Part shown: positions 1-64,000 of the stretch, in pieces
Layout of the letters: every line of letters starts with the position of its first letter
Position numbering within the stretch: position 1 is the first letter of the stretch
Source: Rhodospirillaceae bacterium
GTDB lineage: Bacteria; Pseudomonadota; Alphaproteobacteria; CACIAM-22H2
Direction: 5' to 3'
Length of the DNA: 64,000 nucleotides
Assembly: GCA_022843945.1 (NCBI GenBank)
Contig: JALHMR010000006.1
Location: 62,001-126,000 of the forward strand
Made by a program: the position numbers and the translations under genes
Notes under the pieces: model-generated
Database searches by the model: none
Seen by the model: the letters and a program-made list of their open reading frames with translations, nothing else
What the model was told of the DNA's origin: nothing

Positions 1-377
1 CCCACGGCCACACCCTGCGCCAGGCGCAACAGCACCATGGCGGCGGGCGCGAGCAGGCCGATGGTCGCGTAGCCCGGCAGCACGCCGATCAGGAAGGTCG
101 GCAGCACCATGGCCGCCACCGAGATCAGCAGGCTGGCGCGCCGGCCGAAGCGGTCGCCGATATGGCCGAAGACGAAGCCGCCGAGCGGCCGGGCAAGGAA
201 GCCGACGGCAAAGACGCCGAAGGAGGCGAGCAGCGAGACAGACGGATCGCTGGCCGGGAAGAACTCGCGCCCGATCGCCGCCGCGAAGAAGCCGTAGACG
301 GCGAAGTCGTACCACTCCATGGCATTGCCGACCACGCCGGCCGTCGTGACGCGCCAGCGCCCCACCCGCTCGCTCAT
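1..377 (-). CDS. MFS metabolite:H+ symporter, 3' part missing
   Basis: The N-terminal 125 residues of a major facilitator superfamily transporter run off the left edge. Visible features are GNAMEWYDF near residue 17, typical of the metabolite:H+ symporter (ProP/KgtP-like) branch, and the loop motif A form GHIGDRFGRR around residue 70, followed by hydrophobic helices. It would import a small organic solute with protons across the inner membrane; the substrate cannot be read from this fragment. The start is the ATG complementary to 375-377, preceded by a G-rich ribosome-binding stretch. It lies 35 nt downstream of the nitrilase gene on the same strand, so the two may be cotranscribed. Confidence 0.85.
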   Translation of the reverse strand, partial: MSERVGRWRVTTAGVVGNAMEWYDFAVYGFFAAAIGREFFPASDPSVSLLASFGVFAVGFLARPLGGFVFGHIGDRFGRRASLLISVAAMVLPTFLIGVLPGYATIGLLAPAAMVLLRLAQGVAV

Positions 378-412
378 TGAATCTGCCCCCCGAAAGAAAT
401 CCCCGCCGTAAC

Positions 413-1216
413 TTACAGGACCTTGTGCTGGTGCACCGGGATCATCTGCCGCACCTCGCGCTGGTAGCCGAAGTCGAGCCGCGCCGTGACGAAGCCCGGC
501 TTGTCGTAGGCCTTGGCGATGACGTGGCCCCAGGGGTTGACCACCAGGCTGTGGCCGTAGGTCGTGCGGTTGCCGTTGGCATAGGTGCCGCATTGGGCGG
601 CCGCCAGCACGTAGGTCTCGGTCTCGATGGCCCGCGCGCGCAACAGGACCTCCCAATGGTCCTTGCCGGTCTGCAGAGTGAAAGCCGCCGGCACCATGAT
701 GATCTCCGCGCCCTTCTTGGCCAGCGCCTGGTAGAGCTCGGGGAAGCGCACGTCGTAGCAGATCGAGGCGCCGATCTCGTGCCCCTCGGCCCTGTAGGTC
801 ACCACCTCGCCGCCGCGCGCGAAAGTCGCCGATTCCCGGTATTCCTTGCCGTCGGGCGTCACCACATCGAAGAGATGGATCTTGCGATAGCGCGCGATCT
901 CCGTGCCGTCGCGGTCGAAGACGCAGGTCGTGTTGTAGAGCTTGTCGCCGTCGGCCTCGAGCAGGCTGCCGCCATGCACGACGATCCGGTGCTGGCGGGC
1001 GAGGTCGCGCAGCAGAGTCCAGGCCTCGCCGCCCGGCAAGGTCTCGGCGGCCGCCTTCTTGGCCTCCCGGCTCTCGCTCAGATGGGTGAACATCTCGGGC
1101 AGCAGGACGAGGTCGGGATGGTCGGCCGCCACCGCTTCGTCGATCAGGCGCTTGGCCTGGGCGAGGTTCGCCGCTTTGTTCTCCTGCGAGTTCATCTGGA
1201 TCAGCGAGACTTTCAT
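413..1216 (-). CDS. carbon-nitrogen hydrolase (nitrilase superfamily, Nit-like)
   Basis: A 267-residue, single-domain nitrilase-superfamily amidase. The catalytic triad is visible as Glu41 (LLPEMF), Lys112 (YRKIHLFD) and Cys153 (ASICYDVRFPE). The length and the RFPE context match the Nit1/Nit2 branch, which includes omega-amidases and deaminated-glutathione amidases that clean up damaged metabolites in the cytoplasm. I infer amide hydrolysis; the exact substrate is not determined. The gene is divergent from ccmA, with only 26 nt between its start and the first possible ccmA start, so the promoters must overlap. Confidence 0.88.
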   Translation of the reverse strand: MKVSLIQMNSQENKAANLAQAKRLIDEAVAADHPDLVLLPEMFTHLSESREAKKAAAETLPGGEAWTLLRDLARQHRIVVHGGSLLEADGDKLYNTTCVFDRDGTEIARYRKIHLFDVVTPDGKEYRESATFARGGEVVTYRAEGHEIGASICYDVRFPELYQALAKKGAEIIMVPAAFTLQTGKDHWEVLLRARAIETETYVLAAAQCGTYANGNRTTYGHSLVVNPWGHVIAKAYDKPGFVTARLDFGYQREVRQMIPVHQHKVL

Positions 1217-1229
1217 CGGCGCCCTTTAC

Positions 1230-1243
1230 GTCTAAAATCCTAG
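1230..1243 (+). promoter_or_regulatory. AT-rich motif shared by the two ccm operons, copy 1
   Basis: GTCTAAAATCCTAG lies immediately before ccmA. An almost identical 13-mer (one A fewer) lies just before ccmC at 9303-9315. In this GC-rich background an AT-rich match directly upstream of both halves of the same pathway suggests a shared promoter or regulator element; this is inference. Confidence 0.35.
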
Positions 1244-1917
1244 TGGACGCAAGCGCCGCGCTTCGTGTCAATAGGGGGGTGATCGATTCGCTGCCCGCCC
1301 GGCTGACCGCCGCCGATCTGACCTGCGACCGCGGCGAGCGTCGTGTGTTCTCGGGCGTGCGCTTCGATATCTCCGGCGGCGACGCGCTGGCCGTGGTCGG
1401 GCCCAACGGGGCCGGCAAGTCGACCCTGCTGCGCCTGATCGCCGGCCTGCTGCCGGCCGCCGACGGGGCCTTGCGCTGGAACGGCGACCTGGTCACAGAC
1501 GATCCCGAACGCCATCGGGCACGCCTCCACTATCTTGGCCACCAGGATGCGGTGAAACCGGCGCTGACCCCGCTGGAGACACTGGGTTTCAATGCCCGGC
1601 TGCGCGGCAGCGTTCCCAACGCCGCAAGCCTGCATGCCGCCCTCGAGGCGCTGGGTCTCGCGCCCCTTGCCGACCTGCCCGGCCGTTTCCTGTCGCAGGG
1701 CCAGCGCCGCCGCGTGGCCCTCGCCCGCCTGCTGGCCAGCCCGGCCCCGCTCTGGCTGCTCGACGAGCCGACACTCGGCCTCGATGCCGAGGCGCTCGGC
1801 CGGCTCGCCGATCTCATTGATACCCATCGCTCGCGCGGCGGCATGGTGCTGGTCGCCACGCATGGCGGGCTCGATCTCGGCGCCCACGCCACCCTTGATC
1901 TGGGGGACCGCGCATGA
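1243..1917 (+). CDS. ccmA: heme exporter ATP-binding protein CcmA
   Basis: The ABC ATPase of the CcmABCD complex, which powers release of heme-loaded CcmE during System I cytochrome c maturation at the inner membrane. Seen: Walker A GPNGAGKST, signature LSQGQRRRVALARLL, Walker B LWLLDEPTLGLD, total about 212-224 residues as in the family. The longest frame starts at GTG 1243. A GTG at 1279 with an overlapping AGGGGGG stretch gives a more typical N-terminus and keeps the shared AT-rich motif outside the gene, so 1279 may be the true start. The stop overlaps the ccmB start by 4 nt. Confidence 0.95.
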   Translation: MDASAALRVNRGVIDSLPARLTAADLTCDRGERRVFSGVRFDISGGDALAVVGPNGAGKSTLLRLIAGLLPAADGALRWNGDLVTDDPERHRARLHYLGHQDAVKPALTPLETLGFNARLRGSVPNAASLHAALEALGLAPLADLPGRFLSQGQRRRVALARLLASPAPLWLLDEPTLGLDAEALGRLADLIDTHRSRGGMVLVATHGGLDLGAHATLDLGDRA

Positions 1918-2579
1918 GCGCGCTGGCGGCCGTCCTGCGGCGCGAGCTGCGTCTCGCCTGGCGCAGCCCGGGCGACAGTCTCAACGTGCTGCTGTTCTTC
2001 GTGCTGACCGTGGTGCTGTTCCCCTTCGGCGTCGGCCCCGCCGCCGAGATCCTCGAACGTATCGCCGTCGGCGTGATCTGGGTGATGGCGCTGCTGGCCT
2101 GCCTGCTCTCGCTCGACCGGCTGTTCCGCGACGAATACGAGGATGGCGGGCTCGACCTTCTGATCCTTTCGCCAGCACCGCTCGAACTGCTGGTGCTGGG
2201 CAAGATCCTGGCGCACTGGCTGACCACCGCCCTGCCGCTGATCGTTGTTTCCCCGCTGCTCGGCCTGCTGCTGCAGATGCCGCCGCACGCCTTTCCGGTC
2301 CTCGCCTTGTCGCTGCTGCTCGGCACCCCGACCCTGAGCCTGATCGGGGCGATCGGCGCCGGCCTGACCCTGGGCGCCCGGCGCGGCGGCGTGCTCATCG
2401 CGCTGCTGATCCTGCCGCTCTACATCCCGATCCTGGTCTTCGGCGTGGCCGCGGTCGACGCGGCGGCGCAAGGCCTGTCAGCACAGCCGCACCTGCTGCT
2501 GCTGGGCGGGCTGTTGGCGCTGTTCCTGCCCATCGCCCCGGTCGCGACGGCGGCGGCGCTACGGCAGGCGCTCCACTAA
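1914..2579 (+). CDS. ccmB: heme exporter membrane protein CcmB
   Basis: A 221-residue, very hydrophobic protein with about six membrane segments, partner of CcmA in the heme-handling ABC complex. The family signature region is visible near the N-terminus (RRELRLAWRSPGDSLN) and a central block with LDRLFRDEYEDG. The start overlaps the ccmA stop (ATGA), indicating translational coupling. The usual next gene, ccmC, is not here: it resumes 6.7 kb away at 9324, so the ccm locus is split. Confidence 0.95.
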   Translation: MSALAAVLRRELRLAWRSPGDSLNVLLFFVLTVVLFPFGVGPAAEILERIAVGVIWVMALLACLLSLDRLFRDEYEDGGLDLLILSPAPLELLVLGKILAHWLTTALPLIVVSPLLGLLLQMPPHAFPVLALSLLLGTPTLSLIGAIGAGLTLGARRGGVLIALLILPLYIPILVFGVAAVDAAAQGLSAQPHLLLLGGLLALFLPIAPVATAAALRQALH

Positions 2580-2592
2580 GTATTTGCCGGAC

Positions 2593-3279
2593 TTAGGGCA
2601 GCTCACCTTTCGCAAGGCGTCGCGACAACAGCAACCGGAGGCCGAGGACGGCACCCGGCACCAGCAGCGCCGCCATGTTGAGATGGTTGGTCATCGGGAT
2701 GGCCAGCAGGCAGCCCGCAAAGAAACAACCGACCAGCCACGCGGTCTCGCGCAGGCTGCACCAGGGTGCATCCGGCTGGGCCTGGGGCCTGCCAGCCAGG
2801 CCGCGGGCGGCGTTGACCGCCAGTTGGGTGACATTGCCGGTCATCACCGTGCTCATCGGGCCGAAACCGGGATAGAGCCGATGGGTCGTGTTCTGGATTG
2901 CCATGGTGCAGATCAGCATGATCCCGAGAGCCATGTGCCGAAACGTGGTGTGCTCGTGCTGGAACGCGGCGGAGATGGCGCCGATGGTGATCAGGCCCAG
3001 GCTGACCATGGCGAGCAGGCAGGCACTGCGTCGGATGCCCCAGGAGGCCGGCATTAGCCGGTCGTGCAGCCACGCCACGCCCATCACCGCGACGATGAAG
3101 ACCGGGATGCTCACCAGCTTCAGATGGTCGATCGGCTCAAATTCCTCGCTGAGGGCAACGGCGAAAAGCACGAGGTTGCCGGTGACATGCGCGGCCAGCA
3201 GCCCGGAGAAATGGATGAAGCTGGCGGTGTCGACATAGCCAGCCACGAAGCTCAGCACGAGCGGCGTCAACCACGGCAT
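2593..3279 (-). CDS. YoaK-like DUF1275 membrane protein
   Basis: A 228-residue integral membrane protein of the DUF1275 (YoaK) family, with about six hydrophobic segments. It has the family-type N-terminal block SFVAGYVDTASF followed by HVTGN, and a second GN block MSTVMTGNVTQL. Molecular function is unknown for the family. The chosen start is the ATG at 3279, because anything longer is in the wrong composition for this protein and overlaps the neighbouring gene antisense. It converges with ccmB (13 nt between stops) and lies downstream of the metallophosphoesterase on the same strand. Confidence 0.88.
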   Translation of the reverse strand: MPWLTPLVLSFVAGYVDTASFIHFSGLLAAHVTGNLVLFAVALSEEFEPIDHLKLVSIPVFIVAVMGVAWLHDRLMPASWGIRRSACLLAMVSLGLITIGAISAAFQHEHTTFRHMALGIMLICTMAIQNTTHRLYPGFGPMSTVMTGNVTQLAVNAARGLAGRPQAQPDAPWCSLRETAWLVGCFFAGCLLAIPMTNHLNMAALLVPGAVLGLRLLLSRRLAKGELP

Positions 3280-3311
3280 CCGGCCCCCCTGCGCCGGCAC
3301 CGCGCCGCCGG

Positions 3312-4127
3312 CTAATCGATCAGCTGTCCGCTGGGATCGAAGAACGGAAACGGGCCGGGATGATCGCCCAGCACCGCCGTGTGGCTGACCAGCGTCCCGT
3401 CGCGCCACAGATGCAGCATATAGCCCGGCGGCTCCATGCGGAATGCGCTCGGGCCGTCCTCGCGCAGGTCGAGGGCGACCTGGTGCGCCGGGCTGGGGCA
3501 GGTCGTGGCCCGCCGGCCGCCGACCACCGCCTGGATGGTGCGGTGCAGGTGGCCGCAGAGGATGGCCTGCACCTGCGGGTGTTTGGCCATCACTGCGGCA
3601 AAGCCGTCGCGGCCCTTGAGACCGATCCTGTCCATGTGCGCGATGGACGTGGGGAACGGCGGATGGTGCATCATCACCACGGTGGGTGCCGACGGCTTGT
3701 GCGCCAGCGTCCGGTCCAGCCACTCCAGGCGCTCGGCGTCGAGTTCGCCGCCGCCCTGCTGGGGGATGATCGTGTCCAGGCCGATCAGGCGCAGCGGCCA
3801 GCGGTCGACGGCGTAGTTGAGAAAGCCCTTCTCCGGCAGATAGGCCTCGTCCCGGAAGGCCTCGCGCATGGCGTCGCGCCCGTCATGGTTGCCGGGGATG
3901 GCGTAGATCGGCGCCTTCAGCGGCGCGAGGATCTCCTTGAGATGCGTGTATTCCTCGGGCCGGCCGAGATCGACGAGATCGCCGGTGAGCGCAATGACAT
4001 CCGGCCTGGGATCGAGCGTCATGACCTCGGCGACGCAGTCGCGCAGCATGGCGGCCGTGTCGACCTTCTTGTAGGCGAGCTTGCCCGGCAGCTTGATATG
4101 GGTATCGGTGATCTGGAGGATCAGCAT
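3312..4127 (-). CDS. calcineurin-like metallophosphoesterase (GpdQ/CpdA-like)
   Basis: A 271-residue cytoplasmic phosphodiesterase. All metal-binding motifs are present in order: QITDTH at the N-terminus, LTGDLVDLG, PGNHDGR, MMHHPPFPT and CGHLH. This set is characteristic of class III cyclic nucleotide or glycerophosphodiester phosphodiesterases (CpdA, GpdQ). It follows the ABC importer operon on the same strand, separated only by repeats, so it may hydrolyse the imported phosphodiester. That link is inference; a role in turning over cAMP made by the CHASE2 cyclase is an alternative. Confidence 0.85.
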   Translation of the reverse strand: MLILQITDTHIKLPGKLAYKKVDTAAMLRDCVAEVMTLDPRPDVIALTGDLVDLGRPEEYTHLKEILAPLKAPIYAIPGNHDGRDAMREAFRDEAYLPEKGFLNYAVDRWPLRLIGLDTIIPQQGGGELDAERLEWLDRTLAHKPSAPTVVMMHHPPFPTSIAHMDRIGLKGRDGFAAVMAKHPQVQAILCGHLHRTIQAVVGGRRATTCPSPAHQVALDLREDGPSAFRMEPPGYMLHLWRDGTLVSHTAVLGDHPGPFPFFDPSGQLID

Positions 4128-4148
4128 CGCAGTTCACTTTCAGTTGTC

Positions 4149-4350
4149 ACCCCGGCGAAGGCCGGGGTCCAGCTCTCTTAGTAAACAACCTCATGCTGAG
4201 GAGGCCCGTCCCAATCCTCGCCGCGCGATAGCGCGGCACAAGATGACGGGCCGTCTCGAAGCATGGCCTCATTCGGAATCGTCACCCTTCGAGGCTCGCC
4301 CGCCCTTCGACAAGCTCAGGACGGGCTCGCACCTCAGGGTGAGGTTATTT
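4149..4350. repeat. cluster of intergenic palindromic repeats
   Basis: Three repeat-like pieces lie end to end. At 4149-4168 is a palindrome of the form ACCCCGGC-GAAG-GCCGGGGT. At 4189-4270 a piece opens with CCTCATGCTGAGGAG and closes with GTCTCGAAGCATG. At 4288-4347 a piece contains CCTTCGACAAGCTCAGG and ends in CTCAGGGTGAGG. These resemble dispersed extragenic repeats common in alphaproteobacterial genomes. They separate the ABC ATPase from the phosphodiesterase gene and could act as mRNA processing or termination structures. Confidence 0.7.
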
Positions 4351-4363
4351 TGATGACCTGGTT

Positions 4364-5407
4364 TCACAGCGAAAGCAGGCCATGCGGATCGATGCGCAGG
4401 CCGATCGGATCGCCGTGGCTGAAATCGCGCCGCGCGGCGGCTTCCAGGATCAGCGGCTTGTCGCCGCCGACATCGACCGCGAGGCGCGTGCGATCACCGA
4501 GGAAGAAGGCGGCGGTGATCGTGCCCTTGAGATGGGCGGCACCGTCGTCGGCGATGCTCACATCCTGCGGGCGGAACATCGCCTCGGTGGCGCGGGCCGG
4601 CGCCTCGGGCCAGGGGATCGAACCGGCCGAGGTGACGAAGGCGCCGCCCGCGACATGGCCGGCCACCCGGTTCATGGTGCCGATGAAGTCGGCGACGAAC
4701 AGCGTCGCCGGCCGCTGGTAGATGTCGCGCGGCGTGCCGATCTGCGCCACCTTGCCGTGCTCCATGACCACGATGCGGTCGCCCAGCGCCATGGCCTCGG
4801 CCTGGTCGTGGGTGACGTAGACGGCGGTGATGCCCAGCCGGCGCAGCAGCTCGTCGATCTCGATGCGCAGCGCATCGCGCAGCTTGGCGTCGAGAGCGGT
4901 CAACGGCTCGTCGAGCAGCAGGGCGCGCGGCCGCACGGCGAGTGCGCGGGCCAGGGCCACGCGCTGGCGCTGGCCGCCGGAGAGCTGGTCGATGCGGCGA
5001 TCCGCCAGCTTCTCGATGCGCATCATTCCCAGCATCTCGTTCACCCGGGCGCGCAGCGCGGCGGACGGAGTTTTGCGCAGCCGCAGGCCGTAGCCGATGT
5101 TCTCGGCCACGCTCATGTTGGGGAACAGCGCGTAGGACTGGAAGACCATGCCGACGTTGCGCTTCTCGATCGAGAGCGGCGTCACGTCCTCGCCGTCGAA
5201 CAGCACCGTGCCGCCGGCATCCGGCTGCTCGAGCCCGGCGATGATCCGCAGGGTGGTGGTCTTGCCGCAGCCCGACGGCCCGAGAAGGACCAGCGTCTCG
5301 CCCGACTTGATGACCAGGTCGAGCGGCTCGAGCGCCTTGGTCCCGTCGGCGAAGGTCTTGGCGCAGCCGGTGAGGGTGATGGCCAGCGGTTTCATTGAAT
5401 CGGTCAT
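4364..5407 (-). CDS. ABC importer ATP-binding protein (spermidine/2-AEP/Fe3+ type)
   Basis: A 347-residue ABC ATPase with Walker A GPSGCGKTTT, Q-loop FQSYALFP, signature LSGGQRQRVALARAL, Walker B LLLDEPLTALD and H-loop YVTHDQ. A C-terminal regulatory OB-type (TOBE) domain follows from about residue 240. It energises the importer encoded by the two permease genes just upstream (5 nt gap). Best family match is the polyamine, 2-aminoethylphosphonate and ferric-type group. The start is ATG 5407 (MTDSMKP); a second in-frame ATG lies 12 nt on. An apparent longer open frame through the permease region is only a shadow frame. Confidence 0.93.
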   Translation of the reverse strand: MTDSMKPLAITLTGCAKTFADGTKALEPLDLVIKSGETLVLLGPSGCGKTTTLRIIAGLEQPDAGGTVLFDGEDVTPLSIEKRNVGMVFQSYALFPNMSVAENIGYGLRLRKTPSAALRARVNEMLGMMRIEKLADRRIDQLSGGQRQRVALARALAVRPRALLLDEPLTALDAKLRDALRIEIDELLRRLGITAVYVTHDQAEAMALGDRIVVMEHGKVAQIGTPRDIYQRPATLFVADFIGTMNRVAGHVAGGAFVTSAGSIPWPEAPARATEAMFRPQDVSIADDGAAHLKGTITAAFFLGDRTRLAVDVGGDKPLILEAAARRDFSHGDPIGLRIDPHGLLSL

Positions 5408-5412
5408 GTCTC

Positions 5413-6216
5413 TCACTCGTCCTCGGCGACGAACTTGGCTTGCCGTGCCTGGCCCAGCCACTGCAGGGCGACGAGCAGCGGCACGATCATCAGGAAGAAG
5501 ACCAGCGTATAGGCGCTGCCGATCTCCAGGCGCAGCGAGGCGTAGGCATCGGCGAGGCCGACCGGCAGCGTCTTGGTCAGCGGCGTGTGCAACAGCCAGG
5601 TCATGTTGAACTCGCCCATCGACAGGGTGACCACCATCAGCGAGCCCGCGAGGATGCCGCCACGGCAGTTGGGCAGCACGATGTGGAAGAAGCGCTGCCA
5701 GAAGCTCGCACCCAGGCTGGCGGCCCCCTCCTCCAGCGTCTTGAGATCGATGGCGCTGAGCACGGCCAGCACCGAGCGCACCATGAACGGCAGGGTGAAC
5801 AGGATGTGGCCGACCAGGATGAAGCTCCACGAGGTGCGGAAGCCACCGGCGCCGCCATAGGTGACGATCAGGGCGAGTGCGGTGGCCAGGCCGGGCACGG
5901 CGACGGGCATGACCAGCAGTTCCTCGAGCGCCCGGCTGAACGCATTCTGCCGCTTGGCCAGGGCGTAGGCCGCGGGAACGCCGAGGATCAGCGTGCCCGC
6001 CAGGCAGGCGAGCGAGATGCCGATCGACAGGAAGATCGTGTCCCGGTAGCCGTCCCAGACGGCGAAGACCCAGCGCAGGGTGAAGCCGCTCTGGATGCCG
6101 CTCTGGTAATTCACGGTCACGCCGGCCAGGATCGAGAGGATCACCGGCGCGATGAGGAAGGCGCAGACCAACAGCGTGAAGGCGAGCTGGGCGTAGAAGG
6201 CGGCGCCGCGCTTCAT
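5413..6216 (-). CDS. ABC importer permease 2
   Basis: A 267-residue inner-membrane permease with about six hydrophobic helices. It has the EAA-type cytoplasmic loop ASLGASFWQRFFHIVLPNCRGGI, which docks onto the ATPase. It is the PotC-like partner of the permease encoded 3 nt upstream. The tail LAEDE ends 5 nt before the ATPase start, so the genes are one transcription unit. Substrate cannot be read from the sequence. Confidence 0.92.
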   Translation of the reverse strand: MKRGAAFYAQLAFTLLVCAFLIAPVILSILAGVTVNYQSGIQSGFTLRWVFAVWDGYRDTIFLSIGISLACLAGTLILGVPAAYALAKRQNAFSRALEELLVMPVAVPGLATALALIVTYGGAGGFRTSWSFILVGHILFTLPFMVRSVLAVLSAIDLKTLEEGAASLGASFWQRFFHIVLPNCRGGILAGSLMVVTLSMGEFNMTWLLHTPLTKTLPVGLADAYASLRLEIGSAYTLVFFLMIVPLLVALQWLGQARQAKFVAEDE

Positions 6217-6219
6217 GGC

Positions 6220-7038
6220 TCAGCCCGCCGCCGCCACGGTGCTGCCGGCGGCGGTGCGCGCCACCGCCAGAACGACCCAGGTCACCGCACCCAGCACGAA
6301 GCTGAGCGCCGCGGCGGTGGCGATGTTCGCCTCCAGCGTGAACTCGGTATAGATGACCATGGGCAGCACGTTGATGCGCGTGGCCAGCGTGAAGGCAGTG
6401 CCGAAGGCACCCATCGCCGTGGCGAAGCAGATGGCGCCGGCGGAGATGAAGGCCGGCTTCAGGCCCGGGATGATGACGTCCAGCACCACGCGCCAGGTCG
6501 AGGCGCCGAGCGAGCGCGCCGCCTCCTCCAGTTTCGGGTCGAGCTTCTCGGCCGCCGCCATCACCGTGAGGATGGTGCGCGGGATGGAGAAATAGACGTA
6601 GCCCATGAACAGGCCGGCCATCGAATAGGCGAAGACGATCTTGTCGCCGGTCAGCCAGCGGCTGACGTCGCCGATCAGGCCCTGGCGCCCGGCCAGCATG
6701 ATGACCATGAAACCGATGACCACGCCGGGAAAGGCGAGCGGAAAGGTGAGCATCGCCACTAGCGCGCCGTTGCCGGGAAAGCGGTTGCGCTGCAGGAAGA
6801 CGCCGGCGATGCCGCTGATGATCAGCGTCGCCGCGGTGGTGGCCGCCGCCAGGCCCAGGGTCGAGACCAAGCTGGAGAAATAATTGCGGTCGGTGACGAT
6901 CGCCGTGTAGGCGCCCCAGCCCTGCTTGCCGGTCAGGCCGATATGGAAGAGCTGGGCCAGCGGCAGCAGGAAGAACGCGGCAAAGAAGATGCCGGCGGGC
7001 AGCAGCAGGGTGGTCAGGCGATAGCTGTCGCGTGTCAC
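6220..7038 (-). CDS. ABC importer permease 1
   Basis: A 272-residue inner-membrane permease with about six hydrophobic segments and the EAA loop ARSLGASTWRVVLDVIIPGLKP. It is the PotB-like partner of the downstream permease. The protein ends in an Ala/Gly-rich tail. It is separated from the upstream binding-protein gene by a 219-nt gap that holds two stable hairpins, so expression of permease and binding protein is probably uncoupled in level, as is usual for importers that need excess binding protein. Confidence 0.92.
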   Translation of the reverse strand: MTRDSYRLTTLLLPAGIFFAAFFLLPLAQLFHIGLTGKQGWGAYTAIVTDRNYFSSLVSTLGLAAATTAATLIISGIAGVFLQRNRFPGNGALVAMLTFPLAFPGVVIGFMVIMLAGRQGLIGDVSRWLTGDKIVFAYSMAGLFMGYVYFSIPRTILTVMAAAEKLDPKLEEAARSLGASTWRVVLDVIIPGLKPAFISAGAICFATAMGAFGTAFTLATRINVLPMVIYTEFTLEANIATAAALSFVLGAVTWVVLAVARTAAGSTVAAAG

Positions 7039-7043
7039 GGGTG

Positions 7044-7201
7044 CCCCTCACCCCGACCCTCTCCCGGAGGGAGAGGGAGCGGAGAAGAAGACACGCGACA
7101 AACTACACCTCTCCCATAGGGAGAGGCGGCGAGCCTTTGCGCTGCGTTGGCGGCCTTCAAGGCCGTCGACGGGCGCGAAGACTGGGCGAGCGGATGAGGG
7201 G
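7044..7201. repeat. palindromic repeat element with two hairpins inside the importer operon
   Basis: The element is bounded by CCCCTCA (7044-7050) and TGAGGGG (7195-7201). It contains two perfect hairpins: a 9-bp stem CCCTCTCCC/GGGAGAGGG at 7057-7077 and an 8-bp stem CCTCTCCC/GGGAGAGG at 7108-7126. It sits between the genes for the binding protein and the first permease. By analogy with repeats in other importer operons it could protect the upstream mRNA segment or attenuate downstream expression. Confidence 0.7.
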
Positions 7202-7257
7202 CGACTGTCAACAACTAGCGGAGGGGCGGCGCCGAAGCTCCGCCCCTCCCTCCACCG

Positions 7258-8265
7258 TCAGTTCACTTCGTTCTTGTAGCGGTCGATGATCTGCTTCTGC
7301 GCCGCGGCCAGCTTCTTGAGGTCGATCGGCTTGGCGCGGGCGTATTCGGCATCGGGCAGGAACTTCGCCTTGGCCTCGGCCGACAGGCGGTCAGCGAAGA
7401 CCGGCCGCAGATAGGCGTTGCCCCACATCGCCTGGCTTTCGTCGGAGAGCACGAAGTCCAGCACCTTCTTGCCGTTGGCGGCGTTCGGGCCCTTGTTGAC
7501 CAGCGCCATGACGTAGGGGAACACCACCGTGCCTTCCTTCGGGATGACGAACTGCACCGGCGCCTTGTCGGTGTACTGGCCGCGATAGGCGTTGAAGTCG
7601 TAGTCGAGCAGGATCGGGATCTCGCCCGAGATGACGCGGGCATAGGAGGTCTGCTTCGGCACGATCGGGTCGTTCTTGGCCAGCGCCTTGAAGTACTGGA
7701 TCGCCTTGTCGAGATTCTCGTAAGAGCCGCCGAGCGCCAGGTTGATCGCCATCACGCCCAATTGGCCGACGGCGGCCGAGGTCGGATCGAGATAGCCGAC
7801 CAGGCCCTTGTATTCTGGCTTCAGCAGGTCGGCCCAGCTCTGCGGCACGGGCTTGTTGCCCAGCGCCTGCTTGTTGACGAACAGGCCGAGCGTGCCGGAG
7901 TGGATGGTGAACCAGTTGCCGTCCGGATCCTTGAGGTCGGCGGGGATCTTGTCCCAGCCCACGGGCTTGTACGGCGTCAGGATGCCGGCATCCTTGGCCG
8001 GATCGGCAGCGATGCCGCCAAGGTAGGTGACGTCGGCCACCGGGTTGTTCTTCTCGGCGATCAGCGCGGCGATCGCCTGGCCGGAGTTCTTGTTGTCCGG
8101 TGGCACCTGGATGTTCAGGCGCGACTGGATGGCGCGCAGCTGCGAGCCCCAGTCGGCCCATTCCGGCGGGCAGTTGTAGCAGATGGCCCGGCTCTGGGCC
8201 GAGGCCTCGACACTGCCGAGGGCCGTGATGGCAAGTGCGGCGGCAAACACTGCGCGTTTCAACAT
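7258..8265 (-). CDS. ABC importer periplasmic solute-binding protein
   Basis: A 335-residue periplasmic binding protein of the spermidine/Fe3+-type (SBP_bac family) class. The N-terminus is a clear Sec signal (MLKRAVFAAALAITALG) with probable cleavage after ASA near residue 24. The mature protein has two Cys close together (ICYNC) near its start, unusual for the family and possibly a disulfide. Conserved blocks include SGTLGLFVNKQ and WADLLKPEYKGLVGYLDP. It is encoded first among the transport genes and directly after the DeoR regulator. The ligand is unknown; polyamine, aminophosphonate or phosphodiester are all possible. Confidence 0.92.
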   Translation of the reverse strand: MLKRAVFAAALAITALGSVEASAQSRAICYNCPPEWADWGSQLRAIQSRLNIQVPPDNKNSGQAIAALIAEKNNPVADVTYLGGIAADPAKDAGILTPYKPVGWDKIPADLKDPDGNWFTIHSGTLGLFVNKQALGNKPVPQSWADLLKPEYKGLVGYLDPTSAAVGQLGVMAINLALGGSYENLDKAIQYFKALAKNDPIVPKQTSYARVISGEIPILLDYDFNAYRGQYTDKAPVQFVIPKEGTVVFPYVMALVNKGPNAANGKKVLDFVLSDESQAMWGNAYLRPVFADRLSAEAKAKFLPDAEYARAKPIDLKKLAAAQKQIIDRYKNEVN

Positions 8266-8286
8266 GGGTTCTCTCCTTTTCCGGCG

Positions 8287-9063
8287 TTAATGGCTGGCGG
8301 TGCTGTTGTGGACGACGACGCGTGTTCCGGCGGCCGCCAGCTGCTCGGCGATCGCCGGCGGCAGCGGCCGGTCGGTGAAGACGGCGGTGGCATCGGTAAT
8401 GTGGCCGCCGCGCACGGTCGCCCGGCGGCCGAACTTCGAATGGTCGAGGACGAGAAAGCGCTGGCGGCAGTTCTGGGCCAGCGACTGGCGCATGCTGACC
8501 TCGTCGTGGGTGAAGTCGAGCAGCGTGCCGCTCTCGTCGACGGCGCCGGCGCCGTAGATGCCGATATCGACGCTGAAGCGATCGAAGAAGCCGCTGGCCT
8601 CGCCGCCGATGACGTCATGGTCGGGGGCGCGCAGTCTGCCGCCGGCGATGATCACCTCGCAGCTCGGGTTGCGGCTGAAGGCCAGCGCCACGTTGAGGTT
8701 GTTGGTCATCACCCGCAGGCCCTGGTGCTCGGCCAGCGCCTGGGCGCAGGTCTCGGGCGTGGTGCCGATGCCGAAGAACAGCGAGGCGAATTCCGGCACC
8801 TCCGCGGCCACGAGAGAAGCAATCTGCCGCTTGGCCGCGATGTTCAGCACCTGGCGCGCGGGATAGGCGAGGTTCTCGTTGGCCGCCGGCCATTCGACGC
8901 CGCCATGGCGCCGGCGCAGCAGACCGCGGTCGCAGAGCAGGTTGACGTCGCGCCGGATGGTCTGCGGCGTCACGCCGTATTGCTCGGCGAGCGCCTCGAT
9001 GGCCTGGAAACCGTCGCGGCGGACTTGCTCGACGATGGCGCGGACGCGCTCTTCGGCCGTCAT
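8287..9063 (-). CDS. DeoR/GlpR-family transcriptional regulator
   Basis: A 258-residue regulator with an N-terminal DeoR-type helix-turn-helix (AEQYGVTPQTIRRDVNLLCDRGLL, residues about 24-50). A sugar-phosphate-isomerase-like sensor domain follows, with FFGIGTTPETCAQAL and the block DIGIYGAGAVD. DeoR repressors usually sense phosphorylated metabolites. It is encoded 21 nt upstream of the solute-binding protein on the same strand, so it most likely controls the importer operon and itself. Three operator-like sites lie upstream of its start at 9096-9170. Confidence 0.93.
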   Translation of the reverse strand: MTAEERVRAIVEQVRRDGFQAIEALAEQYGVTPQTIRRDVNLLCDRGLLRRRHGGVEWPAANENLAYPARQVLNIAAKRQIASLVAAEVPEFASLFFGIGTTPETCAQALAEHQGLRVMTNNLNVALAFSRNPSCEVIIAGGRLRAPDHDVIGGEASGFFDRFSVDIGIYGAGAVDESGTLLDFTHDEVSMRQSLAQNCRQRFLVLDHSKFGRRATVRGGHITDATAVFTDRPLPPAIAEQLAAAGTRVVVHNSTASH

Positions 9064-9095
9064 CTGCTGGCGTCTCCCCCTGCCGGGCCCTTTAA

Positions 9096-9107
9096 GTTCA
9101 AGCGAAC
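9096..9107. promoter_or_regulatory. GlpR-like operator candidate 1
   Basis: GTTC-AAGC-GAAC followed by AT is an inverted repeat matching the half-site layout of GlpR/DeoR operators (GTTC...GAAC). It is 33 nt upstream of the DeoR gene start and so is placed for autorepression. Confidence 0.45.
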
Positions 9108-9137
9108 ATTAAGGACTGCTTTTTTCAGTTATGTTAC

Positions 9138-9149
9138 TTTCAAATGAAC
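9138..9149. promoter_or_regulatory. GlpR-like operator candidate 2
   Basis: TTTC-AAAT-GAAC resembles candidate 1 (one arm base differs) and lies 42 nt away, about four helical turns, in the same DeoR upstream region. Confidence 0.4.
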
Positions 9150-9155
9150 TTATCG

Positions 9156-9170
9156 TTTCAGCAAGCGAAA
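9156..9170. promoter_or_regulatory. DeoR-type half-site pair candidate 3
   Basis: TTTC-AGCAAGC-GAAA is an inverted repeat with longer spacing in the same upstream region. It may be an auxiliary operator; weaker than the other two. Confidence 0.3.
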
Positions 9171-9187
9171 AAGCTGCCTGGGGAAAA

Positions 9188-9201
9188 GCCGCCCGGGCGG
9201 C
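9188..9201. other. 14-bp GC palindrome between deoR and ccmC
   Basis: GCCGCCCGGGCGGC is a perfect palindrome in the 260-nt divergent gap between the DeoR gene and ccmC. It is too GC-rich and short to assign; it may form a hairpin or bind protein. The rest of the gap holds the operator candidates and the ccm motif. Confidence 0.3.
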
Positions 9202-9302
9202 AGCCTCCGAGATCCCGGGGCGCTGGAAATAAAACAGCCTGCTCAAGGGTTTATTAGGGCCGGCTGATCATCCTCAAAGGCGTGGAAAACACCTCCCCAA
9301 AG

Positions 9303-9315
9303 GTCTAAATCCTAG
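9303..9315 (+). promoter_or_regulatory. AT-rich motif shared by the two ccm operons, copy 2
   Basis: GTCTAAATCCTAG ends 8 nt before the ccmC start. It matches copy 1 at 1230-1243 apart from one A. Its position suggests a short-leader promoter or shared control element; inferred only. Confidence 0.35.
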
Positions 9316-9323
9316 GCGACCCC

Positions 9324-10079
9324 ATGCAACGCTTTGCCAATCCCGGCCGTTTTCTTCGCTTGGCGCGTGCCGTCTACCCGTGGACGGCCGGGCTGGCCGT
9401 GCTCTGCCTGGCGGCGGGGCTGTGGTTCGCCTTCGTCGCCTCGCCGCCCGACTACCAGATGGGCGAGACGGTGCGCATCATGTACGTGCACGTGCCCGCC
9501 GCCTGGATGGCGCTGTTCGTCTACACCAACCTCGCCGTAGCCGCCGCCGTGCTGCTGGTCTGGAAGCATCCGCTGGCCGAGCTCGCCGGCCGGGCGATGG
9601 CGCCGGTCGGCGCCTGCTTCACCGCGCTCTGCCTGATCACCGGCTCGCTCTGGGGCCAGCCGATGTGGGGCACGTTCTGGGTGTGGGACGCGCGCCTGAC
9701 CTCGGTGCTGGTGCTGTTCTTCCTCTATCTTGGCTACATCGCGCTCTCGAATGCCTTCGACGACCCGACGCGCGGCGGCAAGGCCGCGGCGATCCTCGCC
9801 TTGGTCGGCGTGGTCAACGTGCCGATCATCAAGTTCTCGGTCGACTGGTGGAACACGCTGCACCAGCCGGCCTCGCTGACCCGGCTCGACGCGCCGGCGA
9901 TTCATGCCTCGATGCTGGTGCCGCTCCTGCTCATGGCCTTCGGCTTCACCTTCTATTTCGTTGCCGTGACCCTGATCCGCATCCGCACCGAGATCCTGGC
10001 GCGCCGCCTGCGCGCCCTGCAGTTCAGCCAGGGGGCGAGCGAGGTGGCAGCAGCGTCGCCGCGCCAGGTGTCGGCATGA
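9324..10079 (+). CDS. ccmC: heme exporter/heme-handling protein CcmC
   Basis: A 251-residue polytopic membrane protein with about six helices that presents heme to CcmE in the periplasm. The tryptophan-rich WWD-type domain is visible as WGQPMWGTFWVWDARLTS near residues 111-128, with flanking His in MYVHVPAAW and WWNTLHQPAS that serve as heme ligands in the family. It opens the second ccm operon. The stop overlaps the ccmD start by 4 nt. Confidence 0.96.
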   Translation: MQRFANPGRFLRLARAVYPWTAGLAVLCLAAGLWFAFVASPPDYQMGETVRIMYVHVPAAWMALFVYTNLAVAAAVLLVWKHPLAELAGRAMAPVGACFTALCLITGSLWGQPMWGTFWVWDARLTSVLVLFFLYLGYIALSNAFDDPTRGGKAAAILALVGVVNVPIIKFSVDWWNTLHQPASLTRLDAPAIHASMLVPLLLMAFGFTFYFVAVTLIRIRTEILARRLRALQFSQGASEVAAASPRQVSA

Positions 10080-10228
10080 GCGGCGAGCACAGTCTCTTCA
10101 TCTGGCTGTCCTACGGCGTGGCGGCGATCGTCCTGGTCGGGCTGTGGCTGGCGAGCCAGCGCGCGCTCAAGGGGCGCGAGGCCGAGCTCGAACGCGCCGA
10201 GGCGGCCCTGCCGAGGACAAGACGATGA
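10076..10228 (+). CDS. ccmD: heme exporter small membrane protein CcmD
   Basis: A 50-residue protein with one N-terminal membrane helix (LFIWLSYGVAAIVLVGLWLAS) and a charged tail rich in Arg and Glu, exactly the CcmD layout. It stabilises the CcmABC-CcmE complex. It overlaps ccmC at its start and ccmE at its end by 4 nt each (ATGA), so the three genes are translationally coupled. Confidence 0.9.
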   Translation: MSGEHSLFIWLSYGVAAIVLVGLWLASQRALKGREAELERAEAALPRTRR

Positions 10229-10689
10229 CCCGCAAGAAGCGGCGCCTCTATATCCTCGGCCTGTTCCTGCTCGGCCTCGGCACGGCGACGGCGCTGACCC
10301 TGACCGCCTTCCAGGACAATCTCGTCTTCTTCTACAGCCCGACGGACCTGCAGGCGAAGAAGCTGCCGCCCGAGCAGCTCTTCCGTCTCGGCGGCCTGGT
10401 CGAGACCGGCTCGGTCGAGCGCAGCGGCGGTGGCGAGGCGCGCACTGTCGAGGTCCGCTTCCGCATCACCGATCTCGAGCATTCGGTGCCCGTGATCTAC
10501 GCCGGCATCCTTCCCGACCTGTTCCGCGAGGGGCAGGGCGTGGTGGCCAACGGCCGGATGGCGCCGGACGGCACGTTCCGGGCGCGCGAGCTCCTGGCCA
10601 AGCACGACGAGAACTACATGCCGGCGGAAGTGGCCGAGGCGCTCAAGAAATCCGGGCGCTGGAACGAGACCGTCGGCACCGGCAAGTGA
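10225..10689 (+). CDS. ccmE: cytochrome c maturation heme chaperone CcmE
   Basis: A 154-residue membrane-anchored periplasmic OB-fold protein that binds heme covalently and delivers it to CcmF. An N-terminal anchor helix (residues about 7-27) is followed by the conserved GGLVETGSV block. The heme-binding motif AKHDENYMP lies near residue 128, with His as covalent ligand and the nearby Tyr. The ATG at 10225 overlaps the ccmD stop. Confidence 0.96.
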   Translation: MTRKKRRLYILGLFLLGLGTATALTLTAFQDNLVFFYSPTDLQAKKLPPEQLFRLGGLVETGSVERSGGGEARTVEVRFRITDLEHSVPVIYAGILPDLFREGQGVVANGRMAPDGTFRARELLAKHDENYMPAEVAEALKKSGRWNETVGTGK

Positions 10690-10693
10690 GCGA

Positions 10694-10741
10694 ATGGCCA
10701 GCGAATGGATTTCGGATAATCAGCGAATGGATTTCGAATGA
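10694..10741 (+). CDS. possible 15-residue leader peptide before ccmF
   Basis: A tiny reading frame (MASEWISDNQRMDFE) starts 5 nt after the ccmE stop and ends with TGA overlapping the ccmF ATG. It lies within a local repeat: AGCGAATGG occurs at 10689, 10700 and 10722, and AGCGAATGGATTTCG occurs twice. It could couple ccmF translation to ccmE, or be a by-product of the short duplication. Evidence is positional only. Confidence 0.2.
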   Translation: MASEWISDNQRMDFE

Positions 10742-12762
10742 TTCCTGAAATCGGCCATTACGCGCTGGTGCTGGCGCTCGCCGTGGCGCTGGTCCAGGCG
10801 ACGGTGCCGCTGATCGGCGCGGCGCGCAACGATGCGCCCCTGATGGAGATGGCGCGCAGCGCCGCCCTGACCCAGTTCGGCTTCGTGGCCCTGGCCTTCG
10901 CCTGCCTGACCCAGGCCTATATCGTCGGCGACTTCAGCGTGCGCAACGTCGCCGAGAATTCGAACTCGGCGATCCCCTTCCTCTACAAGCTCACCGGCGT
11001 CTGGGGCAACCACGAGGGCTCGATGCTCCTCTGGATATTGATCCTGGCGCTCTTTGGTGCAGCCGTGGCCGCGTTCGGGCGCAACCTGCCGCCCACCTTG
11101 CGCGCCCGCGTGCTCGCCGTGCAGGCGATGACCGGGGTGGCGTTCCTCGCCTTCATCGTCTTCACCTCGAACCCGTTCGAGCGTCTCGATCCGGCACCCT
11201 TCGACGGCCGCGACCTCAATCCGATCCTCCAGGATCCCGGCCTCGCCTTCCATCCGCCGTTCCTCTACCTGGGCTATGTCGGCTTCTCGACGACCTTCTC
11301 CTTCGCCGTGGCGGCGCTGATCGAGGGCCGTGTCGATCCGGCCTGGGCGCGCTGGGTGCGGCCGTGGACGCTGGCCGCCTGGTCGTCGCTCACACTCGGC
11401 ATCGCGCTGGGCAGCTGGTGGGCCTATTACGAGCTCGGCTGGGGCGGCTGGTGGTTCTGGGACCCGGTGGAGAACGCCTCGTTCATGCCCTGGCTGGTCG
11501 GCACGGCGCTGCTCCATTCGGCCATCGTCGCCGAGAAGCGCGACGCGCTGAAGAGCTGGACGGTGCTGCTCGCCATCCTGGCTTTCGCGCTGTCGCTGAT
11601 CGGCACCTTCCTGGTGCGCTCGGGCGTGCTCACCTCCGTCCACGCCTTCGCCGTCGATCCGGCGCGCGGCCTCTTTATCCTCCTGATCCTCATCGTCGCC
11701 ATCGGCGGCTCGCTGGCGCTCTATGCCTGGCGTGCACCACTGCTCAAGGCCGGCGGCGTCTTCTCGGCCGTCAGCCGCGAAGGGGCCATGGTGCTCAACA
11801 ACCTGCTGCTCGCCACGGCGGCGGCGACGGTGTTCCTGGGCACGCTCTACCCGCTGTTCCTCGATGCGGTGAACGGCACCAAGGTTTCGGTCGGACCACC
11901 GTTCTTCGAATCGACCTTCGTGCCCCTGATGGTGCCGCTGATGATCGCCGTGGCGCTCGGGCCGATGCTGGCCTGGAAGCGCGGCAATCTGCGCGCGGCG
12001 GCCGCGCGGCTGTGGATCGGCGCCGCCGCGGCGGGAGGGACCATCGTGCTCGTCGTGGCGGGCTACGGCTTCAAGAACGTGGCATCCGGCTTCGGCATGG
12101 CTTTGGCCGTCTGGGTCGCCGCCGGCACCCTGATCGAGGTTGCCGAGCGCATCCGCCTGTTCCGCCTGCCTATAGCCGAATCGCTGGCCCGGGCCGCCGG
12201 CCTGCCGCGCTCGGCCTGGGGCATGACCCTCTCCCATTTCGGTCTCAGCCTGTTCATCGCCGGCGCCGTCGCTTCGGCTTCCTGGCAGGTGGAGAAGATC
12301 CAGATCGTGCGGCCGGGTGACCGCATCGATGTCGCCGGCTATCGCTTCGAGTTCAAGGGCGCCGTCGAGGAGCGCGGCCCCAACTACATCGCCCAGCGCG
12401 GCACCTTCGAGGTGACCAAAAACGGCGCGCCCGTGGCCCTGATGCAGCCGGCCAAGCGCTTCTATCCCGTGCAGCGCACGACCACGACCGAGGCCGCCAT
12501 CCATACGCTGTGGATCGCCGACCTCTACGCCGTGATCGGCGATCCGCAGGAAGGCCAGCAGATGAGTGCGGGCGCCCCCTTCCCCAGCGGTCCCGATGCG
12601 GTCTGGGCGGCGCGGCTCTACTACAACCCGCTGATCCCCTGGATCTGGCTGGGCGCGCTGGTCATGTCGCTGGGTGGTGCCCTGTCGCTGACCGACCGAC
12701 GCCACCGCGTCGGCGCCCCGGTGCCGGCCCGCGCCAAGGCCAGCCCATCGGCCGCGGAGTAG
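10738..12762 (+). CDS. ccmF: cytochrome c heme lyase subunit CcmF
   Basis: A 674-residue polytopic membrane protein, the core of the System I synthetase that attaches heme to apocytochrome c. The WWD domain is visible as WWAYYELGWGGWWFWDPVENASFMPWL near residues 232-258. Conserved His-containing loops (GNHEGSMLLW, FHPPFLYLGY) also match the family. Length fits CcmF (about 650 residues). The ATG at 10738 overlaps the end of the micro-frame from 10694; ccmG follows 2 nt after the stop. Confidence 0.97.
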   Translation: MIPEIGHYALVLALAVALVQATVPLIGAARNDAPLMEMARSAALTQFGFVALAFACLTQAYIVGDFSVRNVAENSNSAIPFLYKLTGVWGNHEGSMLLWILILALFGAAVAAFGRNLPPTLRARVLAVQAMTGVAFLAFIVFTSNPFERLDPAPFDGRDLNPILQDPGLAFHPPFLYLGYVGFSTTFSFAVAALIEGRVDPAWARWVRPWTLAAWSSLTLGIALGSWWAYYELGWGGWWFWDPVENASFMPWLVGTALLHSAIVAEKRDALKSWTVLLAILAFALSLIGTFLVRSGVLTSVHAFAVDPARGLFILLILIVAIGGSLALYAWRAPLLKAGGVFSAVSREGAMVLNNLLLATAAATVFLGTLYPLFLDAVNGTKVSVGPPFFESTFVPLMVPLMIAVALGPMLAWKRGNLRAAAARLWIGAAAAGGTIVLVVAGYGFKNVASGFGMALAVWVAAGTLIEVAERIRLFRLPIAESLARAAGLPRSAWGMTLSHFGLSLFIAGAVASASWQVEKIQIVRPGDRIDVAGYRFEFKGAVEERGPNYIAQRGTFEVTKNGAPVALMQPAKRFYPVQRTTTTEAAIHTLWIADLYAVIGDPQEGQQMSAGAPFPSGPDAVWAARLYYNPLIPWIWLGALVMSLGGALSLTDRRHRVGAPVPARAKASPSAAE

Positions 12763-12764
12763 CC

Positions 12765-13298
12765 ATGCGCCGCGTTCTCTACCTGGTGCCGCTCGCGGCC
12801 TTCCTCATGCTGGCCGCCTGGTTCGCCATCGGACTCACCCGCGATCCCAGCAAACTGCCTTCCGCCCTGCTCGACCGGCCGGTGCCCGACTTCGCCTTGC
12901 CTGCCCTCGCCGGCTCGGACGTGCCGGCGCTGACCAGCGCGGCGCTGCAAGGCAAGGTGTCGCTGGTCAACGTCTTCGCCTCCTGGTGCGTGCCCTGCCG
13001 AGCCGAGCACCCGATCCTCATGCGCCTGGCCCGCGAGAACGGCGTGCCGGTCTACGGCATCAGCTACAAGGACAAGGCCGCCGACAGCCTCAGGTTCCTG
13101 CGCGAGCTCGGCAACCCCTATGCGGCGATCGGCCATGACGAAAGTGGGCGCGTGGGCATCGAATGGGGCGTCTATGGCGTGCCCGAGACCTTCGTGGTCG
13201 ACCGCGCCGGACGGATCCGCCACAAGCATGTCGGGCCGATCACGCCCAAGGACCTGCAGGACAGGCTGCTGCCGTTGATGGCGGAGCTGGCTCGATGA
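12765..13298 (+). CDS. ccmG: thiol:disulfide oxidoreductase CcmG/DsbE
   Basis: A 177-residue membrane-anchored periplasmic thioredoxin. An N-terminal helix (residues about 4-22) precedes a thioredoxin fold with the active site WCVPC near residue 74 and the acidic GVYGVPETFVVD loop typical of CcmG. It reduces the CXXCH cysteines of apocytochrome c, or CcmH, before heme ligation. The start is ATG 12765, 2 nt after ccmF; the stop overlaps the ccmH start. Confidence 0.95.
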   Translation: MRRVLYLVPLAAFLMLAAWFAIGLTRDPSKLPSALLDRPVPDFALPALAGSDVPALTSAALQGKVSLVNVFASWCVPCRAEHPILMRLARENGVPVYGISYKDKAADSLRFLRELGNPYAAIGHDESGRVGIEWGVYGVPETFVVDRAGRIRHKHVGPITPKDLQDRLLPLMAELAR

Positions 13299-13765
13299 AG
13301 CGCCTGCTGCTTTTCGTCGCCCTCGTGGTGATGCTGGCGACGCCGGCCCTGGCCGTGCTGCCCGACGAGATGCTGCAGGACCCAGCGCTGGAGGCGCGGG
13401 CCCGGCTGCTGTCGCGCGAGATCCGCTGCCAGGTCTGCCAGAACCAGTCGATCGACGATTCCGGCGCCCCGCTCGCCGCCGATCTGCGCAAGCTGGTGCG
13501 CGAGCGCCTGACGGCCGGCGATTCGGACGAGGCGGTGTTCGCCTTCCTCACCCGCCGCTACGGCGACAACGTGCTGATGCGCCCGCCGGTGCGGCCGGAG
13601 ACCTGGCCGCTATGGTTCGGCCCGCTCGGCATCCTGGTCGTCGCGGCGATCGGCCTGCTGATCGTCCTGCGTCGCCGGCGGCACGACACGCCGGCCGCGC
13701 CCGCGGCGCTGGCCCCCTCGGAGGAGCGCCGGCTCGCCGAATTGCTGGATCAGGATCGCCGATGA
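13295..13765 (+). CDS. ccmH: cytochrome c biogenesis protein CcmH (CcmL/CycL type)
   Basis: A 156-residue protein with a signal sequence (LLLFVALVVMLATPALA), the redox motif RCQVCQNQSI and a C-terminal membrane helix (residues about 110-128). It holds apocytochrome thiols for CcmF. Only the thiol-disulfide half of E. coli CcmH is present; the TPR half is the separate ccmI, as usual in alphaproteobacteria. It overlaps both ccmG and ccmI by 4 nt. Confidence 0.95.
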   Translation: MKRLLLFVALVVMLATPALAVLPDEMLQDPALEARARLLSREIRCQVCQNQSIDDSGAPLAADLRKLVRERLTAGDSDEAVFAFLTRRYGDNVLMRPPVRPETWPLWFGPLGILVVAAIGLLIVLRRRRHDTPAAPAALAPSEERRLAELLDQDRR

Positions 13766-15165
13766 TCTGGCTCGCCTTCGCTGTCCTCGCCCTGATCGCC
13801 GCGGCGGCGCTGCTGCTCCCGTTCCTGCGGCGGTCTTCGAGCGGCGCCACGCGCGCCGACTACGACGTCGAGATCTATCGCGACCAGCTGGCGGAGATCG
13901 AGCGCGATCTATCCCGCAACCTGATCGGCGAGAGCGAAGCCAGGGCGGCGCGCACCGAGATCGCCCGCCGCGCGCTCGCCGCGGACGCCGAGCGTGCGTC
14001 GACATCCGCCGCCGCGCCCGCCGCGCGCACCATCCCGACCGCGATTCTCGCCCTGGCGGTGATCGTGCCCCTGGGCGCCCTGCTCATCTATCTCGATGTC
14101 GGCTCGCCACGCCTGCCCGGCCAGCCGCTGGCCGCGCGTCACGACACCAACCCGACCGAGGCCGCGCGCCAGGACCAGGCCCTGGTCACCCAGCTCGCCG
14201 AGCGGATGAAGGAGCGCCCCGACGACGTGCAGGGCTGGCTGCTGCTGGCGCGGTCCTACGCCACGCTCGGCCGCCACGACGACGCGGTCACCGCCTGGCG
14301 TAATGTCCGCCGGCTTGCCCCCGAGGCGCCCGAGCATCTCGGCCCGTTCGCCGAGGCGCTGGTTCAGGCGGCGGGCGGCAGCGTCACGCCCGAGGCACTC
14401 TCGTTGTTCCAGGCCGCGACCAAAACCGACGGCAACGACCCGCGACCCCGCTTCTATATCGGCCTCGCCCGCGCCCAGGCCGGCGACAGCCGCGGCGCCC
14501 TGCAGGCGTGGATCGATCTGGTGACCATCTCGCCACCCGATGCGCCGTGGCTGGTCACCGTACGCGGCCAGATCCAGCGCGTCGCGGCGCAGGCCGGGAT
14601 CGATCCCGCCAGTATCGCACCGTCGGCGGAGGCGTCAGCCCAGGCGGCACGCGAGGCCGGCGGGCCGCCCCCGGGCCCGACCGCCGACATGATCGCCCGC
14701 CTGCCGCCGGGCGAGCAGCAGCAGATGATCCGCGGCATGGTTGAATCGCTGGCGGCACGGCTGGAGGCGGAGCCCAACGATGTCGAGGGCTGGCGTCGGC
14801 TGGGCCGGGCCCGGCGCGTGCTCGGCGAAACCGACAAGGCCATCGAAGCCTATGCCAAGGCGGCGGAGCTGGCGCCCGGCCGGGTCGAGGTGCTGAGCGA
14901 CTACGCCGGCCTCCTGTTCGAAGGCATCGGTCCCGGCGACAAGCTGCCGGCGCCTTTCGTGGCGGTCATGGCCAAGATCCTCGCGGCCGACCCCAACCAT
15001 CTCGATGCTCTATGGTTCACCGGCGTTGCCGAGGCGGAAGCCGGACGGCGCGCCGCCGCGGTGGCGCTCTGGCAACGGCTGATCGACCGCCTGCCGCAAG
15101 GCTCGCCGGAGCGCGCCGAGATCGAAACCGAAATCGAGCGCCTGCGCAAACAGGAAGCGAACTGA
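13762..15165 (+). CDS. ccmI: apocytochrome c chaperone CcmI (CycH)
   Basis: A 467-residue protein with two N-terminal membrane helices (about residues 1-22 and 92-113) separated by a cytoplasmic loop with basic and acidic residues. A large periplasmic TPR domain follows (for example WLLLARSYATLGRHDDAV and WRRLGRARRVLGETDKAIEAYAKAAEL). It binds the apocytochrome c C-terminus and delivers it to CcmF/H. Its last 31 nt, including the stop codon, are part of a 32-bp segment duplicated exactly at 16978-17009, beyond the neighbouring methyltransferase gene. Confidence 0.93.
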   Translation: MIWLAFAVLALIAAAALLLPFLRRSSSGATRADYDVEIYRDQLAEIERDLSRNLIGESEARAARTEIARRALAADAERASTSAAAPAARTIPTAILALAVIVPLGALLIYLDVGSPRLPGQPLAARHDTNPTEAARQDQALVTQLAERMKERPDDVQGWLLLARSYATLGRHDDAVTAWRNVRRLAPEAPEHLGPFAEALVQAAGGSVTPEALSLFQAATKTDGNDPRPRFYIGLARAQAGDSRGALQAWIDLVTISPPDAPWLVTVRGQIQRVAAQAGIDPASIAPSAEASAQAAREAGGPPPGPTADMIARLPPGEQQQMIRGMVESLAARLEAEPNDVEGWRRLGRARRVLGETDKAIEAYAKAAELAPGRVEVLSDYAGLLFEGIGPGDKLPAPFVAVMAKILAADPNHLDALWFTGVAEAEAGRRAAAVALWQRLIDRLPQGSPERAEIETEIERLRKQEAN

Positions 15166-15166
15166 G
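15135..15166 (+). repeat. 32-bp direct repeat, copy 1 (end of ccmI)
   Basis: A perfect 32-bp match (beginning CGAGCGCCTGCGC and ending GCGAACTGAG) to 16978-17009. Copy 1 is the native 3' end of ccmI including its TGA. The two copies bracket the TPR-methyltransferase gene, like the ends of an integrated segment. Confidence 0.9.
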
Positions 15167-15375
15167 GCAGGACTTTCGGGCTTTTCGTGCCGGCGCCAAT
15201 CCCGCCCGTCGACTGCCGCAGCACTCGGCGATAAAGCGCTATGAGCCCGGCGTGTTTCGCGCGCCTATAATTGGCAGAGGTGCTTTCGCTTCGTGAAACA
15301 CCGATTCGGCTGCGCGCGACGCTCGTATTATAGTTGCCATCGATTCACGGCATTGCCGTATGCCTTGCCCCGAGC

Positions 15376-16947
15376 ATGAAGCGAATGAGCGAACACACCG
15401 CGGACAGCGACTTTTTAGAAGCGGTTGAGCACCAGCGCGCTGGTCGTACAAGCGAAGCAGCCGAGCTTTGTAATCGGATTCTCGCTGCGGACGCCAACCA
15501 TCCGCGGGCTCTCCATCTTCTGGGTATAATTCAGCTTCAATCCGGAAAGGCTACAGAAGCCATCCGGCTCTTGCAGCGTTCCATAGCCGCTGTACCGGAC
15601 TATGCCGAGGCTCATTTCAATTTAGCGGCAATGTTGGCGTCTAGCGGCGATTTCGTGGGCGCATCACAGCACTACGAGCGTGTCACAGCACTGCGGCCTG
15701 ACCATCCCGAGGCCGCATCACGATATGCTACAACTCTGGTAAAGCTCGGTCAGCCGCGTGAAGCCGAAGCATTTCTTCGGGACAACGTCGCTCGGCAGCC
15801 GAATGATTTCTTTTCGCTGAACGTTTTAAGCTCATTGGCGCTCCAGCGGGGTGATAAGAACGAGGCAGAAGCGTTCGCTCGGCGAGCTGTGTCAACTTCT
15901 TCCTCCTGCGCTCTGTCTCATCTCAGATTGGGTTGTGCTCTTCGGGAGCAGCAGAAGTTTGAAGAGGCTGAGGCCTCTTTTCGCGAAGCCCTGGCAATAG
16001 AGCCGGACGATGATTTAGCGCTTTATTATCTGGGCTCAATTTTTCATGCGCGGCTCGAGTTCGAGAGAGCCGCTCAGTATTTCCAGCGAGCCTTGTCCCT
16101 CAATCCAGAAAATGATGCCGCCAGTGACGGCATGGACCTTATCCGGCAAGGCCTGTCTTTTGGTACGGGATCAGGCTTTCAGGGCGCCCATAGGCCATCG
16201 AGACAGGTTTTTATGTCAGCGGTCGTGTCGTTACTGCGCACGCGTGAACCTCCAGTACGCATACTTGAAATCGGCTCATATATGGGAGCATCGGCCATTA
16301 CTTGGGGGCGCGCGCTAAGCCGCCTCTATTGTCGCTCTAGTTCGCTTCTATGCATCGATCTCTGGGCCGACAACCGCGACCTGCCATACGACGTTCTGAT
16401 GGCGCGGTCCCTGGAGTCGGGGCTGGCGTATCGAACGTTTCTATCGAACATCGCCACCTTGCCAGAGCCTGTGACAGCAATGCATCGGCGGGGACGAAGC
16501 AGTTCCATCCTTCCCGAACTCGAATCAGGCAGTTTTGACATCATATATATCGACGGTTCCCATCGTTACGATGACGTCATCGTGGACGTGAAGGAAGCCA
16601 CGCGGCTGACGCGCGACGGCGGGTTTATCTGCGGCGACGATCTTGAGCTGCAAGCTTCAAGATGTGACATGAACTTCGCTCGCCAAGCCGCAAATGGCGA
16701 CGCTGTATCCGACCCTTACACCGGAGAGACCTTTCATCCAGGCGTCACGTTGGCGTTGCACGAAGTTTTCGGACCAGTATCTGCCTACGACGGTTTTTGG
16801 CTGATGCGGAAGTCGGGAGACAATTACGTCGACGTGTCATTGCGCGAAGCTACCGCCGTCCTACCGACGCATTGGCCACGCAAGATAGTCGAGCAACTCC
16901 GAGCCCGGTTTTCTAGTCGGCAGGAGTTGGCCGGTATTGTTGTCTGA
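15376..16947 (+). CDS. TPR-repeat protein with C-terminal SAM-dependent methyltransferase domain
   Basis: A 523-residue cytoplasmic fusion. The first half (about residues 1-230) is TPR repeats (AVEHQRAGRTSEAAELCNRIL, EQQKFEEAEASFREALAIEP and similar). The second half is a class I methyltransferase of the Methyltransf_24/cephalosporin-hydroxylase-like type, with motif I ILEIGSYMGASAITW and IIYIDGSHRYDDVIVDVKEA. Such proteins often modify sugars or secondary metabolites; the target here is unknown. The DNA is visibly richer in A/T with different codon use from its neighbours, suggesting transfer. ATG 15376 or 15385 are the best starts. Flanked by the 32-bp repeats. Confidence 0.8.
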   Translation: MKRMSEHTADSDFLEAVEHQRAGRTSEAAELCNRILAADANHPRALHLLGIIQLQSGKATEAIRLLQRSIAAVPDYAEAHFNLAAMLASSGDFVGASQHYERVTALRPDHPEAASRYATTLVKLGQPREAEAFLRDNVARQPNDFFSLNVLSSLALQRGDKNEAEAFARRAVSTSSSCALSHLRLGCALREQQKFEEAEASFREALAIEPDDDLALYYLGSIFHARLEFERAAQYFQRALSLNPENDAASDGMDLIRQGLSFGTGSGFQGAHRPSRQVFMSAVVSLLRTREPPVRILEIGSYMGASAITWGRALSRLYCRSSSLLCIDLWADNRDLPYDVLMARSLESGLAYRTFLSNIATLPEPVTAMHRRGRSSSILPELESGSFDIIYIDGSHRYDDVIVDVKEATRLTRDGGFICGDDLELQASRCDMNFARQAANGDAVSDPYTGETFHPGVTLALHEVFGPVSAYDGFWLMRKSGDNYVDVSLREATAVLPTHWPRKIVEQLRARFSSRQELAGIVV

Positions 16948-16977
16948 GCTTTGGCCATCGGCAAGCGCGCTCAGCGG

Positions 16978-17009
16978 CGAGCGCCTGCGCAAACAGGAAG
17001 CGAACTGAG
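16978..17009 (+). repeat. 32-bp direct repeat, copy 2
   Basis: An exact second copy of the last 31 coding bases of ccmI plus one base, with no gene body attached. Bases outside the copies differ on both sides, so the match ends sharply. It marks the right edge of the probable insertion (15167-16977). Confidence 0.9.
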
Positions 17010-17069
17010 CGGCTGAGGCCGGGCGTCAAACGCGCCTGCTCATGACGTCAGGGAGACTGGCTGGCGGCT

Positions 17070-17167
17070 CACCCCACCCTACCCTCCCCACAAGGGGGGA
17101 GGGTTTAGGAGAGCGGCTCTCTTATCTTCCCCCTCCCCCTTGAGGGGGGAGGGTTGGGGTGGGGGTG
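17070..17167. repeat. C-rich/G-rich inverted repeat element
   Basis: The left arm CACCCCACCCTACCCTCCCC and the right arm GGGGAGGGTTGGGGTGGGGG are near reverse complements. Each arm also folds on a local CTCCCC/GGGGAG hairpin. It lies between the convergent ccm/methyltransferase unit and the OmpA-like gene. It is of the dispersed intergenic repeat type and could end transcription in both directions. Confidence 0.65.
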
Positions 17168-17187
17168 CTCCGTGACGCTAGAACTTC

Positions 17188-18081
17188 TTAGCGGGCCACG
17201 ATCTCCGCCCGGCGGTTCTGCGGCTCACGCGCGCCGTCGGGCGTCGGCACCAGCGGCTGGGTTTCGCCGCGTGCCTCGGTGACGATCTGGTTCTGCGGCA
17301 CCCCGGCGCGGATCAGCGCCGCGCGCACCGCATTCGCCCGACGTCCCGACAAAGCCATGTTGTAGGCATCGGAGCCGGAGCGGTCGGCATGTCCGACGAC
17401 CTCGATGCGCGCCGTCCCGCCGCGACGCACGTTGTCGGCGGCGGTGCGAATCACCGCCTGCGCCTCCGGCGTCAGGTCGGAGCGGTCGAAGTCGAAGAAC
17501 ACCAGCCACTGCTGGGCGCCGGCGGGACGCGCGGCGGGTGCCGCGGGAGCCGGGGCCGGTGGCGCGGCGGCCGTGGCCGGTCGGCGCTCCAGCTCGGCCA
17601 TTGCCGTCTCGAAATCACGCCGGCAGTTCTGCACCTTCTCGTTCAGCCACTGGCCTTCGACCGCGAAGATCGGATCGGCGGCTTCGTCGAGCCAGCAGTC
17701 GTAGGCGCCCTGGGCCCGCGCCGCGACCGGCGGCGCCGCCACCGTGGCATTCGCCTGCAGTGCCGTGACCAGGCGCTGGCGCGCACTCGTCAGCTCGTCG
17801 GCGAGCTTCACGGGTATGAAGCCTTTTTCCCCCGGAACATCGGGGGCGACAGCCTCACCGCGCGCCGCGCGCATCGATTTGCGGGCAAAATGCTCGGAGC
17901 CGGAGAAATCGTACTGGCCCTGCCACTGGTTCTCGGCCATGGCCAGATACGTCGCGCTCTGGGCGCGGCTGAACTCGCTGCCGCCTTGCGGCTGGGTACG
18001 CTGGGCCTTCTGCAGTTCGGTGGTGCAGGCGCCGGCCAGCAGGACGCAGGCGGCGAGGGCGAACGGGGCAAGACGCTTCAT
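17188..18081 (-). CDS. OmpA-family envelope protein, possible lipoprotein
   Basis: A 297-residue exported protein. The N-terminus is signal-like with a Cys at about residue 19 (LLAGACTTE), a possible though imperfect lipobox. A helical middle part (about 25-180) and an Ala/Pro linker (about 185-205) lead to a C-terminal OmpA peptidoglycan-binding domain (FFDFDRSDLTPEAQAVI, VVGHADRSGSDAYNMALSGRRANAV). It probably tethers the outer membrane to peptidoglycan. The start is ATG 18081 with AGAGAGGA just upstream; a longer open frame into the upstream gap has no family support. The leader can pair with the ribosome-binding site (18091-18149). Confidence 0.9.
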   Translation of the reverse strand: MKRLAPFALAACVLLAGACTTELQKAQRTQPQGGSEFSRAQSATYLAMAENQWQGQYDFSGSEHFARKSMRAARGEAVAPDVPGEKGFIPVKLADELTSARQRLVTALQANATVAAPPVAARAQGAYDCWLDEAADPIFAVEGQWLNEKVQNCRRDFETAMAELERRPATAAAPPAPAPAAPAARPAGAQQWLVFFDFDRSDLTPEAQAVIRTAADNVRRGGTARIEVVGHADRSGSDAYNMALSGRRANAVRAALIRAGVPQNQIVTEARGETQPLVPTPDGAREPQNRRAEIVAR

Positions 18082-18090
18082 GGCTTTCCT

Positions 18091-18149
18091 CTCTCTACGA
18101 GATGGCACGCGCCCCTGTGCCCCCTGGACGCGTCGCTGACGGTAGAGAG
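18091..18149 (-). promoter_or_regulatory. leader stem that would cover the OmpA-gene ribosome-binding site
   Basis: Read on the minus strand, CTCTCTAC (18142-18149) can pair perfectly with GTAGAGAG (18091-18098). The latter runs into the AGGA of the ribosome-binding site of the OmpA-like gene. The loop contains a second 5-bp hairpin, GGCAC/GTGCC. Such pairing could limit translation until melted or bound; inferred from complementarity only. Confidence 0.35.
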
Positions 18150-18215
18150 GTAAGCTTGGCCGTCGGCCGATCAACCCGGCAGAACTACCCCAGAAGAGGT
18201 AGTCCGGAGTGCGGC

Positions 18216-19097
18216 TCAGCGGCGAGCGCGCACCAGATCGATGATCTTGCTCTCGTTCTGCGCGCCCAGGCCGGCGGCCTGCAACTCGCGCAGGACCCGC
18301 ACCGATGCCTTGCCGAGACGGGCGTCGAGACCGTAGCGCCGCGCCAGGTCGAGACCGTAGAGCGTGTCCTTCAGGCGCAGCGTGCCGGAAAAGACGATCT
18401 CCCGGTCGTGGTGCTTGTCGCGCATCGCCTTGGCATTGCGGATGACCTGCGGGCTCGCGGCGGCCCCGCGGCAGATCGTCTCCGCCACCTGCTGCAGGTC
18501 GAGGCCCGCGCGCTCGGCCATGACCAGCCCCTCGGCCAGCGCGCCGATCTGGATCGAGCCCATCAGGTTGACCAGCAGCTTGTAGGCGTTGGCGGTGCCG
18601 ACCGGGCCGAAATGCACGAGCGAGCCGGCGATGGCGCCGAAGACCGGCCGCAGCGCCGCGATGTCCTTTTTGTCGGCGCCCAGGAACAGGGTCAGCTCGC
18701 CGGCGGCGGCGACGCTGGGGATGCCGGTCACCGGGCAGTCGACGAAGCGCACGCCGCGCGCCTCGACCTGCCTGGCCAGGCGCTTGATCCAGCCATGCGA
18801 CAGGGTCGAGCACTCGACCGCCCAGGCTTTCGACGCCAGCGTTGCCTTCATCGCGCCCTGCCGGCCGAGCCAGACCTCGCGCGAGGCGCGATCATCGGCG
18901 ACCATGGCGAAAATCACCGACGCCCCCTCCGCCGCCTCGCGCGGGCTGGCGGCCAGTGTCGCGCCCAGCCGCACCAGCGCCTTCGCCTTGGCGGCGGTGC
19001 GATTGTAGACCGCCACCTTGTAGCCGGCCTGCACCAGGCGCGTGGCCATGGCCGAGCCCATGTTACCGAGCCCGAGAAAAGCAATCCTGTGTTTCAT
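18216..19097 (-). CDS. NAD(P)-dependent beta-hydroxyacid dehydrogenase family protein
   Basis: A 293-residue enzyme of the 3-hydroxyisobutyrate dehydrogenase/tartronate semialdehyde reductase family. The Rossmann motif FLGLGNMGSAMATRLV opens the protein, with VAVYNRT binding the cofactor. The substrate motif DCPVTGIPSVAAAGELT lies near residue 125 and the catalytic Lys block GTANAYKLLVNLM near 175. It reduces or oxidises small beta-hydroxy or semialdehyde acids; substrate unknown. It starts 4 nt after the CHASE2 cyclase stop, so it belongs to that transcription unit, an unexpected pairing. Confidence 0.9.
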   Translation of the reverse strand: MKHRIAFLGLGNMGSAMATRLVQAGYKVAVYNRTAAKAKALVRLGATLAASPREAAEGASVIFAMVADDRASREVWLGRQGAMKATLASKAWAVECSTLSHGWIKRLARQVEARGVRFVDCPVTGIPSVAAAGELTLFLGADKKDIAALRPVFGAIAGSLVHFGPVGTANAYKLLVNLMGSIQIGALAEGLVMAERAGLDLQQVAETICRGAAASPQVIRNAKAMRDKHHDREIVFSGTLRLKDTLYGLDLARRYGLDARLGKASVRVLRELQAAGLGAQNESKIIDLVRARR

Positions 19098-19101
19098 ACG
19101 T

Positions 19102-21261
19102 CTACTTGCCTTCGAGCGTGTTCACCGGCTCCCAGTCCGGGCCGGGCGGTTTGTACGCGAACTTCTGCGCGCGTTCCAGGAACAGCGCCGACGGCGGATC
19201 CGTCTCGGCAACCGCGGCGAAACTCTGCATGGCGCCGGCGAAGTCGCGATCCCGCCAGCAGGCAAGACCCACGGCATAAGCTTCGGCATGGGCTTTCTGC
19301 CTGTCGCTTTCCCGGCCCGCTTCGGCAAGCGGCTCGTAGATCTTGACCGGCTGGGCGCGGCCCTTGACCCGGATGGCATCCAGCTCGCGCCAGGCGAAGG
19401 CCTCGCCGGTCAGCGCCACGGTGGCGTCGGCCGCCATGATCGACGAGCCGAAATACTTGTTGGCGCCTTCGAGCCGCGAGGCGAGGTTCACCGCATCGCC
19501 CATGACGGTGTAGTTGAAACGCCGGCGCGAGCCGATATTGCCGACCAGCGCCTCGCCGGAGTTGAGGCCGATACGCTGCCCGAGCTTGAAGCCCTTGAAG
19601 GCGGTGGCCGTGTGGTTGAGCTGCTCCAGCCGCTCGTGGCAGCGCAGCGCCGCGCGTGTCGCATGCACGGCGTGCTGCGGATCGTCGAGCGGGGCGCCGA
19701 ACACCGCGACGATGGCATCGCCGATATACTTGTCCACGAAGCCGCCATGCTCCTCGATGATGTCGGTCATCGCCGAGAGGTACTCGTTCATCAGCGCCAC
19801 CAGCTCGGTGGGCGTCAGCTTCTCGGAGAACGAGGAGAAGCCCGCGACATCGGAGAAGAACACGGTGACGCTGCGGCTCTCGCCGCCCAGGTCGGGCGGC
19901 TTGTTCGAGGCCATCATCTTCTCGATGACGGCCGGGGCCAGGTAGAGCGCGAAGCTCTTGCGCAGCAGGCGCTTGTCCTTGTCGGCGGCGACGAAGCGGT
20001 AGCCGATCGTCGCCATCAGGGCGAGCGCGCCGGCGACCACGGCGTTGAGGAACGGCAGGGCGAGCGCCTGGACGAACGCCGCCACGGCGCCCGCCGTGAG
20101 CGCCACGGCCGCCCCTAGGAACACCAGCGTCGCCCAGGCCGGCGAAAAGACCAGCGCTGCGGCCACGCCGATGACCGCCATGACGAGGCCGATCGCGGCA
20201 CCGGGAAGGCGCTCGAGTTCGCGCACCGCGTCACGGCGCAGAAGATTGTTCACCGCCGTGGCGTGCAGGTAGACGCCGGAGATCGAATCGCGCACGAACT
20301 TTCCCTCGCCCGAAGGCGGCGGCAGGGCGCAGCGGGCCCCGCGCGAGCCTTCGGCGGCCGTGGCGAAGCGTTTCGAGGTGATCTTGCGATCCTCGACATC
20401 GAGCACCGTGCCGATCAGCACGACCTTGCCTTCGAAGTGGCGGCGGAAGAACTCCTTGTCGTCCTTCTCGGCGCAGGCGCGCAGATCGGCCAGTGAAAAG
20501 GTCGGGATATCGTCGGCGCCGCCGTCGAAATTGAGGGTCAGCGTGTTGGGCGGCAGCGCCGGCACGCGGTAGCCGCCGAGGCTGATCGTGCCATCGATGC
20601 CGTTCTCCGGCTTCACGCCCAGCGCCCGAGAGGCCAGTTCCACGGGCATCGAAGGCAACCGCTCTTCACCGACGCTGAAGATCAGGGGCATCCGCCGAAC
20701 GATATCGTCGTCGTCATTGTAGGCGTTGAGAGCCCGGATATTGGCATTGCGCCCGACGGCGACACGCTGGCCCTGCGATGGCTCGATCGGATGCTCCCGG
20801 TGCTGCACCTGGCCGAGCACGAGCTTGCCCGCCCGCGCCGCAACGTTCAGGGCCCTGAGATAATCACGATCGAAACCGCGCACCCGCTCACCCAGCGTCT
20901 CGTCGCCGAACGTGACCCGCGACTGCTCGATCGAGGTCTGCAGCACGATGTCGAAACCAACGACCTTGGCACCGCCCTCGATGACGGCGTTGAGCACGCG
21001 CGCGATATCACGCGTCCAGGTGACGACCGGCGTATGCTCGAAGGGCGGTGTGCGGTAGGTCTCCTCGTCGATGGCGACGACTGCCGTCGGCGAAGAGGCG
21101 GGATCGTGCAGCGCGCCGACCAGCCGCCAGCGCAAACCCGTCAGCAGATCGATGGACAGGCCACGCAGGGTGTCGAGCGGCGGCGAAGCCGCCACCGTCC
21201 CGGCGACGAGCGCGATGAGCAAGGCCGCGACGAGGTCGCGGCGCCGTAATCCCCCCAGCAT
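19102..21261 (-). CDS. CHASE2-domain class III adenylate cyclase
   Basis: A 719-residue membrane receptor cyclase. Order: N-terminal helix, periplasmic CHASE2 sensor (about 30-330, ending SGVYLHATAVNNLL), three membrane helices (about 350-420), cyclase domain (about 455-640). Metal-binding Asp are seen in FFSDVAGFS and YIGDAIVAVFG, the Lys/Thr adenine-selecting positions in VDKYIGD and YTVMGD, and the transition-state Asn/Arg in NLASRLE. All active residues are present, so it should make cAMP in response to an external cue. It follows a secreted protein gene (15 nt) and precedes a dehydrogenase gene (4 nt). Confidence 0.93.
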   Translation of the reverse strand: MLGGLRRRDLVAALLIALVAGTVAASPPLDTLRGLSIDLLTGLRWRLVGALHDPASSPTAVVAIDEETYRTPPFEHTPVVTWTRDIARVLNAVIEGGAKVVGFDIVLQTSIEQSRVTFGDETLGERVRGFDRDYLRALNVAARAGKLVLGQVQHREHPIEPSQGQRVAVGRNANIRALNAYNDDDDIVRRMPLIFSVGEERLPSMPVELASRALGVKPENGIDGTISLGGYRVPALPPNTLTLNFDGGADDIPTFSLADLRACAEKDDKEFFRRHFEGKVVLIGTVLDVEDRKITSKRFATAAEGSRGARCALPPPSGEGKFVRDSISGVYLHATAVNNLLRRDAVRELERLPGAAIGLVMAVIGVAAALVFSPAWATLVFLGAAVALTAGAVAAFVQALALPFLNAVVAGALALMATIGYRFVAADKDKRLLRKSFALYLAPAVIEKMMASNKPPDLGGESRSVTVFFSDVAGFSSFSEKLTPTELVALMNEYLSAMTDIIEEHGGFVDKYIGDAIVAVFGAPLDDPQHAVHATRAALRCHERLEQLNHTATAFKGFKLGQRIGLNSGEALVGNIGSRRRFNYTVMGDAVNLASRLEGANKYFGSSIMAADATVALTGEAFAWRELDAIRVKGRAQPVKIYEPLAEAGRESDRQKAHAEAYAVGLACWRDRDFAGAMQSFAAVAETDPPSALFLERAQKFAYKPPGPDWEPVNTLEGK

Positions 21262-21276
21262 CCCCCGGCGTTCGGC

Positions 21277-21954
21277 CTAGCTCGCGGGGAAGCGCAGCAG
21301 GCGGCCGACGACCGGCGCCTGGCCCGGGCGGGCGAAAGGATCGACCTTGAACACGATCTGCTGCACCCCGACGCTGGCGCGGTAGAGGCCGCCGGCCTCC
21401 AGCGCCTTGTCGGATTTGGCGAAGTCGTAGAACGACCCGCGCAGCAGCTGCTGGCCGCCGATCTTCACCTCGTGGCGTTCGCCCGGCTGATCGAGGCGCT
21501 CGATCACCAGCGTGCCGCCGCCCTTGATCTCGACCACCGGCGACAGGCCGTAGAGCGTCACCTGCGGGGTGTTCGAGCCCGGCGCCGGCTTGGGCGGGGC
21601 GCGGAAGACCATGGCGCCACTCTTGCTGGCCGTCTGCTGGGAGAGCTGCATCTTGCTGTCGCAGCCGACCTTCTCGCGCCGCACCCGGCCGTCGGCGACC
21701 GTGCTCTGCTCCTCACCGACGGTGACCGTGCCGCCGGTGATGGTCTCGCGCCAGCACGACTTCATGTAGCCGAGGATCAGCTCGTCCTTGGGGCCCAGGC
21801 GGATGACCTTGCCGGCCGAGACGTAGTCCATGAACTCGACGCCAGCCGGCGTCCCGGTCACGTCCTCGACCACCGCAACCGGCGCCTGGGCCGCCGCGTG
21901 ACCGGCGCATAGCGCCACGCCCGCAATCAAAGCTGCCTGGTAAATCCTGCGCAT
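21277..21954 (-). CDS. secreted protein of unknown function upstream of the cyclase
   Basis: A 225-residue protein with a clear Sec signal peptide (ALIAGVALCAGHAAAQA, cleavage near residue 22). The mature part starts with a block (VEDVTGTPAGVEFMDYVSAGKVIRL) reminiscent of FecR/SH3-like periplasmic domains and has two Cys that may form a disulfide. It ends with beta-rich segments. It is the first gene of the unit with the CHASE2 cyclase, so it may present a ligand to, or modulate, the sensor domain. Function not recognised. Confidence 0.7.
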   Translation of the reverse strand: MRRIYQAALIAGVALCAGHAAAQAPVAVVEDVTGTPAGVEFMDYVSAGKVIRLGPKDELILGYMKSCWRETITGGTVTVGEEQSTVADGRVRREKVGCDSKMQLSQQTASKSGAMVFRAPPKPAPGSNTPQVTLYGLSPVVEIKGGGTLVIERLDQPGERHEVKIGGQQLLRGSFYDFAKSDKALEAGGLYRASVGVQQIVFKVDPFARPGQAPVVGRLLRFPAS

Positions 21955-22277
21955 GGTCTGTCTCCCGCCCCTTGGGGGCCGATCCCGCCACTCTAGCTGA
22001 CGCCCCCTAACCCGCAGTGACCGAAGTCACAGGCCTTTGATTATAGGGCTGCCCCGCCGCCTCGGCCATATTGGCCGCCTTTTCCCGCCAGGCCCTCCGC
22101 GCTGCTCCTGGGTAGGGGCATGCGCCGCCGGGCTTTTTGTGCGCTAACGCACGTTCGCCGCAATGTTGTCACAATCGGTCACCGGCTGGTCTCTCGCCCC
22201 CGTAGCCCCGACTCCCTGAAACTGAGCCTTAGCCGCACTCCATCGCGGAGGGCGCGGGGGTTTTGGGGGATCAAATC
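21955..22277. other. 323-nt divergent intergenic region
   Basis: No coding potential is seen. It must hold promoters for the cyclase unit (leftward) and the lipoprotein gene (rightward). Visible elements are an inverted repeat GTGCG-CTAA-CGCAC at 22139-22152 and a TTGT-C-ACAA palindrome at 22166-22174, both candidate protein-binding sites, plus a G-rich ribosome-binding stretch just before 22278. Confidence 0.5.
22139..22152. promoter_or_regulatory. inverted repeat GTGCG-N4-CGCAC
   Basis: A perfect 5-bp-arm inverted repeat with 4-nt spacer in the cyclase/lipoprotein divergent region. It could be an operator or a small hairpin. No regulator family is assigned. Confidence 0.25.
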
Positions 22278-22793
22278 ATGATGCGTTTCAAGGCGGCGGC
22301 GCTCTGCGCCGTTCTGCTCGGCGCCCTGTCGAGCGGGGGCTGCGCGGCGGTTGGAGTCACCATGGCCAGCGCCGCCGGGGGTGTGGCGATGGGCAGCGGG
22401 GTCGAGCACACCATGTCGGGGATCACCTACAAGACGTTCACGGCCTCGCTGTCGGATTTGCGCCTGGCGACGCTGGACAGCCTGCAGCGCATGGATATCG
22501 GGGTTGAAGGCGATGCCCAGACCGAGGAGGGCTGGATGCTCAGCGCCACGGCCCGCGACCGCCTGATCGAGATCGAGCTCGAGAGCCTGACCGGCAACAC
22601 CACGCGCATGCGCGTGGTGGCCAACAAGGGCCAGATCTTCTTCAAGGACGCGGCGACCGCCACCGAGATCATCCTGCAGACCGTGCAGAGCCTCGACGAG
22701 CAGCGCGCCGCCCTGGCGGCCGAGGCCGCGGCGCGGGCCAAGCGGGCGCCGTCCGGCAAGCAGGCGACCGTGACCAAAGGAAAACGCACATGA
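22278..22793 (+). CDS. DUF3568-like lipoprotein
   Basis: A 171-residue exported protein. The signal ends in a lipobox-like SSGGC at about residue 22, so it is probably lipid-anchored. The mature domain (TYKTFTASLSDLRLATLDSLQRM onward) matches the DUF3568 pattern seen in small envelope lipoproteins of unknown role. A basic, Ala-rich C-terminal tail follows. ATG 22278 is preceded by GGGGGA at good spacing; a TTG 15 nt earlier is less likely. The last 4 nt overlap the next small gene. Confidence 0.7.
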   Translation: MMRFKAAALCAVLLGALSSGGCAAVGVTMASAAGGVAMGSGVEHTMSGITYKTFTASLSDLRLATLDSLQRMDIGVEGDAQTEEGWMLSATARDRLIEIELESLTGNTTRMRVVANKGQIFFKDAATATEIILQTVQSLDEQRAALAAEAAARAKRAPSGKQATVTKGKRT

Positions 22794-23005
22794 GCCCGGG
22801 CCAGCTCCTGCTCGCCGCTTTCCTCACCGCCTGTCTCATCGCCCCGGCCCTGTCCCAAACCACGGTCCCGCCGACCGCGCCCGCCAAGGGGGGCGGCGCG
22901 GTATCCAGTACCGCCACTTCCCGGCCGGTGGCCGTCACCTCGGGCTCGGGGCGCACCGAGCTTGTCGGTTCGCGAAGCTCTTTCAAGGCGTTACGCGGCC
23001 GCTGA
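22790..23005 (+). CDS. small secreted Thr/Ser/Pro-rich protein, unknown
   Basis: A 71-residue product with a signal sequence (LLLAAFLTACLIAPALS) and a short mature part rich in Thr, Ser, Pro and Gly, low in complexity. It starts inside the stop of the DUF3568 gene (ATGA), so it is translationally coupled to it. No family recognised; it may be disordered in the periplasm. Confidence 0.55.
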   Translation: MSPGQLLLAAFLTACLIAPALSQTTVPPTAPAKGGGAVSSTATSRPVAVTSGSGRTELVGSRSSFKALRGR

Positions 23006-23080
23006 GGTTACTCATAATTTACGTTTTGGCGGGATGATGGCGGGTCGCGCTCCTCGCGCAATAAAAGAACGTCGAGAGAC

Positions 23081-24598
<1,518 letters not shown>

Positions 24599-24616
24599 TC
24601 CGGAAACGCGGGCGGT

Positions 24617-24692
24617 TGGTGGAGCCGAGGGGAATCGAACCCCTGACCTCCTCATTGCGAACGAGGCGCTCTCCCATCTGAGCTACGGCCCC
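24617..24692 (-). tRNA. tRNA-Ala(CGC)
   Basis: A complete 76-nt cloverleaf with encoded CCA. The acceptor arms GGGGCCG/CGGCTCC include the G3:U70 wobble pair that defines alanine tRNAs. The anticodon stem CCTCG/TGAGG (with one G-T pair) carries the loop TTCGCAA, anticodon CGC, which reads GCG codons. The T arm has GGTTCGATTCC. It lies tail-to-tail with the histidine kinase gene. Confidence 0.97.
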
Positions 24693-24871
24693 GCCGGCGC
24701 GGCCGGGATAATGGTTGCCGCCCCAGGGCAAGTCAAGGAGAACGGGAACCCTTGCAGGCCAAGGACTTGCGCAGAATCAGGGGCCTCGTGTAGGGTCCCC
24801 TTGCTGGGCCTCGATACCGCAATTCGCGGCCCGGTCATGGGACCGACCGAGGCACCCCCCGCGGAGCGACA

Positions 24872-25147
24872 ATGAATTCGCTGATCTCGCTGATCCTGAC
24901 GGTCATCAACCTCTATATCTGGGTCCTGATCATCTCTGCCGTGTTGTCCTGGCTGATCGCCTTCAACGTGGTCAACCCGCACAACCGCTTCATCTACATG
25001 GTCAGCGATTTCCTCTACCGGGTGACCGAGCCTGCCTTGCGGCCGATCCGCCGCTTCGTCCCGCTTCTGGGCGGGGTCGACATCTCGCCGGTCGTGCTGA
25101 TCCTGCTTCTGATCTTCATCCAGAACCTGATCATCGAGTACGCCTGA
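24872..25147 (+). CDS. YggT family membrane protein
   Basis: A 91-residue protein with two hydrophobic helices separated by a short loop with the YggT signature [14 protein letters not shown]. The family is widespread and linked to osmotic tolerance and to division-site proteins in other bacteria; its precise role is unsettled. It starts a run of same-strand genes with DUF167, folD and nnrU. Confidence 0.93.
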
Positions 25148-25172
25148 GACTCGCGCGGAGCAGCCGTTTCCC

Positions 25173-25505
25173 ATGCCCGCCGCTCGCTTGCCGCTGTCGA
25201 CCACGAAGGAAGGCGTGATGGTGACGGTCCGGGTCACGCCGCGCGCCCGCCGCGACGGCATCGCCGGCACCACCGAGATCAGCGACACCCAGGGGCCGGC
25301 TTGCGCCTTCGCGGTGCGCGTGGCCGCGCCGCCCGTGGACGGCGCCGCCAACCAGGCGACCATCCGCCTGCTCGCGCGAACCTGTCGCCTGCCGGCCTCG
25401 TCCTTCGAGATCGTCTCCGGCGACAGCGGCCGGGTGAAGCGCATCCTGGTGCGCGGCGAGCCGGACTCCCTCTTTCGTCTTCTGAGCGAGCGGCTGGCGG
25501 CATGA
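25173..25505 (+). CDS. DUF167 (YggU) family protein
   Basis: A 110-residue small alpha/beta protein with the family blocks [29 protein letters not shown] and [12 protein letters not shown]. Function unknown, but very often encoded next to YggT, as here. The stop overlaps the folD start by 4 nt. Confidence 0.93.
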
Positions 25506-26386
25506 GCGCAGCGTTGATAGACGGCAAGACCTACGCCACGGCGCTGCGCCAGCGCCTGCGCAAGCGCGTGGATCAGCTCAGGGCCTCGCACGGAATCGTG
25601 CCCGGCCTGGCTGTCGTGCTGGTCGGCGAAGATCCCGCCAGCCAGGTCTATGTGCGCAGCAAGTCCAAGGCGAGCCTCGAGGCGGGGCTGAATTCGTTCG
25701 AACACAAGCTGCCCGCCGATACCACGGAGGACGAGCTCCTCGACCTGCTCGACCAGCTCAACGCCGACGATGCGGTCGACGGCATCCTCGTCCAGCTGCC
25801 GCTGCCCAAGGCGATCGACGCGGGCGCGGTCATTGACGCCATCGATCCCGACAAGGACGTCGACGGCTTCCACCTCATCAATGTCGGGCTGCTGGCCACC
25901 GGCGAGCCGGGCCTCGTGCCCTGCACGCCGATGGGCTGCGAGCTTCTGCTGCGGGCCGGCGTGCCGAGCCTCGCCGGCCTGCATGCCGTGATCATCGGCC
26001 GCTCGAACATCGTCGGCAAACCGCTGGCCCAGCTCCTGCTGCGCGCCGACTGCACCGTGACCATGGCCCATTCGAAGACCCGCGACCTGCCCGCCCTTTG
26101 CCAGACCGCCGACATCCTGGTCGCGGCGGTCGGCAAGCCGGAGATGGTGCGCGGCGCCTGGATCAAGCCCGGCGCCATCGTCATCGACGTCGGCATCAAC
26201 CGCGTCGTCGGCAAGGACGGCACCATGCGGCTGGTCGGTGACGTCGCCTTCGCCGAAGCCGTGCCCATCGCGGCGGCGATCACGCCGGTCCCCGGCGGCG
26301 TCGGCCCGATGACCATCGCCTGCCTGCTCGAGAACACCTTCACCGCAGCCTGCCGGCGGCGCGACATCGATCCCGACACGATATGA
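25502..26386 (+). CDS. folD: bifunctional methylenetetrahydrofolate dehydrogenase/cyclohydrolase FolD
   Basis: A 294-residue cytosolic enzyme interconverting 5,10-methylene-, methenyl- and 10-formyl-tetrahydrofolate with NADP. Signature blocks seen: [15 protein letters not shown] with the catalytic Lys, [13 protein letters not shown], the Rossmann [17 protein letters not shown] and the C-terminal [11 protein letters not shown]. The start ATG 25502 overlaps the DUF167 stop. The stop overlaps the nnrU start, so the block is tightly coupled. Confidence 0.97.
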
Positions 26387-27063
26387 GTGAACTCGGCGAG
26401 CTGGCGCTGGCCGCCCTCGCCTTCGTCGGCGGCCACTTCCTGCTGTCCAGCGCGCCCGTGCGCCGGCCCCTGGCCGCGGCGCTCGGTGAGTTCGCCTTCG
26501 CCGGCCTCTACTCGCTGCTGGCGATCGCCGTCTTCGCCTGGCTGCTGGTCAGCTACGGCCGGGCGCCGCCTGTCGAGCTCTGGCCGTCCGTGCCGGTGCT
26601 GCGCTTCGTCCCGCTTTTCGCCATGCCCTTCGCCGTCCTGCTGGTGGTCGGCGGCTATACCCAAGCCAATCCGACGGCGGTGATGCAGCCGATGGCGGCG
26701 GCCAGCCGCCACCCGGCGCCGGGCATCCTGACGATTACCCGCCATCCCGTGATGTGGGGGATCGCGCTCTGGGCGATATCGCACATTCCACCGAACGGCG
26801 ACGCCGCCTCGCTCATCCTGTTCGCCGGCCTGGCGATCCTGGCGCTGGGCGGCACGCTGGCCATCGATGCCAAGCGGCACACGCGCGATCCCGCCAGTTT
26901 CGCGCGGCTGGCGGCGGTCACCTCGAACCTGCCGTTCATGGCGATCCGCGAGGGACGGACGCAGCTGGGCCGGCTGGAACCCTGGCGCCTGCTGGTCGCC
27001 GCCGCCGTCTATTTCGGCCTGATGATCGCCCACCCGACCATCGCCGGCGTGCCGGCGATGTGA
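26383..27063 (+). CDS. NnrU-family membrane protein
   Basis: A 226-residue protein with five to six membrane helices and the NnrU-type features [10 protein letters not shown] at the N-terminus and [14 protein letters not shown] in the middle. Family members are associated with nitric oxide reductase maturation or isoprenoid methyl-transfer-like chemistry. Here no denitrification genes are nearby, so only the family can be stated. It overlaps folD by 4 nt. Confidence 0.85.
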
Positions 27064-27078
27064 TCAGTCCCCGGGGAC

Positions 27079-28302
27079 TTATGAGCCGCGGCGCTTGGCC
27101 AGACGCAGGCGCAGCGCGTTGAGCTTGATGAAGCCCTCGGCGTCGCGCTGGTTGTAGGCGCCCTGGTCGGCCTCGAAGGTGACATGGGCCAGGCTGTAGA
27201 GCGACTTCGGCGACTTGCGACCGACCACACGGGCGTGGCCTTTGTAGCACTTCACCCGCACCGTTCCGGAGACGTTCTCCTGGCTCTTATCGATCAGCGC
27301 CTGGATCATCTCGCGCTCCGGCGCGAACCAGAAGCCGTTGTAGATCATCTCCGCGTAGCGCGGCATCAGGTCGTCTTTCAGGTGCGCCGCGCCCCGGTCG
27401 AGGGTGATTGATTCGATCCCCCGGTGGGCAACATGCCAAATCGAGCCGCCGGGAGTTTCATACACGCCCCGGGATTTCATGCCGACAAAGCGGTTCTCGA
27501 CCAGGTCGAGCCGGCCGATACCATGGTCGTGGCCGATCTCGTTGAGCCGGGTGAGCAGCGCCGCCGGCGACAGCCGCTTGCCGTCGACCGCCACGGGATC
27601 GCCGCGTTCGAACTCGATCTCGACGTATTGCGGCTTGTCGGGCGCCTTCTCCGGCGCCACGGTGCGCGAATAGACGAACTCCTCGGGCTCATGCCACGGA
27701 TCCTCGAGCGCCTTGCCCTCGGCCGAGATGTGCAGGAGGTTGGCGTCGGTCGAGAACGGCGCCTCGCCGCGCTTGTCCTTGGCGATCGGGATTTGGTTCT
27801 TCTCGGCGAAGTCGATCAGCTTGGTCCGGCTCTCGAGCTTCCACTCGCGCCACGGCGCGATCACCCGGATGCCGGGCTCGAGCGCGTAGTAGGTCAGCTC
27901 GAAACGCACCTGGTCGTTGCCCTTGCCTGTGGCGCCGTGCGCGACGGCATCGGCGCCGGTCTCGCGGGCGATCTCGATCTGGCGCTTGGCGATCAGCGGC
28001 CGGGCGATCGAGGTGCCGAGCAGATAGGTGCCCTCGTAGAGGGCGTTGGCGCGGAACATCGGCATGACGAAATCGCGCACGAATTCCTCGCGCAGATCCT
28101 CGATGAAGATCTGCTTCACGCCGAGCATCTCGGCCTTCTTGCGCGCCGGCTCGACCTCCTCGCCCTGGCCGATATCGGCGGTAAAGGTCACGACCTCGCA
28201 GTTGTAGGTCTCCTGCAGCCACTTGAGAATGACCGAGGTGTCGAGGCCGCCGGAATAGGCGAGGACGACCTTTTTCACCGGCTTGGTATCGGCAGCAGGC
28301 AT
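27079..28302 (-). CDS. argG: argininosuccinate synthase
   Basis: A 407-residue cytosolic enzyme condensing citrulline and aspartate with ATP in arginine synthesis. The N-terminal PP-loop [12 protein letters not shown] binds [27 protein letters not shown] and [15 protein letters not shown] are family hallmarks, and the length is typical. Start ATG 28302 ([11 protein letters not shown]) is preferred over an upstream extension with unsuitable composition. It converges with nnrU and is divergent from the GST gene. Confidence 0.97.
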
Positions 28303-28394
28303 GCGAATTTTCCTTGCTCGTCGCGAAGCGCGGCGGAGTATAGGCATTCAGACCCGGTCCGCAAGCCGGGCCAACGGCACCAGGAGCGCTGCCC

Positions 28395-29087
28395 ATGATC
28401 GACCTTTACGGCTGGCCGACACCCAATCTCTTCAAGGTCACCATCCTGCTGGAAGAGCTGGCCATGCCCTACAACGCCATCCCGGTCGATATCGGGCGCG
28501 GCGACCAGTTCAAGCCGGACTTCCTCAAGATCAGCCCCAACAACAAGATGCCGGCCATCGTCGACAGCGACGGGCCGGACGGCAAGCCGATGTCCCTGTT
28601 CGAATCCGGCGCCATCCTGATGTATCTGGCGGAAAAATCCGGGCGCTACATGCCCAAGGATGTCCGCGGCCGCTACCAGGTCATCCAGTGGCTGATGTTC
28701 CAGATGGGCGGCATCGGACCGATGCTCGGCCAGGTCCACCATTTCCGGCAGTACGCGCCCGAGCCCATCCCCTACGCCATCGACCGCTACACCAACGAGG
28801 CCAGCCGGCTCTACAACGTGGTCGACAAGCGTCTGGGCGAAGTGCCGTATCTCGCCGGCGACTACTCGATCGCCGACATGGCGGTGTTCCCCTGGCTGCG
28901 GCTCTACGAACGCCAGGGCCAGAAGCTCGAGGACTATCCCAACCTCAAGCGCTGGTTCGAAGCGATCGACGCGCGGCCGGCCGTGAAGAAGGGCGTCACC
29001 ATCCTCGCCGACAAGCGCCGGCCGGGTCCGATGGACGAAAAGCAGCGCGAGATCCTGTTTGGCGCCCAGCAATACGCCCGCCGCTGA
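28395..29087 (+). CDS. glutathione S-transferase family protein (YfcG/Ure2-like)
   Basis: A 230-residue cytosolic two-domain GST. The N-terminal thioredoxin-like part contains the P-loop motif FESGAILMYLAEK, and NNKMPAIVDSDG places the cis-Pro region. The helical C-terminal domain has AGDYSIADMAVFPWL. The N-terminal TPNLFKVTILLEEL fits the nu-class YfcG type that reduces disulfides. Divergent from argG by 92 nt. A GC hairpin follows its stop. Confidence 0.92.
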   Translation: MIDLYGWPTPNLFKVTILLEELAMPYNAIPVDIGRGDQFKPDFLKISPNNKMPAIVDSDGPDGKPMSLFESGAILMYLAEKSGRYMPKDVRGRYQVIQWLMFQMGGIGPMLGQVHHFRQYAPEPIPYAIDRYTNEASRLYNVVDKRLGEVPYLAGDYSIADMAVFPWLRLYERQGQKLEDYPNLKRWFEAIDARPAVKKGVTILADKRRPGPMDEKQREILFGAQQYARR

Positions 29088-29112
29088 GATCAGCCGAAAG
29101 GTAAATGGGCCC

Positions 29113-29131
29113 GCCCGCCCGAACGGCGGGC
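29113..29131 (+). terminator. GC-rich hairpin after the GST gene
   Basis: GCCCGCC-CGAAC-GGCGGGC forms a perfect 7-bp stem with a 5-nt loop 25 nt after the GST stop. There is no uninterrupted T run right after it, so its strength as an intrinsic terminator is uncertain. Confidence 0.45.
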
Positions 29132-29164
29132 TCCGGCTTGCAAAAAGCCTTATTTAACGGTCGG

Positions 29165-29182
29165 TTATCCACATGTGGGTAA
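29165..29182. promoter_or_regulatory. two opposed DnaA-box-like sites in an AT-rich region
   Basis: TTATCCACA (29165-29173) is a perfect consensus DnaA box. It abuts TGTGGGTAA (29174-29182), which is one base from the inverse box, giving an 18-bp near-palindrome. The surrounding 29150-29275 is unusually A/T-rich and includes the palindrome CAATAA-C-TTATTG (29204-29216). This could be a DnaA-binding regulatory or titration site. Confidence 0.4.
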
Positions 29183-29321
29183 ACAAGTTAAATTGTTTTT
29201 ATTCAATAACTTATTGTTGAATCTTACTGCGGCGTTAAATAGATTTTAAGGGCTTATGCAGGAGTATTAACCAGTTCGAGTGCCGGTCCTTTCCGCATAC
29301 CGCGGAGACGGAGAAGTGGTT

Positions 29322-29483
29322 ATGGCCCTCTTTGTGATTGGAAGTTATTTCGTTGCCGGACTGACGTTGGCACTGTGGATCGGCTTTGCCGGCCCAGTGA
29401 AGCCCGACAACATGCAAAAGGCCGGCGCGCTTGCCTGCATCGCGCTGCTGTGGCCGCTATTCCTGCCGCGCACGCTGCGCTAA
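29322..29483 (+). CDS. small two-helix membrane protein, unknown
   Basis: A 53-residue product with two hydrophobic stretches (VIGSYFVAGLTLALWIGFAG and AGALACIALLWPLFLP) joined by a short polar loop, and an Arg-rich tail. ATG 29322 follows GGAGAcGGAGAAG, a strong ribosome-binding region. It lies downstream of the AT-rich DnaA-box region and converges with the small gene ending at 29480 (4-nt overlap). No family recognised. Confidence 0.6.
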   Translation: MALFVIGSYFVAGLTLALWIGFAGPVKPDNMQKAGALACIALLWPLFLPRTLR

Positions 29484-29686
29484 AGCGCTTTCGTTTTCAG
29501 AGACGGTGAGTGAGGCCAGGCGTCGCGTAATACGCGACGCACCGTCCGCACGCCCGCGCTCACCGCGGCGGCAATAGCCCGGGCCCGCGCGATACGAGCC
29601 TGCTCGCGCAGGCGATCGATGATCTCAACCGGTATGCCGTGCTCGAGGACATGCTCGCGCGAGGGCAGAGACATCGATGGCTTCAT
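29480..29686 (-). CDS. small basic protein coupled to a DUF1127 gene
   Basis: A 68-residue helical, Arg/Ala-rich product containing HGIPVEIIDRLREQARIARARAIAAAV and a basic C-terminal half. Its ATG (29686) overlaps the DUF1127 gene stop by 4 nt, so it is translationally coupled. The charge pattern would suit nucleic acid or membrane-surface binding, but no family is recognised. Confidence 0.55.
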   Translation of the reverse strand: MKPSMSLPSREHVLEHGIPVEIIDRLREQARIARARAIAAAVSAGVRTVRRVLRDAWPHSPSLKTKAL

Positions 29687-29949
29687 GGCTGCGGCCTCCC
29701 GAGATCGAGATCGAAGGAACGGCGCCCGCAGCCGCTCCACAGGGACCTACCGGCCTCGCGGACCGCATCGACGCGGGAGAGGCCGAGGTCGCGCAAATCG
29801 CGCTCCCCCAGGGAAAGAAGCTGCGCCCGTTCGCGGCGTGCCCGCCGGTAACACTGCCAGCGCTCGACCGCCGTGACCGCCAGCCAGGATGCCGAAAGCG
29901 CCAGCAGCGCCGGAGCCGCCCCGAAAACCTTGGAAATCGCGATTGTCAT
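29683..29949 (-). CDS. DUF1127 domain protein (first copy)
   Basis: An 88-residue protein: a hydrophobic N-terminal helix (APALLALSASWLAVTAV) and then the DUF1127 core YRRARRERAQLLSLGERDLRDLGLSRVDAV. Some DUF1127 proteins in alphaproteobacteria (CcaF1 of Rhodobacter) bind RNA and affect sRNA processing and stress responses. It is divergent from a GcvA-like LysR gene, and the same arrangement recurs at 47.7 kb. Start ATG 29949; its leader contains a perfect hairpin (29969-29987). Confidence 0.85.
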   Translation of the reverse strand: MTIAISKVFGAAPALLALSASWLAVTAVERWQCYRRARRERAQLLSLGERDLRDLGLSRVDAVREAGRSLWSGCGRRSFDLDLGRPQP

Positions 29950-29968
29950 GTTATATTTCCTCACATGG

Positions 29969-29987
29969 CGGTGCCAGAACGGCACCG
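29969..29987 (-). promoter_or_regulatory. hairpin in the DUF1127 leader
   Basis: CGGTGCC-AGAAC-GGCACCG is a perfect 7-bp stem with 5-nt loop, 19 to 37 nt upstream of the DUF1127 start. It could be an attenuating or protein-binding RNA structure, or an operator in the shared promoter region. Confidence 0.4.
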
Positions 29988-30021
29988 TATGCGAGAAATA
30001 TCGAGCCTTTCGTGCCTATAT

Positions 30022-30038
30022 GACAAACGACCCTTTCT
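30022..30038 (+). promoter_or_regulatory. motif shared by both DUF1127/GcvA promoter regions, copy 1
   Basis: GACAAACGACCCTTTCT matches the site at 47761-47777 at 15 of 17 positions (GACAAACGA, then C, then TTTCT). It lies 50 nt before the LysR start. A good -10 hexamer TATAAT follows at 30055-30060. Probably the binding site of the adjacent GcvA-like regulator. Confidence 0.5.
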
Positions 30039-30071
30039 GCGATTTCACATTAGATATAATAATCTGAAACC

Positions 30072-30971
30072 ATGGCCCGCCTCCCGCCGCTCAACGCCCT
30101 GCGCGCCTTTGAGGCCGCCGCCCGGCATCTCAGCTTCAATGCCGCGGCCGACGAGCTGAACGTCACGCCGGCCGCGATCAGCCACCAGATCAAGGCGCTG
30201 GAGGCCGATCTCGGGATCAAGCTGTTCCGCCGCCTCAATCGGGCGGTGCGCCTGACCGATGCCGGCCAGGCCTGCCTGCCGGGCCTGCGCGATGGTTTCG
30301 AGCGCATCGCCGAAGCGGTGGCGCGGGCCCGGCAGGGCGACAGCCTCGGCCTGCTCACCGTGACGGCCTCGCCGGCGATCGCCTCAAAATGGCTGGTCCC
30401 CCGGCTCGAACGCTTCCGCGCCCGCCATCCAGCGATCGACCTGCGCATCGACGCCTCGATGCGCCTGGTCGATTTCGCGCGCGAGGATGTGCATGTCGGG
30501 TTGCGCTACGGCACCGGCAACTATCCCGGCCTGCACACCGAGCTTCTGCTGCGCAGCGAGATGTTTCCCGTCTGCTCGCCCGCTCTACTCAAGGGCAAGC
30601 ATCCGCTGCGCAAGCCCGATGACCTGCGGCATCACACGCTGATCCATGACGAGACGGCGACGCTCGAGCCCGACGGTCCCGACTGGGCGATGTGGCTGCG
30701 CGCCGCCGGTGTCACCGACATCGATACCAGCCATGGCCTGCGCTTCAACCTGGTGGCGCTGGCCACGGACGCGGCGATCAACGGACGTGGCGTGATGCTG
30801 GCGCGCAACGTCTTCGCCGACGACGACCTGGCCGCCGGGCGCCTGGTACGCCCGTTCGGCGGAGCGACACCGGTCAACTTCGCTGTTTACGTGGTGATTC
30901 CGCCGGCCCTGGTCACCGCACCCAAGGTCAAGGCGTTCCGCGACTGGCTGCTCGAAGAGGCGAAGGCCTAG
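30072..30971 (+). CDS. GcvA-like LysR transcriptional regulator (first copy)
   Basis: A 299-residue LysR regulator. The N-terminal helix-turn-helix region ([40 protein letters not shown]) is diagnostic of the GcvA branch. A periplasmic-binding-like effector domain follows from about residue 90. It is divergent from the DUF1127 gene and so likely controls it; effector unknown. Its closest relative in the window is the regulator at 47819, which sits in the same context. It overlaps rlmN tail-to-tail by 4 nt. Confidence 0.95.
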
Positions 30972-32149
30972 GACCCGGTCGGCGCCGGGACCGCGAGCGT
31001 CTTGCTCTTGCGCACGCGCTCGCTGTCCGATTTGAGCTGACCGCAGGCCGCCATGATGTCGCGGCCGCGCGGGGTGCGAACCGGCGCCACGTAGCCGGCC
31101 CGCATCAGGATGGCGGCGAACTTGTCGATCGTCGCCTCGTCCGAGCATTCGTAAGGCGAGCCCGGCCAGGGATTGAAGGGGATCAGGTTCACCTTCGACG
31201 GGATGCCGGAAAGCAGCTTGAGCAGCTGCTTGGCCTCGGCCGGTGAATCGTTCACGCCCTTGAGCATCACGTATTCGAAGGTGATGCGCCTGGCGTTCGA
31301 CAGGCCGGGATAGTCGCGGCAGGCGGCCATCAGCTCGGCGATAGGATACTTGCGGTTGAGCGGCACCAGCACATCGCGCAGCTCGTCGGTCACCGCATGC
31401 AACGAGATGGCCAGCGCCAGCCGCAGCTCCTCGCCGCAGCGCCGGATCATCGGCACCACACCCGAGGTCGAGAGCGTGATCTTGCGCCGCGACAGGGCGA
31501 GACCCGCCGGATCGAGGGCGATGCGCATGGCCTGGGCGACGTTGTCGTAATTGAACAGCGGCTCACCCATGCCCATGAGCACGATGTTGGTGAGCTTGCG
31601 GCTGTCGCCCTCTCCGGCGGGCCATTCGCCGAAGGCGTCGCGGCAGAGCATGATCTGGCTGACGATCTCGCTGGGCGTCAGGTTGCGCACCAGCTTCTGC
31701 GTGCCGGTGTGGCAGAACTTGCAGGACAGCGTGCAGCCGACCTGGCTGGAGACGCAGAGCGTGCCGCGGTCCTCCTCGGGGATGTGCACGCACTCGGCTT
31801 CCTGGCCGTCGGCGAAGCGCAGCAGCCACTTCTGCGTGCCGTCGATCGATTGCTGCTGGCGGGTGATCTCCGGCCGGCCGATGACGAAGCGCGCGGCGAG
31901 CTTGGCGCGGAAGTCCTTCGACAGGTCGGTCATGCCCTCGAACGAGGTGACGCCGCGCACGTAGATCCACTGCCAGAGCTGCCGGGCGCGGAAGGCCGGC
32001 GCGCCCAGCTCGGCGAGCTCGGCCGCCAGCTGCTCGCGGCTGAGGCCGATGAGCTCGCGCCGGCCATCGGCGCGCAAAGGCGCCGGCAACGCCGTCTTCG
32101 GCTCGAAGACCGCCGTGTCGCTACGATCGGGAAGGAGCGTGTCGCTCAC
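30968..32149 (-). CDS. rlmN: dual-specificity RNA methyltransferase RlmN
   Basis: A 393-residue radical-SAM enzyme that methylates C2 of A2503 in 23S rRNA and A37 in some tRNAs. The iron-sulfur motif C-x3-C-x2-C appears as [12 protein letters not shown] near residue 135, with [13 protein letters not shown] downstream. The C-terminal catalytic Cys lies in [10 protein letters not shown]. The start ATG overlaps the upstream ialB stop by 4 nt, an operon of an exported protein with an RNA-modifying enzyme. Confidence 0.97.
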
Positions 32150-32730
32150 TTGATGTTGCAGGCCTTGCCGATCTCGGCATAGGCCTTGCTGAACCCGGCG
32201 AGGCTGAAGGTGTCGGTAGTGGCGGTGTCGCGCTGCGAGGTGCCGCGCACCTTGAGCGTGTTGCCGGCGCGCAGGGCCGCGACGATCGCCTTGTCGGCGG
32301 CGGGATCGCGCGCCCAGGCGGCCTCGGCCTCGACCTCGGGGCGGGTGAAGAACTCGAACTTCTTGCTGTCGACCTCGACCGCCACCGGTGCCCCGGCCTT
32401 GAAGGGATAGCCCGACTGGAAGCTCACCTCGTCCTGGCGCTTGTCGGCCGGGCGGTGGGTGATGACGATCATGATCTCGCCGCGCTTGGCGGCCTTGGGC
32501 GCCGAATCGGTCGGCCGGGCGAACATGTAGCAGACCTTGCCGCCGCCGCTGCCGAGCTCGGCCGACGTCCAGCTCTCGAACGCGCCCAGCGGCTTGGGGG
32601 CTGGCGGGGCCGCCGCCGGACGCGGGGCCTGGGCCTGCGCCTCAGGGGCCTGGGCGCCCGCGGCCAGCAGGCAAAGCACTGCCGCCAAAGCCGGAATCGC
32701 TGCCGCGCGGTATTTGCGTCGAACCGTCAT
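32146..32730 (-). CDS. invasion-associated locus B (IalB) family protein
   Basis: A 194-residue secreted protein with a signal peptide ([19 protein letters not shown]) and a Pro/Ala-rich linker. An IalB domain follows with CYMFARP near residue 75 and a C-terminal AC near the end that could form a disulfide. The family is a periplasmic or surface protein first seen in Bartonella, common in free-living alphaproteobacteria; the name does not imply virulence here. ATG 32730 is chosen over a longer frame lacking a signal. Confidence 0.88.
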
Positions 32731-32767
32731 GTCCAATTCTACCAAGGTCTTGAGAAAAGGGGGCTGG

Positions 32768-32794
32768 TGATCCAACCGATCCTGCCGGGCGTAT
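32768..32794 (+). promoter_or_regulatory. candidate ECF (RpoE/ChrR-type) promoter
   Basis: TGATCC (32768-32773) and CGTAT (32790-32794) are separated by 16 nt upstream of the ECF sigma gene. TGATCC is the -35 element known for Rhodobacter-type RpoE that pairs with ChrR. This suggests the sigma gene is autoregulated. Confidence 0.5.
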
Positions 32795-32923
32795 GCCATG
32801 GGGAGTGTGTGACGGTCAATCGGCGCGGCGATCGTGCCCGGTCGGCCAAGGCGGACGGTTTCTCCAAGGGGTCGGGTCATGCCGAGGCTTGTCGCGGTCA
32901 CGGCCGCGCTCGATGATAGGGCC

Positions 32924-33517
32924 ATGCCTCCGGGTTTGTCCGACGGCCGGCCCGACGCGCCGGCAGCCGGCGAAATGCACGCGGATGCTGTGCTGGCGAT
33001 CGCCCGGCACGGCGACCGCGCCGCCTTCGCCCGCCTGTTCGAGTTTTTCGCGCCCCGCGTGAAGGCCTACCTCATGCGCCTGGGCGCCGACGATGGAGCG
33101 GCCGAGGATCTCATGCAGGACGTGATGCTCACCGTGTGGCGCCGCGCGCCGACCTACGATCCGGCCCTGGCCGGCGTCAGCACCTGGATCTTCACCATCG
33201 CGCGCAACCGGCGCATCGATGCCCTGCGCCGCGGCCGCCGGCCGCCGATGGACATGCTCGAGCCCGAGCTCCGGCCGGAAGCACCCGCCGCCCCGGACAG
33301 CGCCGTCGCCGCCCAGCAATGGGAGCGCCGGATCGCCACCGCCATCGCCACCCTGCCGCCTGAGCAGTCGCAGATGCTGCGCCTCGCCTATTTCGAGGAC
33401 CGCTCGCACAGCGACATCGCCGAGGCGCTGAAGCTGCCGCTGGGCACGGTCAAATCGCGACTGCGCCTTGCCATCGGCCGTTTGCGGTCGATTTTCGAGA
33501 GCGAGGCCGCCGCATGA
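32924..33517 (+). CDS. ECF-family RNA polymerase sigma factor (RpoE/ECF11-like)
   Basis: A 197-residue group IV sigma factor. Region 2 (FARLFEFFAPRVKAYLMRLGADDGAAEDLMQDVMLTVW) and region 4 (LPPEQSQMLRLAYFEDRSHSDIAEALKLPLGTVKSRLRLA) are both present. In Rhodobacter the equivalent responds to singlet oxygen. Its stop overlaps the anti-sigma gene by 4 nt. Starts at ATG 32924 (TAGG upstream) or ATG 32879 (AAGGGG upstream) are both plausible. Confidence 0.94.
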   Translation: MPPGLSDGRPDAPAAGEMHADAVLAIARHGDRAAFARLFEFFAPRVKAYLMRLGADDGAAEDLMQDVMLTVWRRAPTYDPALAGVSTWIFTIARNRRIDALRRGRRPPMDMLEPELRPEAPAAPDSAVAAQQWERRIATAIATLPPEQSQMLRLAYFEDRSHSDIAEALKLPLGTVKSRLRLAIGRLRSIFESEAAA

Positions 33518-34173
33518 CCGCCCAGCCTAACCGTCATCCGATCAACGACGAGTTCCTGCTCGACTACGCCGCCGGCACGGCGCCCGAGCCCATCGCGCTG
33601 ATCGTTGCCAGCCACGCCGCCCTCAATCCCGCGAGCCGCAAGGCCCTGGACCAGCTCGAGGCGACCGGCGGCGCGCTGCTGCAGACCATCGAGCCGGTGT
33701 CGGTCGACGGCGGCGCCCTCGACCGGGCGTTGGCGCATCTTGACGAGATGCCTTCCCGGCCATCGCACGCGACACCGGTGGGCGACAGCCTCCTGCCGCC
33801 CGCGCTGCGCGCCTACGCGCCCCGCGGCGTCGACGCCCTGCCCTGGCGCAAGCGCTTCGGCGGTCTGGCCGAGGCCGAGCTGCCCTGCGGCAGCGGCGAA
33901 CGCTACAAGGTCAGCCTGCTGCGCATCGGCGCCGGCCGCTCGATCCCCCGCCACACCCATCGCGGCGAGGAGATGCTGCTCGTCCTCAAGGGCGGCTTCA
34001 GCGACGAGCACGGGCATTACGTGCGCGGTGATGTCTGCTTCGCCGACGAGAGCGTCGACCATCGCCCGGTCGCCGACCAGGACGGCGAGTGCCTGTGCCT
34101 CGCCGTCACCGAAGGGCCGATCTGGCTCAAGGGCCTGCTCGGCTTTTTCCTGAGCCCGTTCCTGCGGCGCTAG
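33514..34173 (+). CDS. ChrR-like anti-sigma factor
   Basis: A 219-residue partner of the ECF sigma. The N-terminal anti-sigma domain has DEFLLDYAAGTAPEPIALIVASHAALNPASR. His8 and His34 align with zinc ligands of ChrR, but the two ligand Cys positions are Asn38 and Ser41, so the classical zinc site is incomplete. The C-terminal cupin keeps HTHRGEE and a later His that form the second metal site. It should hold the sigma inactive until a signal, perhaps oxidative. Confidence 0.9.
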   Translation: MTAQPNRHPINDEFLLDYAAGTAPEPIALIVASHAALNPASRKALDQLEATGGALLQTIEPVSVDGGALDRALAHLDEMPSRPSHATPVGDSLLPPALRAYAPRGVDALPWRKRFGGLAEAELPCGSGERYKVSLLRIGAGRSIPRHTHRGEEMLLVLKGGFSDEHGHYVRGDVCFADESVDHRPVADQDGECLCLAVTEGPIWLKGLLGFFLSPFLRR

Positions 34174-36234
34174 TCAGACCGGCCAGCCGATGGCCCGTCG
34201 CAGGAAGGCGTAGCCCAGCGCCGTGAACGCGGCGCGCTCCTTGTTGTCCTTGCCGTAGCTGTGCCCGCCCGCCGCCGGCTCGTAGAGCCAGGCCTCGTAG
34301 CCCAGCGCCTGCAGCTTGGCCGTCATCTTGCGGGCATGGCCGGGATGCACGCGGTCGTCACGCCGCGTGGTGGCCAGCAGGATCGGCGGATAGCGCCGGC
34401 CCGGCGCGGCCTGGTGATATGCCGAGATCGCCGAGAGGAACTGCCAGTCCGCCGGCTTGTCGGGATCGCCGTATTCGGCGATCCAGCTCGCCCCGGCATG
34501 CAGCTTCGAATAGCGCCGCATGTCGATCAGCGGGATGGTGCAGAACAGCCCGCCGAAGCGCTCGGGATAGCGGGTCAGCATGTTGGTGATCAGGATGCCG
34601 CCATTCGAGCCGCCCTCGGCGGCGATGCGCCCGGGCCGCGTGACACCGCGGCGCACCAGGTCGGCGGCCACGGCGGCGAAATCGTCGTGGCTCAGGCGCT
34701 TGCCCTCGCGCCGCCCCGCCTCGTGCCAGGGTGTCCCGAATTCGCCGCCGCCGCGCAGGCAGGCCACGACATGCGTGCCGCCCTTCTCCAGCCACAGCTT
34801 GCCGATTGCCGAATCGTAGTGCGGCAGCTGCGATATGGCGAAGCCGCCATAGCCGTAGAGATGCACCGGCGCCTCGCCGGTCTCGCCGGCCGGCCCGATC
34901 TGGAAATAGGGGATACGCGTGCCGTCGATCGAAACAGCATCGTGGCGCGTCACCTGCAACCCCTCAGCGTTGAACGTGCGGGGCGCACGCTTCAGCAGTT
35001 CCGGCGCCTGGCCCGGCTTGATGAGGCAGAACGACGCCGGGGTGAGCGGGTCCTGGGTGTTGGCCAGGAGATCGCCGGTCGACTCTTCCTCCTCCATGTC
35101 GAGCGACCAGACATGGGCGACACCGTGCTCGGGCAGGCCGGCCAGGCGCTCGCGCCGCCACTCGCCGGGTCCCGGCGTGAGCACCTCGCTCACCGGGCGC
35201 AGGTCATCAAGATAGGAGAGGACCAGCCGCCCGCCGCTCCACAGCAGGTTCTGGAACGAGCGCCGCGGGCCCGGCTCCCACAACCGCGTGAAACGCCGAT
35301 CACCAGCCAGGAACGCCTTGAAGGAGAGGCCGACCACCGTATCGGGGGCATAGGTCTCACTGCCCACGGTCCAGGACGTGCGCGGCTTGACCACCAGCCA
35401 GCCGCGATGCCAGCGGTAAAGCGCATCGGTCGGCAGCTCGATCCTGGTTTTCTTCCCGCTGCTGTCGCCAATCCAGACGTTTGAATCAAAGAAGCCGGTC
35501 CGCTCGGCGAACCAGACACAGGACGTCTCGGGGTCCCGGTCGACATCGCCCCACACGCTCATCGAGGTGACCGGCGCTTCGAAGATGACCGGCGCCTGCA
35601 ACGCGTCGGTGCCCCGCCGCCAGCGCCGGACGGTCCGGGCATAGCCCGACGTCGTCGCCATATCCGGGCCCAAAGCCGACGAGAGCAGCAGCGTGTCGCG
35701 GTCGAGCCAGGCGCTGGCGCCCTTGGCTTCCGGCAGGAAGAAGCCGTCGATGACGAACTGCCGCGCCTTGAGGTCGAACTCGCGCAGCACCACGGCATCG
35801 CCGCCGCCGCGCGACAGCCGGAGGATGGCCCGGTCATGCGTGACCGGCAGGCTGCTGGCGCCGCTCCACACCCAGTCCTCGTCTTCCGCCTTGGCCAGCC
35901 CGTCGAGATCGAGCAGCACCGTCCATTGCGGAGCCGCGCTGCGGAAACTGTCCAAGGTGGTCGTCCGCCACAGCCCGCGGGGATTGGCGGCGTCCTTCCA
36001 GAAGTTGAACAGCCGCTCGCCACGCCGGCTGATGAAAGGGATGTGGTCGGTGCGGTCGAGGATCGCCGCCAGCGCGTCGCGATCCCGGGCGAAGCCCTCA
36101 TCCGCAAAACGCGCCAGGGTGCGGGCGTTCTGCTGCTCGACCCAGGCAACCGCGCGCGCCTCGTCCACCGGCTCCAGCCAGAGATACGGATCGTCATCCG
36201 GCGCTTCTTGTGTCGGGCGTGCATCGATCATCAT
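34174..36234 (-). CDS. prolyl oligopeptidase family serine peptidase (S9A)
   Basis: A 686-residue cytosolic peptidase. The N-terminal part ([20 protein letters not shown] to about residue 400) is the beta-propeller gate. The C-terminal alpha/beta hydrolase has Ser543 in GGSNGGI, Asp626/627 in [10 protein letters not shown] and His658 in GGHSYG, a complete triad. It cleaves short peptides after Pro. ATG 36234 follows GGAGACGAG; a second ATG follows directly. It converges with the ChrR gene with no gap. Confidence 0.93.
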
Positions 36235-36409
36235 CTCGTCTCCAAGACAGGCGGTACCATTCTGCCGTAAAGCCCGCGCCACGGTTGATTCCGCGGCGAG
36301 GCGCCCCTTTATCCTATGGACGCCCCCCCGCTTCCGGCCGAAAATTCCATGGGCAGCAGACTCCGCCGCCCGCCCTTCGCTATCGTTGTCCCCTAACGAA
36401 GACGGTTCC

Positions 36410-39400
36410 GTGACGCCCGAGTTCCTCTTTCATCCCGCCGTCGCCGCCTGGTTCGACAAGAGCTTCAAGGAAGCGACCGGCGCCCAGGCCCAGGCCTGGC
36501 CGTCGATCAAGGCCGGCCAGCATACGCTGATCGCCGCCCCCACCGGCTCGGGCAAGACGCTGGCCGCCTTCCTGGCGGCGATCGACGACCTGGTGCGCCA
36601 GGGCGTGGCCGGCACGCTCACCAACCAGACCCAGGTCGTCTACGTCTCGCCGCTCAAGGCGTTGTCGAACGACATCCAGCGCAACCTCGAAGCCCCGCTG
36701 GCCGGCATCCGCGAGGAGCTGAAGGCGCTGGGTTTGCCGGATGTCGAGATCCGCGCCTGGGTACGCACCGGCGACACGCCGCAGGCGGAGCGCAACCAGG
36801 CCCGCAAGAACCCGCCGCATATCGTGGTGACGACGCCGGAGTCGCTCTACATCCTGCTCGGCTCCGAGAGCGGCCGCGCCATGCTGGCCACCACCCGCAC
36901 GGTGATCGTCGACGAAATCCATGCCGTCGCCCCCAACAAGCGCGGCGCGCACCTGGCCCTGTCTCTGGAGCGGCTGCAGGCGCTGACCGGCAGCAAGCTC
37001 CTGCGCGTCGGCCTGTCGGCCACCCAGAAGCCCATCGAGGATGTGGCGCGTTTCCTGGTCGGCACCGGACCCGAAGGCGGACCGGCGCCCGAATGCCGGA
37101 TCGTCGATACCGGCCACATCCGCAAGCGCGACCTGGCGCTGGAGATTCCTTCGTCGCCGCTCGACGCCGTGATGTCGAACGAGGTGTGGACCGAGGTCTA
37201 CGACAAGGTCGCCCAGCTGATCGAGGCGCATCGCACGACCTTGATCTTCGTCAACACGCGCCGCATGGCCGAGCGGGCGACGCGCCAGATCTCGGAGCGC
37301 GTCGGCGAGATCCATGTCGCCACTCATCACGGCAGCCTGTCCAAGGAGCAGCGCTTCGATTCCGAGCAGCGCCTGAAGCGCGGCGATCTCAAGGCGCTGG
37401 TCGCCACCGCCTCACTGGAGCTGGGCATCGATATCGGCGACGTCGATCTGGTGGTGCAGCTCGGCTCGCCGCGGGCCATCGCCGCCTTCCTGCAGCGCGT
37501 CGGGCGCTCCGGCCACTCGGTCGGCGGCACGCCCAAGGGCCGGCTGTTTCCCCTGTCGCGTGACGAGCTGGTCGAATGCACGGCCCTGATCGACAGCGTG
37601 CAGCGCGGCGAGCTCGACCGGCTGATCATCCCGGAGCGCCCGCTCGACCTGCTGGCCCAGCAGATCGTGGCCGAGACCGCGGCCCAGGAATGGACCGAGG
37701 ACGCGCTCTACGCCCTCTATCGCCGCGCCTGGCCTTACCGCGACCTGGCGCGCGCCGATTTCGACGCCATCGTCACCATGCTGGGCGAGGGCTTCACCAC
37801 GCGCCGCGGCCGGCGCGGCGCCCTCATCCACCACGACGCGGTGAACAAGGAGATCCGCGGCCGGCGCGGCGCGCGGCTGACCGCCATCACCTCCGGCGGC
37901 GCCATTCCCGACAATGCCGATTACCGGGTGATGCTGGAGCCGGAAAGCACCTTCATCGGCTCGGTGAACGAGGATTTCGCGGTCGAGAGCCTGACCGGCG
38001 ATGTCTTCCAGCTGGGCAACCGCTCCTACCGCATCCTGCGCGTCGAGCGCGGCACGGTGCGGGTCGAGGACGCGCACGGCCAGCCGCCGAGCATTCCGTT
38101 CTGGCTGGGCGAGGCGCCGGGCCGCAGCGACGAGCTGTCGGTCTCCGTGTCGCGCCTGCGCGCGGAAATCGCCCAGCGCCTGGACCGCGATCCCTCGGGC
38201 GAGGAGGCGCGGCAGTTCCTCCAGGACCAGGTCGGGGTGAGTGCCGCCATCGCGCTGGAGATCGTCGAATACCTGTCGATGGGCAAGCAGGCACTGGGCG
38301 TGCTGCCGACCCGCAGCACGCTGGTCTTCGAGCGCTTCTTCGACGAGGCCGGCGGCATGCAGCTGGTCATCCATTCGCCCTATGGCAGCCGGATCAACCG
38401 CGCCTGGGGCCTGGCCTTGCGCAAGCGCTTCTGCCGCAATTTCAACTTCGAGCTCCAGGCGGCGGCGACCGAGGACAACATCGTCCTCTCGCTGACCCAG
38501 GCGCACAGCTTCGACCTTGAAGAAGTGCAGCGCTATCTCCACTCCAACAGCGCGCGCGACGTGCTGGTCCAGGCGCTGCTCGATGCGCCGATGTTCCAGA
38601 CCCGCTGGCGCTGGGTGGCCAGCGCGGCGCTGGCCCTGCCACGCTTCCGCGGCGGCAAGAAGGTGCCGCCGCAATTCGCGCGCATGGACTCCGAAGACCT
38701 GCTGGCCAGCGTCTTCCCCGACCAGGTGGCCTGCGCCGAGAACCTGCCCGGCGGGCCGATCGAGATTCCCGATCATCCGCTCGTGCAGCAGACGATCAAG
38801 GACTGCCTGACCGAGGCGATGGATGTCGAGGGTTTCGAGCGCCTGCTGCGCGGTCTCGAATCGGGCGAGATCAAGGTCGTCGCCCGCGACCTCACCGGCC
38901 CCTCGCCGCTGGCCCTCGAAGTGCTCTCCGCGCGCCCTTACGCCTTTCTCGACGACGCCCCGCTGGAGGAGCGCCGCACCCAGGCGGTGATGAGCCGCGG
39001 CTGGCTCGCCCCCGAAACGGCGGCCGATCTCGGCCGCCTCGATCCCGAGGCCATCGAGCGCGTACGCCAGGAAGCCTGGCCCGATCCGACCAATGAAGAC
39101 GAACTGCATGACGGGCTGGTCTGGCTGGGCTTCATCACCCCGCAGGAGGCCGACAAGCAGCCGGCCTGGGGCGAATGGCTGACGGCGCTGTCGCGCAGCA
39201 AACGCGTGGCGCGTTTCGGGGAAACCGGCGTGTGGATCACCGCCGAGCGCCTGCCGCAGTTCCAGGCGCTGTGGCCGGAGGCCAGGCCGCAACCCGCCAT
39301 CGAAGCGCCGGCCGCCTACGCCAAACCCTGGACCCGGGAAGAGGCGCTGGTCGAGATCGTGCGCGGCCGGCTCGAGGGCCTCGGGCCCGTGACTGAGCCG

Positions 39401-40747
39401 GCGCTGGCCGCAGCATTGGGCGTGCCGCAGGAAGAGATCAACGGCGCGCTGCTCTCGCTGCAGGCCGAAGGCTTCGCCATGCGCGGGCGCTTCACCCACC
39501 TCCCTGAGTCAGATGAATGGTGCGAGCGCCGCCTGCTCGCCCGTATCCACCGCTACACGGTCAAGCGCCTGCGCGCCGAGATCGAGCCGGTGGCGGCGCG
39601 CGACTTCGTGCGTTTCCTTCTGAGCTGGCAGCGCGTCTCGGCCGACTCGCGCATGGAAGGGCCCGAGGCGATCGAGCCGGTGGTCGGTCAGCTCGAAGGC
39701 TTCGAAGCGCCGGCCAGCGCCTGGGAAAGCGAGATCCTCACCGCGCGGCTCAAGGGCTACGAGCCTGGCTGGCTCGACGATCTCTGCCTGTCAGGACGCA
39801 CCTCTTGGGCGCGCCTCAGGCCGCGTAACGCCAATGCCAGCGCCCTGCGCGTCGCCCCGGTGCGCACCACGCCGATCACGTTGCTGGCCCGCAAGCACGC
39901 CGCGCTCTGGGCAGCCCTGTCCCCGACCGACGAGCAGATAAAGCCGAGTAGTGCAGCCAGCCAGGTCCTGTCCAGCATCCGCGAGCACGGCGCCTCGTTC
40001 TTCGACGAGATCGTCGAGGGGACGGGCCTGCTACGGCCGCAGGTCGAGGAGGCGCTGGCCGAACTGGTGGCGCTGGGCCTGGTGAACTCCGACAGCTTCG
40101 GCGGGTTGCGGGCGCTGCTCGTGCCGCAGGACCGCCGCAAATCCTTTGCCGGGGCGCGCCGCCGGCGCCGGCCCTCGGCCTTCGGCATGGACGATGCCGG
40201 TCGCTGGGCCTTGGCCCGGCGCACGCGAGCCAGCGGCAGCAAGGAAAGCGAGGCGGTCGAGCACATCGCCCGCACCCTGCTGCGCCGCTACGGCGTGGTC
40301 TTCTGGCGGCTGCTGGAGCGCGAGGCCGACTGGCTGCCGCCCTGGCGCGACATCCTGCGCGTCTATCGCACCCTGGAAGCGCGCGGCGAGATCCGCGGCG
40401 GCCGGTTTGTGACGGGCTTTTCCGGTGAGCAGTACGCGCTGCCCGATGCCGTGGGCATGCTGCGCGAGATTCGGCGCAAGGAACACGACGGAAGGCTTCT
40501 ATCAGTGTCGGGCGCTGACCCCCTGAACCTGGTCGGCATCCTGACGCCGGGCCCGAAACTGGCCTCGCTGACCGGCAACCGGGTGCTCTACCGCGACGGC
40601 ATTCCCATTGCCGTGCTGGCCGGCGGCGAGGCGCAGTTCCTGGAGCCATTGGAGCCGGCGGAGGAATGGGCGGCGCGCAAGGCGCTGCTGCGCGGGCCGG
40701 CGGCGGAGCCGATCCTGCCGACCGAGAAAACAGGGGCAGCAGACTGA
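36410..40747 (+). CDS. lhr: Lhr-type large ATP-dependent DNA helicase
   Basis: A 1445-residue superfamily 2 helicase. The Lhr-core includes Walker A APTGSGKT at residues 43-50, [14 protein letters not shown] at 168-171, GLSATQKP near 204 and the C-terminal motor motifs [10 protein letters not shown] and [10 protein letters not shown] winged-helix/beta-barrel module and a long Lhr C-terminal half follow. Bacterial Lhr is a 3'-5' helicase implicated in repair of damaged or crosslinked DNA. The GTG at 36410 is the chosen start; upstream frame is only antisense to the peptidase. Confidence 0.95.
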
Positions 40748-40799
40748 CACCCGACGGGTCGGCTTGCCGGCCTGCGCCGGTGCCGCTACAACCTAGGCC

Positions 40800-41420
40800 A
40801 TGACGTTCCCCGACGAGAAATTCAGCGACGCATCGGCCTACGCGGACGCGTATTTCAGCGAGCTGGCGCGCGCGGCAAAGAGCGTCGATCGCGGCCGGGT
40901 CGCCGCCGCCGTTGCCCTCCTCGACAAGGCCTACGCCCGCCGGGCGACGCTCTTCGTCTGCGGAAACGGCGGCTCGGCCTCCATCTCCAACCACCTCGCC
41001 TGCGATCACGGCAAGCTCATCTCGACCGACACCGATCTGCTGCCGCGCATCCAGTCGCTCGCCGCCAATGTCGAGGTGATCACCGCGATCGCCAACGATA
41101 TCAGCTATGCCGACGTGTTCACCCACCAGCTCCGCCTCAACGGCAGCCGCGGCGACGTGGTGATGACCGTCTCCTCGTCGGGCGATTCGGACAATGTGGT
41201 GCGCGCCGCCCAGTGGGGCCTCGACAACGGCTGCGAGGTGATCGCGCTGACCGGATTCAATGGCGGCCGCACGGCGAAACTCGCCACCGTCAATCTGCAC
41301 GTCACCGCCGACAATTACGGCGTGATCGAGGACGTGCACCAGTCGCTGATGCACCTGATGGCCCAGTTCATCCGCCAGAAGCGCATGAGCGAGGCGCTGA
41401 TCAAGGAACGGAAGTTCTAG
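40800..41420 (+). CDS. SIS-domain phosphoheptose isomerase-like protein (GmhA/DiaA type)
   Basis: A 206-residue sugar isomerase domain protein. Sugar-phosphate-binding blocks are CGNGGSASISNHLACDH near residue 54 and SSSGDSDNVVRAA near 123, with the C-terminal HQSLMHLM helix. GmhA converts sedoheptulose 7-phosphate to heptose phosphate for LPS; DiaA is a DnaA partner of the same fold. No other heptose genes are adjacent, so either is possible. It starts 52 nt after lhr. Confidence 0.88.
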   Translation: MTFPDEKFSDASAYADAYFSELARAAKSVDRGRVAAAVALLDKAYARRATLFVCGNGGSASISNHLACDHGKLISTDTDLLPRIQSLAANVEVITAIANDISYADVFTHQLRLNGSRGDVVMTVSSSGDSDNVVRAAQWGLDNGCEVIALTGFNGGRTAKLATVNLHVTADNYGVIEDVHQSLMHLMAQFIRQKRMSEALIKERKF

Positions 41421-41443
41421 CGGGCCGCCGCGTCGCGGGACCG

Positions 41444-41884
41444 TTAGCCCTGGATCAGGGTTTCGGCGAGCAGCAGGATGTCGTCATCCATCTGCTCCTT
41501 GACCGTGCGGTAGAGGTCGCGGATCGAGACGATGCCGACCAGCTTGCCTCCCTCGACCACCGGCAGGTGGCGAAAGCCGCGCTTGTTCATCATCTCCAGC
41601 GCCATGATGACGGAGTCCGACGCCTCGATGGTCTGCGGGCTGGCGGTCATCACCTCGCCCAGCGTGGTGGTATCGGGGTCGCGGCTCTCCGCCACGATGC
41701 GCACCATGGCGTCGCGCTCGGTGAAGATGCCGAGCAGCTTGTCATCCTCGACCACCATGACGGCGCCGATGCGCCGCTTGGCCATGAGCTGCACCGCCTC
41801 GCGCACCTTGATGTCACGCGCGAAGGTAACCGTGTCCTGGCCATGGATGGCGTGCGGAACGATGGTGCGTTCGGTGGGCAGCAT
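41444..41884 (-). CDS. CBS-domain pair protein
   Basis: A 146-residue protein made of two CBS motifs: AVQLMAKRRIGAVMVVEDDKLLGIFTERD and SDSVIMALEMMNKRGFRHLPVVEGGKLVGIVSIRDL. Such stand-alone Bateman modules bind adenine nucleotides and regulate partner proteins. Its start codon shares one base with the patatin gene stop (TGATG), so translation is coupled. Confidence 0.92.
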   Translation of the reverse strand: MLPTERTIVPHAIHGQDTVTFARDIKVREAVQLMAKRRIGAVMVVEDDKLLGIFTERDAMVRIVAESRDPDTTTLGEVMTASPQTIEASDSVIMALEMMNKRGFRHLPVVEGGKLVGIVSIRDLYRTVKEQMDDDILLLAETLIQG

Positions 41885-42948
41885 CAGAAGAACAGTTTCT
41901 GCAGGTCGATGGACGTGCTGTTGCCGAGCTCGCGGAAATTGTTGGCCAGCCACGTCTCGGTGGTGGAGCGCCCGAGATTGAACAGCAGGTCGATGAAGTC
42001 GCCGTCGATGTTGAGCTTCGACGAGGCGCCGAACTTCTCCATCTCCTTCTCCGCATGGATCATGTGGAAGTAGATACGGCGCAGGTTGGTCTTGCCGGTC
42101 AGGCGGTGCTGATCGAGGAGCCGGGTGACCAGGGCGATGGCGCGCATCTCGCGCATCATCGTGGCGTTGAAGCTGATGGTGTTCATGCGATCGATGATCG
42201 CCCGCGCGCTGTCCGGCAGCTTCTCGATGACGATCGGGTTGATCTCGACCAGAATGACGTCCGAGGCCTTGCAGTTGTAGATCAGCGGGAACATCGCCGG
42301 GTTGCCCATGAAGCCGCCGTCCCAGTAGTGCTCGCCGTCGATCTCGACGGCCTGGAAGAGATGCGGCAGGCAGGCCGAGGCGAGCAGCGCGTCGGCGGTG
42401 ATCTCCTTAGGCTTGAAGACGCGGATCTTGCCGGTGCGCACGTTGGTCGTGCAGACATGCAGCTTGATGCTGCTCGATGAGTGCCGCAGCCGGTCGAAGT
42501 TGATCAGCTCCTCGAGCAGCGGGCGCAAGGGGTGCGTGCCCGCCGGGTTGAGCTGATAGGGCGACATCATCCGGGTCACCATGTCGAAGAAATGATAGGC
42601 CGGCGAATGGTCGAGACTGTGGTTGCCCATCCACTTGTCGAAGATCGTGGGCGTGAAGATGGAGTGGCGGCCCGAATCGACGATGCGCTCCCAGAACTCG
42701 CGCAGCAGCGCGCGGGCCCCGTCGCGGCCGTCGAGCATCATGCCGTAGACCAGCATGGCGCCGTTCATGGCGCCGGCGCTGGTGGCGCTGATGCCGTCGA
42801 TGCGGATGCGCTCGTCTTCGAGCAGCCGGTCGAGCACGCCCCAGGTGAAGGCGCCGTGGGCGCCGCCACCCTGCAGGGCGAGGCTCACGGTGCGCAATGG
42901 CGCGTTGCCGGTTGTCGATCCGGCGGTGGGCTCGGTGCCCGTATCCAT
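41884..42948 (-). CDS. patatin-like phospholipase with DUF3734-type C-terminus
   Basis: A 354-residue acyl hydrolase. The oxyanion loop GGGAHG is at residues 27-32, the nucleophile is Ser57 in SATSAGAMNG (Ala in place of the first Gly of GxSxG, common in this subgroup), and the catalytic Asp is in DGGFMGNPA. The C-terminal third, with REMRAIALVTRLLDQHRL, resembles DUF3734. The family is seen near polyhydroxybutyrate metabolism genes. Translationally coupled to the CBS gene. Upstream DNA at 42990-43035 is A/T-rich with a TAACCGGTTA palindrome, a likely promoter. Confidence 0.92.
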   Translation of the reverse strand: MDTGTEPTAGSTTGNAPLRTVSLALQGGGAHGAFTWGVLDRLLEDERIRIDGISATSAGAMNGAMLVYGMMLDGRDGARALLREFWERIVDSGRHSIFTPTIFDKWMGNHSLDHSPAYHFFDMVTRMMSPYQLNPAGTHPLRPLLEELINFDRLRHSSSSIKLHVCTTNVRTGKIRVFKPKEITADALLASACLPHLFQAVEIDGEHYWDGGFMGNPAMFPLIYNCKASDVILVEINPIVIEKLPDSARAIIDRMNTISFNATMMREMRAIALVTRLLDQHRLTGKTNLRRIYFHMIHAEKEMEKFGASSKLNIDGDFIDLLFNLGRSTTETWLANNFRELGNSTSIDLQKLFF

Positions 42949-43082
42949 GCGGCGCAATACCCCTGCGGTCGGCCCGGGGCGCAGGCCCACGGATAACCGG
43001 TTAACTATGTTACTAAAATACCAATAAAAGGTGAATTTCCCGGATCGGGGACAACCGTGTCGGAACCCGGCGCCGACTTAAC

Positions 43083-43691
43083 CTAGCTCTTGGCCTTCGA
43101 TTTTCCGGTGGCGTGGCCCTTGCCGCGACCGCGCCGCGGCGCGCCAAACACGTGTTTGGTCATCGCCGGCGCGGCGCCGCCGGGCCGGGTCGGACGCACC
43201 GGGTAGCCGCCCTGGCTGAGGATACGGTCGTACATGACCAGCGCCCCGGCCAGGGCCAGGTTGATGCTGAAGCGCGTCGGGATCTTCACCACGTGGTCGC
43301 AGCGCGCCAGGATCTCCGGCGGCAGCGAGGTGCGCTCGGCCCCCAGCAAGTAGGCGCAGGCCCGCGGGTGATGGAAGCGCGGCAGGTCGATGGCCTCGTC
43401 GGTAAGCTCGATGCCGACCAGGGCGCAGCCGACCGGCAGTCGGAAATCGCCCGCGTCGGCGAACTCGTAGAACGGCACGCTGGACGGCGTATCGGCCGTG
43501 TCGGCGAGCTTTCCCTCGCGCCGCTCGTAGGCGGCGGCGATGGTGAAAGTGAAACTGGCGCCGAAGGCGTGCGCGCTGCGCAGCAGGCTGCCGACATTCA
43601 TCGCCTTGCTGACGCCCGCGATGCCGATCCCGAAATAGCCGCGCACGCTTGCCCCCCAATGAACCGCGGCCACCTTGCCCCCTCGTCCCAT
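43083..43691 (-). CDS. SpoU/TrmH-family RNA 2'-O-methyltransferase
   Basis: A 202-residue SPOUT enzyme. Knot motifs: MNVGSLLRSAHAFGA (motif 1), CAYLLGAERTSLPPE (motif 2), IPTRFSINLALAGALVMYD (motif 3). A basic Gly/Lys/Arg tail likely binds RNA. Target rRNA or tRNA not determined. Either ATG 43691 or ATG 43715 may start it; the latter shares its CATG with the asparaginase start on the other strand, so 43691 is slightly favoured. Confidence 0.9.
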   Translation of the reverse strand: MGRGGKVAAVHWGASVRGYFGIGIAGVSKAMNVGSLLRSAHAFGASFTFTIAAAYERREGKLADTADTPSSVPFYEFADAGDFRLPVGCALVGIELTDEAIDLPRFHHPRACAYLLGAERTSLPPEILARCDHVVKIPTRFSINLALAGALVMYDRILSQGGYPVRPTRPGGAAPAMTKHVFGAPRRGRGKGHATGKSKAKS

Positions 43692-43713
43692 TCGAGGCAA
43701 GGTGCCGGCCTTC

Positions 43714-44718
43714 ATGAGCGAGTCTCCGATCCTCGTCGAGGTGTGGCGCGGTGCGCTGGCCGAAAGCGTGCACCGTGGCGCCTATCTTGTCGTCGACACC
43801 GACGGCCGGATCGTCGAAGCCAAGGGCGACGCCGGGCGCGCCGTCTACGCACGCTCGGCGATCAAGCCGATCCTGGCGCTGCCGCTGGTGGAAACCGGCG
43901 CCGCCGATGCCGGAAAGGTTTCGGCGGCGGAGCTGGCGCTGGCCTGCGCCAGCCACGGCGGCGAGCCGCGCCATACGGAAGCGGTGGCGGCCTGGCTGGC
44001 CCGGCTCGGCCTGTCGGAGCGCGATCTCGAATGCGGCGCACACGCGCCCTATCACGTACCGTCGACCCAGGCGCTCTACGCCGCCGGGCAGCAGCCGAAC
44101 CAGCTTCACAACAACTGCTCGGGCAAGCATGCGGGCGTGCTGGCGACCTGCCGGCATGTCGGCGACCCGACGCGCGGCTACATCGCCCTGGAGCATCCCG
44201 CACAGCAGCGTCTGTTACGCGCGCTCGAGGAGATGTGCGGGGTCGCGCTGACGGCCGCGCCGGTCGGCATCGACGGCTGCGGCTTTCCGCAGCTGGCGAC
44301 TCCCCTGCTGGCGCTGGCGCGCGGCATGGCGCGTTTCGGCGCGCCGGACAAATTGCCGGCCGCACGGGCGGCCGCCTGCCGGCGGATCGCCGCGGCGATG
44401 GTGGCGCATCCGCTGATGGTCGCCGGCACCGGGCGTTTCTGCACCAGGGCGCTGGAGATCGCCGCCGGCAAGGCGGTGGTCAAGACCGGGGCCGAGGGTC
44501 TCTACATGGCGGCGATACCCGCCAAAGGGTTGGGCATCGCGATCAAGGTCGACGATGGCGCGGCACGCGCCGCCGAGGTGGCGATGGCCGCCTTGCTCAT
44601 CCGCCATGCCGGGCTCGACGCGGCGCAAGTCGCCGCTTTCGAAGCGCTGCAGCGCCCGCCGCAGACCAATGTCGCCGGGCGCGCCATCGGCGAGCTGCGG
44701 CCAGCCCCCGGCTTCTGA
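43714..44718 (+). CDS. asparaginase, PF06089 (ReAV-like) family
   Basis: A 334-residue amidohydrolase of the rhizobial inducible asparaginase family, not related to E. coli AnsA/B. Family residues are seen: SAIKP (Ser and Lys of the catalytic pair), CASHGG with the second Ser, and NNCSGKHAG with the Cys and Lys near the zinc site. It hydrolyses L-asparagine to aspartate. It is divergent from the SpoU gene and is followed 13 nt later by a methyltransferase gene on the same strand. Confidence 0.93.
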   Translation: MSESPILVEVWRGALAESVHRGAYLVVDTDGRIVEAKGDAGRAVYARSAIKPILALPLVETGAADAGKVSAAELALACASHGGEPRHTEAVAAWLARLGLSERDLECGAHAPYHVPSTQALYAAGQQPNQLHNNCSGKHAGVLATCRHVGDPTRGYIALEHPAQQRLLRALEEMCGVALTAAPVGIDGCGFPQLATPLLALARGMARFGAPDKLPAARAAACRRIAAAMVAHPLMVAGTGRFCTRALEIAAGKAVVKTGAEGLYMAAIPAKGLGIAIKVDDGAARAAEVAMAALLIRHAGLDAAQVAAFEALQRPPQTNVAGRAIGELRPAPGF

Positions 44719-44731
44719 TGACGAGTTTCTG

Positions 44732-45976
44732 ATGGCCGATCCCGTCCACCAGCAATACGAGGCGCTGCCCTACCCGCCGCGCGACCCGCGTGACGAGGCC
44801 AAGCGCCTGGTCACCGGCTCGCCCTCGCGGCTGCACGAGCTCAACCACTATGTCTTCGGCGGCCGCCGCGATTTCTCGAAGCCCTTCCGTGCGCTGATCG
44901 CCGGCGGCGGCACGGGCGACGCGGCGATCATGCTCGCCCAGCAGCTCGCCGATATCGGGGCCAATGCCGAGGTCGTCTATCTCGACTGGTCGGCGGCGGC
45001 GCGCAAGATCGTCGAGGCACGGGCGGCGGTGCGCCAGCTGACCAACCTCAGTTTCGTCACCGGCTCGCTGCTCGAGCTTCCTGCGCTGAGGCTCGGGATG
45101 TTTGACTACGTCGACTGCTGCGGGGTGCTGCATCACTTGCCGGATCCCTCGGCGGGTCTGCGGGTGCTGGCCTCTGCGGTCCATGACTCGGGTGGGCTCG
45201 GCGTGATGCTGTACGGCCGCCTCGGCCGCACGGGGGTGTACGAGACGCAAAGCATGCTGCGCGCCCTGACGGGCGGGCTCGGCGGGGATGTCGCCGGCCA
45301 GCTGGCGGTGGCCAAGAAGCTCATGGCCCAGATGCCGGCCACCAACTGGTTGAAACGCAATCCCTTCGTCGCCGATCACCTGACCGAAGGCGATTCAGGC
45401 ATCTACGACCTGCTGCTCCACGCCCGCGACCGCGCCTACGACGTGCCGGAAGTGGTTGAGTTCGTTGAAACCGCGAGCCTGCGTCTGGTCGACTTCGTGC
45501 CCGCCGCTCGCTACCGGCCGGAGACCTATGTGAGCGACGCGACCTTGCTCAAGCGCCTGGAGGGCCTGTCGTTTGTCGAGCGCGCGGCCTTCGCCGAGAA
45601 CCTGGCCGGCAACCAGAAGGTCCATGTTTTCTACGCGGTGAAGGCCGGTAACCCGGTCACGCCGCCGGCGACCCGCGATCGCGCCATGATTCCGGTGCTT
45701 TGCGAGCTGGACGCGGCGGAGCTCGCCACCAAGCTGAAACCGGCCGGCGTCCTGAGCGCCAGCCTGGAAGGCTTCCAGGCCAAGCTGCCGCTGCCGCCGC
45801 TGGCGCCCGCCATCGCCGGACTGATCGATGGCCAACGCACGCTTGGCGGCATCCACCAGGCGCTGCAGGCCAAGCGGGCCGATCTGGCCTGGGATGATTT
45901 CGCCGCGCAGTTCGCGGTTTTCTTCAAGGCCTTCAATGGCATCGCCCGGCTGATGTTGCGGCACCAGCCGGGCTGA
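44732..45976 (+). CDS. class I SAM-dependent methyltransferase
   Basis: A 414-residue protein with N-terminal YEALPYPPRDPRDE, then motif I ALIAGGGTGDAAIMLA, YLDWSA (motif II) and FDYVDCCGVLHHLPDP (motif IV/V). A C-terminal region of about 150 residues resembles a PqqA/winged-helix or dimerisation part (ELATKLKPAGVL...). Proteins with this YEXXPYP opening methylate small metabolites or proteins; target unknown. Start ATG 44732. Confidence 0.88.
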   Translation: MADPVHQQYEALPYPPRDPRDEAKRLVTGSPSRLHELNHYVFGGRRDFSKPFRALIAGGGTGDAAIMLAQQLADIGANAEVVYLDWSAAARKIVEARAAVRQLTNLSFVTGSLLELPALRLGMFDYVDCCGVLHHLPDPSAGLRVLASAVHDSGGLGVMLYGRLGRTGVYETQSMLRALTGGLGGDVAGQLAVAKKLMAQMPATNWLKRNPFVADHLTEGDSGIYDLLLHARDRAYDVPEVVEFVETASLRLVDFVPAARYRPETYVSDATLLKRLEGLSFVERAAFAENLAGNQKVHVFYAVKAGNPVTPPATRDRAMIPVLCELDAAELATKLKPAGVLSASLEGFQAKLPLPPLAPAIAGLIDGQRTLGGIHQALQAKRADLAWDDFAAQFAVFFKAFNGIARLMLRHQPG

Positions 45977-45983
45977 CGGGCCG

Positions 45984-47306
45984 TCAGGCCGCGGCGCGAG
46001 AGGGTTGCGCCGCCTTGAGATAACGCTGGTTGAGCGGGCTCGCCGGCCGGGCGGCAAGACGCTCACGCGCCAGGGCGCGCACCAGCGAGACCTGGTTGTC
46101 GCGGCACGCCGCCTCGATCAGCGTCAGATCAAGGAGATCGCGCTGGGCGTGGCTGCCGCCGAAGCGGTTGGCGATGGTCCGTACCGGGCGCAGCAACTCG
46201 ATCACGGTCCCGTACTTGCCGCGGCCAAAAGCATGCAGCGCGCGGGCCACCGGCAGGCCGACCGTCTCGCTCATCGCCGCGTTGCTGCCCGGTTGCTCGA
46301 CGCTCTTGGCCATGGCGACCAGGGCGGCATCGGCCAGGTCCCAGCGCCCGGCGCCGACGAAGGCCATCATCGCGTGGCAGTCGTTGAAGGCATAGAAACC
46401 GTCCTGCGCCAGCGGCGCCCAGCTCTCGGCGATCTCCGTCCAGCGCGCGCCGACATCGATGCCGCGCAGGTGCAGCCGCCAGAGCAGCGCCGAGGCGTCG
46501 ATCATGTCGAGCACCACCTTGGACGTCGCTTCGCGGATCGGCCCGTCGTAGAGATCGAGCACGTGGGTGTGCTCGTCGCGGTCGAGATGGAAGAGCGCCC
46601 AGTGCCACCAGTTGTGCACGGCGAAGAAATTGCGCGGCGCCCAGTACTCCTGCCGCGAGCCCATCCAGGCCAGGCCCTCGCCGATGCGCCCCTGCATCTC
46701 CAGCACATGGGCCACGGCATGATGCGCCCAGGCATCCGTCGGATTGAGCTCCACCGCCTTGCGGCCGGCTTCCTCGGCGCGGCCGTATTCGCCGCATTCC
46801 TCGAGGCCGAACGCCTGCATGCCGAGCACCGCGTGATAGCCCGGCACTTCGCTGCTCCATTCCGGCAGCACGCGCGCGACCCGGTCGCGCAGGGTGCGTG
46901 CATCGCCGCGGAAATAGTCGAAAACGTGGCCGATCTGCAGGGCCAAGGCATCGCGCGGGTGATCGAGCAGGATGTCCTCGAGACGCTCGCTCGCCTGGTC
47001 GTATTCGCCGGCGATCAGCGCGTCGACGGCGGCGATATGCTGACGCTCGCGCGCGTTGGTCGGCAGTGCCACCGCCGCCGCGCGACAGTCGCGCGCCGTC
47101 GGCAACCCCGCCGCCTCGGTCCCGGCCAGGAAGACATAGGCCTTGAACAGATGCGCCATGGTGAAGCGCGGCGCGGCCGCGATGGCCCGGTCGATGGTGG
47201 CGACCGGATCGCCGACATAGCATTGCAGCTCGGCCTGCGCCTGTTCGAAGAGGGAAAGCGATGCCGTGTCGGCACCCGAGACAGTGTTACCCCGTAAGTC
47301 CTTCAT
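45984..47306 (-). CDS. TTC38-like tetratricopeptide repeat protein
   Basis: A 440-residue soluble helical-repeat protein. Recognisable pieces are the GYHAVLGMQAFGLEECGEYGRAEEAGRKAVELNP repeat, DAWAHHAVAHVLEMQGR and HNWWHWALFHLD, which match the family of human TTC38. No enzymatic motif. Function unknown in bacteria. The ATG at 47306 is chosen; upstream residues have no repeat character. It converges with the methyltransferase gene with a 7-nt gap. Confidence 0.85.
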   Translation of the reverse strand: MKDLRGNTVSGADTASLSLFEQAQAELQCYVGDPVATIDRAIAAAPRFTMAHLFKAYVFLAGTEAAGLPTARDCRAAAVALPTNARERQHIAAVDALIAGEYDQASERLEDILLDHPRDALALQIGHVFDYFRGDARTLRDRVARVLPEWSSEVPGYHAVLGMQAFGLEECGEYGRAEEAGRKAVELNPTDAWAHHAVAHVLEMQGRIGEGLAWMGSRQEYWAPRNFFAVHNWWHWALFHLDRDEHTHVLDLYDGPIREATSKVVLDMIDASALLWRLHLRGIDVGARWTEIAESWAPLAQDGFYAFNDCHAMMAFVGAGRWDLADAALVAMAKSVEQPGSNAAMSETVGLPVARALHAFGRGKYGTVIELLRPVRTIANRFGGSHAQRDLLDLTLIEAACRDNQVSLVRALARERLAARPASPLNQRYLKAAQPSRAAA

Positions 47307-47462
47307 TCCTTGTCGACTCCAGCAATTGACCGGGTCCCTGCGTCGAAGCGACGGAGGAAGGCCCGGCCTACGGTTGTGTTGCGCGGAAGCCGGCATCTGC
47401 CGGCACGTGGCGGTATACACGCGCCGGCAATGGTTTATTCCGCGACTGCTGGAGCCCGAAAA

Positions 47463-47702
47463 TCAGCCCTGCCAGAAGGGCTTGTCGGCCTCGATCTGGG
47501 CCGTTGCGCGATCGAGGCCGATGTCACGGAGCAGGTGACTGTTCAGGCCGCCCAGGTGCCGCCGGCTGCGGGCCCGGTCCTGCCAGGCCAGCAGACGACT
47601 GACGATGGTCATACCGGCCTCGCCCAGCCAGCCGGCAAAACCCCGCCCTTCCCGGCTCAGGGAGAGGGGCTGTATCGATAAGTTCGCCTCATAATGGGTC
47701 AT
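47463..47702 (-). CDS. DUF1127 (YjiS-like) protein, second copy
   Basis: A 79-residue basic protein whose C-terminal half is a classic DUF1127 domain (LNSHLLRDIGLDRATAQIEADKPFWQ). An internal ATG would give the usual ~49-residue form (MTIVSRLLAW...). Divergent from a GcvA-like LysR gene across 116 nt, the same layout as at 29.9 kb. RNA binding is known for some DUF1127 members, inferred here. Confidence 0.88.
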   Translation of the reverse strand: MTHYEANLSIQPLSLSREGRGFAGWLGEAGMTIVSRLLAWQDRARSRRHLGGLNSHLLRDIGLDRATAQIEADKPFWQG

Positions 47703-47760
47703 GGTATCGTCCTCCGCGAGAATTCATCTGACCCCATAAATCGTTGGTTTTTGGGTGGAC

Positions 47761-47777
47761 GACAAACGATGCTTTCT
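47761..47777 (+). promoter_or_regulatory. motif shared by both DUF1127/GcvA promoter regions, copy 2
   Basis: GACAAACGATGCTTTCT is 58 nt before the second LysR start. It is also the right arm of an imperfect inverted repeat (ATCGTTGGT at 47740 with ACAAACGAT at 47762), a layout typical of LysR sites. See copy 1 at 30022. Confidence 0.5.
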
Positions 47778-47818
47778 CGTAGCATGGCCTAGAAAATCTA
47801 GGTCTTCCGGAGCCCCTA

Positions 47819-48769
47819 ATGGCCCGCACCCTGCCGCCGCTCAACGCCTTGCGCGCCTTCGAAGCCGCGGCGCGTCATCTGAGCTTCACGCGCGCCGCTG
47901 AGGAGCTGCGCGTCACCCAGGCGGCGGTCAGCCACCAGGTGAAGGCGCTGGAGGAGCGTCTTGGCGTGACGCTGTTCCGCCGCCTGACCCGTGGCTTGCG
48001 CCTGACGGATGAAGGCCAGGCGCTGCTGCCGGATCTGCGCGACGGATTCGACCGCCTGGCGCAGGCGGTCGAGCGTGTCGGGCGACGCGGCGGCCAAGGC
48101 CGTCTCACGGTCAGCCTGCTCACCACTTTCGCGTTGTCATGGCTCGTACCCCGCCTGCCGCGCTTCAACGAACGACACCCGGAGATCGAGGTCAGCCTGA
48201 TCGCCTCGCAACGGCTGGCCGATTTCGCCCGCGAGGAGATCGACTGCGCGGTGCGCTACGGCCACGGGCCATGGGCCGGCCTGCGCGCCGACAAGCTGTT
48301 CGACGACGAGCTGACGCCGCTCTGCGGCAAAGCGTGGCAGTCGAAGCTGAAGCAGCCCGGCGACCTCGCCAAGGTGCCGCTGCTCGTGCTGAGCAACGAT
48401 CACAAGGACTGGCCTACCTGGCTCGAGGCGGCGGGTGTCCCCCATATCGACGGACGCAAGGGAACGCAGTTCGATTCGACGCGCATCTCGGTCGACGCGG
48501 CGATCGCCGGGGCCGGCGTGGCCATCGGCAATCCCTATGTTCACGCCGAGCCGATCGTCGAAGGCCGCCTGTTCCAGCCCTTCGACCTCGTCATCCCGAA
48601 TGGCGATTCCTACTGGCTGGTCTATCCCGAGGCGGTCGCCGAGCGGCCGAAGATCAAGGCGTTCCGCGACTGGCTGCTGGAAGAGGCCAAGGAGGCCGCC
48701 GCGAAACGCCCCGGCGCCTCGGTCGTCCGCATCAAGGCGGGCGCTGGCCGCAGGCGCGGCGCGGCATGA
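47819..48769 (+). CDS. GcvA-like LysR transcriptional regulator (second copy)
   Basis: A 316-residue LysR regulator with the same N-terminal opening as the first copy ([36 protein letters not shown]) and an effector-binding domain from about residue 90. A basic Ala/Arg-rich tail is added at the end. Likely regulates the divergent DUF1127 gene. Its stop overlaps the phosphoribosyltransferase start (ATGA). Confidence 0.95.
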   Translation: MARTLPPLNALRAFEAAARHLSFTRAAEELRVTQAAVSHQVKALEERLGVTLFRRLTRGLRLTDEGQALLPDLRDGFDRLAQAVERVGRRGGQGRLTVSLLTTFALSWLVPRLPRFNERHPEIEVSLIASQRLADFAREEIDCAVRYGHGPWAGLRADKLFDDELTPLCGKAWQSKLKQPGDLAKVPLLVLSNDHKDWPTWLEAAGVPHIDGRKGTQFDSTRISVDAAIAGAGVAIGNPYVHAEPIVEGRLFQPFDLVIPNGDSYWLVYPEAVAERPKIKAFRDWLLEEAKEAAAKRPGASVVRIKAGAGRRRGAA

Positions 48770-49281
48770 CGGTGCGACCGCTGATCACCGAGGAGCAGAT
48801 CGCGTCCCGCATCGACGGGCTCGCCCGCGACATCTCCGCCCGGCTGCCGCCGGATTTCACGATCGTCGGGCTGCTCACGGGCTGCTTCGTGTTCGTCGCC
48901 GATCTCATCCGGGCCCTCGACCGCGCCGGCGTGCGCCCCCAGGTGAGCTTCATCCGGCTCAGCAGCTACGGCAAAGGCAAGGAGAGCTCGCGGCTGGTGC
49001 GGCTGACCGGCGATATCCCGGAGATCGCCGGCCGCAACGTCCTCCTGGTGGACGATATCGTCGACACCGGCCGCACGCAGCTCTTCGCGCGCGGCCTCCT
49101 GCGCGAGCATGGCGCGGCGCAGGTCTGGGCCTGCGCGCTCCTGGAGAAGCCGGCGCGGCGCGAGGTCGAGGTCTCGACCGAGTTCATCGGCTTCTCGATC
49201 CCGGATGTCTTTGTCGTCGGCTACGGCATCGACTATGCCGAGCAGTACCGGCACCTGCCGTATGTCGGCGCGATCGACTGA
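48766..49281 (+). CDS. hpt: hypoxanthine-guanine phosphoribosyltransferase
   Basis: A 171-residue purine salvage enzyme. The PRPP-binding motif VLLVDDIVDTGRT is near residue 95, and the early loop LLTGCFVFVADLIRAL and C-terminal VGYGIDYAEQYRHLPYVG fit the HPRT family. It converts hypoxanthine or guanine with PRPP to IMP or GMP. Coupled to the upstream LysR gene by a 4-nt overlap; converges with the DinB gene 2 nt away. Confidence 0.95.
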   Translation: MTVRPLITEEQIASRIDGLARDISARLPPDFTIVGLLTGCFVFVADLIRALDRAGVRPQVSFIRLSSYGKGKESSRLVRLTGDIPEIAGRNVLLVDDIVDTGRTQLFARGLLREHGAAQVWACALLEKPARREVEVSTEFIGFSIPDVFVVGYGIDYAEQYRHLPYVGAID

Positions 49282-49283
49282 GG

Positions 49284-49805
49284 CTATCCCGCGGGCGCCG
49301 TTTCCAGCAGATAGAGCAGAAGATCGAGGGGTGGCGGCGGCACCGCGGTCTGCGTCAGCAGGCCATGGGCCTGGCCGCGATGATGCGTTTGATGATTGAA
49401 GATATGAGCGAGAACCTGGCGCACCGGCAGGGATAGCGATTCGCCTTCCATGCTCTTGTAGCGCAGCGTCGAGTTCAGCGTCGGCTCGTCGAGCCCATCG
49501 ACGTAGTTGATGATCGCCGCATCCTCGGCCTCGCGCGCCACGCGCAGGCCAGTGAACTCCGGATAGAGGATCTGGTCGAGCGAGCGGATAGGCGTGGCGA
49601 GGTGTCCCGTGAGCCGGCCCAGCCAGATCCGGTCACCGACCAGGATGTGGTTGAGAGTGGCGTGGATCGAGCCGAAGAAGGACGGCCGGCGCTTCAGGTA
49701 TTCACCTTCCGGCAAAGCCGCACAGGCCGCGTAGAGCCGCTGGTTGGCCCACTGATTGTAGCGGCCGAATCTCCGGAAATGGTCGAGTTCGGCCCGCGCC
49801 GGCAT
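49284..49805 (-). CDS. DinB-family protein
   Basis: A 173-residue four-helix-bundle protein of the DinB/YfiT family. Metal-binding His are in ATLNHILVGD near residue 55 and HIFNHQTHHRGQ near 145. Opening FRRFGRYNQWANQRLY is typical. Members act as thiol- or nucleophile-dependent transferases or stress proteins; the reaction is not assigned. Start ATG 49805. Confidence 0.92.
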   Translation of the reverse strand: MPARAELDHFRRFGRYNQWANQRLYAACAALPEGEYLKRRPSFFGSIHATLNHILVGDRIWLGRLTGHLATPIRSLDQILYPEFTGLRVAREAEDAAIINYVDGLDEPTLNSTLRYKSMEGESLSLPVRQVLAHIFNHQTHHRGQAHGLLTQTAVPPPPLDLLLYLLETAPAG

Positions 49806-49994
49806 CGCTTTGTCCTCCCGGGCCCTAGGATCGACCAAGCAAGGCCGTTTCGCAATGTATCGAACGGCTTTTTCGGGGATTTCGCCCACCCAATTCAGGG
49901 ATTGCCTGGGCTGAAAAATGCCCGCCAGCACCCAGATGAAGAAGGACCCGGAACCCTTTGAGCTTGGCCGTATTCATTCAGATCGGTGCCCGCC

Positions 49995-50693
49995 ATGCCC
50001 CGCTTCATCAGCTGCCTGATCGGACTGACCTTCAGCGCCCTCGCCGGGCATGCTTCCCCGGCGGTCGCGGGCGACAAGCTGCTGGAATACGTCATCAAGC
50101 ACCCCGCCTTCGGGGACATCGGCACCTACTCCAACCTGATCGAGACGACCGCCGAGGGCACGGTTGTGACGTCGCGGCTCGACGTGACCGTGAAGCTTGT
50201 CGGCCTGGTTGCCCATCGCGAGCAGAGCCTGCGGCGCGAGCGTTGGCAGGATGGACAGCTCGTCGCCTTCTCCAGCACAACCGAGAAAAACGGCCAGCGC
50301 AGCGAGATGCGCGGCGAGGCACGGGACGGCAAGTTCATCGTCCATACGCCGTCCGGGATTGTCGTTGCCCCGGCCAATGTCCGGCCCTCCAACCCCTGGT
50401 CGGCCGAGATGCTGCAGTCGGGGCCGCTGCTCTCGACGCGCGATGGATCGCTGCTGAGCGCGCGGGTGTCGCTGGGCGCGGAGGAGATCATCCTGCGCGG
50501 CGGGCGGCCGGAGCCGCTGCGCCGGTTCGACGTCGACAGCGACAAGCGCGAGCACGTCTGGGTCGATTCGCAGAACGTGCCGGTGGCGTTCCGTGTCCTG
50601 GAGCAGGGCACGCCGATCGACTTCGTGCTGATCCGGCAGGAAGCGTCGCCAACCCGGCAGACCGCCGAAGCGCCGCGCGCGGTGGGCCGCTAG
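49995..50693 (+). CDS. DUF6134-like secreted protein
   Basis: A 232-residue protein with a Sec signal (FISCLIGLTFSALAGHASPAVAG) and a beta-rich mature domain (LEYVIKHPAFGDIGTYSN..., REHVWVDSQNVPVAFRVLEQG) of the DUF6134 type, a probable periplasmic beta-barrel-like ligand-binding fold of unknown role. GTG 49986 is an alternative start. It converges with the acetoacetyl-CoA synthetase gene. Confidence 0.75.
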   Translation: MPRFISCLIGLTFSALAGHASPAVAGDKLLEYVIKHPAFGDIGTYSNLIETTAEGTVVTSRLDVTVKLVGLVAHREQSLRRERWQDGQLVAFSSTTEKNGQRSEMRGEARDGKFIVHTPSGIVVAPANVRPSNPWSAEMLQSGPLLSTRDGSLLSARVSLGAEEIILRGGRPEPLRRFDVDSDKREHVWVDSQNVPVAFRVLEQGTPIDFVLIRQEASPTRQTAEAPRAVGR

Positions 50694-50699
50694 ACCCGC

Positions 50700-52682
50700 T
50701 TAAGCACTGAGCTCCGCCCGCCCCTTGTAGAGATCGAGCGCCTCGGGATTGGCCAGCGCTTCCTTGTTCTTCACCGGCCGGCCGTGGACCACATCGCGCA
50801 CCGCGAGCTCGACGATCTTGCCGCTCTTGGTGCGCGGGATGTCGGCGACTTGCAGGATCTTCGCCGGCACATGGCGCGGCGTGGTGTTGCGCCGGATCTG
50901 GTCCTTGATCTTCTTCTCGATCTCGGGGCTCAGGGTAACGCCGTCGCGCAAGCGCACGAACAGCACCACGCGCACGTCGCGCTCCCAGTCCTGGCCGACG
51001 ACGATGCTTTCCAGCACCTCCGGCACCTGCTCGACCTGGCGGTAGATCTCGGCCGTGCCGATACGCACACCACCCGGGTTGAGCACCGCATCCGAGCGGC
51101 CGTAGATGATCACGCCACCGCGCGGCGTGATCGCCGTCCAGTCGCCATGCGTCCACACACCCGGGAAGCGCTCGTAGTAGGCGGCGCGGTACTTCTTGTC
51201 TTCGGGATCGTTCCAGAAGCCGATGGGCATGCAGGGGAACGGCTTGGTGCAGACCAGCTCGCCCTTGGCGCCGACACCCGGCTTGCCCTCGTCATCGAAG
51301 ACATCGACGGCCATGCCGAGGCCGCGGGCCTGGATCTCGCCGCGATAGACCGGGCCGATGGGATTGCCCAGCACGAAGCAGGAGACGATGTCGGTACCGC
51401 CCGAGATCGAGGCGAGATGCACGTCCTTCTTGATGCTGCGGTAGACGTACTCGAAGCTCTCATCGACCAGCGGCGAACCGGTCGAGGCCATGGCCCGCAC
51501 CGTGGCGAGCTTGTGCGTCTTGATCGGCTCCAGCCCGGCCTTGGCGCAGGCATCGATGTACTTGGCCGAGGTGCCGAACAGGGTCATGCCCTCGGCATCG
51601 GCGAGATCGAAGATGATGTTTCCCGAGGGATAGAACGGCGAGCCGTCGTAGAGCAGCAGCGTCGCCTCGGCGGCGAGGCCCGAGACCAGCCAGTTCCACA
51701 TCATCCAGGAGCAGGTGGTGAAGTAGAAGATGCGATCGCCCGGCTTCACGTCGCTGTGCAGCTTGTGCTCCTTGAGGTGCTGCAGCAGCGTGCCGCCGGC
51801 GCCGTGCACGATGCATTTCGGCACGCCTGTCGTGCCCGACGAGAACAGGATGTAGAGCGGATGATTGAACGGCAGGCGCGTATAGGCGAGCTTGGCCGGC
51901 TTGTGCGGCGCCAGGTAGTCCGGCAGCGTCACCGCCTTCGGCAGGCCGCCGAGGGTCGGCTTGCCGGCGACGTAGGGGATGACCACGGCACGCAAGAGCG
52001 ATGGCAGCCTGGGCACGATGTCGGCGAGCTTGCCGAGCACGTCGTGGCTCTTGCCGTTGTAGTGATAGGCGTCGACGGCAAAGAGGACCTTGGGCTCGAT
52101 CTGGCCGAAACGGTCGAGCACGCCCTGGACGCCGAAATCGGGCGAGCAGGACGACCAGACGGCGCCCAGGCTCGCGGCCGCGAGCATGGCGATGATGGCC
52201 TCGGGCATGTTCGGCACGATACCGGCGACGCGATCGCCGACTTTGACGCCCTCGGCCTTGAGGGCCTGCTGGAGCTGCGACACGGACTGATTGAGCTCGG
52301 CCCAGGTGAGCCGGCGCTTGACCTTGTCTTCGCCCCAGAAGACCAGGGCGATGCTCGAATCATTCCGCCGCAGCAGGTTCTCGGCGAAGTTGAGGCGGGC
52401 CTGCGGAAAGAAGCGCGCCCCCGGCATGGCGGCCGGATTCTCCAGCGCCGGCTCTCCCGGCCCATCCCCGATCACGCCGCCGAACGACCACATCAGCCGC
52501 CAGAAGGCCGTCGAATCCTCGACCGACCAGCGCCACAACGCCTCGTAGTCAGCCAGGGTCCGCCCGGCCACGACCGAGGCCTGCTTCATGAATTCCGTGA
52601 GATTGGAGGCCGCCACCCGGGCCGCCGACGGTCGCCATAGCATGACGGCCTCACCGGCCGCCGTCGTTTCCGTCGCGCTCAT
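50700..52682 (-). CDS. aacS: acetoacetyl-CoA synthetase
   Basis: A 660-residue acyl-adenylate-forming enzyme. The AMP-binding motif [21 protein letters not shown] lies near residue 275, and [18 protein letters not shown] is diagnostic of the acetoacetyl-CoA/acetyl-CoA synthetase group. The C-terminal catalytic Lys is in [15 protein letters not shown]. It activates acetoacetate from ketone body or PHB turnover. Length fits AacS. Start ATG 52682; divergent from the transporter genes. Confidence 0.96.
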
Positions 52683-52807
52683 CCGGCTACCCCTTCCGCC
52701 ACCCGAGTCCTTGGCGCGATTAAAGCCCAATCTTGCATGTCACGGAAGCGGTCCCGGGACTGGCGCCGCCAGCCCCGAAGCCCTAGGCTGCCTCGAGCCT
52801 TCAGTCG

Positions 52808-53827
52808 ATGCCAGAATTCCCCCTCTTCGCCGCCTTCGGCCGGCTGCCCAACCCGGTACGCGGCGCCATCCTCGCCATCACGGCATCCGCGTTTTTTGCC
52901 GGCATGATCGGCTGCATCCGCACACTCGCCGACGACCTGCCGCCGCTCGAGATCGTCTTCTTCCGCAACCTGTTCAGCTTCGCCTTCATGGTGCCGTGGC
53001 TGGCCTTGCACGGTCTTTCGGTCCTGCGCACCAGCCACCACAAGCTCTATCTCGGCCGCTCGACCATCGGTTTCGTATCGATGTGCCTGTGGTTCACCGG
53101 CGTGGCCTACCTGCCGTTGAACGAGTCGACGGCCCTGTCCTTCACCGCGCCGTTGTTCGCCTCGGTCGGCGCGGTGATTTTCCTGGGAGAAGTCATCCGC
53201 CTGCGCCGCTGGACGGCGACCATCATCGGTTTTCTCGGGACCATGATCATCCTGCGCCCGGGCTTCGCTGACCTGACCTGGGCCCAGGGCGTGATCCTGG
53301 CGTCGGCGGTCACCAGCGGCATCAATGCCATCATGGTCAAGCAGCTGACCCGGACGGAAACCGCCAACGCCATTGTCACCTACATGACGCTTTACGCGCT
53401 GCCCTTCTCACTCGTCGCGGCCGCGCTCGTCTGGGTGACCCCGCCGGTCCACACCTGGCCGCTCATCCTGCTGCTCGGTTTCTTTGCCACGATGGGCCAT
53501 CTCTGTCTGACTCGCGCCTTCTTCTGCATGGACGCATCGTCGGTCACCGCCCTCGACTTCTCGCGCCTGCCCTTCGTGGCGGTGATCGCCTGGCTCGTCT
53601 TCAGCGAGACGCCCGATATCTGGACCTGGATCGGCGCGGCGGTGATCGTCTCGGCGACCGTCTACATCACGCATCGCGAGGCGGTGATTGCCCGCGCCCA
53701 GTCGCGCACCACGCCCACGGCCCCCATTGCCATCGCCGCATCGAGCGAACGCGCCACGATCGCCACGACCGGCATGTCCAATCCCAAGCCGCCGCCCAAG
53801 CCCGATACGCGCGCCGCCGATGACTGA
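52808..53827 (+). CDS. EamA/DMT-family transporter 1
   Basis: A 339-residue permease with ten predicted membrane helices and the two EamA repeats (IVFFRNLFSFAFMV...; GHLCLTRAFFCMDASSVTALDFSRLPF). A longer hydrophilic C-terminal tail than its neighbours carries Ala/Thr/Pro residues. Drug/metabolite transporters of this type export amino acids, nucleotides or other small molecules; substrate unknown. First of three tandem paralogues; overlaps the next by 8 nt. Confidence 0.94.
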   Translation: MPEFPLFAAFGRLPNPVRGAILAITASAFFAGMIGCIRTLADDLPPLEIVFFRNLFSFAFMVPWLALHGLSVLRTSHHKLYLGRSTIGFVSMCLWFTGVAYLPLNESTALSFTAPLFASVGAVIFLGEVIRLRRWTATIIGFLGTMIILRPGFADLTWAQGVILASAVTSGINAIMVKQLTRTETANAIVTYMTLYALPFSLVAAALVWVTPPVHTWPLILLLGFFATMGHLCLTRAFFCMDASSVTALDFSRLPFVAVIAWLVFSETPDIWTWIGAAVIVSATVYITHREAVIARAQSRTTPTAPIAIAASSERATIATTGMSNPKPPPKPDTRAADD

Positions 53828-54770
53828 CGGTCCGCTGGCCGATGGGGGGACGCCCAGGCCGCCTTCGGCGAAGACGCCGTGGTGGGCCACCCTGCCTCCC
53901 AACGTGCGCGGCGCCGCCTGGCTGATCGTGGCGTCTGCCGTCTATTCCTTGCAGGCTCTGATCGTCAAAACCCTGGGCCAGCGCCTGGATCCGTTCGAGG
54001 TCGCCTTTTTCCGCTGCCTGTTCGGGTTGCTGGCCGTCATCCCGTTCCTCGCCGGCACCCGCGGCTACACCATCAGCGGCAATCCCTGGCTCCACGTCCT
54101 GCGCTCGGTGGTCGGCGTCTCCGGCATGTTCTGCGGATTCTACGCCATCACCCACCTGCCGCTGGCCACCGCCACCGCCATCTCCTTCACCAAGCCGCTG
54201 TTCCTCATCGTCTTGGCCGTGCTGTTCCTCGGCGAAGTCGTGCGCTGGCGGCGCTGGACGGCGACCGTCGTCGGCTTTCTCGGCGTCCTCATCGTCCTGC
54301 GGCCGGGGAGCCAGGTCTTCTCCTTCGCCATGATCATCGCCCTGCTGGGCTCGTTCTTCATCGCCGACGTGACCGTGCTGGTGAAGAAGCTCTCGCAGAC
54401 CGACCGCAACGTCACGATCCTGTTCTATTTCGGGGTCATCACCACGCTGGTCTCCGCGGTGCCGGCGATCTTCGTCTGGCAGACCCCGACCGGCTTCGAA
54501 TGGCCGCTCCTCATCCTCGTCGGGGTGACGGCGGCGCTGGGGCAGTATTTCAGCCTGCGGTCATTCCGGATCGCCGAGACCACCGTGGTCATGCCCTTCG
54601 ACTACACACGCCTGCTGTTCGCCGGCCTGTTCGGCTACCTGTTCTTCGCCGAGGTGCCGGATGGCTGGACGTTGATCGGCTGCGCCATCCTCATCGCCAG
54701 CACGCTCTACATCGCCCAGCGCGAGATGCGGATTGGCGCGACGACAAGCGGTGGTCCCGGCGGGAGCTGA
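53820..54770 (+). CDS. EamA/DMT-family transporter 2
   Basis: A 316-residue ten-helix permease, clearly a paralogue of its neighbours (PNVRGAAWLIVASAVYS, DPFEVAFFRCLFG, FLGEVVRWRRWTATVVGFLGVLIVLRPG, FDYTRLLFAGLFGYLFFAE). The start ATG 53820 overlaps the preceding gene by 8 nt. The TGA shares one base with the next ATG (TGATG), so coupled translation is likely. Confidence 0.94.
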   Translation: MTDGPLADGGTPRPPSAKTPWWATLPPNVRGAAWLIVASAVYSLQALIVKTLGQRLDPFEVAFFRCLFGLLAVIPFLAGTRGYTISGNPWLHVLRSVVGVSGMFCGFYAITHLPLATATAISFTKPLFLIVLAVLFLGEVVRWRRWTATVVGFLGVLIVLRPGSQVFSFAMIIALLGSFFIADVTVLVKKLSQTDRNVTILFYFGVITTLVSAVPAIFVWQTPTGFEWPLLILVGVTAALGQYFSLRSFRIAETTVVMPFDYTRLLFAGLFGYLFFAEVPDGWTLIGCAILIASTLYIAQREMRIGATTSGGPGGS

Positions 54771-55708
54771 TGACGCGGCTGCGCACCCATTTCGAAGCGC
54801 TGAGCCCGAATGTCCGCGGCGCCCTGTGGATGCTGCTCGCGGCCTTCATCTGGTCCGTCAACGAGGCGACGATCAAGGGCCTCGGCCGCACGCTTGATCC
54901 GTTCCAGATTTCCTTCTTCCGCTGCTTGTTCGGAGGGCTGGTCGTCCTCCCCTTCCTGCTCGCCTCGGCCGGCACGCGTGCCTTCCGCACCCGGCGTTTC
55001 GGCGGGCATTTCATCCGCGCCGCCGCCGGCTATGTCGCGATGGCGCTCGCCTTCTATTCGATCGTCAACATGCCGCTGGCCGACGCGACGGCCCTGGGCT
55101 TCACCCGGCCGCTGTTCATGGTCGTGCTCGCGGTCCTGTTCCTCGGCGAGATCGCCCGCTGGCGCCGCTGGACCGCCACCGCCATCGGTTTTCTCGGGGT
55201 CATCGTCATGGCCAGACCCGGCCTGGAGACGATCGACCTTGCGTTGATGGCCGCCATCGGCGGCGCCTTCTTCGTTGCCGTGGTCAGCGTGATGATCAAG
55301 AAGCTGGCGGAAACCGAGCGACCGGCGACCATCATCTTCTACTTCGGCGTCATCAGCTCGACGCTGGCGGTGGGGCCTGCTCTGCTTGTCTGGCAGACGC
55401 CGACCCCGATCGAGCTGCTGCTGCTCATCGGCATCGGCGCCGCCGGCTCGCTCGGCCAGTACTTCACCATCCTGGCCTTCCGCGTGGGCGAGGCCACGGC
55501 CGTCGATCCCTTCGACTACGTGCGGCTGATCTATGCGACGCTGTTCGGCTACCTTTTCTTTGCCGAGCTGCCGGACCGCTATACCCTGCTGGGGGCGGCG
55601 ATCATCGTCGCCAGCACCTGGTACATCGCCCAGCGCGAAGCCCGGCTGCGGCGCGAGGCGCAATCTGCTACAACCGCGCCGGTTTCGAATTCGGAGAAAG
55701 CACCATGA
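54770..55708 (+). CDS. EamA/DMT-family transporter 3
   Basis: A 312-residue ten-helix permease, closest to transporter 2 (PNVRGALWMLLAAFIWS, DPFQISFFRCLFG, FLGEIARWRRWTATAIGFLGVIVMARPG, FDYVRLIYATLFGYLFFAE). Three coupled paralogues in a row suggest a local tandem amplification. The stop overlaps the SDR start by 4 nt. Confidence 0.94.
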   Translation: MTRLRTHFEALSPNVRGALWMLLAAFIWSVNEATIKGLGRTLDPFQISFFRCLFGGLVVLPFLLASAGTRAFRTRRFGGHFIRAAAGYVAMALAFYSIVNMPLADATALGFTRPLFMVVLAVLFLGEIARWRRWTATAIGFLGVIVMARPGLETIDLALMAAIGGAFFVAVVSVMIKKLAETERPATIIFYFGVISSTLAVGPALLVWQTPTPIELLLLIGIGAAGSLGQYFTILAFRVGEATAVDPFDYVRLIYATLFGYLFFAELPDRYTLLGAAIIVASTWYIAQREARLRREAQSATTAPVSNSEKAP

Positions 55709-56466
55709 ATGTCAGCGGTCATGCAGCGATCGTCACCGGCGGCGGCTCGGGCCTGGGCGCGGCGAGCGCGCGCGCCCTCGCCAAGTCAGGCGCCAAGGTC
55801 GCCGTGCTCGATATCAATATCGACGGCGCGAAGAAGGTTGCCGCGGAGATCGGCGGCCTGGCCATCGCCTGCGACGTGGCCGATGCCGCCTCGACCGAAA
55901 AAGCCATTGCCGAGGCGAAGGCCAAGCATGGCGCCGCCCGCGTGCTGATCAACTGCGCCGGCATCGGGCCGGCGGCGCGCATCGTCGGCAAGGAAGGTCC
56001 GATGAAGCTCGCGGACTTCGCCCGGGTCATCAACATCAACCTGATCGGCAGCTTCAACGCCATGCGGCTCGCCGCCGCCGACATGCAGACCCTCGAGCCG
56101 CTGGCCGACAACGAGCGCGGCGCGATCATCTCCACCGCCTCGGTCGCCGCCTTCGACGGCCAGATCGGGCAGGCCGCCTATGCCGCCTCCAAGGGCGGCA
56201 TCGCCGCCCTCACGCTGCCAGCGGCGCGCGAGCTGGCGCGTTTCGGCATCCGGGTCATGACCATCGCGCCAGGCATCTTCGCCACGCCAATGCTGTTGGG
56301 CATGCCGCAGAACGTGCAGGACAGCCTCGCCGCCAGCATCCCCTACCCGTCGCGTCTCGGCACGCCGGAGGAGTACGCCAAGCTCGTGCTCCACATCCTC
56401 GACAACGTGATGCTCAACGGCGAGGTCATCCGGCTCGACGGCGCGATCCGCATGCCGCCGAAATAG
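55705..56466 (+). CDS. short-chain dehydrogenase (3-hydroxyacyl-CoA dehydrogenase type 2-like)
   Basis: A 253-residue NAD-binding SDR. Cofactor motif VTGGGSGLGAASARALA, NCAG motif LINCAGIGPA, catalytic Ser in ISTASVAAFDG and YAASKGG with Tyr and Lys. The pattern with PYPSRLGTPEEYAKLV is that of HSD10-type enzymes acting on branched or fatty 3-hydroxyacyl-CoA. Coupled to the third transporter by a 4-nt overlap. Confidence 0.93.
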   Translation: MNVSGHAAIVTGGGSGLGAASARALAKSGAKVAVLDINIDGAKKVAAEIGGLAIACDVADAASTEKAIAEAKAKHGAARVLINCAGIGPAARIVGKEGPMKLADFARVININLIGSFNAMRLAAADMQTLEPLADNERGAIISTASVAAFDGQIGQAAYAASKGGIAALTLPAARELARFGIRVMTIAPGIFATPMLLGMPQNVQDSLAASIPYPSRLGTPEEYAKLVLHILDNVMLNGEVIRLDGAIRMPPK

Positions 56467-56470
56467 TCTC

Positions 56471-57106
56471 GTGACCTCGGCCTTCGACGACACGTTTCGC
56501 GGGGCCTTGCGCGAGCTGCTCGTCCTGCGGCGCGACGTGCGCCGCTTCCGCCGCGAGGTGCCGCCGGAAGGCACTTTCGAGCGCCTGGCGGAACTCGCCA
56601 ATTTCGCTCCCTCGGTGGGCTTGAGCCAGCCCTGGCGTTTCGTCACCGTCGACGATATCGGGCGCCGCCGCGCCATACGCGAGATGTTCGTCGCCGAGAA
56701 CGCCACCGCTCTGGGCGACTACGCCGAGGAAAAGGCCCGGCTCTACGCCAGCCTGAAGCTCGCCGGGCTGGACGAGGCGCCGCTGCAGTTCGCCGTCTTC
56801 GCTGATCGCACCACGCCCCAGGGCGCGGGCCTGGGGCGGCGCACCATGCCGGAGATGATCGAGTATTCCGTGGTCGCCGCCGTGCATACGCTGTGGCTGG
56901 CGGCGCGCGCCGAGGGGCTCGGCCTCGGCTGGGTCTCGATCCTCGACCCGGCGCGGATGGCCGTTCTCCTCGAAGTGCCGGCCGACTGGACCTTCATCGG
57001 CTATTTCTGCCTCGGCTATCCCGAAACCGAGGCCGCAACACCCGAGCTGGAGCGCGCCGGCTGGGAGCAGCGCCGGCCGGCCGGCGATTTCATTACCCGG
57101 CGCTAG
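56471..57106 (+). CDS. bluB: 5,6-dimethylbenzimidazole synthase BluB
   Basis: A 211-residue flavin-destroying nitroreductase-fold enzyme that makes the lower ligand of vitamin B12 from reduced FMN. Conserved blocks RRDVRRFRREVPP, LANFAPSVGLSQPWRFV, GLGRRTMPEMIEYSVV and LGLGWVSILDP are BluB hallmarks. The GTG start lies 4 nt after the SDR stop. No other cobalamin genes are in the window. Confidence 0.93.
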   Translation: MTSAFDDTFRGALRELLVLRRDVRRFRREVPPEGTFERLAELANFAPSVGLSQPWRFVTVDDIGRRRAIREMFVAENATALGDYAEEKARLYASLKLAGLDEAPLQFAVFADRTTPQGAGLGRRTMPEMIEYSVVAAVHTLWLAARAEGLGLGWVSILDPARMAVLLEVPADWTFIGYFCLGYPETEAATPELERAGWEQRRPAGDFITRR

Positions 57107-58168
57107 CTACGCCGGGAATTTCTGCTCGCGCCAGAAGCCCAGCTTCTCGTGCACGCCGCGATCGGAATAGCTGAACAGCACCGACTCCTCGGTGGCTTCG
57201 TGGACATGCTTCTCCCAGCTCGGGATGACGAAGATGTCCTTCGGGCCCCAGTCGAGGGTCTTGCCGCCGACCTGGGTGCGGCCCTTGCCCTCGACGCAGA
57301 CGAAGACCGTGCTGTCGGTGGAGCGATAGCCCTGGCTCTTGAAGCCCTTGGGCAGGAGCTGGATGAAGGTGGCGATGGTCGGCATGGCGTAGTCGCCGGT
57401 CATCGGATTGATGTACTTGAACTTGAGCCCGTGCCACGGGTTCCACTGGTCGCGGCGCTTCATCGTCTCCAGCGCCTCGCGCGAGCGGTCGTAGGGGTAG
57501 TTGAACACCGGCGAGGTCGGGCGGTTGTACTCGGCCTCCACCGGCAGCATGTTGGCGCCGTAGCGGGCGTAGGAGTCGCCTTCGGGGCGCTCGGGCTCCT
57601 GGGCGTCGTCGGTACCCGCGCCCTCGCGGAAGCTCGCCTCGAACAGCTTGATCATGTGCATGTCGAGCCCGTCGAGCCAGACCATCGGCCCGCTGCCGGT
57701 GTTGCCGTGGTCGTGCCACGTCCACGAGGGCGTGATGACGAAGTCGCCGGGATGCATCATGGTGCGCTCGCCGTCGACCGCCGTGTAGGCGCCCTGGCCT
57801 TCGATGATGAAGCGCAGCGCCGCCTGGCTGTGGCGGTGCGGGGGCGCGATCTCTCCGGGCAGGATGGTCTGCAAGCCGGCAAACAGGCTGCGGGTGATCT
57901 TGGATTCGCCCTTGAGCGCCGGGTTCTCGAGGATCAGGACGCGGCGCTCCGCCTCCTTGGCGGTGATCAGCTCGCAGGCCTCGAGCAGGAACGGCTTGAG
58001 GCTGTCGTATTTCCAGAGATGCGGCACGATGACGCTTTCCGGCGTCGCCGTGATCAGCTTGTGCAAAACCTCCCACAGAGGGGCCAGGTTGCTCTTGCCG
58101 ATGCGCCCGTAGAATTCCTGGCGCGCCGGATCGATGTTGTGCTTGGCAGAGGGGGCGGCGGAATCCAT
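57107..58168 (-). CDS. gentisate 1,2-dioxygenase
   Basis: A 353-residue bicupin Fe(II) enzyme cleaving gentisate to maleylpyruvate. First cupin metal site APPHRHSQAALRFIIEG near residue 105, with HPGDFVITPSWTWHDHGN downstream. The second, C-terminal cupin carries FVIPSWEKHVHE. Length is typical. Encoded 12 nt after a Zn-alcohol dehydrogenase on the same strand, so probably one unit. Confidence 0.94.
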   Translation of the reverse strand: MDSAAPSAKHNIDPARQEFYGRIGKSNLAPLWEVLHKLITATPESVIVPHLWKYDSLKPFLLEACELITAKEAERRVLILENPALKGESKITRSLFAGLQTILPGEIAPPHRHSQAALRFIIEGQGAYTAVDGERTMMHPGDFVITPSWTWHDHGNTGSGPMVWLDGLDMHMIKLFEASFREGAGTDDAQEPERPEGDSYARYGANMLPVEAEYNRPTSPVFNYPYDRSREALETMKRRDQWNPWHGLKFKYINPMTGDYAMPTIATFIQLLPKGFKSQGYRSTDSTVFVCVEGKGRTQVGGKTLDWGPKDIFVIPSWEKHVHEATEESVLFSYSDRGVHEKLGFWREQKFPA

Positions 58169-58180
58169 TGAACTACTCCA

Positions 58181-59218
58181 TTACGCGTTCGGCAGCAGCA
58201 TGACCTTGGACGCGGTCTTGAGCCGCGCCAGCTCGAACCCCTCGACGGCCCGGGCGAGCGGCAGGCGGTGGGTGATCATGGGCCGCAGTTTATCGCCTTC
58301 CGCGGCCAGGAGATCAACCACGCGGCTCCAGGTGGCGCGGCTGGCCCGGTTGGAGCCGCGGATCTGCAGCTGCTCGCGGTTCAGGCGGTTGAGGTCGACC
58401 GGCGCAGGGGCGGCATGGATGCCGCAGACCACCAGGATGCCCCAGCGCCGCAGCACGCCGAGCCCGTGGTTGATCGTGGCCGGCACGCCGGTCGCCTCGA
58501 AGACGACGTCGAACTTGGTTGCCCCCGTGACCTCGGCGAGCGATGTGTCGTTGAGGTCGTGAAGGCGATCGAAGCCGAGTGCACGCAAGCAGGTCAGCCG
58601 GTCGGCATCGTCCTTGCCGACAATGGTCACCTCCGCGCCGGCCGCGCGCGCCATCACGGCGATGGTCTGGCCGACCGTGCCCGGCCCCATGACCAGGACG
58701 CGGTCGCCCGGCTTAATCTCGCCGCTTTCCACGGCGCGGGCGCCGACGGTGAGCGGCTCGGTCAGCGCCGCCAGCTCGTCGTCGACGCCGGCCGGAAGAC
58801 GCAGGCAATTAATGGCCGGCGCCAGCACGCGCCGGGCGAAGGCGCCGGGCCGCGTCATGCCGATCCCGGTCCGCGTCAGGCAGCGGTCGAAGTCGCGCGC
58901 CTGGCAGGCGGCGCAGCTGCCACAGGTGACCGACGGCATGACGGTGACCCGGTCGCCCAGCGCCAGGTCGCTCACGCCCTGACCGACCGCGGCGACGCGG
59001 CCGGCGAATTCATGGCCCAGCGTCACCGGCATCGCCGGCTTGACGAATTCGTAGCCCGGCGTCCACTCGTAGATATGGAGGTCGCTGCCGCAGATGCCGG
59101 CGGCGGTCACCTCGATCAGCACCTCGCCCGGCGCCGGCGCCGGCGGCTCCGGCACCTCGCGCAGCTCAATACCGAATTCCGGCAGGGTTTTCTGGATGGC
59201 CTGCATGGCCCGTATCAT
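58181..59218 (-). CDS. zinc-dependent alcohol dehydrogenase (sorbitol/threonine DH-like)
   Basis: A 345-residue medium-chain dehydrogenase. Catalytic zinc site GICGSDLH and GHE; structural zinc site CGSCAACQARDFDRC with four Cys; cofactor loop VMGPGTVGQTIAVMARAAGA. It would oxidise a polyol or alcohol feeding the gentisate or related route. The longest frame starts at ATG 59218, but a perfect 19-bp palindrome spans 59207-59225. ATG 59206 directly after it is probably the real start. Confidence 0.93.
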   Translation of the reverse strand: MIRAMQAIQKTLPEFGIELREVPEPPAPAPGEVLIEVTAAGICGSDLHIYEWTPGYEFVKPAMPVTLGHEFAGRVAAVGQGVSDLALGDRVTVMPSVTCGSCAACQARDFDRCLTRTGIGMTRPGAFARRVLAPAINCLRLPAGVDDELAALTEPLTVGARAVESGEIKPGDRVLVMGPGTVGQTIAVMARAAGAEVTIVGKDDADRLTCLRALGFDRLHDLNDTSLAEVTGATKFDVVFEATGVPATINHGLGVLRRWGILVVCGIHAAPAPVDLNRLNREQLQIRGSNRASRATWSRVVDLLAAEGDKLRPMITHRLPLARAVEGFELARLKTASKVMLLPNA

Positions 59219-59225
59219 ACGGGCC
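59207..59225. promoter_or_regulatory. perfect 19-bp palindromic operator candidate
   Basis: GGCCCGTAT-C-ATACGGGCC has 9-bp perfect arms around one base. It lies in the short divergent gap between the dehydrogenase/gentisate unit and the gene at 59248. A dimeric regulator (GntR, TetR or MarR type) bound here could control both directions. No regulator gene is adjacent. Confidence 0.6.
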
Positions 59226-59247
59226 GCCGGGCGCGGTATGAAGGGTC

Positions 59248-59898
59248 ATGAGCCTCAAGGGAACGGCCTTCCTCGCTTTGTGGAACGACATCGAGCCGGC
59301 GCGCGACGGCGAGTACAACCTCTGGCACACGCGCGAGCACGTGCCCGAGCGCGTCGGCGTTCCCGGCATCCTAAGCGGCCGGCGCTATGTCGCCCGCGAC
59401 GCGACCATCCATCGCTACTTCACGCTCTACGAGCTGGACTCACTCGCCGTGTTACAGAGCGAGCCCTACAAAGCGCTGGTCGCCGGACCCACGCCCTGGT
59501 CGCTGTCGATGCGGCCGTCCTTCAAGAACTTCCTGCGCTATCCCTGCACGACGAAAGTGAGCCTCGGCCACGGCATGGGCGGCGTACTGGCGACCTTTCG
59601 CCTGAGTGCCGCCCCTTCCCGGATCGAGCGGCTGTTCGATATCGAAACGGTGACCGGCCTGCATCTTGGGGAAGCCGATCTCTCTGAGCCGTTTCCGTTG
59701 CAGACCGCACCCATCGAGCGCGGCCCCCGCCATGTTCTGATGGTCGAGGCCAACGATCGCGGCAAGCTGGAGACCGCCGTGCCGACGATCCTTTCGGCTA
59801 TCAGCAGCGCAGAAGCCCAAATCTATGATCTGGTCTTCGCCATCATCCGCGACGATCTCGGCGACATGCCGGCGCCGTTCACACCGCCGAATCGATGA
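59248..59898 (+). CDS. uncharacterised dimeric alpha/beta-barrel-like protein
   Basis: A 216-residue soluble protein with [28 protein letters not shown] near the N-terminus, like DUF4286/EthD-type ferredoxin-fold proteins that bind or convert aromatic compounds. The rest ([16 protein letters not shown]...) suggests a second such domain. ATG 59248 follows GAAGGG. Its last 20 nt overlap the PhhB gene on the other strand. Divergent from the gentisate unit and may act with it. Confidence 0.65.
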
Positions 59899-60172
59899 AG
59901 GCGGCGAGTTTCAGGTCGCGCTCGCTCAGGCCGCCGGCGTCGTGGGTGGACAGCACGATCTCCACCCGGTTGTAGACGTTGAACCATTCCGGATGGTGGT
60001 CCATACGCTCGGCCATCAGGGCCACCCGGCTCATGAAACCGAAAGCGGCATTGAAGTCCTTGAACTTGAATTCCTTGCGGATGGCATCCCGGCCGGCGAT
60101 CTCGGCCCAGCCTTTGAGCCCGGCCAGCCCTTTGCTCCGCGCCTCGCCCGTCAGCTTCTCGACCATGGCCAT
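59879..60172 (-). CDS. phhB: pterin-4a-carbinolamine dehydratase
   Basis: A 97-residue enzyme of the PCD/DCoH family that dehydrates 4a-hydroxytetrahydrobiopterin made by aromatic amino acid hydroxylases. The signature [29 protein letters not shown] is intact with its catalytic His. No hydroxylase gene is nearby. It overlaps the convergent gene by 20 nt and is divergent from the metalloprotease gene. Confidence 0.95.
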
Positions 60173-60193
60173 ATCCTCCGCTAGGTTCGAGTG

Positions 60194-60598
60194 ATGTCCC
60201 GCCGCGAGATTCCGCCGCCGAGCCTCGAGACCATCGAGGCCCTGGCCCAGTCAGCCCTCAACAGCCTGCCCGAGGCCTTCGTCCGCAATGTTAAGGGCGT
60301 CCTGATCCGAGTCGAGGAGTTTCCCGACGAGGAGACCGAGCGCGAGATGGAGCTGGAAAGCCCGTTCGACATCCTCGGCCTCTACCGCGGCGGGGCCATC
60401 GCCGGCCGCGAGGGCAGCAACCCCTCGCCCTTCCCCGACATGATCCATCTCTATCGCCGGCCGATCCTCGACTACTGGTGCGAGACCGGCGAGGATCTCG
60501 GCCACGTGGTCCGCCACGTGCTGATCCACGAGATCGGCCACCATTTCGGCCTTTCCGACGACGACATGGAAGCGCTCGAGAACCAGGTGCCGGATTAG
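60194..60598 (+). CDS. zincin-like metallopeptidase family protein
   Basis: A 134-residue small protein with the zinc site [18 protein letters not shown] near the C-terminus (HExxHxxG...D). This is the TTHA0227-like minimal metallopeptidase family. Substrate unknown; acts in the cytoplasm as no signal is seen. ATG 60194 or GTG 60191. Tail-to-tail 4-nt overlap with the hydratase gene. Confidence 0.92.
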
Positions 60599-61368
60599 GT
60601 CACCTCGAGCACCGCCTCGCCCAGCCCATCGACGACAAACACCGCGCGGTCGCCGGGCGAAATCGAAACCGTCGCCACGATACTGCCGGTGATGACCACC
60701 ATCCCGGCTTCCAGGCTGCGCCCTCGTTCAGCGATCTGGTTCGCGACCCAGGCGAGCGTGGCATAGGGATCCTCGGCCTTGCCTTCGGCGACCGTCTTGC
60801 CGTTCATCGTCAGGCGGCCGGCAATACCCACCAGGTCCGGCACCGGAACGTTCTTCCCTGCACCGGCGACGATGCCGCCGTTCCAGCAGTTATCGACGAT
60901 CATCGACTTGGCGTCGGTCTCGCGATAGACGGCGTTGCGGTCCTCGATCAGCTCGTAGGCCGGCAGCGCCGCGGCGACGGCCGACCTCACGCTCTCCCGG
61001 GTCCAGGGAGCCTTAGAGGCCGACAGAGCCCGGCCAAGCCGCAGGCCGATCTCGCATTCGATGCGCAGGTTGACGAAATCGCCCGCCCGGAGCCGCGCCG
61101 GCGAGACGTGGATCGTCCGGGCGAAGATGGCGCCGGCGCAAGGATGGCCGATGCCCATCAGCTCCTGCATCACCTTGGTCGTGGTGGCGATCTTGGCGCC
61201 GGCCACTGGGCCGTAGACGGGTTCGGCCAGGCGGTAATAAGCCTCCTGCCCTTCGTAAGCCTCGGCGACGCTCGCCGGCGCCAGCTCCGGCGGCAGGTTG
61301 CAATAGGGTGCGCGCGCCACGCGGGCGCGCCAGAGATATTCGGCCATCGCCTGGGCGCGCGGATTCAT
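60595..61368 (-). CDS. 2-keto-4-pentenoate hydratase-like protein (FAH superfamily)
   Basis: A 257-residue MhpD-type enzyme. Fold motifs: GAKIATTTKVMQELMGIGHPCAGAIF, IECEIGLRLGRAL with metal-binding Glu, and GMVVITGSIVATVSISPGDRAVF at the end. It would hydrate a 2-oxo-4-enoate or decarboxylate an oxalocrotonate in aromatic ring catabolism, and could serve the gentisate region. Start ATG 61368 overlaps the upstream UDG-family stop. Confidence 0.9.
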   Translation of the reverse strand: MNPRAQAMAEYLWRARVARAPYCNLPPELAPASVAEAYEGQEAYYRLAEPVYGPVAGAKIATTTKVMQELMGIGHPCAGAIFARTIHVSPARLRAGDFVNLRIECEIGLRLGRALSASKAPWTRESVRSAVAAALPAYELIEDRNAVYRETDAKSMIVDNCWNGGIVAGAGKNVPVPDLVGIAGRLTMNGKTVAEGKAEDPYATLAWVANQIAERGRSLEAGMVVITGSIVATVSISPGDRAVFVVDGLGEAVLEVT

Positions 61369-61958
61369 GGCTTCAGCTCCAGCAGGCGGCGGACATGGCG
61401 CTGCAGTTCGGGCACGATCTCGCCCTCGAACCACGGATTCTGCCTCAGCCATGCCGTATTGCGCCACGACGGGTGCGGCAGCGGCAGGAACTCAGGCGCG
61501 TAGTCACGCCAGGCGCGCACCGTGGCGGTCAGCGAGTCCCGCCGGCGCTTCCCGAGATAGCGCGCCACCGCGTATTGCCCGACCAGCAGGGTCAGCTCGA
61601 CCCGTGGCAGCAGCGGGCGGATCAGCGGGTGCCAGGTGCTGGCGCAGATCTTCATCGGCGGCTTGTCGCCGCCGCGGGCATCGACGCCGGGATAGCAGAA
61701 GCCCATGGGCATCAGGCCGAAGCGCTGGTTGCCGTAGAAAATCTCGCGGTCGATGCCGAGCCATTCGCGCAGGCGGTCGCCCGAGCGGTCGTTGAACGGC
61801 AGGCCGGTCTCGTGGACCTTGGTACCCGGCGCTTGGCTGATCAGCAGCAGGCGCGCCGCTGCATCGATCTGGAAGACCGGCCGGGGGCCCAACGGCAGCT
61901 CGTCGGCGCACAGGCGGCAGGCGCGCGCAGCCTTCATGGCGGCGGCGAGGTCGCTCAT
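61365..61958 (-). CDS. uracil-DNA glycosylase family protein
   Basis: A 197-residue UDG-superfamily protein. Motif 1 region [31 protein letters not shown] and motif 2 [10 protein letters not shown] are present, with Cys near the N-terminus (CRLC). It lacks the full four-Cys pattern of family 4, and may be a DUF-type UDG-like hydrolase rather than a true repair enzyme. Coupled by 4 nt to the Sir2 gene upstream and to the hydratase downstream. Confidence 0.85.
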
Positions 61959-62665
61959 CGCAGCGTCTTCAGCAGCTTGTCGACATAGGCCGGCACGATC
62001 TCCGTCGCCGGCCCATGCTCGGCTTCATGGAACAGCGAGCGCCCTTCGGACGGCTCGAGATTGAGCTCAACCGTATGGGCGCCGTTGGCCCGCGCCTCGG
62101 CGACGAAGCCGGCGGCAGGATAGACATTGCCCGAGGTGCCGATGGAGAGGAATGTGCCGCAGCCGGCCAGCGCCTCGTAGACCGTATCGAGATCGAACGG
62201 CATCTCGCCGAACCAGACGACGTGCGGCCGCAAACCGCCGGCCTTGCCGCAGGACCCGCAGGTCATCGACACCGCCAGGTCGCCCCGGCATTCGCGCACG
62301 TCGCCGCAACCGGCGCAGCGCGCCTTGAGCAGCTCGCCATGGATGTGGCGCAGCTTGCGGCTGCCGGCGCGCTCGTGCAGGTCGTCGATATTCTGGGTGA
62401 CCAGCAGCACCTCGCCCGGCCACTCGGCCTCCAGCCGGGCCAGCGCCCGATGCGCCGCATTGGGCTGGATGTTGGGATTGAGCAGGCCGCGCCGACGCAC
62501 GTTGTAGAATTCCTGAACCCGTTCCGGATTGCGGGCGAAGGCCTCGGGTGTGGCGACGTCCTCGATACGCACCGTGGCCCAGATGCCGTCGGCATCCCGG
62601 AACGTGTGCAAGCCGGATTCCTTGGAGATGCCGGCCCCGGTCAGCACGACAATCGGTGCGCTCAC
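61955..62665 (-). CDS. cobB: NAD-dependent deacylase, Sir2 class III (CobB-like)
   Basis: A 236-residue sirtuin. NAD site [31 protein letters not shown]; four zinc Cys (CAGCGD, CGSCGK). FYNVRRR provides the Tyr and Arg (YxxR) that recognise succinyl or malonyl lysine, so desuccinylase/deacetylase activity is expected. GTG 62665 overlaps the BNR-gene stop (GTGA). Cytosolic metabolic regulator. Confidence 0.95.
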
Positions 62666-63756
62666 GCCGTCTCCACCGCAAACCGCAGGCAGGCGATGGG
62701 CGGCAGGCGCGCCGGAAACTCGAACCAGGTGTCGCCGCCGTCCTCGCTCAGCCACGTGCCGCCGGTCGTGGAGCCCATGGCCAGGCGCCGGCCGCTGCCG
62801 TCCACCGCCAGGGCATGGCGATAGATGAGATCGTAGGCCGGGACATCCGGCAGACCGGCCGACAGCGTGTCGAAGGATTCGCCGCTATCACGGGTGCGCG
62901 CCACGACCAGCTTGCCGTCGACCGGGACGCGGCACTCGTCCTTGACCGCCGGCACGAACCAGGCGCTGCGCGGATCGCTGGGATGCACGGCCACGGCGAA
63001 ACCGAATTTCGACGGCTTGATGGTGGTGATCTCGCGCCAGGTCAGCCCACGATCCTGGGAATGGAAGACGCCGTTGTGGTGCTGGCACCACAACGTGTCG
63101 GGCAGCGCCGCGCATTGCACGATGCGATGCACGTCCTGGATGCGGGGATCCTCGCGGCGCTCCGGCGGCATGAACTCGGCGTAGATGCCCTTGCCGCCGA
63201 GCTGCCAGTTGGCGCCGCCATCCTCGCTCATCCACACGCCGCCGCAGGAGACGCCGACCACGACGCGATCGGAGAAACGCGGGTCGACGCAGACCGAATG
63301 GATGCCCGGGTGGTCGGCGCCGCCGCCGAACCATTCGCGGCGTTCCGGTCTGTCCCAGAGCGAGCGCACGAGCTGCCACGAGCCGCCGGCATCGTCGGAA
63401 CGGAACAGGCCGCCGGAGATGGTGCCGGCCCACAACCGGCCAGGCACGCCGCCATTCTCCAGCGTCCAAATCGAGTGCACCGTCCAGGGATGCGGATCGT
63501 CGAGGCCGTCGGGCCGCGGCGGAAAGGCCGGGGCGGGGCGCTCGATCCAGGTCGCCCCGTCATCGGCGCTCATCCATAGCTTGACGCCGAAATGGCCGAG
63601 AGCGAGGGCGGCATAGAGCGCGCCGCTCAGCGGATCGCGCAGCACCGCCGAGACCGGATCGCCGAGGAAATGCACCCTGTGGATGCCCCAGCGGCTTTCT
63701 CCGCGCCGCAGGTCGAACAGCCCTTTGCGTGTGCCGACGAGAATGCGATCGCTCAT
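62662..63756 (-). CDS. BNR/YVTN beta-propeller repeat protein
   Basis: A 364-residue repeat protein with several Asp-box (S-x-D-x-G-x-T-W) motifs: [60 protein letters not shown]. This builds a sialidase-like propeller, but sialidase catalytic residues are not evident. No signal peptide, so cytosolic. Paired with the MoaD-like gene 38 nt upstream and coupled to the Sir2 gene downstream. Confidence 0.88.
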
Positions 63757-63794
63757 GTCTCTTCCCCGGCTTGTCTCTTCATCCGCCCGCCCCA

Positions 63795-64000
63795 TCATCC
63801 GCCGGACAGGGCCTGCAGAACGTACACCTCGTCAGTCGGCCCTACCGCGTCGCCCAGCCCGCCACGATCCGCCAGCGCCCGGCCGCTGACGAAGACGGTC
63901 ACGTGCTTGCGCAAGGCCCCCTGCTCGTCGAGAACGTAGCCGCGCAGCCGCGGGTTGTCGCGGAAAACAGCGTCCAGGACCGCCCGTACGGTGGCTCCTT
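63795..64000 (-). CDS. MoaD/ThiS-family protein, 5' part missing
   Basis: The C-terminal 67 residues of a ubiquitin-like sulfur-carrier-type protein. The beta-grasp pattern VRAVLDAVFRDNP, HVTVFVSGRALADRGGL and VGPTDEVYVLQALSGG is recognisable. It ends in GG, the C-terminus that MoaD/ThiS proteins use for adenylation. Partner of the BNR protein gene in what looks like a conserved pair; the N-terminus is outside the window. Confidence 0.85.
   Translation of the reverse strand, partial: GATVRAVLDAVFRDNPRLRGYVLDEQGALRKHVTVFVSGRALADRGGLGDAVGPTDEVYVLQALSGG

Follow-up and report, generated by a model that had tools for sequence, protein, structure and literature searches.

Integrative elements that enter at the 3′ end of a gene, with attL and attR at their borders, leave a direct repeat of that gene end on both sides of foreign-looking DNA. 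Transposons duplicate their target site, the usual duplications being shorter than 32 bp. The repair of double-strand breaks by template switching or Ku-dependent end joining is expected to generate patchwork junctions with microhomology. In homology-facilitated illegitimate recombination (HFIR), foreign DNA taken up in natural transformation is joined to the chromosome at one of its ends through a microhomology that is short and often rich in GC, as described in three reports (PMC8504540, PMC6382021, PMC3240628). These reports give 3-10 nt of identity as anchors, with high-GC segments being preferred in S. pneumoniae (PMC8504540), and describe the integration of 3-10 bp segments (PMC6382021). 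For spontaneous rearrangements in Salmonella, a survey deduces a cut-off of at least 11 bp at the junction of duplications (PMC3411829). Among the papers listed in searches on HFIR, hotspots and duplications, none was seen to describe the locus presented below.

The locus lies in a window of 64 kb (the whole stretch of DNA that was analysed). As in elements bounded by attL and attR, the 3′ end of a gene is directly repeated on both sides of foreign-looking DNA; unlike in those elements, the segment has no recombinase, the repeat does not recur and the right end is chimeric. The repeated gene end is that of ccmI, a cytochrome c biogenesis gene (13762-15165, + strand; start codon picked by eye) with a TPR_CcmH_CycH domain (Pfam PF23914, E 3.8e-35). 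An exact repeat search confirmed that, as the initial annotation had claimed, 15135-15166 matches 16978-17009 in all of its 32 bp; both copies lie on the + strand, in direct orientation. The left copy is the ccmI 3′ end, with the stop codon ending at 15165 and the repeat extending 1 nt past it, and the right copy is a second ccmI tail. This pair is the longest exact direct repeat of the window. The runner-up, a 25-bp exact direct repeat, is found at 30928 and 48654, with its copies 17.7 kb apart. In the 5.38-Mb genome to which the window belongs, the 32-mer was present at two places only, both at this locus, even with up to three mismatches allowed. The bases outside the two copies, which had been described as different, are unlike indeed: the gapped local alignment score of the sequences downstream of the copies was reached by 158 of 200 shuffles.

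The DNA following the left copy (15167-16968, named X1; GC 0.565) contains a gene coding for TPR repeats and, after them, a Methyltransf_24 domain (15376-16947, + strand; Pfam domain matches); its product was assigned to the class I SAM methyltransferases. The ORFs of at least 80 aa touching this segment were the methyltransferase gene itself, one ORF within it and two running into ccmI. None codes for a recombinase, in agreement with the initial annotation, and no transposase-like ORF of that size was present in the segment. The view that a single gene with lower GC and another codon use lies between the copies also held, its GC3 being 0.57 versus 0.88 for ccmI, 0.85 for the OmpA-like gene and 0.92 for the dehydrogenase gene that follow downstream.

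The right junction contains more than a ccmI tail. Positions 16969-16984 (+ strand) are an exact copy of 18214-18229 (+ strand), which is the native 3′ end, stop codon included, of a convergent gene located 1.2 kb away. This gene (18216-19097, - strand) resembles those for 3-hydroxyisobutyrate dehydrogenases, although its NCBIfam matches fall under the curated cut-offs. The copied dehydrogenase tail overlaps the right ccmI tail by 7 bp, CGAGCGC (16978-16984, + strand; six of the seven bases are G or C), so that the 41 bp at 16969-17009 read, in order, dehydrogenase tail, CGAGCGC and ccmI tail. Since the tails of both genes contain CGAGCGC and overlap there, this stretch is a chimera, and the shared 7-mer is the proposed fusion point. 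In the genome, GCTCAGCGG lies between ccmI and the sequence after 17009.

The 16-mer of the dehydrogenase tail has two exact sites in the 5.4-Mb genome, both at this locus. Eight sites differ from it by one mismatch; with up to two mismatches allowed, the count is 97, compared with 31 for the reversed-pattern control. The 7-mer CGAGCGC occurs at 37 + strand sites in the window, which make 666 pairs; the nine bases upstream agree in the pair 16978/18223 only, the next best three pairs agreeing over five. In a first-order Markov model of the window, the 16-mer appeared in 1 of 300 copies. Exact pairs of this length are not rare in the window: there are 29 exact direct pairs of at least 16 bp, of which nine, counting the 32-mer and the studied 16-mer, lie less than 5 kb apart, and another 16-bp exact pair, 14470/18261, lies in the same region. 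Weight is therefore placed on the position of the match rather than on its length. A boundary test of the same kind, accepting any partner, was passed by 455 of the 64000 window positions, the studied pairs included; this count was made before the partner was also required to be the next boundary gene's tail. The junction test was post hoc, having been made after the 16-bp match was noticed.

With this chimeric junction at its centre, the locus reads as two tandem slots, each running from a ccmI tail to a dehydrogenase tail. Judged from the sequence, slot 1 holds the methyltransferase gene (X1), bounded on the left by ccmI, and slot 2 (content 17010-18213, named X2; GC 0.70) holds an OmpA-like gene (17188-18081, - strand, its NCBIfam matches all under the curated cut-offs), with the native dehydrogenase 3′ end as its right edge. 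The OmpA-like gene has two more near-full-length paralogues in the genome (57 and 56%), among 10 matching stretches in all. The outer edges of X1 and X2 are identical: both contents start after the ccmI stop codon plus 1 nt and finish 2 nt before the dehydrogenase stop codon. The flanks just inside these edges are unrelated on the ccmI side, as seen in the shuffle comparison above. On the dehydrogenase side they have a weak similarity over 16 nt, which 6 of 200 shuffles matched or exceeded. A plain tandem duplication with a common content was therefore rejected: the two units hold different genes, and their flanks do not align on one side and are only weakly alike on the other.

Twenty-three genomes of the family were searched, one congener (G001) among them. 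In G001, 15 nt separate a ccmI orthologue (68% identical) from the end of the dehydrogenase gene (67% identical), and both the methyltransferase gene and the OmpA-like gene are missing from this gap; the contents of both slots are thus absent from this place. In G006, a member of the same family, the ccmI match adjoins an adenylate cyclase-like gene and no dehydrogenase match lies between. The initial annotation had predicted an empty site in which the end of ccmI would be followed directly by the sequence after 17009. G001 lacks the methyltransferase gene here, but the predicted joint was not found, the OmpA-like gene being missing too. The arrangement in G001 agrees with insertion in the genome studied, or may reflect loss in G001.

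The methyltransferase gene was probably acquired. A search with the full-length protein gave matches in 38 of 41 relatives; among the matches listed, the best ones outside its own genome cover the TPR part (residues 10-221, the best at 1.6e-35). The methyltransferase part was therefore searched alone, and its distribution in the class proved patchy: 40 of 385 genomes have it at E ≤ 0.001 and nine, this one included, below 1e-20. The domain gave no match in the three family members named in the class sample (G003, G004 and G005). A collection of named genomes yielded 18 methyltransferase loci, the best with 45% identity, indicating that no close relative is present in that collection. Among phage records no relative of the domain was found, while plasmid records contained two, both from Azospirillum.

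A second gene for a TPR-methyltransferase is present in the same genome (L063:6554-7828, corresponding to G000:C1:20553-21827), as a single-gene insertion between engB and argB. Over the domain it is 52% identical to the slot-1 gene, and the two copies are sisters in a 16-row tree (support 100/99; long branches). In four of the five relatives in which argB was found, engB lies directly upstream of it; in G001, engB was not present within the 1.5 kb read. The sixth genome searched, G003, gave no argB. The second copy has no exact flanking direct repeat of at least 14 bp. More generally, 15 other loci of the gene family were examined: this second copy and 14, with one gene apiece, picked among the stronger class-search matches. 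Within 1.5 kb, none of them is flanked by an exact direct repeat of at least 15 bp; one has a repeat of 14 bp. This indicates that the 32-bp repeat belongs to the site rather than to the gene.

Several small elements were detected inside the slots. A short palindromic repeat lies in the left flank of X1 (15279-15302); as a DNA fold, 15274-15310 does not stand out (z -0.77). With up to two mismatches it has four sites in the genome, this one included, and four in the congener, two of the latter in near-identical contig ends; the reversed-pattern control gave 0 in both genomes. Two of the sites in the genome are 0.5 kb apart on G000:C42, at least one site in the congener lies between ORFs and, by eye, the variable positions differ in a manner that preserves pairing. 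Nearby, 15192-15223 shows a 32-bp, 91% match, possibly by chance, to a gene of the family member G013, which by eye we take to be that for tRNA dimethylallyltransferase (miaA). The matches to this segment in the genome itself and in the congener are short, and miaA was not recognised in them. In X2, a long GC-rich hairpin spans 17064-17172 (DNA fold z -4.98; none of 200 shuffles reached its stability). It could be a REP-like element or a two-way terminator; short weak matches to it occur in Azospirillum loci (E 0.002 to 0.34). A promoter scan returned 0 promoter-like sites (shuffle mean 0.7), and a terminator scan returned six terminator-like sites versus a shuffle mean of 3.4 (sd 1.9), which decided nothing.

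The best reading of the 32-bp repeat is that an uneven recombination left it as a scar, not that it is the signature of a mobile element, and the chimeric right copy supports the suggestion of a recombination scar already present in the initial annotation. The explanation preferred here, to which we assign a probability of roughly one half, is that microhomology served to join, in tandem, two variants of a single intergenic site. In one version of the site, ccmI would have been separated from the dehydrogenase gene by the methyltransferase gene; in the other, by the OmpA-like gene. Illegitimate crossing-over at CGAGCGC would then have fused the dehydrogenase tail of the first version to the ccmI tail of the second; a crossover at this 7-mer between two slots would be the simplest single event capable of making the junction. 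The sequence at 16969-17009 matches the joint expected from such a fusion, which supports the joining of alleles, as do the common outer edges of X1 and X2 and the gap of 15 nt in G001. As the contents of the slots differ, these would most easily be two variants of the same site, one of them arriving by transfer, and two different contents of one site would have inner flanks of the kind seen here, with no relation on the ccmI side and at most a weak likeness on the other. The two 32-bp copies, the 41-bp chimera, the unusual composition of slot 1 and a congener lacking both genes at this place are seen directly; the existence of two alleles, any direction of transfer and the enzymes are inferred.

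HFIR would be one route to this outcome, with homology in ccmI itself anchoring the incoming DNA and the microhomology joining its other end. In the mirror image, the incoming DNA would be anchored in the dehydrogenase gene and the slot with the OmpA-like gene would be the one arriving; the final sequence would be identical, so that it does not tell the order in which the contents came. The genome encodes Ku (PF02735, E 3.9e-46), and an end-joining route is therefore possible as well. The locus resembles HFIR products in that the microhomology at the illegitimate joint, here the 7-bp GC-rich CGAGCGC, falls within the 3-10 bp range, and in that foreign DNA was added, as judged from the GC3 of 0.57 versus 0.85-0.92 in the neighbours and from its absence at this place in G001, where loss is possible. 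It differs from them in that the incoming content seems to derive from a relative's version of this site, in that the junction rebuilds a second ccmI tail, and in being known from the sequence of one genome alone. Nothing would make a blind duplication halt at stop codons, and the joining of alleles would explain edges placed there only if intergenic contents had earlier been exchanged as whole blocks. Since 7 bp is below the duplication cut-off deduced for Salmonella (PMC3411829), a joint of this length would be a rare event.

The same junction would also arise if duplication came first. A slippage at CGAGCGC would have duplicated in tandem the 41 bp of an empty ccmI-dehydrogenase junction; at a later time, the first copy would have captured the methyltransferase gene and the second the OmpA-like gene. 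The empty unit deduced in this manner would place the convergent stop codons 3 nt apart, near the 15 nt seen in G001, and the bacterial survey reports spontaneous rearrangements with short junction repeats, duplications included, to be frequent (PMC3411829). The locus is also like a microhomology tandem duplication in that the 3′ edge of a unit meets its 5′ edge at a short direct repeat, CGAGCGC in this case, but unlike one in that its units carry different genes, with left flanks that are unrelated. The scheme would require two captures, independent of each other yet at the same nucleotide position in both units. Further, in the survey, five of the eight duplications tested were verified, those with 7 and 9 bp not being among them (PMC3411829). 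This sequence of events is considered unlikely.

In another scheme, held to be improbable, a double-strand break at the ccmI end would have been repaired with the capture of foreign DNA, the right end being patched from the dehydrogenase and ccmI tails by template switching or Ku-dependent end joining. The presence of Ku and the patchwork nature of the junction fit such a repair. However, two consecutive template patches would have to rebuild a full slot by chance, while the joining of alleles needs a single junction. This repair and the duplication-first scheme both give the junction that allele joining gives, and the three differ only in what they predict for sister strains.

The first impression left by the locus had been that a recombinase acting in trans integrated the methyltransferase segment site-specifically at the 3′ end of ccmI, with the 32 bp as attL and attR. 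The exact 32-bp direct repeats bordering the segment, the placing of the target at the 3′ end of a gene and the unusual composition of the segment speak for it. Against it stand the lack of a recombinase ORF of at least 80 aa in the segment, the absence of the 32-mer, with or without other cargo, from the rest of the genome, and the 0 of 15 other family loci with flanking exact direct repeats of at least 15 bp. These same observations led us to reject a minimal-cargo element as the main reading. Further, an att model does not predict a dehydrogenase tail joined at 7 bp in front of the right copy, and would leave 16969-16984 to chance; site-specific integration is thus quite doubtful. A chance 16-bp match, or an assembly error merging strain variants in tandem, is very improbable: exact pairs of 16 bp are present elsewhere in this GC-rich window, but the position is special (only the pair 16978/18223 shares nine upstream bases, and only 455 of 64000 positions pass the boundary test), the region is well inside a 192-kb contig, and an assembler would not join two paths over as little as 7 bp of overlap. 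A transposon with target duplication was rejected on account of the length of the repeat, 32 bp being too long, and of the absence of a transposase-like ORF of at least 80 aa.

The joining of two variants of a site through microhomology is a known kind of event. A more far-reaching version, in which the gap between ccmI and the dehydrogenase gene would be a self-renewing capture slot, is speculative and most improbable; each gene would arrive with rebuilt copies of both gene tails, leaving a site that could be refilled without a recombinase, and a cassette-like array would grow from the microhomology recombination of the host alone. The locus illustrates that an apparent attL/attR pair lacking a recombinase can arise through the uneven, microhomology-driven joining of two variants of an intergenic site, and the tail of the opposite boundary gene beside the repeat provides a simple diagnostic. 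If single-slot forms turn up in sister strains, the locus would document, in nature, the stacking of genes between core genes without a recombinase.
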